Origin: Sipunculus nudus
Lineage: Eukaryota; Annelida; Sipuncula; Golfingiida; Sipunculidae
Direction of reading: 5' to 3'
Assembly (NCBI GenBank): GCA_026874595.1
Contig: CM049306.1
Span: forward strand, 22,799,019-22,863,018
Length of the DNA stretch: 64,000 nucleotides
Shown here: positions 1-64,000 of the stretch, piece after piece
Layout of the letters: every line of letters begins with the position of its first letter
Numbering within the stretch: position 1 is the stretch's first letter
Position numbers and translations under genes: made by a program
The notes under the pieces: model-generated
What the model was told of the DNA's origin: nothing
What the model saw: only the letters and a program-made list of their open reading frames with translations
Database searches by the model: none

Positions 1-798
1 AGAGTTAACCAATCTTTGTACTGAGGTGTATAGTTACACAAAATATCAGTGGTATAAAACCCCAAATCTTTCCTAAAAGAATTCCCTTGTAATATACAAC
101 ATTTATGTTCTTCTCTGAAATGGAAAAACTATCTATGCACTAATTCAGTGTTGAATAATATACAAAGGCTGTACAATACAATGTACATTCTGGAAGAAAT
201 TCCATTTAACAAACTGTAAGTTCTGTCCTATAACAGTTAAACAGTGTAAGCTCTGTCCTATAACAGTTAAACAATATAAGCTCTATCCTATAACAATTCA
301 ACAATGTAAATTTTCATTCAATAATTTTCAAGGTTTTCCCTGAACATACCAACAAAATTTTAACATATAAAAGATATCTTTATCTAATCACCATCTCAAC
401 CACTAGTACAAGGCTGTATTAAGTATTTAGATAGCTTGATGTTTCAGCATATATCATGCTGCAAAAGCTATATTATAATCACTTTCCTGATTTCAAAAAT
501 AAAAAATAGCCCAACTTGTTGTAACCACTGGCAATACCATCAAATAGTCAAGTGGATTTATTATTCCTTTTATCAAGACTTCCATATGGTCTATGGATTT
601 TGTTATGATAAGCCCTTCTTATTAAAGAAACTTAAGTTACATTAGCCACTCACATTTGCCACATAACTTTACTGCATTCACTTCATGTATGTCAACTATT
701 TGAAGGAAATGTGTCACACATTTACTCAGCTGTGTATAGAAGAAAGATAATAATTAAGAAATATCAAAATTATGAAACAGTTTAAAATTTGGACCTAC
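1..798. other. MRLC 3' intron, no coding sequence seen
   Basis: This AT-rich stretch lies downstream (in gene direction) of the last visible MRLC exon. I see no match to the missing C-terminal EF-hand exon on the minus strand, so that exon and the 3' UTR should lie left of the window. The stretch contains a short tandem repeat at 216-310 and nothing else I can name. Confidence 0.5.
216..310. repeat. 30-bp tandem repeat, about 3 copies
   Basis: Units beginning gtaagttctgtcc, gtaagctctgtcc and ataagctctatcc start at 216, 246 and 276, a period of 30 bp. They share the core cctataacagttaaaca, and a decayed partial copy follows at 306. It is a small intronic minisatellite. Confidence 0.8.
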
Positions 799-847
799 CT
801 CATCCTTGGAGAACTGGTCACCAGTGTTCATCATCAAATCTTTGAAG
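799..847 (-). CDS. MRLC: MRLC exon: EF-hand segment [16 protein letters not shown]
   Basis: The exon is 49 nt, flanked by acceptor tatttcag and donor gtaggt. Its first base completes a Tyr codon begun in the preceding exon, followed by 16 codons ending in phase 0. The sequence matches the MRLC segment that reads KDLL..MGD.F..DE in relatives. It is the last MRLC exon visible here. Confidence 0.92.
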
Positions 848-3800
848 CTGAAATAACAAAATTAATATTGAATCAGAAGGAAAAAAATCATTTATAATGA
901 ACAGCCACTAAGCACTGATGCACAATATTACACAGAGTACACAGCATAGGAAACCAAAGAAAAATCATCATTTTAAAACACCATGGTCCCAATAGGAGAT
1001 AAAAGACATTTACATTTGTTTTTAGAAGATGAAGCAATCAATCAATGATATAAGGCATGTGAGCTCTAATGTTCTCTTTTGTTTAAATTGTCTATCAGTT
1101 TTGATTACTGCAAACGTAGAGGGTTATGTTTTGTCCACTGTCTATTTGTTTGTTGTTAGCAGGATTATGTAAAACCTACTTGCAAAATGTCCACAATACT
1201 TAATAGGAAGACTTAATCAATGTTGGTGTAGATCAAAATTAAAGTGCTGATCTTTTTGGCTTGTATGCTTGAGATCAAGATAAAAGTGCTGATCTTATTG
1301 GCTTGTATGCTTGAGATCATGATAAAAGGTCTGATATTATTGGCTTGTATGCTTGAGATCATGAAAAAAGGGCTGATCTTATTGGCTTATTGGCTTGTTT
1401 GCTTAAGATCATGATGAAAGGGCTGATCTTATTGGCACAGGCAAGCACTCTACTGAGTTCCATTTAATATCCACAAGGCAGGGGAATATCCAAATGGCAT
1501 ATATGTGTAACTCTGTGAACAACACTGGTACTATTTTCCTCTCTGAATTTTTTTCTTGGACCTTCAATTCCTATGACTTATCTGTCAAGCTGAGTGTCAT
1601 TCAATCCTCAAGAATCCTACATGTAACATAACACCAGTGGCCCTCTGGGTTCACTACATTGTAATGTTGAGGATAAACAAAGCAGAACGCTTGTAGAAAA
1701 AGATCATAAGGAAGTAAAATACTTACTATTCTTCAGCGAGATTTCCGGTTTTTTCAGGGTCAAACATTTCAAAGGATGTTCTCAGTGTCATTTCTGGGTC
1801 TGTGCCTGTTAAACACAACAAAAACCAGAACATGTACTGAAGTTCTGAAGCAGCAACTTCAGTGGGGTGTATGAATTCTGCTACACACAAGTGATGACTC
1901 ACCAGGCGTGGACATAATAGTTTTTACTTATCCAAGGGAATTGTGCAAGGAACCAAAGTTATACCAGACACATAATTTTCCGACATCTCTTTTCTTTTTA
2001 CAACATCATATACACAAATATGCAAGGACATTACAATACTGGTTTTAAAACTGGTAGTATTATTTGCATACATAACAGCTAACTTCTGTTACATATGGAA
2101 TCAGATGATTTAGTCATTTTCTTTCTAAAGTATTTTAAATTAAATTACTCCACATTTAAATAACATCAATTTGTCAACATTTACAATAAGTTTTTTAATG
2201 ATTTCTCTTGTGGTACATTTAATTAAATCATTGTTACAGCTCCATGCTTGTTAAAATCTCCATGGGTTAATAATCTCAAAATTATTAACTGACTCAAATG
2301 ACTTCTGGAAATCTATAAAATTGTCTTTGTTATGAAGACTTCCAAAACTGATGTCACCAAGCACTGTCATTTAGTCCAAGCAGCACTTTTTAACAGAAGC
2401 AACAGGACTTTTTCACAAGGAACTGGCAAACAAACTAGTATCTAACAAATGTCAACAAAACCTGCATGACTGGGTTATCTGGTAAACACAGGTTGGAAGG
2501 ATAAAGGGTAAATATTATGGGAATACTATAATAGGAAATGAGAATGAGGTTGGAAAAGGACACAAATTCATGGGTACAATTACTTTTAACCTTTGTTTAT
2601 TTAAAGAGTAACACAATTTCAATGAAACACAAACAAAATTTTTCAGAAATATTTGACTTTACAACTACAAAACAGGGTTTAACAACACAGGATTTTAAGG
2701 ATTAAAACAAAACATACGATTTAGCAATTCTCAATCCTCAGTGTGGTGATATATGTTGAAAGTACACCCTCTCTTAAAGTGGAAACATGAAAATCTAGAC
2801 TTCACACAAAATATTTAAATGGATAAGTATAACCACTTTTCAATTCTCTTTGACTTACAAGCCATTTTCTCTCCAAATGATATGAAAAAATAATAGAAAA
2901 TAATGTTTCAAATAATTATGAAATTTTGCACATAAAGACCAATGGTGCATTCTGTTGGTAAAATGGATAATTATAATCACTTTTTAGTCCTCTTTGACTT
3001 ACCAGCCATTTTTTCTCCAAATAATGTAAGGAACATAGTGAAGTTTAAAGGCCCAGGGGCCTCCTTGACCATTGCATCTAAAGCCTTTTTGTCAGGATCA
3101 CGCCCTGAAAGCACATGGAGCCCATTCATGCAATAGGGCACGGTTAATGAGCATATTAATAAGCAACTCCATGGCCAATCAAGTTCCTATATACCTGTCT
3201 GTGCAATAACATGATATTTCAAAGAAACTCACTGAAGTAATATCAATTTTGCCTTTAAGAGTGAAACAGACAATTTGTAATAAAAGAAATGAGAGAAAGA
3301 AGTCCTCCAGCATGAAAGAATCATTCCACATTTGGGGAAAATTTCAAGAAATCATTTTTGGTAGCACAAATTCATATTTACTCAAACGATATGTGCCAGA
3401 TATAAAAAATAAAGACAGAATTTCTTGGCTACATATTTTGAATAGTTGTAAATTTTGGTCAAAGTTTTCCATGAGGAAGAAATTCAAACAATTTCCTTCA
3501 AATTTTCATTTAAAAGAAGGAGATTCCAAGGGTGTGGTCCTTGTTATGAGTTCTTTGTAAGGAACTTGACTGGTGTCATTGCAAAAAGCTGCACACATGG
3601 CTGTTGATCTACTGGTTAATAAGGCAGCTGGTGGAACAAAGCACGGCAGCGAGGATCAGCACAGCAGCATCGATCTGTAAACAGCGCCACCTTACCATGA
3701 AGCTTCTCACCAAACAGGGTGAGGAAATGTGTGAAGTTCAGCTGGCCTGGGGACTCCTTCAACATCTCATCCAAGGTCTTTGGGTCAGGGTCACGGCCTG

Positions 3801-6800
3801 AGGTTGATAGGTCACACATTGAATTAATGAGTCACACAAACAGTTTTCTATGAACCCTTTTTAGCTGAATATCTTTATGATTCATAAAGAACTTTCATTC
3901 CCGGCAATTCAATATAAGTTAATCTGTCCTGAAAAAATGTACCATTATGTTTGTATGAAAAAAGGCAACTGAACTAGGCCTACCGGTAATAACTATTTTG
4001 TTGCTTTGGGAACTCTTTTGTACAGAGTATAACCACCAATGGTAAGAAGATTATACATTTCTGACTGGTGTGGATACAGCCTACACAGCCTATGCAAAAA
4101 ACAACAGAAACATTTCCTCTTATTGAGCATATCAACCCGGGTAGGTCGGATAAAGCTAAGACTTTTTTGGATTTATATGGATGATACTGCCAATCAGGGA
4201 ATGAGAGAAAAAAAAAATCTCTAAATCCAATAACTGTAAAATCATCAAAACCATCAGATAACTCCCATGGATTTTGATACTCACCGATTTGCTGGTAGAT
4301 GGCCATCAAATCACTCTGATCGATGATTCCATCACGGTTCTGGTCAATCATTGTGAAAGCCTGCATTTAAAAAGCTAAAAATGCAACTTCTGCATCTAAA
4401 GAAATATGCTGTGCTTTAAAAATTATTTTGTAATATAATAAAAAAAGTAAATTTATATACAGATTATTACATAAACTGTTTTCAAATGAGCAAGACCTGT
4501 CCACATATATGTTACCACATACTTACATTTAATAAATAAACTTAAAAAATTTACTGATGTACAGAGTTACCAATGGTGTTAAGATTTTGCTTTTCTTCAA
4601 AGGTTCACTGTAAGTCTAATTTTCATATATGAGCTGTAAAACAAATCTGCTAAAGATAGTAAAACTAATACTGAAATGGGTAGGAAGATACATCCTCCTT
4701 ACACTTATAAAATTTTCTTCATCAAATTTTTTCATTAGTTAATGGTTATAAGTATAATTATTATTATTATTAGCATGCCAGAAAAGATTTTTCTTCAGGT
4801 TAAAATATGTAAGTATTTTATAAAGAAAAATCCATTAAATTTCTATATTATTTCAAACGGAAGCATATAATAAATAAATATTCAAATTAACATTAGTACA
4901 CATTTTTAATCCAGTTATTATTCCTAGAACTACTCAAAAAGGTAGTATATCCATAAAAATAAATTATGCAGTAACTAGCTTATTAAAAGCAATAAAAATA
5001 TCTTAAGTGGTGCATACAATATAGAGTTCAATCCTGAAATGTGTGATTTATGTTTAGTTGATATTTTGCAAATATAAGATAACTTGTATCATAATTCCAA
5101 AATGTTCAAGATAAAAATTTATTAAAAATGTATTTTCACCATCAGTTTACTGACAGTTGGTCAGAGCCAAGTCAGATTGTATCTTACAAATTAACCCACT
5201 GTGAACAAATTTCAGTATTTCCAAAGAGAAATATTCCTTTGTTGATAACAAACTAAATATATTCTTATTCTTAATATTCAAGAAATTTTCTCTATTGAAT
5301 GCACCATGATCAAACACTTTGCTTTCTAAACATGCTTATTAAAGTACAGAAAAGAAAGAGCTAGAGTTTTCAGGTGAAAATTTCAGATTATATTTCTAAT
5401 TTCAATCACTCATGCAAAATCTATACAGATTAACATTGTGCAAAAGTGTGTAAAATTATATCTAAAGAAGATCAGCTATCAGAGGCTATATATGTGTCAA
5501 AGATGAAGACAAACAGAATTTCCAAAACTAGAAGTATCCAAAAATATGATACTAAATCAAAATAAAAATTTCTGGTAAATGTAAGATTTGTTTCTGAAAT
5601 ATCTATCAAACAGAAGGAATTTTCTTTTACATGATGTTGATAGGAAATACTTTTTTTCATGGGGAAACAGCATTGGAAAATTATTAGTATATCACAATTT
5701 TTGGTTTGTCAAATTTGAGGCAATTCCAGCATTTATATACAAAGATCTGCTTCTAATCACCACACAGAAAAATCACAACACTTCATGCCATCACAGGAGG
5801 AAGACGATGACATACCTGTGGACACTGGGATATCTTATAGGTTTACCTGCAACAGCTTTGTTGTACCTTCTCTTACCTGTGTCTGCTTGAGCAGAATTAA
5901 AAAGCCATGCGCTGGGATATTTTTCTGTATGAGGTCACTGATTTTGGGTTGCTGTTGTATGTCACACAGACAGTTAAGTTGGACTGGATTTCTATGAGGT
6001 TTTTCATCGCTTTATAAATTAAAAAACAAGGGGAATCTCACACTCAGGATATGAAAATAAAAAGACGTCATATTGTATATTTGTTCGGTTTTCCTCTTCA
6101 GGTGCTCTGAAATAGACAGGGTGCTAACTATACAACATTTGGGGATCATCATATGACACATGGATAGCTGGGAAACTAAATTAGGTATTACAGTTAATTC
6201 TACATTAGGTTTGGTGCCAAGTAGTGTGTTGAGAGGGCTGGGAAACTAAGTTAAAAACTAGAGACTATATTTATATTAGGCATGCTAAGCAGTTTGTAAA
6301 AAGGTTCCCACATTTTTTTTCAGATTTCATTTTCAATATCTGTTTGAAGGTTTTAAATGAAATAAAATACAATTTTGACAAAATAATTTGATTTGACTTC
6401 ATAGATCCTGTAACCCATGGAATCCTGCCATACTTTTCCTTCCTTTTTTTATCCTCATTTCCATGCATAATTCCAATTTACATAAATAATGAAATCTTTG
6501 GTTTTCTTTGTCAGCCACAAGAAAGTAAAATTCAAGAAATGTTTAAGGAAAATTTTAAATTTATCTAATTCACACTTCATGATGCTGAAAACAAAAAAAA
6601 ACTATTTCAAGGAATTTAAAAATGTGGGAACCCTGATATTCATAATGTAGCTGGGAAACTAAATACGGAAATAGAGTGTATATCTGCTATAGATGTGACA
6701 TGCCAAGCAGTGTAATAATGATGCATGCTGGGTAAGGGCAAACCTCTTTGAATTCCTGGATCTGTGCCTGATTGAACATGGCGAAGACATTGGAGGTAGC

Positions 6801-9800
6801 CCTCTGGGCCCTCTTAGGCTCCTTCTTCTAGGAAAAAAGCACAAAGAAGTGCAAATAAAATTTGCAGAGCCAGTCATAATTCCCCTCATCGTGTGCGAGA
6901 ACATTGGTGCAAATCTCAGAGGGGAATCAAGTGCTCTCAACTCAAAAATAACTTTTCAATTAGAACATTTGGATGCATATATCTAACAAATGTTAACCAT
7001 ATATTTGAAGAATTGTCATGCGAAATATGTTTGAACATTTTTAAAATTTAAATGTGTAACTACCATGCAAGAAGCATGCACTCTACTGGTAAATTACAAA
7101 ATACAGAACTTTGAATCTTACTCCTTGAAGCTACCAATTTCAACAGAAACTGCCAAAATCTACTTTTGTCATTGTGTTTTAGAAATACTTGTAATATTTC
7201 TTAATATTGCTCAATAATTTTGCCCAAGTTGATTAGAGTTTTGATCCAATCTCTGAAAATTGCACCAGTTTCTTCAAACAAAAAAATCACAATTCTTAAT
7301 AACTACAGATTATCAGCATTCTATTATTACATTACTACAATAATTATTTATTATTCAATAAAAACTATTGGAATTTAGATCTTTAGCAGGCTGATCAAGT
7401 AAAATTTGAAGTATCTTATACATTTTGCATCTTCAAAGCATTTAAAAACTGGAGAATTTGAACACTAAAAAATGTCTCTAACTAACAACTGTCTGTTAAA
7501 AAAGTGTCAACAACCATGTCTGACCTGTCAGTATTTCAAAAATAAGAAAGAGTTTAATGCTACCTCTCTGGAAGATTTTAATTTCATTTTTCAGAAAAAA
7601 AGTATCGTTTCACGTATTTGAATGGAACATGACCAAAGAAACTTCAAATTTTCTGTCAGCTGTACATAGCAAATTTAACAAAAAAGAAACTGTACAAAAT
7701 TAACAAGTGAATTATCTAGTTGCACTTTACTTACAAATATTTCATAAGAATATATATGCAATTGTCACTACATATAATGCAAAGCTGTTTATCATGCCAT
7801 TTATAAGCAGTAACCATATATAGTTTAAGTACCAACATGTAAGATAACATGCCCATACACATGAATCTATCAAGAATGTTGTCATTCGAGCAAACATTTG
7901 GTGCTTTTAATGCCTTTTTTCAATGATTTTGCTGTAATTCTTTTGTTCAAGATAACAAAAGAACATGCCTGTGATACATTCTGATAATTTCTGATAAACT
8001 ACCATTTGTATGACTATCTGCTTACATGTATATTGATTATGAGAACAAAAGTCTGACCAATGACCTTAATATTAAAGGATTTTTTTTATCCAGGTTTTTG
8101 TAGCCTTTGATGGACATTACTTCTCACAACTGTTTAAAATATCCGGAATTACCACCTAGTCTTAATTTTTGCATTAAAGTTTAATATTTTTTCTGCAAGT
8201 TGCAAATCTTCTTTTGTCATATAAGCAGATTATTCTACTCATTTACTGAAATACACCATTGTTTCATGAAAAGTATAAATATATATACCAGTAGTAATAC
8301 AGATTCCTTGAATAATACATGTTAGTATGAGGTCAATGAGAAAACCACTTATAACATCCAAAACTACTGAATGATAAATAAGTTTGCAATGATTTCTAAA
8401 GTAAGGATATTTGAATTTTAGGAACAAATTCTTTGATGAAGTATTTTAAAGGGTTTTTGTATTTAAGGAAAAAATTCTTTAGAACACAAGAAGTGTTTAT
8501 ATTTTCAGAAAAAAGTTTTTGGTAAATTAAAGATATATGAAATTATGAAACAAATTTTTTTGGTACATCAAGGATATTTGTAATTTGGAACAAATTCTTT
8601 AGTACATTTAGGAATCATGTATTTTAAGAACAAAGTTGTTCATCCATAATGAATTTTGTAGTTTGTACCTTGCCTTGCAGAACTGAAACAAGGTGGTTCT
8701 CCCAGTCAATAACTGTTTAAATCCATTTTTCATCAACTAAAGAAACAAGTTTAGACAATCAAGTTATTATTTAAAGATAAGTAAATTGATACATCTTTTA
8801 TATACAGCATCAAATACAGACTTACCTTGGAGAGCAACTGAAACTAAACATGACTATTAAACATATGACAGGTTTGAACAAAAAGTCTTAGCTGTGCTGT
8901 ACATTTTAGAAAATAAATCTATGGTGTTTTATTTGGCATTGACACCCCACACGCAAGCTGTATATACAGAGGCCGAGAAGGAAACAAAATGGTGGTCCTC
9001 AGGCTAATAATCGCTCCTTCAGAATCAAGGTCACATCAGGGTCGGAATGCAACAGAAGTATTGACAGGTATATCACAAAGACAAACCACAGCAGAGGTTT
9101 GGTGACAAAGGTCAGGGGTCATCACCATGAAGGTTGAAAGGTTAGAGGTTGATGGTGATTAGTACATAAAGAGAAAACCAGAACGCTCCAAAGGCGCACT
9201 TGGGAGATCCATTTTGAATTGAAAAGGATAGAATTATTCAATAATATTCAAAATACTGTTCACTTAATTTTTAAAATAATTTTCTTTAAAGATATATGCA
9301 CTGTCATATGTTAAAATGCAGTTGTATTCTGTTACCAAAATATGCTTGGTAATTTTATTATTGTGTTCTTAATGTAGTGAAGAGACTTTGGGAAAGCAAG
9401 ACTATTAATGTTTATTTGATTAGTTTAGAAAGCAGAGGAAGATTATATGTAAGTCAATCTTGTTTCTTTTTTAAGTAAAAAGATCACAAGATTTTATACA
9501 GAGAACCATGAAAGCGAGGATGGCAATTTTGAATTACCTTTTTGAATGATAATTAAACACAGACAATGGGGATTGCGCCAGAGCCAGCCCTGATGTGACT
9601 TGATATGTCACATGACCCTAAAGGAGCCAATCAAATCTACACTACAGTGGCCTTGAACTTACTTCCTCCCCCTCATCGCCATTGCCGTTGCCATTGCCGG
9701 CATCATCCTCGGCGGGCTTTTTTTCCTTCTTTTCCTTTTTCTTGGCAGGCATGTTTCTGTAATGTACGTTAACTCCTTATTTTTTTTAAATAAATATTTT

Positions 9801-9838
9801 AAAATTCAAACTGGTAAACTTACCTCTTCATCACCCAT
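799..9838 (-). CDS. MRLC: Myosin regulatory light chain, smooth/non-muscle type (partial, alternatively spliced)
   Basis: This EF-hand subunit binds the IQ motif of the myosin II neck and switches the motor on when phosphorylated by MLCK or ROCK, or by calcium in molluscan myosins. In gene order the exons are: alternative start exons 9824-9842 or 9663-9756, then 6744-6827, 4285-4360, alternative exons 3696-3797 or 3003-3104, then 1727-1805 and 799-847. All junctions have GT and AG and keep frame. The N-terminal exon carries the phosphorylation motif KRAQRATSN. The first EF-hand loop is [12 protein letters not shown], with D/N/D/D ligands and Asp at position 12, as is usual for the RLC divalent-cation site. 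About 160 residues are visible with the long start (135 with the short one). The final exon, roughly 30-35 residues in this family, lies off the left edge. The family assignment is secure. Whether the gene serves smooth muscle, non-muscle cells or both is inference. Confidence 0.93.
1229..1436. repeat. 42-bp tandem repeat, 4-5 copies, intronic
   Basis: Repeats of cttgtatgcttgagatca and gctgatcttattgg start at 1260, 1302, 1344 and, after a short internal duplication of attggctt, 1394. They lie in the intron between MRLC exons 799-847 and 1727-1805. Confidence 0.85.
1727..1805 (-). CDS. MRLC: MRLC exon: [20 protein letters not shown] segment
   Basis: The exon is 79 nt, with acceptor tgtttaacag and donor gtaagt. 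It follows the alternative-exon cassette: GC completes a Gly codon, then [20 protein letters not shown] and NLAEE are read, and TA begins the Tyr codon finished in the next exon. It corresponds to the start of the second lobe (the TDPE..I..AF..FD region of RLCs). Confidence 0.92.
2821..2890 (-). pseudogene. Decayed partial third copy of the MRLC alternative exon
   Basis: Plus-strand 2821-2890 aligns with 2965-3034, offset 144 bp. It covers the intron just downstream (in gene direction) of exon 3003-3104, that exon's splice donor, and about 25 bp of its coding end (ggagaaaatggct). The rest of the exon is gone and three bases of the lysine run are missing, so it cannot act as an exon. It is evidence that this cassette has been duplicated more than once. 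Confidence 0.7.
3003..3104 (-). CDS. MRLC: MRLC alternative exon B (canonical-like)
   Basis: The exon is 102 nt, phase 1 in and phase 1 out, with acceptor ctttcag and donor gtaagt. It encodes [20 protein letters not shown] followed by [15 protein letters not shown]. This is the conserved RLC segment linking the first and second EF-hands ([11 protein letters not shown] is the family hallmark). It has the same length, phase and reading as exon 3696-3797, so either one joins 4285-4360 to 1727-1805. It is closer to the family consensus than exon A. Confidence 0.9.
3696..3797 (-). CDS. MRLC: MRLC alternative exon A (divergent paralogous exon)
   Basis: The exon is 102 nt, phase 1 in and phase 1 out, with acceptor tcaacctcag and donor gtaagg. 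It encodes [20 protein letters not shown] followed by [15 protein letters not shown], about three quarters identical to exon B. The changes fall at P/K, T/A, E/A, L/V, S/A, Q/P, H/M and the LHG/MAG tail. Both exons keep an open frame and good splice sites, so both look functional. Including both would keep frame but duplicate an EF-hand segment, so mutually exclusive use is the sensible model (inference). Confidence 0.88.
4285..4360 (-). CDS. MRLC: MRLC exon: first EF-hand loop
   Basis: The exon is 76 nt, with acceptor aaatgcag and donor gtgagt. It encodes [20 protein letters not shown] then IYQQI plus the first base of a Gly codon. The Ca2+/Mg2+-binding loop is [12 protein letters not shown]. 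It continues the preceding exon's FKE to give the FKEAF.MID signature of RLCs. Confidence 0.94.
6744..6827 (-). CDS. MRLC: MRLC exon: phosphorylation site and N-helix
   Basis: The exon is 84 nt (28 codons), phase 0 on both sides. It encodes [20 protein letters not shown] then AQIQEFKE. The Thr-Ser of RATSN corresponds to the Thr18/Ser19 kinase site of smooth and non-muscle RLCs, preceded by the basic KKxxKRxxR determinants. The acceptor is ttttttcctag. The donor gtttgc is weak and could be a point of regulation. Confidence 0.94.
8404..8640. repeat. Degenerate ~41-bp tandem repeat, about 6 copies
   Basis: Degenerate units recur, each carrying a variant of ggatatttgaattttaggaa and then caaattctttrgtacat, with starts near 8404, 8450, 8491, 8531, 8570 and 8611. 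They lie in the MRLC intron upstream of exon 6744-6827. Confidence 0.55.
9663..9756 (-). CDS. MRLC: MRLC alternative first coding exon, charged 30-residue N-terminus
   Basis: After acceptor acattacag there are only four untranslated bases before ATG at 9752, then 30 codons: [20 protein letters not shown] followed by [10 protein letters not shown], and donor gtaagt in phase 0. It joins the [12 protein letters not shown] exon in frame. The segment is Lys/Glu-rich, then Gly/Asn and acidic, so it would place a long charged tail before the phosphorylation site. It is spliced in place of, not together with, the microexon at 9824-9842, because joining the two in series creates a stop. Confidence 0.85.
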
Positions 9839-9842
9839 TTTT
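9824..9842 (-). CDS. MRLC: MRLC alternative first coding microexon (MGDEE)
   Basis: This is a 19-nt exon candidate. A pyrimidine-rich acceptor (tttttgtcttttacag) is followed by AAAA, then ATG GGT GAT GAA GAG, then donor gtaagt in phase 0. It gives a short MGDEE start that joins in frame to [12 protein letters not shown]. It has the same architecture as the 30-codon start exon: four bases before ATG, an acidic EE end and phase 0. That points to paired alternative starts from a shared 5' UTR exon. It needs transcript support. Confidence 0.72.
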
Positions 9843-12800
9843 CTGTAAAAGACAAAAATTGTGATTAGCATATGAAGATATCGGAGTTCCAGTGTTACGT
9901 GCACGCTCATTCCATCATTCCGTAAAGCCAGGAGGAGATGTGGGAAATCATAAACTTGGTTATCATCGAACAGTCAATCAGGAACAGGGTGGGTTATCCA
10001 TGGTATGGCTGAACTTGTGAAGATACCATTCCATTCAGATGTAGTTGATCAAGAATGCTGAACATTAGCCAATTAACAACATCCCAAGTCACATGATGCA
10101 GCTAAATTCAACCAATAAAATTCACTTTAGATATCAAAAATATTTGTGGGTTGATGTTCCAAATTTGCAATTTTTTTTCAGGTGAAATTTCATTACTCTC
10201 AAATTGACATCCAATGGTTATCTTGCATTATTTTAATGTATATTAGAGACAGAAATCAATGCTTAATTTTCCATAAACACAGAAGTTGAAAAACTGCTCT
10301 TCATTTGATGCAAATTATTAATATATTCTGCAACGCTGCATTTTGCTTGAACATGTGACTTGGAAAAGGGCCAAGATAATAGGCTTTCAGTAACACCAGA
10401 TAGGTTCACTTTAAGGTATCACTGGCACACAATCTTCCACAATTGCATGTAACCATTTTATTTCACAGAGAACCAAGTATGACTTTGGCATTAGAAGACA
10501 AATCTAGTATTTCAAAGGATTTCAGCCTAAAGTAAAAGTTTTCTCAATATTACTGATAAGGAGATCTTTTCAGGTCATCACATCTTGCTTGATGCACAAG
10601 GAAAACTGGCAAATTTCTGGATTCCTGTCATATGCAGGAATACTTGTATATATATACAGCTAAAAGCTGTAGCCTTGGAGTTTTCAAAAGATTCATATAA
10701 ATTCAAGAGGATCAAAGGCTTTTTAAGCACTTAATAACAACCTTTTAAGGAAACAAACTTTTAAGATAAGAGGCAAATTACAGAACTTTAATTTTCCTAT
10801 TAAAGTTCCTTTTCAAATAATAACATTTCAAATTTTAAGACTTTATCAGCAATATTTAGGCTGCCCAAGACCTTGAAATAATTACCAATGCCACCTTCAA
10901 CAGATTTCTTCACTAAAAAGAGCATGATTGTTCTTGATTTTCTCTACAGACCACCTGGTATGAAAATGAAAGGGCAATGGTGGCTGAAATTATCTGTTAT
11001 AACTGTTTCTTTAGTTTGCATATGATGTATATTATTTAGTGCCAAGGTTACCAGTCAAGTGACCCCTCTGGTTAGTGCATGAAGATTGTATTTTAGGAGG
11101 GAACATTGTATAAAACTGCAGAAGAAAGAGAGATCAATGAATTAGTATTCATATTGAAAATGTACTGCATAAATGTAGATTTATTAATAAGCTGATATTG
11201 TTGCATCAGTTGCATAATGAACAGGTGCATGATCATTGCAGTGCAGAAAAAATGTAACTCAAATGTACAAGCTTTGGCAAAATATACAACAAATTATAAT
11301 AATTTGTCTACCTATTTGCCATCATGAATTAGTAGCAATATATTAATGGTCCAAATAAAATATCCAAATTTCTAATTCATATTCCAGCATATTGTTTTTA
11401 AACCAGATATTTTTGAAGTCCTCTGTGTTGAAAAGAAACCACATTCATAAAATGTGACTTCTTGGAAACAAAACAGAGACACACATTTATAATACTGACA
11501 ACAATTTTGATAATTCACTCCATTTTCACATAGTAACATATTTTTTCAAATTGATTATGGCTTTCAAGCATAATGAGAAGAAGGCAACATGCATGCATAG
11601 CAACAAAACTTAACATAATCTGTTTACCTAAACTAATATATATTCAAGATGGCTGGCTAAAATTATTTCTCATAACTATAACAATATATTAAGGCAACAG
11701 CAAAAAAATGAATTCATAAAAATGAATTTTAAAATATTTTAAAACCAAACGGCAAAAAGAAATACTTTCTAAAAGAATTTTCATTATATAAAAGTAAATG
11801 TAAATGAAAGTCGATCTACCATTAATTGTATGTTTACTGCTAAACCTGGTTAAATGAATCATATGGACATAAAAAAGCATATAAAATCATTCACATAAGT
11901 TCAATAAACAACTGTTCTTTTTCAACATGCCAGCTATTAAAACATCAGTTATTACAAAACTTACTGTAAACTATATCAAAAGTCCTTGAGAGTATACATT
12001 TGAAAGCCATATGTGCAAAACATGATCTGGTATGAAGGCCATGAACAAATGTGTATGCAAAAAAAAAAAAAAAATTTCACTGAAATGTGATATCAGATTT
12101 GCTACATTTTTCACATGCAGAAAAATTATATTTGATTAAATACTAGTAGTATCACCTAACTAATTAGGAGTTTTGGTAAAAAGTCCATCAGCTAGATATG
12201 GTCTGCCAGATGCAAGGTGTTGATTATATGATGAATGGGGCTGAACTGGAGGTGAGCCATAAGGAAGGTGGGGGGGGGGGGGGCTGAGTCAGGAGAGATG
12301 CTAAACCTGCACCAGCAGCTACATATGCTTCTGATAAATATTTCTAGGCTGCTGCTGTGTAGAGCTGGTTACTGATGCCTACAGGCTTCAGATGCTGCTC
12401 ACCAGTTGCAGGCAGCTCAGATGTCAGCCTGCTATATTTAGGGTGGTAGGGCAGGCTGTCTGGTCTGGGTCAGAGGTTATGGGGAGAGCTCTCAGGTTGC
12501 CAAGGAAACCAGTGTTGTTCTAATGATCATTATCTCCCCCTCTCCATGATACTCAATATCAACCCCCTTCTTGTGTACTCAGTTAACCCCTCAGGAAACA
12601 TCATATGCTGTATTTTAGCATATATCGCATTTAATACACTGGTGTTAAGTTTAACATTTAAAGCTATCACCCCTCTCTTGTGAAAATGGTTTCTCCCACA
12701 TGTAGCTATGATGCCTCAGCTGGATTCCTAGAATAGAGCATCCCATCAGGTCTGCTGGTGGGTGGCAGCTAAGTAAACTTAGCACTGTGAAGGGCCAGGA

Positions 12801-13805
12801 TGCCCATATAGGGGCTGTGCTTACATTATCTATATCCCCTAATTATGGATGGGTTGTAATGGATCTATAAATTTACAGAAACACTTGGAAGATGCCCTGG
12901 TGTTTATACTCTGTCCTGATACTTAACAAGCTACTCCTGTATAATTAATCACCAGTGTCAGCCTAAGGGTGACTTCATTCCTATAGATACCACATGGCTG
13001 TCTATAAACATTCACTGGTTTAGGAATACCATGCAAATTGTGTAACTTGCCTAGGATTTTTTTTTCAAGTGAATAGGTTTAATCAAGACTGGAGTCATGA
13101 ATTTCTCTAAAAAATAGGAAAATGGGATTTAAAGCCCCACTGATTTTTTCCTTACATATTTCTTATCAAATGCCCTTTCTTTTTCTTTATATCTAAAATG
13201 CAGAGGATATTACAGGGGTATGTTTGGCATGTGGCTCGATTTAAGAGGTGTTCTCATTCAACTTGTTCAGCTATGTCAGTTGAATGATAGCTATGTTGTT
13301 AAAGTTTATCTATACATACTTTATATAAACAGTTCCTTTCACAGTTCTTTCTCTTCAATCTTTCCTATTTCACATTTGGGATAAGAACAAAATAGTATTC
13401 CCAGTGGCTGGTGAGCAAATCTAGCTTCTTGTGGTATGTATACCAGATAATATGGAAATGTAGAATCTGGGAGAGGGAAGAACTAAAACTCAGGTGAAAC
13501 ATTCAGTACTCCAGTGACCATTATAAATCTTAAACCACCTGCAATGCTTGTAAAACACTGCTAATCCTTCCCTCATTATATGTTATGACCTCTGAGCAGT
13601 GGGCATTTTTTTTTCACATCAGCCATTAAGCCAGTCCATTTTTTGCACACTTGGCTAAATGAAACCAACTATTCTCAAGTAATAAACTCAGCATCACAAA
13701 TTAATTAAATTTTCCTGGAAATGTTCCTAGAAATATACACTGGGGTGGTGATATATTGAAGTATGGGTTGGGGAACTTGGGTGGTAGGATGTAGTAAGTT
13801 CTTAC
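9843..13805 (-). other. Putative MRLC 5' intron
   Basis: This is a long AT-rich stretch with no supportable exon, between the alternative start exons and the candidate 5' UTR exon. It contains a 14-base G run (12270-12283) and a consensus MEF2-type site ctatatttag at 12432-12441. Confidence 0.4.
12432..12441. promoter_or_regulatory. MEF2-consensus site CTATATTTAG
   Basis: This is an exact match to YTA(W)4TAR inside a GC-richer island (12,240-12,500) of the putative first intron of a myosin light chain gene. MEF2 sites commonly drive muscle genes. Function here is inferred from the motif and location only. Confidence 0.3.
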
Positions 13806-13905
13806 CTTGGTTAAGTTCAATCCAACCGAAAGGAAGCACCTAGAGAGCTCAGTCTCTGTCCGCCTGCACAGTCCAGCTACCAGCAACGGAGACAGGCTAG
13901 CTAGA
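13806..13905 (-). other. MRLC: Candidate MRLC 5' UTR exon
   Basis: On the minus strand a GC-richer segment ends in aaccaag followed by donor gtaagaac at 13805. It is the best candidate for the non-coding first exon needed by both coding-start exons, since each of those begins with an acceptor four bases before its ATG. The upstream edge is unknown. Confidence 0.4.
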
Positions 13906-14300
13906 TCTCAGTTCCTACCAGTAATTCCAGGCCTGCCTTTTGATAGGTTGGCTAGTCACGTGACCTGCCTGGAAATAGACAAGCCCTTGGTATGCTTGTT
14001 TTGGAGGTGCATGCTCCCCTCATTTGCATTTTCCTGGCATACAAATATATTGCATAGGGCACCTGGCTTGTGCTCTCAGAGCCTGTACTGCACAGGGCTG
14101 TACTGTGTATACAGGGGGTAGTCAGCTTAGGGTTATACTGAAGATCACCCTCATGGCCTCTGGGGGCAGACCTGACATGTATATGTGTTACACACATTAT
14201 CTCTTTGGCTTTTCCTGGAATATGCAAACTGTCTCACAGCACCACCAGGTGGCACGCCTTGTCTTATTTCCTTTCTTGGAAATAGATTGACAGGTGAAAC
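13906..14300 (-). promoter_or_regulatory. Putative MRLC promoter region
   Basis: This GC-richer segment lies immediately upstream of the candidate 5' UTR exon. It contains a perfect 10-bp palindromic E-box gtcacgtgac (13955-13964, USF/TFE type), an octamer-like atgcaaat (minus strand, about 14,024-14,031) and a perfect CTCF-like core at 14242-14255. I see no single convincing TATA box. Confidence 0.35.
14242..14255 (+). promoter_or_regulatory. CTCF-like motif, perfect core
   Basis: The sequence ccaccaggtggcac matches CCASYAGRKGGCRS at all 14 positions. It lies just upstream of the MRLC promoter candidate. CTCF occurs across bilaterians, but occupancy here is unproven. Confidence 0.45.
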
Positions 14301-15860
14301 TTGATGTCTGACATACATACGGTTCAGTCAGGGGTTAGGGATCCATGGATATGCACAAAGGATACTCTTTCATAAGGCTGATCACAGGGTATCACCTCTA
14401 TTAAGTGTTCCCATGGTTAATAATTAGAAGACTTACAGACCATGTGACTGAGAATACTTAACATGGGAATGGTCAAAGGCTTGAATGTGGTACTGAAATT
14501 AAGTCCTAATCATAATAAGTCATGTTATTGTGCTTCTGGTTACTGTGGTATTAATATATGTGTATATATATATAAATGTACAGTATACCATTGCACCACC
14601 ATAAAAAAAAAAAATCAATAAATATTATGTCAAATCGATACTGATTTCTGCTGGTTCATATAACTGCACTCTATTTATTGAAAAGAAAAGTGTAAATATA
14701 ATTTTTAGAATAAAATGATTTCATAGTTAAACTGAAAGGAAAATTCAATTTTCAATACAAATAAGATTTTGTCATATGTTATCAATACTAAACCCACAAA
14801 GTCAACCTTGTGACACTTAAGTATTGTAAGTAAATGATATGCACTTCGACCTTTCAGTCCAGTATGCAAAACCTTTTATGTTCCCATGAAAAATTCATTT
14901 TGGTAATCTTTTCAGTTGATTAGACAAATTAGACCTACCATGTGCCTAAATAACTATTACAAGAGTGAATCATGTTTTACTTATGCACTGGAAAGTGGTA
15001 ACTGTGGGAAGTGAAAAAAAATTCATACATGTAGGGCAAAACTCATATGATGATATTATTAAATATTTTTTTTAATTGTAAAAAATCCCATGGTTATCTT
15101 CAATTTAGCTCAAAGGTACCTGATGAAGTACTGAATGAAATTGTATTGTCATTTCAGATTAATTTATACTCAAGAGCAATAGCATAGTTATAAATTACTC
15201 ACAGTACATAGTTATATATAACTGACAGTACCTGTTGGTTTATTGATAATAATCAAAAGGTACATATTGTGATGTGTTATCATCACAATACTAGGTGACA
15301 ATCAGATGAATTCCATTTAAACTGATTATTTGATTCAATTGACATTTCACATGTGAAATTTACACAACAAAATCATAATTTAATTATCAAACCTAAAATT
15401 TTGTTGCTCTTGCCTGTAAGCTCGAACTCTAATTAGATACGTCATACGGTAAGGCTAATTAATTAGTACTATGTTTCATGTTGTTGCCAAAGCATAAGTG
15501 TGAGCACTACTGCTGGGCAGCTGCCACTTGACATAACAGAACAACATGAGTTCAAACTCTTCAGCAAAATAATCCTCTGAAATAAATATCAACCTTTTAT
15601 CTTATAGTAAGTGTCAATGAGAATGTTAGCATATAGTACTTATCAATATATAAATATTACAGGGTAAATCAATAATAAAGCCATACAATGTCTAATCATA
15701 ACAGGTAGGAATATATATAAATTCACATATACACTGAAGACATGAAATTAGGAAGAGCTATTCATTGTATTGTTTATAGACACCATTAATCTCGTAGGCA
15801 GACAGCTGCCAACCTGCATCATTAACAGTCTTAACAAAACCAGACAAGTGGGTGAAGATC
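14301..15860. other. Intergenic, nothing recognised
   Basis: This is AT-rich sequence with a short alternating-TA tract near 14,560 and poly-A runs. I see no exon, repeat family or RNA gene. Confidence 0.4.
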
Positions 15861-16159
15861 CATGATACTTCATGCCAGTGACCTTGACCTTGACCCCATA
15901 GCCATCCTGATGAGATGCTCCCTCTGTTTCATTTTTTTATCAAGAAAGCACTCGAGTGCAGCAGACATGGGCAAGCAAGTAAAACCGAGCTACAAGGCTA
16001 GTACAAGCACAAGTAAATGTTTTTTTATGGCTGACTCTTCCAATAACTATTTAACCTCAGCGCTAAATGGTTATTGTTCTGAGCAAGACTTTTATGATAA
16101 AATGTGCTCTGAAGTTAATGACAATTGAATATGCATGGTGTAAAATATGGTCATTTTAA

Positions 16160-17618
16160 GAAAAACTAGAATGAGGTGTCCCTCCCTGCAGGCCTCCCAT
16201 CCCCAAACTTGAGGAAAAAAATACACACTACTTAAAAAATCATGGCATCCACAAATAATTTCTATTTCGGCCTATTTGACCATGATGATTTAGATCAATG
16301 TGTCCTGTTTTTAACACTATTGAGATTTTGGACGAAACATTTCATAAGTAAAATTTCTTGAAAATATATTGAGTTGTTCAGATGTTTTAGCGTTCACCAA
16401 TAATATCTACTTTGGCTGATCTAACCTTGAAGATCAAGGTCAAGTTTACCAGTTTCCAAACTCATCAAAGAACTTGGTTGAAACAATTTATGTATCAAAT
16501 TTGAGGGGAAAATATGCAATACCTCAAAAGTTATGGGGTTCATAAAAATTTCAGCCTGTTTGACCTTGAAAATGAAGGTCAAGGTCACCAGATTTTGAAC
16601 TCTTTTTAGATATTGGTAGAAACAATTGAAATTTAAAATTTCATGAAAAAACTAGATGTGTCGGAACGACACGAATGCCCCCGCCTGGGGCAAATTAGAA
16701 ACATTTGTTAAATTTTGAAAAATTTCTTTAGTTCAGGAAGTGTCTTATGGTCAAAAGTAGGTCAACAAGGGCAAAATGCAAACTCGATCTGTAATGGGTC
16801 ATTATCAAGCAACACACAAAAAATCAGGCCAGTGTCTGCAGGCATTGCGAAAAAAAGTCCGTACATGTTTATTTGTCATGAAAATTTCTATTTTTCATGA
16901 AATTTTCAAAGTTAAGGAAGTATAAAATGTTCAAAAGTAGGTCGATCCAGACGAAACGGGAACTTGATCTGTAACTGGTCATTATCTGATCACACACAAA
17001 AAATCAGGCAAATATGTGCAGGCATTGCCAAAAAAAGTCCGTACATGTGTAATTGTCATGAAAATTTCTATTTTTCACTAAATTTTCTAAGTTTAGGAGC
17101 CGTAAAACGGTCAAAAGTAGGTCAACTGGGACGAAACGCAAACTTGATCAGTAACTGGTCATTATCTGCCGACACAACAAAAATCAGGCCAATATCAGCA
17201 GGCATTGCGAAAAAAAGTCTGTACATGTATTTGTCATGAAAATTTATATTTTTTTTCATGAAATTTTCTAAGTTTAGGAGCCGTTAAACGGTCAAAAGTA
17301 GGTCAACTGGGATGAAACGCGAACTCGATCTGTAACTGGTCATTATCTGCCGACACACCAAAAATTAGGCCAATATCTGCAGGCATTTCGAAAAAAGTTT
17401 GTACAACTGTTTGATTTCGGAATGACGGAAGGACGGAATGACAGAATGACGGACATGGGTAAAACTATATGCCCCGGCCACTTTGTGGCGGGGCATAAAA
17501 ATGTTGAGTCATTTAAAAGTTATTGCATTCACAAGAAATGACACAGGCCACGACAACCGATGCCAATGAAAACACAGAAAACACTATGTCTCCCCCCCAC
17601 AGAGGAGGGGAGACATAA
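16160..17618. repeat. Tandem-module repeat interrupted by another element; hairpin end
   Basis: Modules of about 140-145 bp recur with starts near 16276, 16421 and 16561. Each carries a ttgaccttgaa / aaggtcaaggtcacc segment (TCAAGGTCA is an ERR-type nuclear-receptor half-site) and an aaaatttcttgaaaatat stretch. The array resumes at about 17,500 (tgttgagtcatttaaaagtt) after the insertion at 16649-17500. It ends in an 11-bp inverted repeat tatgtctcccc (17585-17595) / ggggagacata (17607-17617). Intact modules supply the uninterrupted sequence, so the nesting order is visible. Confidence 0.6.
16649..17500. mobile_element. Non-autonomous element with 4 x 180-bp core and hairpin ends (HINE/pearl-like)
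   Basis: The left end has two perfect hairpins: gtgtcg-gaa-cgacac at 16658-16672, and gcccc/ggggc at 16677-16691. The core is four tandem copies of a roughly 180-bp unit, with the word tcaaaagtaggtc at 16751, 16931, 17111 and 17292. A short ggaatgacgg microsatellite follows, then a strong hairpin gccccg.ccac/gtggcggggc at 17471-17494. A tandem satellite-like core between hairpin ends is the layout of bivalve pearl elements and of Helentron-associated non-coding elements. It has no coding capacity. Confidence 0.6.
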
Positions 17619-17619
17619 T

Positions 17620-19190
17620 TTCTGCTCACAGTCACACCCTAGTAAGTACTAAAACAGAAGCCAGTTTCTTATAAACTGTATATACGCATTTTCTAGCCCA
17701 ATTTGATCCCATGCCCAGGAGGCTCACCATCATATAAAGGCCAAAAAGGACACCTTTATATAGCTGAACTTATTTCATTGACAGCCATTTCTGTTGGTGT
17801 ATGATAGACTTAATTCATATTATCTATACAGTCAATTATTAATAGGGGAAAAATATGTTCTTGTATTTTTTGGAAGAATCACATTGAAGCAATATGATAT
17901 CTGATTTGTTTGTGACTTGATAGTTATAACAGATTAATTAATGACATGAAATAATATAATAAAGTGCAAAGCTGGCAGAGCATGAGATTCCAATTCTTAC
18001 TAAATGTGTTGATAAAAAAAAAGGAATCTTGTGACAACTTTTTCACAAAATAACTGAGTTCAACTTTGGCACACAAAAAATTTAGCACAATATAGATGAG
18101 TTTAAACTTTAGTTTACCTGCTGCTATGGAGACTTGATTGCACACTGAAATTTGATATATACATTTCTCACACTCTGCTCACTAGTAAAGATTACCAGTA
18201 TGACACTACTTTAAGAAAATTCTGAAAAAAAAGCTCTCAAAAATTAATCTTAGCGCAAGAGATTTATATTCTTGGTGGGAGACCAAGAAGTAAAGTTTGC
18301 AGAAAGAAAGATTCACATTCAGTGAATAGGACCTAACACATCTCCAAATATACCTGACATGAATGGAAGACTAGTATTTTAAATGTTTAAAGCACCAGTA
18401 TATATAATTATATTTCCTCAAACCACCCAAATAATAATATAAAGCTACAGGATTTGTTAAAACCTAAAGGATTTTTATTAGAATTAATTCTGTGAACTTT
18501 TTACCAGTAGCAAAATCATGCATTCAAGATTCAATATGTGTATAATGATCAATTTCCTGTATAAAAAAAAATCCTCTTAAAATATTTAACATTGTCATTA
18601 AGGATTTCTCCAAAAGTCTGGTATATTATGTTTGAATGAACAATGAACAAGACATGAACACAGAGTTAATTAATTATAATCACATTTCACAGATAATAAC
18701 CAACCATGCAGGGTATGGAATCAATTCATACATATCCAAAAGCTTCCTAAAGTGATTAAATCTTACTGATTAAGATACCACCTCAGTTTAAAATGGTTAA
18801 CCATATGGACCAAAGGGCAAACATTGGTACATTTACAAAATGGGAAGAGAAAAAAAAATAATGAATGTATCATGTTTAGCAAACCATTAATAAAAAATTC
18901 ACAAATGTTTTATAGTCAGATAACATTTCCTTTAATATGCTGAGTTATAAGTTATTCATGTCAAGTGAAGCACAAGTTTACCTCTTACTAATTGGCCCCA
19001 GGAATCAGGGGATGAAAACTGTATGCCAGGGGGTACTTTAAGTGTACACAAATTCTTTTTCTAACATAAAAAACTTTGATAAAGCATCAAACATGTATGT
19101 GTGAATTTGTATGTGTACAGCTAGCTATATATAGAGTTAGCTGAAAAATGCCTAAATTTTCTAACTAAGTAATAACAGCACCTGTTAATT
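17620..19190. other. Intergenic, nothing recognised
   Basis: This is AT-rich sequence without coding potential, recognisable repeats or RNA genes. Confidence 0.4.
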
Positions 19191-19450
19191 AGTGGTTTGC
19201 CTGGAATTAATTAACAGGAATGTGTCCTATGCCTCATTAAGTGACATCACCTGATGATGTCACTGACTGTGGAGGGAGATGCCACACTGGTGCTTCCCAA
19301 GCCTGAGGCATCAGTACTGCTATTCCTGGCCACATCTAACACAGCTCTGTGATAAATATACCTCCCTATGCCATCCACCTGCATGTCTGTGACCTGTAGT
19401 TCCGGAGTCAAACTGATACCTGAGGTCAGTGTTTATCCTAAATTTGTTAG
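19190..19450. other. GC-richer island with ATF/CREB-like inverted repeat
   Basis: This is a non-coding block clearly less AT-rich than its flanks. It includes gtgacatca-cctga-tgatgtcac (19241-19263), a perfect 9-bp inverted repeat made of two TGACATCA (ATF-like) sites. It could be a distal regulatory element. No exon is supportable. Confidence 0.3.
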
Positions 19451-20399
19451 TTTTCTGCAATTCTGATAAATTTTCATTAATATAATGTATATTTAACTAT
19501 ACTTTCTCTCAGAAATACAGACATACTTGTAATTTAATATGACACTCAATTCCTCATATCTGGGTCATGATATATAAATGTATGTGTGTGTGTGTTTGCA
19601 AGTGTGTGAACAAAGCATTGTGATTTGTGGTAAATATACGAAGTTATTTTAAAGGGATCATAGATGTATGTTGTTCAGATAGGTTTCATTGTATCAGCTG
19701 GACAATGTTCTATTGGAAGCTATGAAAATTTACACTGATCATGCAGATAGACGCCATCATGATTTGGAGCCACCCCAAAGATTGACAGTGGACCAATGAG
19801 GTTGCTGTCACGGGTGTTGCCTCATACAGTCAGCAGAGGCTGATACAAACAACCCACAGTTAACCAATTATATAGTTACATTAAAAATCAGAAAATTATA
19901 TGATTTTAACAGCAACTTATTATTTCATAATGGAGAGAGATTATTATAAATATGAAAACAATAGGGTCAATGAGTGGTTGAGTTATGTTAAAACATTAAC
20001 CTGAGCTGGGTTTGGATCTGTACAAATTTGGTTTGTTAAGTGCTTATTACTGGCCCAGGAATAAATATGGGAAAAATCTTTATTGCTGTGTCTGGGTGTT
20101 ATCTCTGCTCTATTCAGTGTACTAAGTTTAATTGAAATACATATGTATATCCGCAATATATCATCATCTGAAGGGAAGTTTAATAAGACTCCAAGCATGA
20201 AAGGTTAAATATTATTGGTGAAAAAACAAGTTTAATAGCAGCTTATTGGCTAATTATGTGGAAACAAAGTGTAGTAAAGTTATGGATTTTTATAAAATGT
20301 TTTTTTTTATCTTTCTATAAACAAATAAGAATCCTGGCTTGAATCTAAACTGTTATACCTTGTGTGTATCATATTATAAGTGAATAACGGTGATACATA

Positions 20400-20660
20400 T
20401 TGTTCCATGAGACACTGTCACAACACTGGCAGAATCCTCACGTATTATGGGTACACAAGCAAGAGGCAAGCTGGTAGTTCATAGGATTGATAATTCCTGG
20501 TGGCCATGCCAGCTGCTTATAGACGAGCTGGTTACAGCATCGAGACAGGGCAGAGTACAGCAGATTACTCAATGGAACTCCAGTGCTCCTATATAGGAAA
20601 AACAGCCTCTCTTTCAGTTACTCTGTCATAGTAACATCTAGAACTGGGTAACGTGGGGCC
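20400..20660. promoter_or_regulatory. Candidate muscle-type regulatory island (CArG box plus E-box)
   Basis: This GC-richer block lies about 6.5 kb upstream of the MRLC first exon. It carries a perfect palindromic CArG box cctatatagg (20588-20597, SRF) and a cagctg E-box near 20,510. SRF and bHLH sites near a myosin light chain gene suggest an enhancer or an alternative promoter. The evidence is motif-only. Confidence 0.3.
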
Positions 20661-20865
20661 TCTCCTGGTACATTAGTTTTGTACAAAAAATACTTTTTGT
20701 TTTGAATTCTTTCTAAAGAAAAAAAAATTTGTTTCAATTGCAAAATTCAGTCTCTTTTTACTTCTTACTAAAAGATACTTGAGCCAATTTATTCACAGAC
20801 TATTTTCCACATACAAGTGGTAGCTACTGAGAAATGACCAAAAGCACATGATAACTAAATGTCTG

Positions 20866-20935
20866 TCTGTCTCTCTCTCTATCTCAGTATCTCTTTCTCT
20901 CTCTCTATACATATATATATGTGTATATTTATCAG
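20866..20935. repeat. (CT)n/(TA)n microsatellite
   Basis: Imperfect tctgtctgtctctctctctatctc runs into tctctctctctatacatatatatatg. Confidence 0.8.
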
Positions 20936-21012
20936 AGAGCAGCAGTGTCTAATACTGTCTATCACATTCATTCTATGGTACAAGTTTTATCTTTAATCAA
21001 TAACAATAAATT

Positions 21013-21200
21013 ATTGCCTCTGCCAGGAGGGTATGAGTATATCCCATTTGTGTGTGCATGTCTGTGTGTTTGTGTGATTGTTCACAACATTACTCTTTTC
21101 TTCTAATGAAATTTTCAGGGAATTTTGGGAAAGGACATAAGAAGAAAAGATTAGATTTTGTGATGATCTTGGTCCAGGATGGACTTCCATGTCCATTTAT
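21013..21200 (+). repeat. Dispersed repeat, copy 1 (tgcctctgccag... type)
   Basis: The segment starts attgcctctgccaggagggta and continues with a gtgtgtttgtgtgattgttc stretch and then aattttcagggaattttggg. It matches 31,625-31,800 in the same order (attgcctctgccaagagagta ... aattttcagcgcattttgga). They are two copies of one dispersed repeat in the same orientation, 10.6 kb apart. Start and end are approximate. Confidence 0.65.
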
Positions 21201-22649
21201 AAATGTACAGTCATTTTCCACTTCACCAGGGAGTATTGGCCAAATAAGAGAATGCAAACATGTTTTTTGGAGCATCCCACAATAAGTTTGCCCAAATGGT
21301 GAAGGCCTGCATTCCTGAGAATGCCCATGTCTAGAATTCGATATGTTATGTTAAATATACATTGAGCTTAACTTATATGTTATATGAATCGAAATCACAA
21401 TAATACCTGTTTCAATCAACAGTAATAAGCCTAGTTAAACATGGGGAAACTATTACTTTAGCCATAAAGCACCAAACTGGGAACACAATTTGAAGGACAC
21501 AGAATGTATCCATTTAAGAAGCAATATAATTTAATTGTATGGTGAAATCTGGTAGGGTAGTTTTACTGGGCACAAATTCATCTGTTTATGTTATATGATA
21601 TTTTCATTTTATTCTTTTTTTTTTTTGCTAGGAGGGATCATAAATTGTTTGAAATTTCTACTTTACAACAGTCTTAATGACAGTCCCTTTCTGTGAACAT
21701 TAGGATAATATCCCCATGAGCCAACTTTTCTCACAGTTTTAATTCATCCCACCTTTTTGACCAGAGAGGGAGTAGCTGGCAATGCAATATATGATTGTAG
21801 TCTACCCATATTATTATGCAGGCAGGGTATGTTCCAAACACTCATATCAGCATAATTTAGATTATTTCCCAAATGCTCAGGTATTTAGGGGCTCTGCTAC
21901 AAAGCTGTAACTATTAGTGCCCTTTTTCTCAGATGTCTGAAGATGATGAAAGAAAGGAGCCTATATCTAAGTTAATACTGAAGCAACAAGTCCGGCTGGA
22001 GGCACTCAAAAGACCTGCTACAGCATTTACTGCTAGCTATCTGCAGCAGGTGTAGATGTCAGCAACGAAACAGCATCTGCTCCTGAAAGAAATTCCCTCT
22101 CGCCCGCCCGAGTTTCACCGAGTCATAATTAAACAGGTGTTACCACTACAGAAACAATGCAAATAATCCGTGTATACAAGACAACCTTCACATGTTGACC
22201 TGTTTGAAAGAAGATGACCAACTGGAAATTTATGTGTATTTTTTTGGTTGTTCGTTCTTTATAAGACAGTTTATTTTTCAAATCATATTTCACTTGAATC
22301 TGTCTGGTAGTTTATTACTTAAGAAATGTATTGCAGTGCAGCATTATTTTATGTATTTATATTATATTTTGATGGAATACGTATGTTAGTTTTGTTACTC
22401 AACAGTATATTTTCTTTTCTCACACTTCTCACATTAACATTATAACATAAAAACAATTCTCAAAATATTAGCCCTTACTTTCTTGATCAACTTTAATTAT
22501 TATGGGGATCATTTATATACTTTTTTCAATTCTACCTAGTATCAATCACAAATGAAAAAAAAATAATTCTGAGATATTATATATATAGGAGTATATTCTC
22601 AGAGCAGAGAAAAAATCCTTGCTGTGTTCTTGAAGTATCTTCACTGATG

Positions 22650-23100
22650 CTTAGTTTACTGGTAGGTATGTACAGGATACAGATCTCAAAGTGACCAGGT
22701 ATATAGATATAGGAATACATGTGGTTACTGATACATGTGATCTCTGATGCATCAGAGTTACCATGGCAACCAGACAGTAATCTGCACTAAGAATCAGCAT
22801 CAGAGCTGCTTGGCTATCAGTCTGCCAGCTGCTGGTAAGAATGCACACAGCTACTGATGGGGGGAGGCCCAGGCCAATTCCTTATACAGCATGCAGGTAT
22901 ATATTCAGCTGGCAAGCTAGCAGACTGTGGATGGGTATTTCCAGCACCAGCACCAGCAGTAGTACTGAGAAAGCAGTACTGCACCAGCAACTGTACATGC
23001 CTGCTACATGAATATGGTAAACCACTTACTGGGTGGTATATCATATTGTTTGCTATGCTGGTCCACACTTAACACCTGTGACCACTTGGACAGTAAATAA
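22650..23100. other. GC-richer non-coding island
   Basis: This block has several ccagctgctgg and caccagcac runs and less AT than its flanks. Open frames exist on both strands but resemble no protein, so I treat it as possible regulatory or old repeat DNA. Confidence 0.25.
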
Positions 23101-23810
23101 TGGGGGTTAGGGTACATACATAGCATCAAACATCTCATGAAAGTCAACTGAATGGAGCATTAGTCATCTTATTTTCACATATAAAAAAGGACTGACAGAT
23201 TTATTTGTGACAGAAACTCACATCTGAGCTTCCTACAGGTGCATAGAACAGGTAATCTTGCAAAAATGTCAGTCTTAACAGGATGTTTTTGGGATCAAAT
23301 ACCTTGAGAAAATCATCAAAAACTGGCATTACTCACATTGCAGTCTGATATTAAAAAAATAAGTTTGATAAATTTACATGTAACTACCGCTTAAAATGGG
23401 TTTCAAACAGGTGTGCTGAACAGGCAACTGATTGTGTAGCTGAACAGTTACAATGTTATAGCTACATCTTAATTCTGTTGTTACTTTTAACCTTACAAGT
23501 GCATAGAGATACCAATACACATGTATGTAATCATAAGGAGAAATGATTCACTGAAAAATAAATCGGCCGAAACTTGCCTTACTGAATTGAGAAAAATTCT
23601 TTGGATCTTAAAAAACTGAAAAACTGGAAATGAAAAAAATAGAGAAGTTGGAACAGATGGTAAAAAAACTTGTCTGAACAATGTCTGGAGATGGGAGTCC
23701 TTTAATTCTGCTGGCCCCATTGTACGCAAATGATAGGAATTAAAGTCCATTTCAAAATAATTTCTGCAATACCATGTCCCTTTCAATAAAGTTACCTCTA
23801 CAGAGGTACC

Positions 23811-23813
<3 letters not shown>
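23100..23813. other. Intergenic, nothing recognised
   Basis: I see no gene or repeat in this stretch. Confidence 0.4.

Positions 23814-23891
<78 letters not shown>
23814..23891. repeat. (TA)n microsatellite, about 39 dinucleotides
   Basis: This is an uninterrupted TA run. Long open frames of Tyr-Ile repeats on both strands here are artefacts of the run. Confidence 0.98.
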
Positions 23892-23895
<4 letters not shown>

Positions 23896-26800
23896 TTATT
23901 TATATTCTTTTGCTCACTCAGCACTGACGACTCTGCCTCATTCTAATATTACTGGGTCCCTGTGTTGAACTGTTTGCACCCTGCATCTGTGATTTAAGTT
24001 TACAATTATATATCCCATTCCCCAGCAAAAAAACTCTTATTCAATGTCTCCACCACAAAAATCCCTCTTCTCCAAAAGCTCAAGTGAAAACTGCAATATG
24101 AAAAATATGAAGCTAAAGATCTCAGCAGCTAAATTCTAGAGCCAGGCAAGATTGATATGGTCAGAGATTTTAGATTACCAAAATCCAGGAACTCATCTGA
24201 AGTCATGAAAATGAAAAGTGTACCAATGCACAGGAACCAACAACCCTGGAAGGTTTTATAGCAGAAACAGCAAATTGGCATAATATTGACAACAGCTAAG
24301 TTCCATTTATGTTGGTGTATTTCTGGAATATATATTCTATTTATATTAAATCAGCCCTCAAGGTTGTCAGACCGGACTGGTTCTCTGGTTGTCTAGTAAA
24401 CAAGAACTTATAAATATGAAAAAAATGGACATCTTTTGATTTTTTTTTTCAAATTTTTTTCATATACTGAACCCATATCCTAGCAAACAAATATTTTTAT
24501 TTTTTTTTCCACAAACACAAAATGAAATATTATTTGTTAACAGCTGTCAACACATCTATGACATCACTTCTTGACATCAGTCTATGGAAGCTCCACAGTG
24601 ACAAAAGAATCTAGGTCTAAAGAATAGCTTATTATTTCTGACACACATATGGTATTTCTGACAGCAAGATTTAAAGGGATTACAATGTGTAAATGTGTTA
24701 TAATTTATTCTTTACTGCAAATTATAAAGAATAAATAACAAATAAAGCTGCAGAAAAATTTTAGGCGACTAGCAAATTAGGAAAGTCGTCATTGGTTTTC
24801 ACGCAGTGAAAATTACCAATGAAATATGATATTTTCAGTCAAGGATAACAAAATGAGGTAGCAGTGACCTAGTTTAATTTGGTCTTTTAAATGCTGCATG
24901 ATCATTTCTGCAATACATGACAACCATGCCGGTCCATCACACAGAAACCTAACATTACGAAGAAACCTTATAATCCTTGCAAGTTCTGTTCTTGATAACA
25001 CTAAATAATTATATGACCCACTTTTACAAGTGTCAGCAGATATAATTACTAAGTCTCTACACATAAAACATGCACGTTAAGTAATCTATTGCTCATACAG
25101 AATTCTCTATTCCAGTTAAATATATATAGATGGAAATACTGAGGCATGATTGATGTATGCTTATATTGTTATTTTACATTACTATAATTAGATTTTTTGT
25201 GTGTGCAAATTGTTCAATTTATAATTATAACAACTGTGGATAAGGAAAAACTATATAGTCCTTTCCCTCTGAGCATGCCAATCCAAAGAGACATGGGATT
25301 TATGACTTTAAACTCAAATATTATTGCACATTTTTATGAGAATTAAATGGAGATGAAATATGTAGTGACAAAAATGAACATTTATATTTTATAACTTGAT
25401 GGGTTAATCTTGATCTTGTGGAAAATTGATACAGCATCTCTGTAAAGTAACCAACCTCCCTTTAATTTATTGTTTTTTTAATATTTATGACACAACACAA
25501 CCAATCAGCTGTTTTTAAATGTACTGCTTTAATTTGATCATGTGACCAATGGCCTTGACCTTCACCAATGGGACTGAGTTGTTGTAAAAAGTAAAACTGC
25601 TCTCAGATACTGATTTTACTGCATTTCTAAGGTTTTTGCTTCATTACATTGAATAAATTATTCCTTAATTGCAGCTTTCCTTAAGAAATTGATCTGCAAA
25701 TTAATATAAATGTTAGAAAATTTCAATGGGAGAAGGCACAGAGTAATATATATATAAAGGGAATCAAACCTGGCTTCACAATACTGAACTGATGAGTAGG
25801 GTAATCTATATTTAACATGGTGTTTTAACACACATAGCAGAAAAGATAAATATATACACGCATCACACATAACACATAATCTCCACCCAACAAATGAGTG
25901 CTGTATTACGGCTTGATCAAATGACCTAACATTGTCAAAAGTGGCTACCTCTTCTGGAAACAGTGGGGCAAGACTCATCCTGTACGTGAATATGTATTTA
26001 GACTATATGATACACAGTGCTGCTGGAGCTGGACCTGCAGTCACCATAGCATCACCTGACCTCCGGGATCCAGCAAACAGCCTCCAGCCATGGGTCAGCA
26101 GGATCAGGTCTGCTCCTCACTGGATCTATAAATATCCTCTTCAATCAGTCAAACAGCTCTTCAGCCTCTTCTTGAACTCCTACACACTGAAGGATTCCAT
26201 ATAAACCCGTTCCATGTGCTGTACATTTTAAGTTGCCCATTTTTTTTACTACACCTATTTTGTATACATGAAATACAGTGTTCTTTCCTGGAAATAAAAT
26301 AGTCCCTGCCAAAATATCTCTCTGAAACCTCTTCCTGGGACTTATCCTCAGTAGATATAAAATTGCACTAGGCACAAATAGTGGCCTGAAAGAAAACATA
26401 AACTTAGCATCTGGCACTACTCTAATTGTAAAGATGACAAACAACAGTAAAAAATCTAAAATATTTGTGACTCATTATAAATACATCTTCCATCCCTGAT
26501 TGCAAGGTTTTACATATATCTTTGGCCATATTATCTTTTTATATTTTGCAGAAACACTAGGATTGTATTTATCAACCCACATGCAGAACTGAAATAATAT
26601 GTAAAACAGTTGAACAAGAGACATTGAGACCATAAGCTAGGATGATTTTGTTTGGTAAATTTTGTATTCAGCCAGAGTGAAATGATTATTGAATAAAATA
26701 CACATTAAGGCATGGGACAAGTAACTTTAATCATAGTCAGTCCCACTAGGGGGCAAATAAGTTTTTGCTGGTATTTGTTTACAAAGTCAGTTTATATTGA

Positions 26801-29456
26801 AAACATATCAACCAAGTAATCCAGCACTTATATACATGGATACCACCACCATATCTAGGGAAGAATTTGAGAGAAACAATTCTGAGAAATCAGTCTATTT
26901 CTGTCATGACATACTGCCTGAACTGACAGGGTCAAAGACACGTTTTGACAGACACTGATTGGATGATGATTACTTGGTACCATAAATATGATAAAATACA
27001 TCACCTACTAAAAGAATTCACATGGAAATAAACTAGAGAGTTGTATCTAGAAAGTAAGTATAATATGTTTGATTAAAATGTATCATTCATTATTGCTGGA
27101 GTGCACATACTTTTCTGCCAATGTAACACATTTGACAGAAATATCAGAAGTTCATAATTATTGCCAAAACCAATGTGCACTGGTTGATGGGATGGACTGT
27201 AGTATTCATGTGTTATTGAAAGTCTCCTTTGATTTATATGCACTGTCTCATGATGATACACATTACCACATTTTCCATACTGATGGTTAGCATTACAACT
27301 ACCTTATTCTTATTTGGTTTTAATTATACCCATTTTAATGTCCCATCATATACTTTTTTAATAATATTCTGATAATTGTGTTGATTTTAACTTCATGGTC
27401 ATTCCAATGATCTCCTGGTCACAAAATCCTCCAGTTAGAGGCCTTTCTATTTATAAATACCAAAACAGAATACAACATCAATATCGGAAATATAACAGAT
27501 GGAACTGATACCTCACTTCAATAATGAGAAACGGAGAAATAAATTTCTAAACTACAGTTTTCACTTCCAGTTTAAACTTAAATGCTGTGCATAAAAACTT
27601 AAATCTTGGTACCAAAATATCAATCCTATCTTACAAATGACCTAACATGAAGTCTATGTGACCTTAATTGCATAATCATTCATTGTATAATGAGCAGAGC
27701 AGTTGTGAGCAACCAATCAAGTTACTGTTGTCAATGTGGATAGTAATTTGCAAATTTGGGTGACTCTCCAAAACAACACAGGTTTAGTCCTATACCAGTA
27801 CCCCTGTCAGCATGTTTTTGGGAGATTTTTTTATACAAAGGAGACATTTTAAAAATTATGTTTGCAAAGGTTTCAGGAGCATTTCCACCGACTGCCAAAT
27901 GAATAATAATGTCTTAGCCTGCACTTAATTTGTATGAGACAAATAATCCAATATGTGGCAAAACAGTTCTCAATGATTGCTATATAATCATTACCAGAGA
28001 ATAGAGGTACATCAATTCCAGCAGATGACATTAGTCAGACCAACCTTAGTGATGTCTTTGTGATGTCTCTATTGTCCATAAGCATGGAAAGCCCTCTATG
28101 TAGGAGCTGTTTTTGGGATCATTAGCTTAAAGGTTATTAGGTTAATGGAGCAGAGCATAAGGGCTGTGGTGGTTAGGTCAATTACATTTATCTACATTCA
28201 ATTTAACAATTCCACCTAAAGGCCAAGGAGCAATTCCTTTTATAATAAAATCACACAACTGATAATAATGATTTTTCCTGAATATAAATAGTTATGACCA
28301 ACATTGTTTGTGATGAGTAAGTATGTTAAAGTACTAAGCTAAATATGTCTTCACTTAAACATCGACAAAGTTGAGACCATTATCAAAAGCCATCAAACCC
28401 CATGTTTTCCAACAATTTTTCACACATCTGTATAGTATACATTTAATACAATGATAGCAAACATGAGACAAATAAAGAGAGAAACAACATCTAAAACAAA
28501 CACTTTTTTTCCTACAAGTTTACTTTTCTAGGCATCTTTAAAAATTAGCTTTAGACTGTATGATTACACCTAGTCCAGTTGGGCAAAATGAAATTCTGTG
28601 GTTGTAATTTGGTCTAGAATGTAAATATTGTTCTGTTTTATGCCATGATTTTTATGACATGTTAATATGTCTTTTTTTTGTTATGGTCCCATGCATTATT
28701 TCCTTATGTGAAAATCATTCAGTTAAATGGGTGTTTTCTATAAAATGCAAAACAAAATATTTGTTATAGGTTCCCTCATTACATGCAATGTTTACATTCC
28801 TGGTGCAGGTAAACTGATCTCATAAAATCCCACATGCATGCATTTTATATCACTACATATATGTTTCACTCCTCTGGTATACCCCATGTGGTGTAATAAA
28901 AATAAATTTAACCTTGAGCTTAGCAGAGAGCTTAGCTGGGTAAAAGAAAGGGGTGTGGGGTGTCGGGGGTTCAATAGTTCACAGGCAAAACATAACATGA
29001 AAATCACTGCCAGATGGCACACGTGCCTCACGCATGCTCTTAACATCTATATGTTATCCTAGTACTTTAGTCCTTTAAAAAATGTAAGCCATGCACTGGA
29101 AAATATGGTATACAAACAGTTTGAGCGGTTTACAGATGAACTCAGTTCATCAATTTATGGTGACTTTGAATTCATTGTGAGCTGATCAATAATGAAGAAG
29201 TCACATGAATGTGTCATTATATGAAGCATGAATAAGTGCCTAGAGGTACAAATTGCCCCCTCCATACATTTAAATAGAGAAGTGTGGCTGCAGTGATAGG
29301 ATGGAATGGAGAGATGAATGAACAGATAAGATGTGGACCATTCAGTAGTCCTACCTCCTTGTACCGGGGACAATAAAAAGATTCTCCAGGAAGAAGGGAA
29401 TATATGTAAATTATGTGTCTGTACAGTCCAAACCCATCCCATAATTCACATTAATC
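23892..29456. other. Gene-free intergenic stretch
   Basis: This is mostly AT-rich unique-looking sequence. It includes a GC-richer island at about 26,000-26,180 with a tataaata word but no recognisable exon, and a CTCF-like motif at 26743-26756. I see nothing else supportable. Confidence 0.4.
26743..26756 (+). promoter_or_regulatory. CTCF-like motif, 13 of 14 core positions
   Basis: The sequence ccactagggggcaa differs from CCASYAGRKGGCRS only at the last position. It has the same orientation as the other CTCF-like motifs in this intergenic region. Confidence 0.35.
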
Positions 29457-30864
29457 AGGCTGAACCATCCCTTACTGATATGTCACATAACCCAAGCTGA
29501 ACCATAACGCACTGATATGTTACATAACCAAGGCTGAACTGATACATCACATAACTCTGGCTGAACCATAACCTACTGATATGACACATAACCAAGGCAG
29601 AACCATAACTCACAGATATGTCACTTAACCCTGGCTGAACCATAATCCACTGATATGTTACATAACTAAGGCTGAACCATGACCAACTAATATGTCTGAT
29701 AACTAAGGCTGAACCATAACCCATAACCTACTGATATGTCACATTACCCAGGATGAACCACAACCTACTGATATGTCACATTACCCAGGATGAACCATAA
29801 CCTACTGATATGTCACATTACCAAGGGTGAACCATAACGCACTGATATGTCAGATAACTAAGGCTGAACCATAACCCATAACCTACTGATATGTCACAAA
29901 ACCCAGGATGAACCATAACCTACTGATATGTCACATTACCCAGGTTGAACCATAATCCACTGATATGTCACATAACCCTGGCTGAACAATAACCCACTGA
30001 TATGTCACGTAACCCTGGCTGAACCATAATCCACTGATATGTCACATAACCCTGGCTGAACCATAACCCACTGATATGTCACATAACCCAGGCTGGATTA
30101 TAACCTACTGATATGTCACATTACCCAGGATGAACCATAACCTACTGATATGTCACATAACCCTGGCTGAACCATAACCCACTGATATGTCACATAACCC
30201 AGGCTGGATTATAACCTACTGATATGTCACATTACCCAGGCTCAACCATAACCTACTGATATGTCACATAACCCAGGCTGGATCATAACCTACTGATATG
30301 TCACATTACCCAGGCTCAACCATAACCTACTGATATGTCACATTACCCAGGATGAACCATAACCTACTGATATGTCACGTAACCAAGGCTGAACCATAAC
30401 CTACTGATATATCACATAACCAAGGCTGAACCATAATCTACAGATATGTCATATAACCCTGGCTGAACCATAATCTACTGAAATGTCACATAACCCTGGC
30501 TGAACCATAACCTACTGATATGTCACATAACCCTGGCTGAACCATAATCCACTGATATGTCACATAACCCTGGCTGAACCATAACCTACTGATATGTCAC
30601 ATAACCCAGGCTGAACCATAACCTACTGATATGTCACATTACCCAGGCTGAACAATAACCCACTGATATGTCACATAACCCAGGCTGGACCATAACCTAC
30701 TGATATGTCACATTATACCAAGGATGAACCATAACCTACTGATATGTCACATAACCCAGGCTGAACCATAACCTACTGATATGTCACATTACCCAGGCTG
30801 AATCATGTCCTACTGATATGTCACATAACACTGGCTGAACCATAACCCACTGATATGTCAGATA
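29457..30864. repeat. 37-bp minisatellite, about 38 copies
   Basis: The unit resembles tactgatatgtcacataacc followed by caggctgaaccataacc, 37 bp in all, with point variants. Higher-order structure is visible: a variant with ggctggattataacc recurs at 30091 and 30202 (111 bp, three units), with a relative at 30276 (74 bp, two units). A variant with a doubled aacccataacc recurs near 29,705 and 29,867. Open frames inside it are artefacts of the period. Confidence 0.95.
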
Positions 30865-31186
30865 GTCCAATTTTAGTCCATCCCCAAGTGATATGCTATC
30901 TGCCTCTTACCAAACAGAGCTGACATCTTTTCTTTTATTTCTGATGATAAAAACTAAAGAAGTCTTTACAAGTTCTGATCAAAATACCAGTAATAAATCA
31001 TAAATAAAAGATAATAGTACAGCTAAATAGCAGAACATGAGAGACAGTTAAAAATGTTTGAGACCATTGACATAAATAGTATCTGGTGGTGTTGAAAATA
31101 GAACACCAGGGTAAGTATCCCTATATGAACCAAAACAAGCTACACAGTTGACTCTGCTTGCCAGTTCCTTCTATTTCCCCAGCCTA

Positions 31187-31200
31187 CCACCAGATGGCCT
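31187..31200 (+). promoter_or_regulatory. CTCF-like motif, 12 of 14 core positions
   Basis: The sequence ccaccagatggcct lies 300 bp past the minisatellite and 0.9 kb from the stronger match at 32104. Confidence 0.25.
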
Positions 31201-31624
31201 GCTTGCTGAGGGCAACAAGAACAGGTATTGGGCCTGTTCAATTGATACTGACAACATTGCTCTTTAATATACTTGTTGGTCACTCATGCCCACATGATTG
31301 GTTTGTATGTTTTATTGATTGTTAGATATTAAACAAATGCAAAAAGAAACCTTTGTTAAATAGAACAAAGACTTGGGAAATATTATCAGATATATGGGAA
31401 AGGTTTGCGTTGAATCGACTTGCCAAAATTCAAAAGGAGACTTATTTTTTGTTTGACTTGGAACCATTTATTGATTTTTTTGCCCCTGGTTGTGGTTAAT
31501 GTCAAGCAATAACAGTGGAGGCAAGGAAGACAGGTTACCATGACTAGTTTACTGATCAAGACTTGGTTATTCCAAACTTATTTCCATGGGTCACTCAAGA
31601 TGCTAAGCTTCATCAATAGGCACC

Positions 31625-31800
31625 ATTGCCTCTGCCAAGAGAGTATACATTCATCCCTCATGTGCGTGTATATGTGTGTTTGTTTGTTCAGAATATAACT
31701 CATGCAATCATGATAAGAATCTCATGTAATTTTCAGCGCATTTTGGACAAATGAAGAAATGATTAGATTTTGGTGTAGATCCAGCACATGATCCAGATTC
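31625..31800 (+). repeat. Dispersed repeat, copy 2 (tgcctctgccaag... type)
   Basis: This is the second copy of the repeat at 21,013-21,200. It shares attgcctctgccaagagagta, the gtgtgtttgtttgttcagaa stretch, the tgatwagaatctcatg region and aattttcagsgcattttgg. Flanks differ, so it is dispersed, not tandem. Confidence 0.65.
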
Positions 31801-32103
31801 AGGAACTTCTTCAAGGAATATTCACAAATGTACAGTTTAGAGGAAAATATGTCTTTATGTACCTGACAGGTGGCAGCACATACCAGTGGTGTAAACTCAA
31901 AGAGACGTGGAGTAGGGCAAAGCTACTCAAAACCATCAAGACATTATCTAAGAATATTCAAAACTGTCATTTCATATAAGCTGAACATATACCTGGCTTA
32001 CAGGATGTTTACCATTGAACATTTCTTGCAGGACAAATATATTAAACTGATTAATGATTGTGCTGCTTGGAAAGGATGAATCTTAATTTGTTCTGAAGTT
32101 CTG

Positions 32104-32117
32104 CCACCAGATGGCAG
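32104..32117 (+). promoter_or_regulatory. CTCF-like motif, perfect core
   Basis: The sequence ccaccagatggcag matches CCASYAGRKGGCRS at all 14 positions. It lies about 0.95 kb beyond the FAM136A stop codon. Together with the motif at 14242 it brackets the gene-free interval. Confidence 0.45.
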
Positions 32118-32908
32118 TAAAAGACAGACCTCTTCAATCTTTCAGTCAAACAATTCCATGGTTCTAATTTTAAGTGCTTTTCAAGTCTACAATCTTAAAT
32201 TTTAGATTTGTTTACACAGTCCCCAATTTACATCCCCCTCAGTCACTGACCCTCTGATATTTTTTATTTACAATTTTCTCTTGATCTGTCATAGACTGCC
32301 CCCACAGTTAAAGGTGTTCCAATGAAACTTTACAAAATTAGAAAATGTCAAGCACTTTCTATGCCTTGAATAATATGAAATATTTTCAAGGGCTTAAGAG
32401 AACATGGAAACCTGAATTCTTATCAAACTTATCCAATTAAGTGATATTGTTTACACCTTTTTTCACACAGTCATTTCATGACTATGCAATCGAATAAAAA
32501 TGAGTCAAAACAGTTATATATAATTTTATTATTCATTTGTACACACTGACATAATATCCCTTTAACTTAAATATCATGGCATGATGGGCCCTGAGGGGTT
32601 GCATGATACAAAATTAACAGTTAATTGATTTACAGACCACACATATGTCAGGAGGACTATACATTATGGTATAAGTTTTCGCAGTCATAAAAACGGATAC
32701 ATTAACCAGTCCACATACTGACAATCAGTATTAGATATTTTTTATTCTCCTAAATTTTCTTTTGCATGGTACCTTATACAAAAAATTATCTAACTTATCT
32801 AACCCACAGAATACTGATGCAAAAGAATATATGAATTAAAAAATAAAAACATTCACAATCTTATTATATATAATCACATATTTCTCTACAAAACATATTA
32901 TTTTTCAT

Positions 32909-32914
32909 TTTATT
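32909..32914 (-). terminator. Candidate FAM136A polyadenylation signal AATAAA
   Basis: Plus-strand tttatt reads AATAAA on the minus strand, about 155 nt past the FAM136A stop codon. It is the nearest canonical signal I see. Confidence 0.4.
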
Positions 32915-33069
32915 AATTCATGCAACATGCAACTAACTGTTTCATATATGTTCAATATAATTTATCAAACGGTAAATCCTAAAATTTTCTGTTGATTCAT
33001 GCAAACAAAACTGTATTGTTCTTAACTAAATGAATTGCATAAAAGTTACCTCCTATCAGCAGACAATGC

Positions 33070-33264
33070 CTACTTAAGTTCTTTCAGTACATCAGCCATT
33101 CTTTTTTGCAATGATGGCAACATTTCTATATGAGTGTCCGCACACTTCACTACACAACTTTCCATTTCCTTGCGGTATTTGATCATGTCTGACTCTGTGG
33201 TGTTTGTGCCGACTTTGTCCCTGATCTTGTCTTGACAGTCCATTGCACAACGCTGCAATCGGTC
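33070..33264 (-). CDS. FAM136A: FAM136A exon 3 (C-terminus)
   Basis: The exon is 195 nt including TAG, with acceptor gttcattgcag. It encodes DRLQRCAMDCQDKIRDKVGT and so on, to ...VLKELK. It holds the second CX3C pair, CAMDC and CVVKC. Confidence 0.95.
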   Translation of the reverse strand, partial: DRLQRCAMDCQDKIRDKVGTNTTESDMIKYRKEMESCVVKCADTHIEMLPSLQKRMADVLKELK

Positions 33265-36200
33265 CTGCAATGAACATTTTTCAAATTCAATGTTTTAATT
33301 TTGTATGTCTACACAACATTTACTGTTCATTTTATTGTCACAGAAGAGTTCTAAATCAGGTTCTGTTAGTTTAACTGCCTGCTGCTAAATTGTTGGCAAT
33401 GATTTTTTTTCATTTTGTAAACTGACCTGATGATTATTTCAGGGGAAATGTAGGGAGTATTAAATTTTATGAGACACCTCCCATAATTTGGGTCAAAAAC
33501 TGAAGTTTTGTCTCAGGAATTTTTGTGTGTGTTAGGTTCTCAATCTATAAAGTAATTTATAATGTTGCTTTAGCTAGCACACAGTATTTTTACACCCTCA
33601 AGCAAAGTGTATTGTTTATGAGTTCTTTCCACTGTAGGACAGGGGGCGAGGCCTTCCCTTGTCTTGCCTGGAACCAATAGATTAAATTGTCACATCAATT
33701 ATAAATGAATCTATGAGACATTCCAAGGTTGTGAGAGAAAAAAACTCTAAGATTGAGGAGTTAAGTCAGAGTGCCACAGTGTCTTTAGTCCTTGTCTAAA
33801 CTTTTTTAAACATATTCAAGTTTCTCACAGACATTGGTTGTGACATTAATGATCTCTACATGCTGATTTACACATGCCATGAAAGTTTTGAACTAACCAT
33901 TTTACAGTTGCTGTTTAATAAATCTCTATTTTGGAATTTTCTTACTTTATCTAATAAGCAAACCTTTGTTTTCGTGCCAGAGACAAAAAAGCACAGCCTG
34001 TGTTTACTAGTATTATCCACCTGTGACGCTATTTCTGATAATACAAATAAAAAAATAAATAGCTAGACACACAATTTTACACTGTTATAAAAATTGCTGT
34101 TGTTAACAATTATTGTACCTGTAAACTGGATAATTCATTCTGCATGAACTGCTGCCCTTTGTTGATTGGTTCTGAACACCTGTCTATGCAGCGCTGCACA
34201 TCCTCCATGCTGGCACCTGGGTTCTCACAACAGGCGGCACTGCAGCGGTACATTTTAGCCTGCAATATGTTAAATATACTTTACAAAACATGAACATATA
34301 TATAAATCTTCAGGAAATTCCATGCAGATCTTCTCATAAATATTCTAATATCTCCAAATGAATACAAAATTGGGACCAATTACAAAATCTGCATATAATC
34401 AGGAAGAATAAGTAATTATCTTAAATGTTATGGCTGCAATTGCTGATTGATACAACACAAACTAATCCATACATGTACCTTCACTCTGAATGATACAAAG
34501 GCATGACTTGATATTTCAACATCAATTGTTAATCTGATGATTATGTCAGATTATAAGTCTCATTTGGCCAACTTGCAAAAGTGATATAAAAACAACTTTA
34601 TTATTGGAGCAATTGCTATCAATTGTAAATTAATAATCATGTCAGACTTTTGAGTCAACATATATTCATCTTGATCTGGTTGTATAAATAACAGTGTAAT
34701 TAAATATCATAACCAAATCAGAATTCCAGGCTTTCAGATTTTCATAGACAATTTTATGGAATCCATTTGAATTTCGTTTAACATGGTCAGTTTGTAAGGT
34801 TTCTGGAATGTCAAGGGTCATAGTGTATAGTCCCGACTATCTCTTTTGGTTGGACATTATAGTCCACGCCTATAATGTTAACTTCACAGACAGAACTAAC
34901 CTTACAATATTGGTAATTATAAGTCAAGCGCCATCAGCCAAGATGACAGGCCTAAACAAACCCAGTTGTGGCTCTGTGGAAAACACAGAGCTCAAAACTT
35001 GGGCACTTCCTTATTTAGATGACACAGTGCTGAAACTGCTGCAGGGTATTCATGTGACCCAATGTGTTGGATCCCTGTTTCTGTGAGCTTACCACCATCA
35101 ACAATGATTGATGCAGATATTGGGCTAAATGCATGACCAGTATCAGCTGAGTGGGAACCAATGGTGGATATATGTACCATGCGCACACTGGCAGGTTAGT
35201 ATATATAATTTTGGTAAAACTGATGCTCCCACCTTGTTTCCGCTCAACCAATTTTTATGACATTAAGGCAATTTGATTATAGTCATGTTCCCATCTGAAT
35301 CAAGACAGGATGGAGTCCATTGTGGAGCACTTTATAAGTTGATATATTTTGTTCAAATACTGAGAGCATACTGGCTCTGGATCTCAGTAACTTGGGCCAG
35401 TATGCTGGCGTGATGAAACAAAACAGAAAACCCTTGGCTCTACCCACATAGCACAAAACATTTTTAGAACGTTCTGTAAATGTTGCACAGATGTTACAAC
35501 AAAATATTTTCCAAAAGAATTTTAGAATCCTTTCAAACAGGGTTGAAAATAAAATCATGATTTGTTTGAAATAAATCAAACTGGATTTTTATTTAAACAG
35601 ATTTATTAGATTTAAATTGATTTTTAGAAAAAGTCCCTAATGAAACATTAGATATATTTGCCATAGTGAAAAAATGTTACTTATGTGAAAATTCTGGCTT
35701 TTTTTTTAGAAAAAAATCCCTATTGAAACATCAGATATATTTGCCATAGTGAAAAAATGATACTAATGTAATATTTTTTGGCATTTTTTTAAGGTAACAC
35801 TTAAACTCAGATACTAATTTTGGCTCTTATCACCATTATTGTCTAAAAGAACCCTATACTTTGTTCAATTACTGGTGGTTTCATCACTATCAGTTCAGCA
35901 TTTCTGAAGTTATAATATTTTGAAAAATGGTCAAAACGGTTATTTCTTATTATCAGAGGGGAAGGTATCTACAGACAGCCCCCGGTGCTGAGTTACCACT
36001 GCTTATTGAACCATTTCAGTCAAACACTTTGTGTTACTGAGGAGCCTTGCTGACTACTTCTTTCAGAAATAATTTAAACATTCACAACTTTCCTTAACTA
36101 ATTAAAATAAATTAATTTTAAAAGGGGACAGAATCTACGGACATTTGCCTTTATACGTTTTGATATGGAATAATTCATCCTGTATGATGAGGATTATAAA

Positions 36201-39200
36201 ATGATTCACTCCCTAATTGTAATGATTCCTGACAATGCACATATAAAATCCTAGTGTCATATCATACCCTTTTTTTGGAGAGCACTGAAAGGCTAGTTCT
36301 GCAGGTAAAATTTTGACTGTGATAATATTTGCTCATGTACAACAAGGAAACTGCTGGCCCACATAACAATGATACCTGGCCATGGTATATATTATTTTCC
36401 AAGTCCATAACTACTGACAGTCACACTGCAACATGTTTCATTCTGGTGAGTTACCCGTCAGGATAGTTACTTGATGAATAAAGAGCTAAGAATGGGATGA
36501 AATATGAAAATAGGCAAAAATGGCATTTTTTCTCATATATTTAGCTTATTTTTTCTACCATAAAATTAATCTGTGAATTTGTAAAAGTCATAATTTAAAA
36601 GTAGATCTCCAGGCATTTAAAATTATACATAATTTATGATAGTACAATAATAGGTATTAATGTGATAATTAATCTTTTAAAGATCATGATATATATTAAC
36701 GATAAGTCTAGAGAACACAATACTGTGCCACATGCCTTAAATTTTTTATTTAAAATCATGATTTTTTTTTCAACCCTGGTCAGTAGGGGTTGAAGTAGTT
36801 TCTGCACTGTTGCTATGCGAGTATTTATAAAATACACTGAATTTGGTACCTTGCTCCAAAGAGTTGTGAAAATCTGTCATCTGTGACTGAAGCAAACCAG
36901 CATAGTATCTGAATTAACTGGTCCATTTCAACTACATGGATGAGAATGTTTGTCAAACAATGAATTTGTACATGATTTACATTTGTTCTTTCTAGAAACC
37001 AACCAAAATCAAAACTGAAAAAAAAAATCTTGATTTTTTTGCACTGATTTTAATCAATGATTTACACAAATGATTTAAATCAACCAACCCTGTTTTCAAA
37101 ATTTCACAGATAAAAATAATCATGACAGACTTTTTAAACGTACCAGACATTGTATTTTAATTTTCAAGTGAAATTAAAAAAGCATTGACATTAATCATTA
37201 CAGTATCTTAAAAAAGTTTTGATTATATTTCTGTTAAAATGATGTTTGTAGGAAAGTAATACTTCAATTATATTCTTAGAATGTTATGGGTTATGTGTTC
37301 ATTTTTAAAATGTAAAACCTAAATTTATGAAATAACAAGGCCTACAGGCCTTATGCGAACCTGTGCATTGGGAAATACACCTGGTATAATGCTTCAATGC
37401 TGGACCATTACTTTTCATGTATATGAACAATGCAAGTACTAACATTTTGAATAAGAAACAATTACATAAACATCACTGCTGAAATTCTGGCATGGGTGCA
37501 CACAACACAAAAACGATTGTAGCTGGCACCACCAGTCTTGTATACAATGAAGCTATCAGAGATATACACATATGCCAATTTTCAGACTGATATATCAAAC
37601 CCTCCTGAGTAATAAGCAGACACTGTGCAAAAAATTATTATAGGTGGCACCACCAGTCTTGTATACGACAAAGCTATTCGATATGTATAAATATGCCCAA
37701 TTTCAGGCTGATATATCAAATTCCTCTGTAGAAATAAGCAGGCACATACACTGTGCAAAATTCAATGTACGTGGCACCACCTGTCTTGTAAATGAGAATA
37801 CCATCAAAGACGCATAGACAGGTTAAAATATTAGTTCAATACATCAAACTTCCCCAGAGGTTGATGCACTGGGCTGACAAAACTTAGGTGAGTAAGGCAG
37901 TTTCCCCAAAGTGACCTGTGACAAAATTTTGCTGTCTCAAGCTACTGCACTGAGTGAACTCTTGACCTGCACCTGGCTGCACTGAGTGAACTCTTGACCT
38001 GTTGCATAATCTGACACAGTTGGCAGTCTGCCAAAGCTATAAATGAGTCAGGCTGAACTTTGGTGCCAAATATGATGCAGTGAGCAGTCTGCCAAAGCTT
38101 TAAATAGAATGCAGCTACTGCACTGAGTGAACTCTTGACCTATACCTGGCTGCACTTCTTCCAATCCTGGCATTGTGCCAAAACTATTTATATAGCTGAC
38201 ATCATCTTGGCTAATGGCCATCATCCAGGCACTGGCAATCTGCCAATGGTAAACCAAGTGCTGCCATCTGAACACAAAAGTAGTCCCTACTTGAAATAAC
38301 TTTGAAATTTATTTTCCCAATACAAAATGCTTTTCAGCTGACTTTTTATAAAAAAAAGAAATCAGGAATATATGTAAATTTAATACGGATGCATACTGAA
38401 TGCAAAATTAAAATACAGATATATCTCACTGATGGCAAATTCTTGAATTAAGTTGAGTAGGGATACCAATAATTTATAATCCACATACAGTTGTCTTTAT
38501 ATAGCCACAGAGAGCTGAATATCAATGATTGTAACATTGCCTGGTATGATGAATAACTTAAATCATAAATCTAAATTTTTTAAAAGCTTTTGAAAAAAAC
38601 CTTCTTGTCAATATTTACCAAAGTTAACCTGAAATCTAAATGTCTAGTGGCATGATGTAATAGGTGCTGATAAACTGGTGCCAGGCTAGATGTAACAGCA
38701 TCACACAGCTAACATATATTGTAAAATGACTCAATTCAATCTCCATAATTCAGCCAAAAATTATTAATGTTGAACCATTAATAACAATTATTATAAGAAT
38801 TATTGTAGGAATTATTCTTGTAAAATATTTAACAAATTGGCTTAAGTGGCATCAGTCAAAAAAAAACGTTTAGCAGGTTTATAACTCATATAGGACGACA
38901 CAGCAAACTGGCTAAGTTCAGCTTCCCCTAACTCAGCCAAAAAGCACTGAACCAAAACCATTTGAACAAACTTGAATTATCAACATCTGAGGATAATTAA
39001 TGTGTGAGATTTAAAAATTTGGCCCTGTGGTTTTTTTAGAAGATCTTTGTAGCCACTGAGCTAAAATGGGCTGTTATGGCATATGACTAAATTCAGCTTC
39101 CCATAACCTTAGCCAAAAGTCACTGAAAAGAGACCATTTGAACAAACTTCAGGAAGCACTACCCTAGGATCATTTCTGTGCGATATCAAACATTTTGGCC

Positions 39201-40431
39201 ATATGGTTTCAGAGAAGAAGTTTTTTGTAGCCCTCAGTGTGATACAGGCACTGATGACCCTGTACAAAAAAGGCCGATGCAGGTGGCACCACCAATACCT
39301 CAATTTCAGATATGACCTATGTGACCAACATTGGCATAAAATTTGGTGATGATAGCTTCAGCCATTCCTGAGATTTAAATTTTAGTGTGCTTTTTTGCAA
39401 AGTTAACAAAGTTCAACCTCCTGTATCTCAGCCAAAAATCTCCAAATTGGAATCATTCGAACAAACTTGAGAAAGATTGTTCCAGGGATCATTTCTGTGA
39501 AATATTGGACAATTTGGCTGGACAGTTCCGGAGAAGAAGATTTTTAAAGCTTTTTTAGCTTTTTCCCTATAAAATCTAAGAAAATGCAGTTAGAAAAAAA
39601 ATAAACAAAATCTGATATAGTTTTTTGGATGACTGATTATTTGCAAAAAATTTGGTAATGCTAGCTCCTGCCTTTTTTGAGATAGCTATGGTTAACGTAC
39701 AGACGACGCACGACAGACGACGCACCATCGCATAAGCTCACAGGTTCGCTAAAAATAAACCAATACATGTTCTGACACATTATAACAAGTTCAACATTGT
39801 TAAAAATTCTTTAAAAACATTTTTTAAACATTTAAAAAACACACTTCTACTTTTTTAAATGTTTAAAGAACATTTTCAGAACATTTTTTGTGCTAACTTG
39901 GTGGGGGGCTCTTCACTGGGATTGTGACAGACTCCTTCCAATCTGGATTCCTCTCTGGCCTCAGTATAAAATTGCCTTAATGTCATAAGAGGTTGATGGA
40001 GCAAGAACATAATGGAAGGGTAATACGGCCTATCATTTAGTAAGAGTTGGCTGATGCAAGTTTTGCCAGATTGCTACATTAGCAGATAATTAGGCCTATC
40101 ATCAAACTAGGTGATGACTGGGCCTCTAATGAATTTACACACGTACTGTCCGTTCAGCAGATATATATCATTGGACATGTATAGGATTTGTGTCTCCACC
40201 ATGTGAGACTGTCAGTGTTACTTCAGTCACAAGGGCATGTGTCCTTGGGCGATAATAGAGTAAATTTGACTTTCGGCATCATAGCACTCATTCCTCTTAT
40301 ATGAATTCCACTTTATTTGATTTACAGGACATTGTATATCGTTATACCTGCATTTTCCTGAAAAACTCCTGATCAAGTGAATTAACCATCGTATTGACGG
40401 CATGTTGTACTCGTGATTGAACTTGGTCCAT
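33070..40431 (-). CDS. FAM136A: FAM136A, mitochondrial twin-CX3C protein (complete, 3 exons)
   Basis: The exons are 40348-40431, 34119-34259 and 33070-33264, all in phase 0, giving 28 + 47 + 64 = 139 residues (the human protein has 138). The start MDQVQSRVQHAVNTMVNSLD fits the family. Two pairs of CX3C motifs are present: CSAAC with CIDRC in exon 2, and CAMDC with CVVKC in exon 3. That is the cysteine pattern of intermembrane-space proteins folded by the MIA40 relay. FAM136A is a conserved mitochondrial protein of incompletely defined role, and no enzymatic motif is visible. Intron 1 is 6 kb and packed with repeats. The gene is divergent from DYNC2I2 with 157 bp between start codons. Confidence 0.95.
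34119..34259 (-). CDS. FAM136A: FAM136A exon 2
   Basis: The exon is 141 nt, with acceptor catattgcag and donor gtacaa. It encodes AKMYRCSAACCENPGASMED and so on, to ...NELSSLQ. It has the first CX3C pair, CSAAC and CIDRC, plus the extra adjacent Cys of the family (SCC/ACC). Confidence 0.95.
35538..37092. mobile_element. hAT-like non-autonomous DNA transposon
   Basis: The termini are cagggttg (35538) and caaccctg (ending 37092), followed inward by atcatgattt/aaatcattt-type sequence on both sides. The flanks ctttcaaa (35530-35537) and ttttcaaa (37093-37100) form an 8-bp target duplication with one mismatch, the hAT length. An additional inverted copy of the end occurs at about 36,757-36,778, and an internal stretch of about 50 bp is tandemly duplicated (35,630 and 35,717). 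There is no transposase ORF. Confidence 0.6.
37335..39755 (-). repeat. Dispersed repeat with ggcaccacc modules (family also at 61,985+)
   Basis: The end gacgcacgacagacgacgca...cataagctcacaggttcgctaaaa (39,700-39,755) matches, in reverse complement, the head at about 61,985-62,110 (gagcttatgcgatggtg...agcatcacca). The interior has repeated ggtggcaccacc palindromes (37643, 37770, 39282) and repeated 'agccaaaaat...gaacaaacttga...atttctgtg' modules of about 180-280 bp. It is orphan repeat DNA in the FAM136A intron with no ORF. Confidence 0.55.
40348..40431 (-). CDS. FAM136A: FAM136A exon 1
   Basis: The exon has 28 codons from ATG at 40431 to donor gtataa. It encodes MDQVQSRVQHAVNTMVNSLD then QEFFRKMQ. 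The VQ..V..MV.SL.....RKMQ pattern is the family's N-terminus, which fixes the start. Confidence 0.95.
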
Positions 40432-40588
40432 GTTTTCGGGTCTGTACGGCCATATAAGTAAACCCGCTCCTGATTGGATGATGAAAGTTCCATTCAGTGC
40501 GGGCCTACAAATGTTTTCTGCTACCTGGCAGCTGTCAAGCCAAGCAGTGATACTGTGATAGCTTAAACCAGTTTAATTCAAAGTAGAG
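40432..40588. promoter_or_regulatory. Bidirectional promoter, FAM136A / DYNC2I2
   Basis: These 157 bp separate the two divergent start codons. The segment contains gattgg (inverted CCAAT, NF-Y type) near 40,474, and it is less AT-rich than neighbouring introns. I see no clear TATA box. Both 5' UTRs must fit here or overlap. Confidence 0.65.
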
Positions 40589-40647
40589 ATGTTCAGCGAC
40601 GAGTCTTTGGATCCTGTAGAATTCAAATCGTCATGGAAACGGGAAAG
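40589..40647 (+). CDS. DYNC2I2: DYNC2I2 exon 1
   Basis: The exon encodes MFSDESLDPVEFKSSWKRE plus two bases, followed by donor gtgaga. An in-frame stop at 40574-40576 precedes the ATG. The exon contains an X-box-like motif at 40627-40640. Confidence 0.85.
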
Positions 40648-43600
40648 GTGAGACTAACATGGATCTCATTGCCATCAGTAAATATTGCCATGGTTGTGTA
40701 AAAGTTAGGAAAATATAAATTCACTCAGTGGTAATTAACTGTTGTCAGTATGTAATTGGTGAATCTTTAGTTGTTTTTTTTTTCTTATTAATCAAAAAGG
40801 GGAGCAACTATAGAATCCATCCTACAGGTATGGGAGTGAAATCAGGCTGCTGTTTTCATCAACGAAAAAATGAGGGTTAAATTTTGTTAAGCATATGCAA
40901 TGTCCGGGCATTTTGCAAAAGCATAAAAAAATAAGGTACGACTATAGAAACCGGGCTTCACCCCAACTTGCATAACATATGCATGAAGTCATGCATTCTG
41001 TTGATAAACAGTACATATGTCATCAATAACGAGTATATGAATACTTTTTATGCCTACCACGTTCGCAATAAATCAGTATCCACCCACGCTAAAAGGTACT
41101 CAGCTCTGCTATTCTATCGTCAACGTGACAAAGTGTTTACATGTTCCTCCATGTTTACTGACAATTCCCGTCTTGCTCTTGTGTAGTAACGTGTGCACAA
41201 AGTCTGCCTACGTCACACACACTTTTCAGGGGGTGCACTAAAGCGTGGGTGTGGGGGCGCTAGCCCCCATTAATTCAATACGTAATTTTATATTTCCGTT
41301 TACTCTTTACGTTCTATTTCTTTTTCCCTCTTCTATAGTCAATTTACTCTTACCTTCTCTTAGATCCACTTCTCTTTATACAAGTTTCATCCTTAATTAT
41401 AAAGTGTGTACAATTAACGTCTTTGTCACGTGTGCCCTCATCCCACCAAGTAAGTGCAACTTCAACAATAACATCTGAAATACAATCATTTCCCCCATTG
41501 ATATATGTATGCAAATAATGCGGCTTCCTCTATTCGCTTAGCACACCACTGTCACATATTTTGCTTCAAACTACTCGCATAATCAGCATAACCAACCAGC
41601 ATTACGAAACAATTACACGTAGACGGACCCTTTGGAAATCCCCTGTGGAAATCCCCCTTTCTAAAAATAGTTCTCACCTGTGTCATTCCTCGCTTCGTGT
41701 TGTCAAACACACCGTCTCGCCACATGCATGAAAGAACGATCTGACTTCATCAGTTCAAAAATAATAAGAACAACTCACCAATATAGTTAATAAATATCAA
41801 TGGCATTTTTTTTACACATGGGGACCATTTTTACCATTAAGCATCTAACAAAATTTTTTCTCAGGTGCATGACACGTTAGGGCTATAAATCTTTCTAGTT
41901 TATTTATAAGATTCTAAATTTCCCTTTCTACTTACCATAACTATGTCAACTTCTTATGTACAATTTTTTCTGTTTTCTTTGGTTAAATACAAAATTTACA
42001 ACGGACATGTCCGCATCTGCCGTTGTAAATTCTCGCTGCATCAGCCATGAACTGCCTGAACAAATCTTTTCCACTGTGTTTTTCCCGCCACATGAACACA
42101 CTAAGGTACCCGGGTAAATGTTCTCCCTTCACTCCGAACCTTGGCATAGTAACCCCCCTCTTTACCTTCTGCCAAGTCCCTTCAATACTATTGGTATGAC
42201 ATCCACTGTCAGGGTCCTTGAAATTGGCACTGTGATTTACAGTTTCGTGGCGATATCCGTGAGCAGGCAAGCAGTCATAAGCTTTCCAGCAATCTGATTG
42301 TATTATTGATCCACGGGCTATATGTTTTTTTATCAAGGGAATCAAAGTCGCCGCGGATCTGTCTTGAACAGTGAACATGAACACTTTTTTCTTGTCAAAC
42401 TTTTCCCTTCCACCAAACACCCAACCCCCTTTTACTTCATGACCCCGATTGTACTTTCTTTTCGCAAATTTAGACTCGTCTATTTCTACGTAAACTCCGT
42501 GCCCTCCTATCTTCTCACCTCTATCAGAGTCTCTCAGTAGTGTTTCTTCGCACACTTCTCTACAAAAGCTGCTCCAATCCACAGCCGTATTACTGCTGCA
42601 ACCTGTCTCATATTTTATTTGAGACTGTGTATTTCCCACACACCACAAGTATGTTATATCCATTATTTCTTCTAGTGTCAATTTTGATAGCGAAAACCAG
42701 CTCCCATGTCTTATACTGAGTTTCATATTGTGACTTTTAGGTTTCCTTTTCTGGCATCTCCACTGATACATGTCATGGTTATCCTTATCATTAACAATTA
42801 CCAGTTTCATAGAACATTTACAAACGGGGCAGCTACGGCTGCGTGCCAACATACCCTGTTCCTGCAACCAAGCTATAGTTGCCTCTTTCGACACTAATAT
42901 TTCTCTCACTAGTTTTGTATGTGTGATATGCGTTGGTCGGCCAATGGTATCTTCTTTTCTTCTTTGGTAGCTACCCTTACTCCAACAGCATTGACTTCCA
43001 GCATCTACAGTTACAACATCATCAGTGCACGTGCCTGTCGACATCACCGACACCTTACTGGAACCCCCCGCTGTACTCACGCTTTTCTTTGGGTCATCTT
43101 TCTTACGGAGTTTTAATCGTCTTCTTTTGGCCTCCATATCTACAGGTTTTCCATCACTTTCATGTTGTCTTTTAAGCATTGTACCGTGTCCAGATATATT
43201 CACTATCATGTCATTTAACTTCTCTCTCAGACTATCAGGTCGTGCACTCTCCATGTTCGGGTGCGTTTACTATGACGGACCTTAGCAACTGTCAACTCTA
43301 TCATTCATTATGTAACAGTAACCAAAACGTCACATGACCATCAAATCGCCCAGTTAATCCCCTTGCAACCCCTAATGAATGTGTCACCTCCAACCTAATC
43401 CACACCTAACACCTCACTCTCAACACCATTATGAGATTCTTTCATTATTAGTAATAACGATTATATTTAATCATTATTGTTAAAGCGAGTTACCTACATT
43501 TCAATTTTATCAATACCTACCCTTTTTTATTCATTTCAAATCTAAATATCTGGTCATCGCGATGTCACCCGCAATTCTCACAAGTGAGTCCGCCCCTTCA

Positions 43601-46600
43601 ATACCATTTAAAAATTGTACCTATAAAGCCCAATAGGGGTCGCTACCGTTTCTTATGACGTCACCATTTCCCGTGTGCTGTCACATGGGATTTCACTGAC
43701 AATAGACTTAAATGCCCCAACTTTTCACGAACCGGCAACTTACCTTTGTGGCACAGTTGGTTACGCAGACGGCTTCTGAGCGTGCGGTTGGTGGTTCGAG
43801 TCTCATCATGCCTTCATATCATTGCATGTTGTTCATAATGTCATAATATGTCTAATAATTCACATGTCTCTCATTCATTCCAGATTACCAGTCTCGTATA
43901 TACCATACGCTCGCATAACAGATCACAAGGAATTCAGAAATAACTTGCCATAACGTTCTTTATTAATTGTTTGCCCCCCAAAAAAACTGCACCCCAGTTT
44001 TTCTCTATCCCCATCAAATATATCGCCCTCTTTAGCTAGTTCTCTGAACCAAGGTGAAGCCCGCGTTCTATAGTCGCTCCAAAAATAACCCTAACCTAAG
44101 TTAGTTAACTGCCTGCCTGTAAAATGTACTCCATCTTGTGCTTTGTGTAGACAAGGTCAACTGACTGGGTTTTTTTTGTAAACCTTAAACCCTTAAAATA
44201 TACCAAATTTTTATGTGGAATACTCCGAATAGGCCCGAGCAATGTGAATACAAATGCCTGAAGGGCCCAAGACAATGGTTGTGAATGACGTACACAGGAC
44301 GCGTTAAAGAGCTGCAAAGAATACAATCACTCAGTGTGCATGGGATCACCATTGGACAGGTAACGTAGGAAAGGTTCTATAGGTGGGCCTCAAAATGGTA
44401 TTGCCAAATAAGCTAGTTATTCATTAATTGTTTTATCATTGTAAAATTAGTCAGTGCATCTCAAAATACTACTGGAATATATTATTATGCTAAAATAAAT
44501 ATATCTCAGGTATGGTATCTAAATTGCAATGTGATGAATTAGTATATATGTATGCCTATAGAGTATAGTCTTTCCCAGTACAATTGTCTGCATGTTTTTC
44601 TGGGACAATTTTTCATACATGAGAAAATACTGCAATAAATTCTAGCTCAGTGGTTGCAGGAGCTATTGTGCCGACAGCCTGTATAAAAAATAATGGTATA
44701 CTTTGAATTGAATTTCTATGAGACAAATAATCCAAAATATGACAGAGCAGTAATCAATGTTTGCAACATGTTTATCACTGATGCACTGAGAAATAAATGA
44801 GCCATTCCAGCTGGTGATAACAGAAAATGCAGTTTCATACACGACCAACCTTTGCAATGTCTGTTTTTTTGTGTTTTTTTTTTTGCCTGATGTCCTTTAA
44901 TGGCTTTCTCATACACAAGACAGGTGGTGCCACCTACAATCATATCTTTTATGCATTTATTTGTGATTTGCTGCTTTGATATCTGACTAAAATTATGTAT
45001 GTCCATGGATCTAGGATGGCATTATCTTGTAAACCTGACTGGTGGTGCCCCCTACTGTTGTTATTTTTGGTTCCATCTATCCGTGTGCCTTTGGATACTT
45101 TGGCAACTCACTGCCATCTCTGATGTCTCAAATTTGAAGGACTGTCATGTTAAGAAACATTTCATCCCTCATTCCTATTCTAGTTAACCTCAGAGGTTAG
45201 TCAAATTTCATTGACATGTGGCAACAAAATTAAATGCAGTATGATTATGGTTTTATTAGCTCAGCTGACTGAAAGTCATCTGAGCTATAGCAATCACTCT
45301 TTTTGTCCGTCTGTCTGTCCGTCCATCTGTCTGTCTGTCTTTCATGCCGTCTGTACATCCGTTTACAGGTCACAAATCATAACATCTGGACCTAGAATCT
45401 TCTTACTTGACATCCAGGGAGGTCCCTGAAAAATCTCCTCGGAAACCTGAAATAAGTTCTCTGTTACCCATAGCCGACCTATAGGTTACTATACCAGAAT
45501 AATCAAAAATTTAATACAAAAGCTGCAGTATATGAACAACTAATGTATTGATCACTAGGATTATGTGCATGCATATTGATCATGGAGTGAATCATCAATT
45601 TCTGCAGACTGGTGGCACCACCTGTATTCTGAATGTTTACAATTTTTTTCTCTGTTTTTGAGACCTTCAATGATGCAGTCCTCCATTTACAGGGTACAAA
45701 TTGTAACCATTCAACGTAGAATCTTCTAATGTAACATCCTCCTTTGAAACCTGAATTAGGGCTCTATTACCCATATCCTCCAAGCTATGGGGCACAGAAC
45801 TTTCTACAAAAATAATTAAAAATTTGTTAAAAAAAAACTCCAGTATCACAACTAATACATTGATCACCATGATTCTTTGCATGAATATTCATCATGGAGT
45901 GTTACATCAGTTCCTACAGACTGGTGGCGCAACCTGGATTTTTTAGATTTTTTACACATTTTTTTGTAAATTTTAAGACCTTCAAAGATGTGTGGCCTGT
46001 TAACAGGGCACAAATTGAACCGTTGATCCTAGAATCTTCTTGACATCTGGGGAGGTCTATAAAAAAATCTCCTTGAAAACCTGAAATTAGGTCTCTGTAA
46101 CCCATATCTTTTGAGTTATAGGGCTTGTAATTACCCCTCAGTATAATTAAAAAGTTTATACAAAGCCTCCAGTTTATGAACAACTGATGCATTGATCACC
46201 ATGAATCTTTGCATGCACATTCATCATGGAGTGTATCATCAGTTCGAGCAGACTTGTGGTGCAACCTGTATTTTACCATATTTTTACACATTTTTAAATT
46301 TTTTTTTTTTAGACCTTTTAAGCTGCACTGGTACATCAAAAGGGCACAAATCAGAACCATTGCACTTAGAATCTTCTTACTTGACATCCAGGAAGGTCCA
46401 TGAAAAATCTCCTTGGAAACCTGAAATGAGGTCTCTGTTACCCATATCCTTCAAGCTATGCTTCAGTTGAATGGAGATCCCAAATACAAAATTTGGCATT
46501 CAGATAATAAAATTCCTTTTGTGAATGTCCTCCTAGTCAGCTGAGCATCATGACCCCTGGGCCACATGTTTTTACTTAAAACAGAGAAGAAAAAATGGAT

Positions 46601-49600
46601 GGTGCTTTGGCTGATAAATATAATTTACATGTTTAAAAAAATTTTATGTCAGTTCTGGAGGCCTGGACATTTTGCTTTACACTGATAGGAATTAGAAAGA
46701 ACCTTGTTATGAATGAAACAGAAACTCCAATTATCACCTGAAATGAAATTACTTATACATATATACTTTTGCAACACCCCAGCATTGACCTACACTACAT
46801 GTCACCACTAATATTATGCCTAGAAACCTTTGCCTAGTGTATTTAGATACACTATCTTAGGTTAGCACTTACATTAGGAGCGCCTATGTTACAAAGTTTG
46901 ACCAATTTAATTTATATATTTCAAGACCAAGTTTTTTTTTATCACATAGTACATTTATGATTTATTGATAGGTACATTTTGTGTATTTTTGTGTCATTCA
47001 TGAACTGAGATTGACCCTTTTATTCATGAACTTTTTACTTTTGTTACAGACCTACATCAGAGTTTGGAGTCCAGACTGGAGACCTTGACACAAAGGATAG
47101 GGCATGTCAGTCAGTTAAGAGGAGACATAAAGAGGTAGGTTATCGGGTCACAACACTTGTGCAGGCATCAGGTGAAACGTTAAAATTTTACCATTAAAGA
47201 TCTTCAAATATAACATTTCTCAAATCACTCAGCCCCTACTATTTGTGAGCACATATTTTCATGTATTGTGCATCTTCAGATTTTCATGAGGATACTTATT
47301 TCAGAAATTGTTCCTGCTGAATTGTTTCTCACTGTAATTCACTCGATAATGTCAGAAATTTAATGAAATATCAATTAAACAGTGTGCAAAATAGTAACAT
47401 TTGAATGTGTTATGTTATATATTAAAAAAAAGGAAGACCATGTAATCCATCCAATACCTCCAACATGTGTTCTTTATCTTCATAATATAGGTCAAACTGT
47501 AACCAGTTTTCTTCATAATATAAAGTCAAAGTGTCTAGACATATTAAAGGGTACCATTGATCCCCATTTTATGATCACGTGTCTATCTGAGTTTGCAAGA
47601 CCCCTTTAAGAAGCTCCCCAAAAGGCCAAAACACTCCTTAAATTAAAAGCCGCACCAGCCTCCAGGACTCTGCTTCTTGCTGAGGTCTAGCAATAGTCAG
47701 CTGTACCAAGCACAGCGAGCAGTTGGTGTAAACCAAATAAGTCCTGTCATAGCTACTTCAATGATAAGGATTGTTGAGAATAATATGTTACCTGCTGATG
47801 TATATTAAATATATTTAACCCTCAGTGATGAAATATCTGTATGCAATAAACATTTTATACCCAAGTGACACCTCATGGACAATCGGGCATTTATCAAGTA
47901 AGGAAGGATTGCCTGAACGAATGATAGTGTATTATTACTGAGCACTGCTGTCTGCAACAAACTTTGGTTCCTTTAAAGGTAATGTTCCTATAGTTTTATT
48001 CTATGTAATTTACCAACTTTTTGTCTTCATTTGTCATTTCATGTTTGTTGACACAGGTCCAGACAGAGGAAGAAGAGAGATCAGGATACGAGCTTGTTGA
48101 AGATCAGGTCGGGAGGTTGAGGGAGTTTTTGTCAGAGGTGGAGCCATTCATAAGTCGCCAGCTTCAGAGAAATTGTAGAAGTCACGCATTTGATGGTAAA
48201 TTACAACAGCTGTCATGTTCATCACTTTTATACACTTTTGAGAGCCCTTTTGAATTGTCAAATTATCTGAAAGACTAATATTTCTTATTGTTCATTGAAA
48301 CAATAAGATGTAATGTTTAAAGTGATATGATATCTCTTTTGAGGCTACCAAAAAGTAACATTGCATCACTTCTGAGTAAAAGTTTACTTACTGTATATTT
48401 AATAAATAAATAGCTGACTCACTTTTTATCCTAAATTTTATCAGTTTTGCTGTCATTAGAGTTGTAGATAGTTAAATATGAAGATGAAAAGGTCAAAATC
48501 ATCGAAATTAAGACACTGTAGTTATTGCATGAGCAGATATTAAGTTCAATGCATTACTACCTTTATATATGCATTTTTTGTGGTTTTCAGGATATCATGC
48601 GACCAGTGTGGATGAGGAGGACACAATAACCTGTTTACATACATTGACCAACTCAGTGCTGGATGAGACAGTAAGATCCTTTAATCTGCTCATGTGCTTT
48701 AGTTTCAATATAGTGACTTATTACTTCTAATACTAGGACTGGGCATCGGTCAGCCTACCGTATTCAGGTACAATATGTATTGCGATATACATAAAGCGAT
48801 ACCCAATACTTATTGGCGATACACTTCATTTTTTTGCGTTATCATTTCTGATTAAAAACTTTCTGTCTATCATTGTCATGGAAGCACGGAGAACTGTTTA
48901 TACTTTCCTCATCCATTCAATCATATGACAATATGTGATAATATTTAAGTCTTGAAAGATACATGTAAGAATTAAAAGGCAGCTTAAGCTTTATAAATAA
49001 CTTAGATTTTGTTTAGGTTGGGATTGTATTAGTTTTATCTATATTTGTGAGCTGTTTTTGTTTCATCAATAAGATGATACAGCATGCAAAGCATGTCAGT
49101 AACCATATAGATGTGGCATACTGATATATATATAGATATATCTGTATAATGATACAGCCCTGTCTATTACAGGATATTGCTAATACTGATTCTCTTGATT
49201 GTGGGGATGATTGCCTGTCTTAAAAACTGCAGGCAAACAATCTTTGTCCCCCGGCGTTCAGCCAAGCCAATCCATTCATTCAGCACAGCTATGCTTGCAC
49301 CAAGCATAATGTTTTTATTTGCCAATCATATTGATATTTTTTATTATAGTTATTATGCTGGGTTAAAAAATTCTGTGGGAACATGAAAAGACATGAGAAA
49401 TTGCTGCATTTGGCACAGTTTACATAAGAACTTAATCTTGAACAAACTCCACACAGGATGATAGAGTGGTGATGATAGTCTTTCAAATGTCCAGTTCGGC
49501 AATTTTCCTTGAATTTGTTGTACATTCTATTACACAACGTGGAACCTCATATTTAATCAATAATCATATTAATTAAATAGTAATATATTTTCATACTAAG

Positions 49601-52600
49601 ATTTCCGCTTTTATTGCACAAGCACATTTTCATTACAAATTAAGTAATATATCCTTAAACAATTTGTACCTTGTATATGCTGTAATTTATCCACTACATT
49701 ACTTTGTTCATAAGCATTAGGTTTTACATGTGTATTTTGATTCTCTTTTCACACACTGCTTTAAATATTCGGAGAAAATGAACTTTTGTTGGCATTTATA
49801 AGGAGAGCAATATAAACATTATTTTATATATAAGATTTTTAAACTGATTTATTCTTGTAGATTATGATAGTTAATAAAATGATTTCTCCTCAGCTTCAGG
49901 TCACAGGACTCTCTTGGAACTCCACTGGTGCAGTAATAGCTACAGCATATCCTTTACTGATATTACAAAAACAGTTGTATTGCAGCTGTCTGTATTCACA
50001 CCACAATTTATTTATTTATCTTATACAACTTATATACTTATTAGTATCAAATTTCAAAGCAATATGCTGTGTGCATTTGAATTTGAACTGCCCTTTTAAA
50101 AAATAATATGAATTGAATGTTAAACAATGAATACAAATTTTAAAACAAACCATTTTTTCTCGAGATTCATTACAATAAATAAATGTTTTCATGTACGTTT
50201 TTTCCTGATTTTTAAGTAGAACTTACTAGGATTAAAGCTTAGTACAGTATTTATTTTCCAGGTGAATAAGGGATGCATTAAGCTAGCTGAAAAAAGATTA
50301 CCCAGCAAGCTGTTTGTGTGTAAATCATTAGATCATGTAAAAAGAAAATATATGATACACAGAAGAATTTTATTGGCCAATGTTGATCAAGAACCTAGGC
50401 ATATGCTCTGATGAATATGTTTCTAGTATACTGTCTGCAGATGATATGCAAATGGTATACCCTAAAACTAAAGGTAAATTGTAAATATTGGAAACCTTTT
50501 GGCCTTACCAAAGACAGTGTTTTCTTTAACTCCCACCAGAGGACATGTCAAGTATTGTGCAAAGTACCTTTTTGACTCAAACAGCAGTTTAACCACTTTG
50601 AGATTCCTTCAGCTCACTGTTTCTGTGTTTTATATTATTGATGTGACACCCTTAACCCTTCTAACATATGGGCGCCATGACCATGAAGATTGGTGTACAC
50701 ATAAATCCACACTGTGTACGTGGAACATTGATCGACAAAACATGAAGGCCAATAAACCTGACTTGTCAATAGATGTCTCTAGCTGTCTCATGTGTATCAG
50801 TTTTCATCCATCACAACCTGGTTGGATCGTAGGTGGTACATTTAATGGTAAGTGATGTGTCTGAATTTATTCCCATTAAATATGCATCTTGGCATAAATT
50901 ATGCAGTACAGAGATATGCATGTGTAGACATGACCAATTTAAATTTTGTTACATGACTGGTTTGTAAAACTCTTTATTTCTGTTATCATCATAATAAATG
51001 ACATGGATTATCTATACTGACTCGATGGTCTTTGCCACTTGCTTGAATTCATTTATTACATAATAGTCATGAAATCAACAACTTCTGATTATGTTATTCA
51101 AACTTCATCTGTACATGTTTGTATTTCAAGGATCACGTATTGTGTACATAAATTGTACAAAGTAATTGATAAAATTATCAGTTAAATTTCATAATTTATA
51201 AAAAAAAATCAGTGTTTCAGTTTTGCTAATAGAAAAACATTGTGATTTCAAGTCTACTATTTTACATTATGCTGATTTAGGTGAAGTGAAATGTTGACAA
51301 ACAGTGAAAAGATAATGTAATATTGGTTTTCATGTAAGGAAATCTGACAAATATGTACATCTGTAACGCATACAGATAACCATGTCAAAAACTTTTTAAC
51401 TATAAGACAAGCATTAATTTGGTTTACTTTGGCCTGAACTAATTGGACATTTGCTTGATCCACTGCTTGACCATTAGGAATAGTAGTATATTAAGTCAAG
51501 GTGTGTTACTCATTTTACTTAATGTGACCCGTTTCACTTTTTCCTAGTGATCAAATGGAATGTCATTTAGGCTGATATTCAAATTCACACATACATAAAC
51601 ATATATATTTATTACATAGTTCTATAAATTAACAGACAATTTGTCCTTTGTAAATTTTGAAAATTTTGCTTTCATTTAGAACTTGCTTTTACATTTTACT
51701 GTAATTTTGTGTGTGTGAAAAAAAACCTCAAGGATCTATTCTGCCAAATCTAACATGTTCAGGCTGCTTACACCATTATCATTGTGTTAGTGTTGCATCT
51801 TGTGCTGCCTATATTGTTCTTTTTATTGAATAACTAGGTGAAGTGATAGTATGGGACACAAGCAGAGAAGATGAGATGGTCATAGCAACATCAGGGATAG
51901 GTGATGACTCCCACAGAGAACCTGTATCCAAAGTTATGTGGGTCAAAGACCCAGACTCCAAGGGCAAAAAATACCTGGTAGGAACAGTAGAGCAAATTTG
52001 TGTTTCATGTTAACTAGAAATGTTATTCTTATCATAAGCAAACAGTACAACACAATGGGTGTAAATTTGATGCAGAATGTATATCTGTATAAACTTGCCC
52101 AGTCAAACTATTATTCTGCATACCAGTACATTAATTCAGTTATATACTAGTTTTGGATCTTTCCATTTTGTATTATGGTAGTCATTTTTTTTCAAATACA
52201 ACAAGGGTTATAACAATAAACTTTTCACATCTGTGATTAAGAAGAAGAAACAGACAAAGCTTAAATTTTGTTGTAACTTTTGCATATAATTCAGAAAATG
52301 GCCTTAATAAGATTAATATTTTTTTCAGTGACTAGTGTGTCAGTCTGTCATGAGATGGAGATGTATAGTTAAATAATTGGTTCCCCTACCAAGGGTGAGC
52401 ACTCTGAAGGCTTAATGGTAAGACTATGCCAAATGATCATGTTTCACTCAGAAATGAGTGCACAGTTTGGGTGTGGGGGTTCTTCATTGTACTGACACAA
52501 GAATGGGTAAGATTTCACACCCAGTTCCAGCAGTTGTCGTACACTGAGCCTGATTGATGCCAGGATATTTGTGTACTAACTCCTGCACATAGTCTTAAAT

Positions 52601-55600
52601 CGAAATGGATTTCTGCAAATTGTATATACAGTGGAACCTTTCTGAAAGACCACTTATCTGATAAGACCACCTCTCTTTTAAGACCTTCTAAGGTGGTTGA
52701 ACCAAAAACATTCACATTGGTTATAAATGACCTGTCTAATTGGACCACCTATGGTTTAAGACCACTTTTGGCCAGTCCCATGAGTGTTCTTATAACACAG
52801 GTTTCACTGTACTTAGTAAACCATAATTGTATGTAATACTATGTTTTTGACCTGGTTCTGCCGCTGCTGCCGTGTTTGTTTCCGGAGAACTCCTCTGAGA
52901 CTACTTGACGGATTTTTCCGAAACTTACACCAATTATCGGGTCACTTGTGAACTGGTGCTTTACCAATTTGCGTTGATCTCTGACATTTCCTCTCTGCCC
53001 AGCGTCCATTTGTGCATCTGTTTCCACACATAAACTGACAGATCTCAGGAACCTTTTGACCAATCAGGAAAAATTTTTTTATACAAATGTAGCCCTTGGA
53101 TACCTTTATAACATACACAAGAAATGGTGGCGCCACCTGCAACCATGTTTGCACAGTGTCCATCTGTTCATCTGCCTTGTGTTAAAATCACTCATATCTC
53201 TGAAGTGAATTGACTAATTCACCTGAATTTCGGCAAGCATATACATCCTGGATAGCTGTCTAGATTTTATGACAGGTGGCGCCACCTACATTCTAGTTTA
53301 TGCTGCAGACATCCAAGCTCATATCTCGGGAACCGTTTGACTGATTGGGCCATAATTTTGCATGTGTATAGATCTCACATAGGTCTTTATCATACACAAA
53401 CTGAAGGGGCCACCTGCAACCATTTTTGCATAGTGTATGTCTGTTTGTCTGCCATGGGCTGAAATCACTCATATACATGTAGTGGTTTGACTTTTCGGCC
53501 TAAAATTTTGCATATGTATACAACTTGGACAGCATTCTGGATTTTGTGGTAGGTGGCGCTGCCTACATACACATTTAGGCTTCAGACATCCATGCTAATA
53601 AGCAACACACCTCACTCTATTTCCCCTTGCCACTCAATCCATGCCTCACTTCACCCAATCCACTCTGATTTTGGCAGATACACGTAGTCTCTTGTCGACT
53701 ACCCGTATTCAGGTTACAATAAAATGGACATAGTTGTCTTCACCAAAAATATTTTTTTTATAAATAATTATGTAACATGTACAAGATGTTAAATATCACT
53801 CTCTTTCTCTTCAGGTAGTAAGCATCAGCAGTGATGGGAAGATGTTGATATGGAAACCAGACATTCACCATCAAAGTCTTCAGCTCATTGATGGGTCAGT
53901 GTGCTTTTATGTTGAATGAAATATATTGCATGCTAAAATACAGTAATAAAGTAAATATTCAAATTCGCCACATTACATAACAGCTCTTATGGAAACCTTT
54001 CAATTTTACATATGGATGCCATGTCAAAAGATTGTACTGACAATAAGATAACCAATGCATTATTTTATGAAATTCATGATTAAGTGCATTATCACTAACC
54101 AGACCAGATGTACAACATGTTCAGGTAATAAACATTGAAACCAGAATTTTCAAATTCAGAGTTCCTATATGTTTGCCAAGATATTGGTTAGGTACCTACT
54201 TTTTGCCAACACTGCATTATTTGTAAATGATACCTTCACGATTTCCACCAAAAAAATCTGATATTGCAATTCATGACACCTTATTTTCCACACAATTTCT
54301 GGGTTGAAAAGTCACAGAAAATAAAGTGACTGGAAATTTATTACTGTTTTGGGCAGAAAATAAAGTCCCAGAAAATAAGTCATTAAAATTGGTTAGAAAT
54401 ACTATCATAGGTTATGCAAACCTGTGACGTTTACCAGTCACTTTTCTACACATATGTTCCAAAATTCCGTTCAGGATATATACTTTAAAATGAGAGGTTC
54501 AAGACTTGTGTCATTTTGTCCTTATTTTGTGAGATACCATTAACTTTTCCTTTTTTATAGATTCATACTTCTGACAGGAAGTTTACCAAGAGCGTTGCGT
54601 GTCAAGGCTCGCCGTGGTGATCTGGAGATGGGGGTGACATGTATAGCCTTCAATCAGGATGATATAAGCACGTTTTTGGTCGGATCTGAGAGTGGGGGAA
54701 TCTTCAAGTGTTCAGCAGATGCTAGGGGTACCCCAGCGAATTGTAAGTGATAGATTTACCTACAACACCTATCATACAGTCTTATAAGACCTACTGTCTA
54801 CTTAGACCACCCTTTGGTGAACTGAAAACTTTAACACTGGTTATAAATGACATGTCTAACAAGGCCAACTGGACTGAGTCCACTTTTGACCAGTCCCACG
54901 GGTGGTCTCAAAACACAGGTTTCACTGTATATGGGAGAATGTAGCCTTTTATATCTCAGGTCATCAAGTCATTTCATTAAATGACATAGTCCATCAGTAA
55001 AAGGATTCATCTACAAATATCTGCTTGTTGGAGCCTCTGACATTTTTATAAGATATTTTAAATTTAATATTTTTGAAATAATTTTAAATGTTACACGATT
55101 TTATGCAGCCAGGATCAGAAACCTGCTTTTAAGTGGGATAATATCAATCTACATCTCAAAACCTTTATCCTCTACAATGTTTCTTTTAAAATTAAAAAAT
55201 GAAATTTTGTAATTTGTTATTGAATTAAAATTTAAAAAGTCCCACTCAAGCTTGAAAGAAACATGGTAGATGAACAAAACAAACAACATTATTCAGATAT
55301 TGTCATATAGTTTGATATAAGCCTACTTAAACTTGATTTGCCATTTTTGGTTGCTTAAAATTGTGTACCTTTTAAACAATTAAAATTTTCAAAGTATAAA
55401 AAACATCATATTAAAATGAATGTGAATGCCATGAGTACATATGCCAAATATAAACTTATATATACTTTATGGGCTGTAATACAAGTTGAAACAACTTTTG
55501 GATTAAATTTATATTTAATTAAGGGGTTATTGCCAGGGATGCTTCTTTGAAGGCTGAAAAGGTTCAAGGTAGAAAATGATTGAAGGTCATAGTATTAGCT

Positions 55601-56040
55601 TTCTAATTGATGATGTATTTTATATTGTGGACCTAACTCCTATGATACAGACAAATATTGTCTGTATCATAGGAGTTTCATGTTATGTATCATATTTTAT
55701 TATAATCATGCTACATGTTATAATGATTCAATAAATGTATATGTTTTATGATTAAATAAGTGATTTTAAAATATATATCATTTTAATCAGTATCATCACA
55801 TATATAAATATTTGTGTATAATTATATAAATCATATACTTTATGTATCAATTTTTGACATTTTGATTCTGATTTGGTTTTAGCTGCTGTGATATCCTCTG
55901 TGCCCTTGAGGTCACCAGTGACCTTCACCTATGACCCTCATCATGGTCCTGTTCACAGTGTTGAGTGGTCTCCTTATCACAGAAATCTCTTTTTAAGCTC
56001 AGCCATGGATGGTAACGTCAGAATATACAGTTTACTCCAG
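40589..56040 (+). CDS. DYNC2I2: DYNC2I2 (WDR34), cytoplasmic dynein-2 intermediate chain 2 (partial, 10 exons)
   Basis: This WD40 intermediate chain of the dynein-2 motor drives retrograde intraflagellar transport in cilia. Exons: 40589-40647, 47050-47134, 48057-48195, 48591-48670, 49894-49946, 50666-50847, 51838-51977, 53815-53894, 54561-54742, 55883-56040. All are in frame, giving about 386 residues. Diagnostic strings are SHAFDGYHAT, SWNSTGAVIATAYGRHDHED, CISFHPSQPGWIVGGTFNGE, SISSDGKMLIW and SPYHRNLFLSSAMDGNVRIY, covering the N-terminal region and about four WD repeats. The human protein is 536 residues, so roughly 120-150 C-terminal residues lie beyond the window. The start is supported by an in-frame TAA at 40574. 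The 49947-50665 intron is AT-AC type. Confidence 0.95.
40627..40640 (+). promoter_or_regulatory. X-box-like (RFX) motif in DYNC2I2 exon 1
   Basis: The sequence atcgtcatggaaac fits RYYRYY-NN-RRYRAC at 11 of 12 constrained positions. A second, half-matching attgccatggttgt follows at 40683-40696. RFX factors control ciliary genes through X-boxes near the start, and DYNC2I2 is a ciliary gene. Function is inferred from the motif. Confidence 0.4.
41899..41904 (-). terminator. Candidate transposase polyadenylation signal AATAAA
   Basis: This AATAAA on the minus strand is about 80 nt past the transposase stop, inside the Merlin element. Confidence 0.4.
41983..43254 (-). CDS. Merlin transposase (ISXO2/IS1016-type DDE), 423 aa, intact
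   Basis: This enzyme should cut and re-insert the surrounding element. Residues 1-100 form a charged, low-complexity region with a basic cluster AKRRRLKLRKK, likely a nuclear localisation signal. Residues 142-167 form a Cys-rich zinc-ribbon-like domain (CPVCKC...WRC). Residues about 250-360 hold the DDE catalytic core: D259 in VEIDESKF, D321 in IIQSDCWKAYD, and E358 in HTNSIEGTWQKVKRG. This is the D-D-E spacing and NSIE..W..(V/L)KR signature of ISXO2-type enzymes. The C-terminus has a Cys/His cluster (C414, H416, C419, C422). There is no intron, frameshift or internal stop, and the motifs look catalytically complete. It is transcribed opposite to DYNC2I2. Confidence 0.92.
   Translation of the reverse strand: MESARPDSLREKLNDMIVNISGHGTMLKRQHESDGKPVDMEAKRRRLKLRKKDDPKKSVSTAGGSSKVSVMSTGTCTDDVVTVDAGSQCCWSKGSYQRRKEDTIGRPTHITHTKLVREILVSKEATIAWLQEQGMLARSRSCPVCKCSMKLVIVNDKDNHDMYQWRCQKRKPKSHNMKLSIRHGSWFSLSKLTLEEIMDITYLWCVGNTQSQIKYETGCSSNTAVDWSSFCREVCEETLLRDSDRGEKIGGHGVYVEIDESKFAKRKYNRGHEVKGGWVFGGREKFDKKKVFMFTVQDRSAATLIPLIKKHIARGSIIQSDCWKAYDCLPAHGYRHETVNHSANFKDPDSGCHTNSIEGTWQKVKRGVTMPRFGVKGEHLPGYLSVFMWREKHSGKDLFRQFMADAARIYNGRCGHVRCKFCI
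43736..43806 (+). other. tRNA-like relic (tRNA-Arg/SINE-type) inside the Merlin element
   Basis: The A-box-like tggcacagttgg and a B-box ggttcgagtc are correctly spaced. A cttctga loop would give a TCT anticodon. The D-stem and T-stem have mismatches and the acceptor ends do not pair, so it is not a working tRNA. A tRNA pseudogene or tRNA-derived SINE head captured by the transposon is the likely explanation. Confidence 0.4.
44640..45180. repeat. Repeat fragment with ggtggtgccacc palindrome
   Basis: The segment has a ggtggtgccacc palindrome at 44923-44934 and a related ggtggtgcccc at about 45,041, in sequence resembling the other palindrome-bearing blocks of the window. I see no ORF. Confidence 0.4.
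45253..46580 (+). repeat. Hairpin-headed repeat with (GTCY)n and three internal modules
   Basis: The head agctcagctgactgaaagtc/atctgagct can fold on itself and is followed by a gtccgtctgtctgtccgtcc run. The body repeats a module of about 310 bp three times, each containing 'aatcttct...gacatcc', 'cctgaaatta ggtctctgttacccat' type text and a palindrome-like 'ctggtggcaccacc' (45611, 45923, 46255). The tail is gtcagctgagcatcatgacc. A second head of the family is at 56,706. It is non-coding. Confidence 0.6.
47050..47134 (+). CDS. DYNC2I2: DYNC2I2 exon 2
   Basis: The acceptor is tttgttacag and the donor gtaggt. The exon completes an Arg codon and encodes PTSEFGVQTGDLDTKDRACQ then SVKRRHKE. This low-conservation N-terminal region of the chain is assigned by frame continuity between exons 1 and 3. 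Confidence 0.75.
48057..48195 (+). CDS. DYNC2I2: DYNC2I2 exon 3
   Basis: The exon encodes VQTEEEERSGYELVEDQVGR and so on, to ...NCRSHAFD plus G. The 'F..EVEPFI.R.L..N..SHAFDG' stretch is the recognisable N-terminal block of WDR34. Confidence 0.92.
48591..48670 (+). CDS. DYNC2I2: DYNC2I2 exon 4
   Basis: The acceptor is tggttttcag and the donor gtaaga. The exon encodes YHATSVDEEDTITCLHTLTN then SVLDET after completing a Gly codon. It corresponds to the segment just before the first WD repeat. Confidence 0.85.
48736..49171. repeat. Possible MITE in DYNC2I2 intron 4
   Basis: A left end like taggactgggcatcggt, an interior rich in gcgatatac/gatac words, and a right end gatacagccctgtcta are partly inverted. 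This resembles short hAT-type MITEs of the 'tagggctgggc' kind. No clean target duplication is visible. Confidence 0.3.
49894..49946 (+). CDS. DYNC2I2: DYNC2I2 exon 5, ends at an AT-AC donor
   Basis: The exon has 53 nt after cctcag and encodes LQVTGLSWNSTGAVIAT plus GC of the next Ala codon. It ends directly at atatcctttac, not at a GT donor. SWNSTG is invariant in the family. Confidence 0.92.
49947..50665 (+). other. U12-type AT-AC intron of DYNC2I2
   Basis: The 719-nt intron starts atatcctttactg, the canonical U12 AT-AC 5' splice site. It ends cccttaac-ccttctaac: a branch-point-like ccttaac lies about 10 nt before the terminal ac. Splicing here restores GC|A TAT GGG CGC CAT GAC (A-Y-G-R-H-D), matching the conserved AYGR.DH.DW of DYNC2I2. 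No GT-AG pair nearby gives the conserved protein. Confidence 0.88.
50666..50847 (+). CDS. DYNC2I2: DYNC2I2 exon 6 (WD repeat)
   Basis: The exon follows the AT-AC acceptor. It encodes YGRHDHEDWCTHKSTLCTWN and so on, to ...CISFHPSQPGWIVGGTFN. Donor is gtaagt. FHP.QP..V.GG...GEV..WD is the classic dynein intermediate chain WD signature. Confidence 0.95.
51838..51977 (+). CDS. DYNC2I2: DYNC2I2 exon 7 (WD repeat)
   Basis: The acceptor is taactag and the donor gtagga. It encodes GEVIVWDTSREDEMVIATSG and so on, through the DDSHREPVSKVMWV block. Confidence 0.95.
52629..52809. mobile_element. 181-bp MITE with TA target site, copy 1
   Basis: Inverted ends cagtggaacct and aggtttcactg are flanked by TA on both sides (52627-52628 and 52810-52811). 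The body has ggtcttaaaccac-like text in both orientations. The ends and TA target suggest a Tc1/mariner-type MITE. Confidence 0.65.
53090..53600. repeat. Dimeric repeat with ggtggcgccacc palindromes
   Basis: Two repeats of a 280-300 bp dimer, with palindromes at 53126-53137, 53275-53286, a mutated one at about 53,407 and ggtggcgctgcc at about 53,553. Text such as 'catgtttgcacagtgt...ctgcc...aaatcactcatat' recurs. Confidence 0.55.
53815..53894 (+). CDS. DYNC2I2: DYNC2I2 exon 8 (WD repeat)
   Basis: The acceptor is ctcttcag and the donor gtcagt. It encodes VVSISSDGKMLIWKPDIHHQ then SLQLID plus two bases. Confidence 0.94.
54561..54742 (+). CDS. DYNC2I2: DYNC2I2 exon 9 (WD repeat)
   Basis: The acceptor is ttttatag and the donor gtaagt. 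It encodes FILLTGSLPRALRVKARRGD and so on, including EMGVTCIAFNQDD and FLVGSESGGIFKCS, matching the human GATAVAF...F.LGTEGG..LKCS segment. Confidence 0.94.
54760..54928. mobile_element. Decayed copy 2 of the 181-bp MITE
   Basis: It shares ggttataaatgacatgtctaa, cacttttgaccagtccca and the end aggtttcactgta with 52,629-52,809. The left end is degraded. It lies in DYNC2I2 intron 9, two kilobases from copy 1. Confidence 0.6.
55635..55677. repeat. Perfect 20-bp inverted repeat, 3-nt loop
   Basis: The arm aactcctatgatacagacaa (55635-55654) and its exact complement (55658-55677) flank ATA. The hairpin sits in DYNC2I2 intron 9. Confidence 0.97.
55883..56040 (+). CDS. DYNC2I2: DYNC2I2 exon 10 (WD repeat), last in window
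   Basis: The acceptor is ggttttag and the donor gtaagt. It encodes AVISSVPLRSPVTFTYDPHH and so on, to SPYHRNLFLSSAMDGNVRIY then SLLQ. The downstream exons (the human segment following SMLQAPPL) are not seen before 64,000. Confidence 0.95.
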
Positions 56041-56070
56041 GTAAGTGCTCTACAAATATTCTCCATGATA

Positions 56071-56101
56071 TGATATGATATGATGATATCATATCATATC
56101 A
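56071..56101. repeat. 14-bp inverted repeat of tgatat units
   Basis: tgatatgatatgat, spacer gat, then atcatatcatatca. It lies 30 nt after the exon 10 donor. It probably arose from a small inverted microsatellite expansion. Confidence 0.85.
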
Positions 56102-56349
56102 GGATTTCCATTCCCTGAAAAATTATGAATTTTTTATTTAAGATTCAGTACTTATAAAGTCATAATTTTTATTTTAATTATTTTCAGAGAGTCATCAAAA
56201 AGTCATGAAATTTTTATTTGCAAGCTGTCTAAAAATGTTTTTCAACCATGCTCTGTTTCTAATGGTAAGGTAGTGAAGATTCAGTGTAATCTGGCAACTA
56301 CAGTTCATGCAGAAATGCCAAAAGTAATTTTTGGAGAAGAGTGGGGAAG

Positions 56350-56705
56350 GTCATGAATTTTTAGCTCAGCTGACTGAAAGTCAACTAGTGTGTAGGAATG
56401 GTGCTTTGACCGACTGACCATCCATTGGCAAGGCACAAATTGTAACTGCTGACCCTAGATACTTGTAATTGATTATCCAGGTAGGTGAATAAAAAATCTC
56501 CATGCAAACCTGAAATTAGGTTACTGCAACCTATATCCTCCGAGCTAGAAGGCTTCTAAATACCCCCCAGAATAATTAAAAATTTGATACAAAACCTCCA
56601 GTATCTTGATAATCAATGCATGGATTTCATCCAGTATCCTGAAACCCAGTGTGTTTATTGATCATGATTAGTTTCATCAGTTCCTGAAGACTGGTGGCAC
56701 CACCT
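56350..56705 (+). repeat. Truncated hairpin-headed repeat fragment
   Basis: It begins tttagctcagctgactgaaagtc and contains the cctgaaattaggt module and ggtggcaccacc (56693-56704) seen in the family at 45,253. It abuts the next head at 56,706. Confidence 0.5.
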
Positions 56706-58748
56706 GTACTTTTTAGCTCAGCTGACTATAAGTCATCTGAGCTATAGTCGTGGTCCATTGTCCGTCGTCCGTCCGTCTGTCTGTCCGTCCGTCCGTCCGT
56801 CCGTCCGTCCGTCCGTCCGTCCGTCCGTCCGTCCGTAGATGTGGCACGTTTTGAAACCGTAAGACCTAGGAATCCAAAATTCGGCATAATGTTAGATGTC
56901 CCCAAGATCTCCTACCAAGCCGAAAACTGGGTCTTTGCGACTTCGTTCTTTTGAGAAATTTAGGAAAAACCTCAATTTTTTATTAAAAACCAATTTCCAC
57001 TCTTCAGGACTGCCTAATATTGAAACCACTCAACTGTTTTTCCTCATATTTACCATAAATATTCCTCTATATAGTTCCTATGTACATGCCAGAAATTAGG
57101 TCTGTATTATATAATTTAAAAAAGTTATGGACCCAAACATAATGCATTTTGGAAAAAATCAGGAAAGATATTTGATCACTTAACACAAAACATGTTAAAG
57201 CTATGTTTTTTTTTCCCAGTAATATAACTTTATTTTATCAAAATTAAATTGTATACCCAAAATAAGATCAAAATCTTTTAAATTTTTTAAAATATTAACA
57301 AAAATAAAAAATTGGTACCTTAAATTTTGCCCAACTTTAACCATGGCACGTTTTTTTCCTGTAAGTACTGTGGATCTAATTTTCACAGCATGTACAAATA
57401 GGTATTTAATCTGTTAAAATCTGAAATTTGAAATTAAAAGCTGCAAAATTAGGCTAGTTATTGAATTTTTTTGGAGGCTCTTGTTGTATTCCCTTACATT
57501 GTCAAGCAGTCCACTTTGGTCACTGTTGGTCATTCAGTGCAGCTCTCTATGCTCCCAAAGTTGTTGGCATAATGTTAGATGTCCCCAAGATCTCCTACCA
57601 AGCTGAAAACGGGGTCTTTGTGACTTTTTTCCTTTGAGAAATTAAGAAAAAACCTCAATTTTTTATTAAAAACCTATTTTCACATTTCAGGACAGCCTAA
57701 CTACGAAACCACTCACCTGTTTTTCCTCATATTTACCATTAATAATCCTTTATATAGTTCCTATGTACATGTCAGAAATTAGGTCTGTATTATATGATTT
57801 AAAAAAAGTTATGGCCTCAAACATAATGCATTTTGTAAAAAATCAGGAAAGATATTTGATCACTTTAAACAAAACATTTTAAAGCTATGGACTTTTTTCC
57901 AGTAATATATCTTTAATTAATCAAAATTAAATTGTATACCCAAAATTAGATCAAAATCTGTTAAATTTTTTAAAATATTAGCAAAAATAAAAAATTGGTA
58001 CCTTAAATTTGCCTAAATATGACCATGTCACATTTTTTTCTTATAAGTACATTTGATTTAATTTTCAAAGCCAGTTTACATGTGGATTTAATCTGATGAA
58101 TTTTGAATTTGAAAGTATAAGCTTAAAAATTAGTCTCGCTATTGAAGTTTTTTAGAAGCCTTAATGTATTTGTATTTTCTAGCATCATGACCCAACTTTT
58201 GTTTACCTGGTAATCCAAAAATTGGCATAATGTTAGATGTAATTGTAAATATTCATATTCTTCCATACATTTCCTATGTACATACCAAAATTTTGGTCAG
58301 TATTGCATAATTTGTTGAAGTTACAGGCCCAAACATAATGCACCTTGTAAAAAATCAGGATATATATTTACTTACTTAAAATAAGAATGGCTGAGACTTT
58401 TTTAAGGAATATAACATCATTTAATCAAGATTCAATTGTATACCAAAAATTAGATCTGAAAAATGCATTTTTTTAAAGTTATTAGCATAAATATAAAATC
58501 AATACCTTAAATTTTGCCCAACTTTGGCAACGGCACGATTTTTTCCTGTAAGTACTGAGGATGTTATTTTCACAGCATGTACACATAAGGATTTAATCTG
58601 TTAAAATTTGAAATTTGAAAATAAAAGCTGCAAATTTAGGCTAGTTATTTAATTTGTTTGGAGGCTCTTGTTGTATTCCCTTACATTGTCAAGCAGTCCA
58701 CTGAGGTCACTGTAGGTCATTCAGTGCAACTCTCAATGCTCCCCAGGC
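56706..58748 (+). repeat. Hairpin-headed repeat, (GTCC)n and a ~0.67-kb tandem triplication
   Basis: Head agctcagctgactataagtcatctgagct is followed by a GTCC run (56,760-56,836). The segment ggcataatgttagatgt then recurs at 56883, 57566 and 58224 (spacings 683 and 658), giving three imperfect tandem copies. Copies 1 and 3 share an end, ggaggctcttgttgtattcc...cattcagtgca (57,470 and 58,660). I see no ORF. Confidence 0.65.
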
Positions 58749-60330
58749 TATTATGTAATCCCATTACTCGGGCAAGCCCTCTCTCTTGTTGAGCTTGATC
58801 AGGCTGCCAGCATAAATACCACAGGGAGCCTTTCTCTCCCCCCCCCCCCACCCCAATCTGTTGACAGATGTGTACTCTAAACAAGATGAATCTTATAATT
58901 TCACATTTTTTCAGCGATGAACAGTAACAACAGAGACCCCTCCCTGACCCACCCCTTCAATACACAGGACTAATATACAAGACAAAGCTTATAATTTTTA
59001 TGTTAAAAAAATTCTTTTTGTCGAGACTTGGACAATTTTGATTTTTTTAAAGAAAAAAATTTTCAGGAATTTAATCCTAATATTCAAATATGGTAAAATA
59101 TTAGGACCTAATGTAAGTGCTAACTGACAAGATTTAAGAAGATATAAATACTTGGTAGCATTTCATTTATATCTCTTAAAGTTGGCGGGGCCTAGGTGTG
59201 AATAACACTGTTAAACCTAGTTTTTAAAATTAGGAATATTGGTCAAACTTTGTGGGATTAATTTTTAACTCATATGGCCATATATTTAACGTTTGAAAAC
59301 TTAATTACCTTCACACATTATTTGTTTATGAAATGGAACTTTTATATGACATCACTAAATGGTTTCAGGCCAAAGGTTTCATTTATAACACAGTCCATAT
59401 GCTTTAGCTCATGTCCATTATTCTATAATTCACAGAGGTTCATTTTAAGCTGGGCCATTTTCTCTTAGCTTTTCAAATGGTTTCTGTAGTAACTCGCTTT
59501 GATTACAGATGCAGGGTCCCACTCCAGGTCATTGGAAGTCAGCTATGCCAGGGTTTCTGATTTGTTACAGTCACTAGGGGAGATCCCCTGCTGTGACAGG
59601 TGTACAGTTATTCTCATATCACCACCCCAATCCCCCCCCCCCCCCAGCAAACCCAACCCACCTAGTGTTATGCAGTAATTGTTATTGTTTTCACTGTATC
59701 TCCTTAATTGTAATGCTGTTTCCACTCCGATATGCAAAAACTTTCCTTGAAAAAATAATTCAAGGTGTAATCCAGAAGATGCAATGTTGTGTAATGTAGC
59801 ATTTTTAAAGAAATCAATTTTCTTTTAAATGATTTTAACAAATATAATTGAACCCATCAGTATGCTTAAATTATTATAAAATATGAAGCACATTATGGAT
59901 AAATAAAGACACAATTAAAAATTGTGAAATCTAAATCAAGTATTATTTTTAGATATTTATTGTTTTGCAGATTTAAAATATATATTTTTGTGGTATAAAA
60001 TAAATAAACATTTGTATGCATGATGTGGTGTTATCTGACAAGATTGAGATTTATGATGATGCAATTGAGAATTATGAATCAACTTTTATATTCAGATATA
60101 TATGTTAAATTGGAAATGTATATAAATATAAACTTAAACTAGAAAATAATTGATGTGATAAAAAAATGAGGATTTAATACAAACATTTGTTCATTATTTT
60201 CCTGCCTCAGCAGAATTTGAGATCAGGCTTTGTTTGCCCTGTTTTATGTTGTTAATTAGCTATATTTCAACTGTATACAATTCATAAAAAAAAACATATA
60301 TATTTAATAATATATATTATACAAAAAATA
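58749..60330. other. Intronic/unassigned stretch with poly-C runs
   Basis: Poly-C runs are at about 58,839 and 59,631-59,645, with AT-rich filler elsewhere. I looked for the missing DYNC2I2 exons here and found none. Confidence 0.35.
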
Positions 60331-60333
60331 GAT

Positions 60334-60500
60334 TCAATTGAACAAATGTGTAAACTACTGAAATGTCAGCAGTTAATCGAAAAACCAACTAATGATCATG
60401 GTAATAGTACAGATCATTTGTTCACAAACTGCTCACATGCTTTAGTTTCAAAATTAGGAAACACATGGTCAGGTCACAAAATATTTTTTGCAACAATTTC
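60334..60500 (+). pseudogene. Relic of a LINE (non-LTR retrotransposon) endonuclease domain
   Basis: The frame reads LLKCQQLIEKPTNDHGNSTD then HLFTN...VSKLGNTWSGHKIFFATI. This resembles the C-terminal part of the apurinic-type endonuclease of CR1/Jockey-like LINEs (Q.I..PT.....STIDHIFTN....SDHKIVFA). The usual SDH is SGH here and the fragment is only about 50 residues. It is a dead fragment, within a repeat that ends gtcagctgagcacagtgacc near 60,630. Confidence 0.5.
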
Positions 60501-60789
60501 TTGCTCATCAATACAAACCAATCATATAAACCAGCCATGGCCTTTATTACCTCTTCCTCTTATACTTTATCTCCATTTGACATATTTTAGATTTTTACCT
60601 TCAAGGTTAACGTCAGCTGAGCACAGTGACCCATAGGTCCCTTGTTTCTATTTTTGATGCATTTTTTCCTTTATTTTGAGACTGACAAATTATATTGATA
60701 CTGTTAGATTCACAACTGTGGTTACATCTGTGTCCTGAAACCTTGTGTGTTAATTTGGGCCCTGCTTGAATAAGCCTATGCCCTATTTA

Positions 60790-61510
60790 ATCACCCTGTC
60801 CATCTGTTTGTCTTTCTGTGTGTCTGTCAAATTTGTTTTCTGATGATAACTCCAGTTTGGATTAAAATATTGATTTAAAACTTGACTTATATATTTCCCA
60901 CCTCAGAACTGTATTGATTTTGGGGTCATGAGGTCAAAGGTCAAGGTCACAGGACCCACTTACTTAAAAAGGTTTTGGATGCATTTTAAGCCAAACTTTC
61001 ATCCCAAACCTTCTATCTTGCACATTTAGCTGACCTGCCAATCGGGGAAGAACCTGATTGATTTTGGGGTCCAGAGGTCAAGGTAATAGGGGCCATCTGT
61101 CCACATATTAGTTTCCAGATGATTACTCTAGTTTGGATTGACATATTGGTTTCAATCTTGACTTATATGTGCCCCACCTATAAGGTTAGAACCCTTCTGA
61201 GGTCAAAGGTCAAGGTCACAGGAGCCACTTCTTTAAAAAGATTGTAGATGTATTTTAAGCCAAACCTTTCATCCCAAACCTTCCATCTTCAAGATATTGC
61301 TCACCTGCCAATAGTGGAAGAAACTTATGGATTTTGGGGTCACAAAGTCAAAGTTCAAGGTCACAGGGCCATCTATCCACATTAGTTTCCAGATGATTAC
61401 TCCAGTTTGGGTAGACAGGTTGGCTTCAAACTGATCACAGGACTCATATTTTTTAAAAGCTCAACATATCCTTACAGACAAATTCAGCTGAGCATTGAGA
61501 CCCATTGGTC
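60790..61510 (+). repeat. ~275-bp tandem modules with TCAAGGTCA sites
   Basis: Text like ctgatgataactccagtttgg recurs at about 60,840, 61,115 and 61,390, and gaggtcaaaggtcaaggtcacagg at about 60,930, 61,200 and 61,350. The tail cagctgagcattgagacccat (61,480) matches the tail of the hairpin-headed family. Confidence 0.6.
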
Positions 61511-61618
61511 ATTAGTTGTTTAGGTATAGGAAAAGACATGAAAACCTGACTTTCTCAAGGGCTGACACCATGGATATCATACAATATATTATACTGTTAT
61601 ATTATAGAATGCTGTTAT

Positions 61619-61650
61619 ATAATGTTATATTATATTATATTATATTACCA
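61619..61650. repeat. (TATAT)n microsatellite
   Basis: The run is ttatattatattatatta, next to poly-AT-rich DNA. Confidence 0.8.
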
Positions 61651-61984
61651 GTATATTTTATTTGTAGAATGTAAATTAATTATAAAATCACCAAAAAAAT
61701 TATCTCTTCTACTGTACGGATAAAAAAGCTTCACAGGGTAATATATTAGGACTATCATATATAAATACACATCCATGATTTGTATTTGGTACCTTCTGTA
61801 TTACACATTTTCCCCCTGATCAGTAGGCTGTACAAATATGACAGGAAGAGTGTATTATGACCTAATGCTCCATTGATCTCATGATTTCTATTTGGTGTAG
61901 AACATAATTTACATTTTGGATTTACTAGATATTAAGGGTTAAGGATGCATTATAGGCCTCTGCCTCTGTTTTTCTTAAATATCT

Positions 61985-64000
61985 CCACAAACATGTGAGC
62001 TTATGCGATGGTGTTGCATCATCCATTGTCTGTCATCAGTATGTTTACCCATACTATCTCAAAAACAGCAGAGCTAGCATCACCAGATCTTATGCAAAAA
62101 AAATCAGTCTTCTAAAAACGCTTTCAGATTTTGCTTTTTTTTTGCTATCTTCATTGACTAAGATTTTTAGGGAAAAAAATTAACTGAAAAACCTTTAAAA
62201 AATCTTCTTCTCAGAAGCTGTTCAGTCAAATTGTTCAATATTTCACAGAAATAATCCCAGAAACAATCTTTCTCAAGTTTTTCTGAATGGTTTCAGTTTT
62301 ATGATTTTTGGTCAAGTTACAGGAAGCTGAACTTAGTCATTTGGCCAAAAAAAGCATGCTAAAATTACAATCTCAGAAATGGCTCAAACTATCATCACCA
62401 AAATTTATGCAAATGTTGGTCACGTGAGTCATATTTAAAATTGAAGTATTGGTGGTGCCAACTGGATTGACCTTTTTAGCCCTCAGCCCTTAGGCTGATG
62501 GGCTCAGCCCTTAGGCTGATGGGCTATTGTCATCACCCAAGCTGTCCGTCCGTCCGGTGTCCGTTATTTTTACCTTGTGAGCAGGATATGTGGAAAAGGA
62601 TTCACCCTCAGAATTTTATTTCCTTGGTAAAGATGTATATCGACAAAATCTCGGTCAAGTTCGAAGATGGGTGACCTTGACCTATTTTCCTACATTTTAG
62701 AGCTGATTATAGAAAAACACTTAGATGCTTATTACTCAGGAACCATTTGGTGGATTTTCACAAAACTTACTATGATTATAAGGACTGATAGTCTGTACCT
62801 GCTACACAAGTTTGGTGGCGCCACCTACAATTTCTGATTTTTAATGAATTTTTATCGGATTTTTCAACTTTCAGCTTGTGAGCGAGATATCTCTCTGAAA
62901 GGATTCACCGTAGGAATTTTATTTACGGTGAAGATGTATATTGACAAAATCTCGGTCAAGTTCGAAGATGGGAGACCTTGACCTATATTTCTACGTTTTA
63001 GAGCTGATTATAGAAAAAACATTTAGAAGCTTATTTCTCAGGAACCATGGGGTGGATTTTCACAAAACTTACTATGATCATAGGGACTGATGGTCTGTAA
63101 CTGCTGCACAAGTTTGGGGGTGCCACTTACAATTTCTGATTTTTAATGAATTTTTCTTGGATTTTTCAACTTTGGCCTTGTGAGCGGGATATCTCTAAAA
63201 GGATTCACAATGAGAATTTTATTTCTTTGGTGAAGATGTATATCAACAAAATCTCAGTCAAGTTCGAAGATGGGTGACCTTGACCTACTTTTCAAGGTCA
63301 CAGAGCTTATAATAGAATAAAACTTAAAAGCTTATTTTTCAGGAAGCATTTGGTGGATTGTTATGAATCATGGTACATACCTCTCCATTTTAAATTTATA
63401 ACTAAGACATGTACAGATATGCATCCATGTGAGAACAGATATTTAGTACTTGTTGCTGTTACCACCTTTAAACACTGTTCTTTTGGCTGAGGGCTTTTGT
63501 CAGCTTCTGCTGATATTCTAGTTTGTACAGGGATCATCAGTCATCAGTACATTAACCAATAATTTCTCAGGAACAGCATAAGCTAGCATCCCCAAATTAT
63601 ATGCAAAAATCAGTCACATGTCAAATAATGTGGAATTGAGCTTTGTGTGGCACCACCTGCATCAACTTATATTTTACAGGGAAAAAGCTAGAAAAAACTA
63701 GAAAAAACTTTGAAAATCTTCTTCTCAGAAATCATTCAGCCAAATTGTTCAATATTTCACAGAAATGATCCCAGAGATTAGCTGTCTCAACTTTGTTCAG
63801 TTGGTTTGGTTTTGATTAATTTTGGCCAAGTTACAGGAATTTGAACTTAATGATTTGGCCAAGTAAGCATACTAACATAATCTCAAAAACAACAGCAGCT
63901 AGCATCACCAAATTTTGTACAAATGTTGGTCACATGACTCAAATTTGAAATTGAAGTTTTTGTAGTGCCACCTACATTAGTGTTATACGGGTAAAAACCT
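61985..64000 (+). repeat. Composite repeat block at right edge
   Basis: The head gagcttatgcgatggtg...agcatcacca is the opposite-strand relative of the repeat at 37,335-39,755. At about 62,475 a second element begins with doubled hairpin text cagcccttaggctgatgggct and a gtccgtccgt run. It has three tandem units of about 300 bp (ggatatg/gagatatc/ggatatc at 62584, 62884, 63186), each with aaaatctcggtcaagttcgaag and gaccttgacct; the first two carry ggtggcgccacc-type sites. The first family's text resumes at about 63,520. I see no ORF. Confidence 0.55.

Follow-up and report, generated by a model that had tools for sequence, protein, structure and literature searches.

A recently mobile Merlin transposon of Sipunculus nudus with a conserved module resembling a Pol III type-2 promoter in its right flank

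The window, the whole stretch of 64,000 nucleotides of Sipunculus nudus DNA that we analysed, contains a complete Merlin element of 3146 bp at positions 40935-44080. Its ends, its target-site duplications (TSDs) and its coding features are the following:

40927-40934, no strand: left TSD, AAAAATAA, 8 bp, a perfect match to the right TSD
40935-40962, plus strand: left terminal inverted repeat (TIR), 28 bp, starting with 5'-GG
41983-43254, minus strand: transposase, an uninterrupted open reading frame (ORF) of 423 aa
Transposase residues about 140-182: CxxC zinc-ribbon-like region
Transposase residues about 194-244: helical region
Transposase D259/D321/E358: RNase H-like DDE core
Transposase C-terminal motif: CX4CX2C
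44053-44080, minus strand: right TIR, 28 bp
44081-44088, no strand: right TSD, AAAAATAA, 8 bp

The two TIRs of the window copy are identical at 24/28 positions and carry GG at both ends. This agrees with the Merlin pattern of TIRs of at least 24 bp with 5'-GG and a TSD of 8 or 9 bp, and the transposase has the DDE_Tnp_IS1595 domain with its D, D and E. The initial annotation had described a structurally complete Merlin at 40927-44088 with 24/28 TIR identity, a perfect 8-bp TSD and an intact 423-aa transposase, all of which we confirmed. It had also taken the 8-bp duplication as the mark of the true ends; we observed that other copies end in the same way but are flanked by 8-bp duplications of other sequence, which places these Merlin ends beyond chance. 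When the flanks of the insertion are joined, they align to other loci with no break at the insertion point, and a paralogous empty site holds the target sequence AAAAATAA once, with one base different.

Next to the boundaries, the transposase itself places the element in this family. PF12762 (DDE_Tnp_IS1595) matches residues 251-391 with E=3.5e-23, and the NCBIfam model transpos_IS1595 scores 93.3 bits against a cut-off of 75. The catalytic residues D259, D321 and E358 are in place, as had been proposed: an alignment of 14 transposases of the host genome shows no variation at D321 and E358 and hardly any at D259. The CxxC...C region is conserved despite the lack of any Pfam match to Zn_Tnp_IS1595 in the window transposase at E<=1. 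Comparison with the related copy L018 gave a dN of 0.010 and a dS of 0.049, a ratio of about 0.2 that marks purifying selection. When solved structures were searched by sequence, the sole match was a sugar isomerase (E=0.0018), which we rejected as chance-like. The predicted fold matched ISCth4, retroviral integrases, TnsB and MuA at query TM-scores of about 0.14-0.24, a comparison weakened by the long disordered N-terminus and the low-confidence modelling of the E358 region; these matches fit an RNase H-like DDE core in the modelled protein.

Five other full-length copies in the host genome are 99.1-99.5% identical to the window copy over about 3.1 kb, differing from it at 12-27 substitution sites (0.38-0.86%). 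The transposase is uninterrupted in three of the five, giving four open ORFs with the window copy. Among the 10 copies examined (window included), perfect 8-bp TSDs that differ between copies flank seven; L016 lacks a clean 8-bp TSD, and the left ends of L020 and L021 are damaged. Copy number, TSDs and empty sites together record the outcome of cut-and-paste movement. On this evidence the window copy is young, its family has moved recently, and the copy would stem from a recent burst that produced no fewer than six copies of about 99% identity. By the chemistry of its family, the DDE transposase would bind the ends, excise the element and insert it with an 8-bp duplication. The earlier label of a structurally complete, probably young, candidate active element stands: it had called for a search for host copies more than 95% identical and had named high divergence of all other copies as the result that would speak against it, whereas the five near-identical copies show the opposite. 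Its appeal to rarity proved weak, since the host genome holds at least 102 transposase matches and preserved Merlin ORFs are reported in several animals in the main text of PMC8101967.

It is also quite possible, at somewhat less than an even chance, that the window copy is intact by chance and silenced and that the burst is over, which would be compatible with any reading of the module described below. The window copy has eight private substitutions, of which five are CpG transitions (CpG to TpG/CpA), in an element with 103 CpG dinucleotides in 3146 bp; this pattern suggests germline methylation. In line with a silenced copy, V417 is the single residue found in it and in no other intact copy. 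On the other hand, the ORF is still open in four copies, the window copy among them, and the dN/dS of the family against L018 is low.

In the right flank, 5' of the transposase and directed toward the right end, we observed a Pol III-like A box and B box at 43749-43803; the initial annotation had noted neither these nor the near-invariant block at the right end. The features of this flank are the following:

43706-43718, plus strand: TATA-like motif ACTTAAATGCCCC, conserved, about 40 bp ahead of the A box in an alignment of 15 clusters
43737-44002, plus strand: predicted Pol III transcript of about 266 nt, its start set by a conserved CAAC
43749-43760, plus strand: Pol III A box TGGCACAGTTGG, 8/8 informative positions
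43793-43803, plus strand: Pol III B box GGTTCGAGTCT, 9/10 informative positions, 32 nt after the A box
43852-43883, plus strand: conserved branch-point/polypyrimidine/CAG-like string (CTAATAATTC...TCTCTC...CCAG)
43977-44040, no strand: near-invariant right subterminal block, 60 alignment columns with a mean pairwise identity of 0.885 among 15 clusters
43998-44002, plus strand: TTTTT within the block, candidate Pol III terminator and first T-run (>=4) past the B box

The boxes match a Pol III type-2 promoter in sequence and in their tRNA-like spacing, and no T-run interrupts the stretch from the B box to the candidate terminator, the first TTTT of the window past the B box being at 43998. At the thresholds used, neither strand of the 64-kb window has another A/B pair. 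Of 59 sequences examined for their Merlin right ends, 6 were dropped because none could be recognised, leaving 53. With thresholds that were fixed after a first look at the data, the A+B pair was found in 42/53 of these right ends, which belong to elements ending in TIRs with 8-bp TSDs, and missed in 11/53. The controls gave 0/53 on the minus strand, 0/53 in reversed sequence and a mean of about 0.3/53 in shuffles. Box spacing is 31-32 nt in 39 of the 42 pair-bearing right ends, and in 26/27 modules of the GGTT type the distance from the A box to the right end is 318-336 bp.

Several other identities for these sequences were rejected. A true tRNA gene does not fit, as we found no cloverleaf and Rfam and ARAGORN were negative in the module stretches tested. 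Nor does a tRNA SINE unit, which would have its own tail and TSD; the module lies inside TIR elements with 8-bp TSDs. A splice donor on the minus strand near the A box (AAG|GTAAGT) is not conserved between subfamilies. Targeting of tRNA genes came down to one tRNA-Ala next to the non-autonomous copy L024 and none in 64 other loci scanned, which we attribute to chance.

The distribution of T-runs is specific to one strand and one interval. Over the 15 clusters, TTTT occurs 4 times between the B box and the block, compared to 16.4 +/- 2.9 expected from 1000 dinucleotide shuffles, none of which was as low (0/1000). AAAA in the same interval shows no depletion (14 vs 10.3 expected), and neither does TTTT upstream of the A box (12 vs 8.9). 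The first T-run past the B box falls at 180-199 nt in 14/15 clusters, with earlier T-runs in 2/15. TTTT is present in 3/44 right ends with the module and in 4/9 without it (Fisher p 0.012), a weak difference that ignores kinship and counts L077 and L091, whose boxes fall just under threshold, as module-bearing. Because of the common ancestry of the 15 clusters and the MITEs, the counts do not represent independent events.

The MITEs in question, about 550 bp long and of Merlin type, have the same TIR sequence and 8-bp TSDs in the host genome and lack a transposase. We rejected the view that they are without the module: a box scan found a B box of at least 8/10 in 10/10 of them, at a distance of about 215 bp to the right end, plus a weak A box (4-6/8; the Merlin thresholds are passed in only 3/10). 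We therefore dropped the argument that elements moved in trans do not need the module. The near-invariant block is absent from these MITEs, their first TTTT comes 103-109 nt past the B box, and 3-5 TTTT runs lie ahead of the A box.

One explanation of these observations is an ordinary young Merlin whose A and B boxes are the functionless remnant of a tRNA-derived SINE in an ancestral Merlin. The boxes are indeed SINE-like with no detectable cloverleaf, and both the right ends that fail the thresholds and the weak A boxes of the MITEs speak for this reading. However, third codon positions are only 0.377 identical between subfamilies, with dS saturated and not computable, yet mean pairwise identity over the 15 clusters is 0.819 in the B box and 0.768 in the A box (informative positions) compared to 0.521 in the spacer between them. 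Since synonymous sites are saturated at this distance, the boxes look selected. A functionless remnant would also leave unexplained the strand- and interval-specific loss of TTTT and the constant distance of the A box from the right end, and we consider it improbable. The TATA-like motif is similarly conserved (0.797 over 10 columns), and the distal interval is at 0.437.

No conserved RNA fold was found: the consensus of 10 sequences has 4 pairs at -2 kcal/mol, and the window RNA has a z of -0.33, with an A-run/T-run hairpin at its 3' end as the sole local feature. Conserved box positions with no conserved RNA structure would suit boxes that bind TFIIIC without transcription, in the manner of extra-TFIIIC sites, and that hold the element open by acting in cis as an insulator or barrier. 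The MITEs point the same way, as they need no transposase promoter and yet keep the B box better than the A box. Binding alone, however, has no need of the downstream TTTT depletion or of a T-run at fixed distance, and this alternative is rather unlikely.

A 31-mer of the block occurs at 260 genome places at <=3 mismatches, compared to 0 for the reversed control; 39 block-pattern loci were picked by hand from those listed with 0 or 1 mismatch among the 260. In viral contigs, neither the transposase protein nor the block pattern found relatives. The A/B-like strings and the block might all be sites bound by the transposase whose likeness to tRNA boxes is accidental, as strings at fixed spacing from one end, with the B-box-like one kept in MITEs, would allow. 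This is highly improbable: both textbook boxes occur at 31-32 nt on one strand only with no other pair in 64 kb, the T-run pattern is left unexplained, and the MITEs lack the block.

Taken together, the architecture of the module and its conservation are those of a clade-wide Pol III type-2 promoter with TATA-like motif, A box and B box, located 5' of the transposase and facing away from it. We infer Pol III transcription of the module from these sequences; the predicted transcript, of about 270 nt, would end within the near-invariant right-end block, at its T-run. The window element is a Merlin (IS1595-like) DNA transposon of the cut-and-paste type, in all likelihood autonomous, and probably has the Pol III-type unit of its clade, a unit that probably acts in cis. 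A cis role is favoured because non-autonomous relatives without transposase also keep the module; Pol III or TFIIIC might hold the element open, or an RNA might be made from each copy. Alternatively, the module may exert antisense control of the transposase leader. More tentatively, a clade of animal Merlins and its MITEs may carry its own Pol III gene near one end, with a tRNA-like promoter and a T-run terminator that in the autonomous elements forms part of the near-invariant block. Its small RNA or Pol III-occupied open site would serve each copy in cis, and the RNA of autonomous elements could be antisense to the transposase leader. RNA-OUT of IS10 would be a loose parallel for such an RNA.

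DNA transposons are thought to use Pol II for their transposase and end sequences for mobility, and a tRNA-like promoter is unexpected in cut-and-paste elements. We know of no RNA- or TFIIIC-based layer in such transposons. A selected Pol III unit in a whole Merlin clade and its MITEs would, if true, add such a layer to element biology, and several near-identical intact host copies make it directly testable. Even without the unit, the family provides an animal Merlin that has moved recently, together with intact relatives and empty sites.

A literature search, judged by title and start of abstract, found no Merlin and no other TIR element described with a Pol III or tRNA-like module; subscription papers and preprints lay outside its scope. 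Among known systems, tRNA-derived SINEs have internal A and B boxes, and the module resembles them in having such boxes without a detectable cloverleaf; in contrast, the boxes here belong to elements bounded by TIRs and 8-bp TSDs, some of which have a transposase and some not. The about 550-bp MITEs of the host share TIRs, TSDs and B box with the window Merlin but not the transposase or the block, and their A box is weaker. The IS1595 family and IS1016 insertion sequences are alike in the transpos_IS1595 match above cut-off and the 8-bp TSD, whereas the window element is eukaryotic-hosted, about 3.1 kb long, has long noncoding flanks and gives no Zn_Tnp_IS1595 match. According to PMC8101967, no Merlin described to date has that domain, and the main text of the paper nowhere uses the terms tRNA, promoter, polymerase III or subterminal. 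The window element shares with the Merlin superfamily as presented there the 5'-GG TIRs, the 8-bp TSD and a single DDE_Tnp_IS1595 transposase with its triad and without Zn_Tnp_IS1595; to these its clade adds conserved tRNA-like A and B boxes and a near-invariant subterminal block in one flank.

The initial annotation had placed a complete Merlin transposon in the window, and its coordinates proved exact: we recovered the element ends, the terminal inverted repeats (TIRs) with 24/28 positions matching, and the AAAAATAA pair that borders the element on either side as its 8-bp target duplication (TSD).

Window 40935-44080, transposase on the minus strand: Merlin element, 3146 bp, with 28-bp imperfect TIRs (GG at the start) and an 8-bp duplication.

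The uninterrupted 423-aa DDE transposase claimed for it was also found, as a minus-strand ORF that is the only one of at least 150 aa in the 64-kb window (ATG, GTG and TTG starts allowed). The protein matches DDE_Tnp_IS1595, and its NCBIfam IS1595 score exceeds the model cut-off. Alignment with 13 other host-genome transposases agreed with the proposed catalytic residues: D321 and E358 never vary, and D259 is nearly invariant, being lost in one relative (L048). Mean pLDDT of the AlphaFold2 model is 67.8; its N-terminus is disordered, and the region of E358 is modelled at low confidence. Foldseek neighbours of the ordered part of this predicted model were ISCth4, retroviral integrases, TnsB and MuA, at low TM-scores. 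Elsewhere in the window, two stretches resemble exons: 50478-50855 on the plus strand matches cytoplasmic dynein 2 intermediate chain 2 (WDR34; E=2.7e-17), and 3980-4366 on the minus strand matches EF-hand proteins, calmodulin and myosin regulatory light chain among them. A 1.4-kb tandem array with periods of 37, 74 and 111 bp occupies 29459-30864.

A transposase protein search of the host genome (1.43 Gb, 153 contigs), in which 99 of 415 candidates were scored, gave at least 102 matches, these counts being lower bounds. Among the matches listed, at least four full-length copies, including the window copy, are stop-free; a fifth young copy has one stop and a sixth has two. Among the listed copies are five more full elements, 99.1-99.5% identical to the window copy over their whole length (blastn) and differing from it at 12, 13, 16, 24 and 27 substitution sites. 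Eight substitutions are private to the window copy, and five of these are CpG transitions, as expected if it were methylated. Perfect and mutually different 8-bp duplications flank 7/10 inspected copies (the window copy, L013, L014, L015, L017, L018 and L019); a clean duplication is missing at L016, which is surrounded by a short tandem repeat, and the left ends of L020 and L021 are damaged. Comparison with L018 (4% diverged) gave a dN of 0.010 and a dS of 0.049. The joined flanks of the window insertion matched at least 39 other places besides the window itself (40 scored of 171 candidates). All 39 listed span the junction at 71-81% identity, and in one that we aligned the AAAAATAA region is present once, with one extra T. 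The insertion site is therefore one copy of a dispersed repeat that is older than the element.

Window 40867-40934 and 44089-44300: older dispersed repeat hosting the element, from joined-flank matches at 39 or more places.

Near-identical copies, differing TSDs, junction-spanning flank matches and the dN/dS relation to L018 together support a young and recently mobile family, bearing out the initial reading of a probably young element. At window 40801-40815, 134 bp outside the element, the 15-mer GGAGCAACTATAGAA resembles the Merlin right end and may be a stub of another element. Several Merlin end fragments, all on one strand, are clustered in 0.55 Mb of contig C9 (57454000-57994500), a pattern resembling local amplification. 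Eight unplaced contigs (C60, C61, C62, C66, C72, C74, C75 and C89) have stop-free full COX1-type matches; this part of the assembly probably derives from a bacterial symbiont or contaminant.

Comparison of the window element with divergent Merlin subfamilies brought out two noncoding features, both 5' of the transposase, that are better preserved than the sequence around them.

Window 43977-44040: near-invariant block, the first conserved right-end feature.
Plus strand, directed from the transposase side to the right end: tRNA-like A/B box pair, the second conserved right-end feature.

A 31-mer of the block occurs at 260 genome places at ≤3 mismatches (reversed control, 0). For the boxes we used the textbook Pol III consensus (A box TRGYNNARNNGG, B box GGTTCGANTCC), with thresholds set after a first look: A ≥6/8, B ≥8/10, 29-36 nt apart. 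The sample comprised 59 sequences (the window, L018, 18 transposase-found loci and 39 chosen among the block-pattern matches), and a right end was recognised in 53. The pair was present in 42/53, versus 0/53 on the minus strand, 0/53 in reversed sequence and a mean of 0.3/53 over 20 shuffles. In 39/42 the two boxes are 31 or 32 nt apart, and the element's pair is the only one on either strand of the 64-kb window. Where the B box is of GGTT type, the distance between A box and right end is 318-336 bp in 26/27 modules and 348 bp in the other; in the 15 modules of GGAT type it is 322-389 bp. The right end was extrapolated in some modules, since only 31/42 have CTCC or CTTC there. A conserved string resembling a branch point, polypyrimidine tract and CAG acceptor occupies window 43852-43883 (plus strand) in the right flank of this Merlin clade.

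The 42 box-bearing right ends form 15 clusters at 80% identity, which are mutually related and not 15 independent events. Over these clusters mean pairwise identity is 0.885 for the block versus 0.568 for the outermost 26 bp. Third codon positions between subfamilies are 0.377 identical, and dS is not computable. Mean identity is 0.437 in the distal interval and 0.521 in the A-B spacer, 0.819 and 0.768 at informative B-box and A-box positions, and 0.797 in the TATA-like motif; order and orientation are constant across the alignment. Synonymous sites are saturated yet the boxes are well kept, which suggests conservation beyond what shared ancestry gives. No cloverleaf was detected in the module stretches given to tRNA detection, and no conserved RNA fold of the module was found. 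Given the high box identity, these data suggest that promoter-like positions, rather than RNA structure, are maintained. The sole tRNA in 65 scanned loci is a tRNA-Ala gene (L024:116-189) adjoining a non-autonomous Merlin-like element.

Between B box and block, TTTT occurs 4 times in the 15 clusters, versus 16.4 ± 2.9 in dinucleotide shuffles (0/1000 as low). In the same clusters neither AAAA in that interval (14 versus 10.3 expected) nor TTTT upstream of the A box (12 versus 8.9) is depleted. Read by eye, the earliest T-run is the block's in 13/15 clusters, L057 included, and precedes the block in L052 and L056. T-runs are commoner without the module (4/9 versus 3/44 with it in a comparable interval; p 0.012, uncorrected for kinship).

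The TIR core pattern matched 572 genome places at ≤1 mismatch (reversed control, 0). Ten of 14 places retrieved are two-ended elements of 531-559 bp (MITEs), with perfect 8-bp TSDs in 5/10 and 7/8 matches in 3 further; their mean pairwise identity is 92%, which makes them older than the young Merlins. In all ten, which are one family and hence one observation, a B box scoring ≥8/10 sits some 215 bp inside the right end. The A box, at 31-32 nt from it, is weak (4-6 of 8), and only 3/10 reach the Merlin thresholds at this site. Their first TTTT lies 103-109 nt past the B box, and 3-5 such runs precede the A box. The pair is present at full thresholds in L094, L095 and L096, which have no transposase match, and in six loci of the L095 kind (L022-L027). 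The module is thus independent of the transposase gene, which favours a role in cis. Each copy might be kept accessible to transposase by occupancy with Pol III or TFIIIC; alternatively, each copy might yield a small RNA. The block was not found in the 550-bp MITEs among L028-L041, where the single match is a neighbouring Merlin end in L039, and it more likely belongs to the transposase promoter or its control. If the transposase transcript begins in the block, the predicted Pol III RNA of ~270 nt would run antisense to the transposase leader as well.

The window element has all the checkable traits listed for the Merlin superfamily in the part of PMC8101967 consulted. The terms tRNA, promoter, polymerase III and subterminal are absent from the main text of that paper, and among the open PubMed Central papers listed in our searches none could be recognised, from its title and the opening of its abstract, as describing a TIR transposon with a Pol III promoter.
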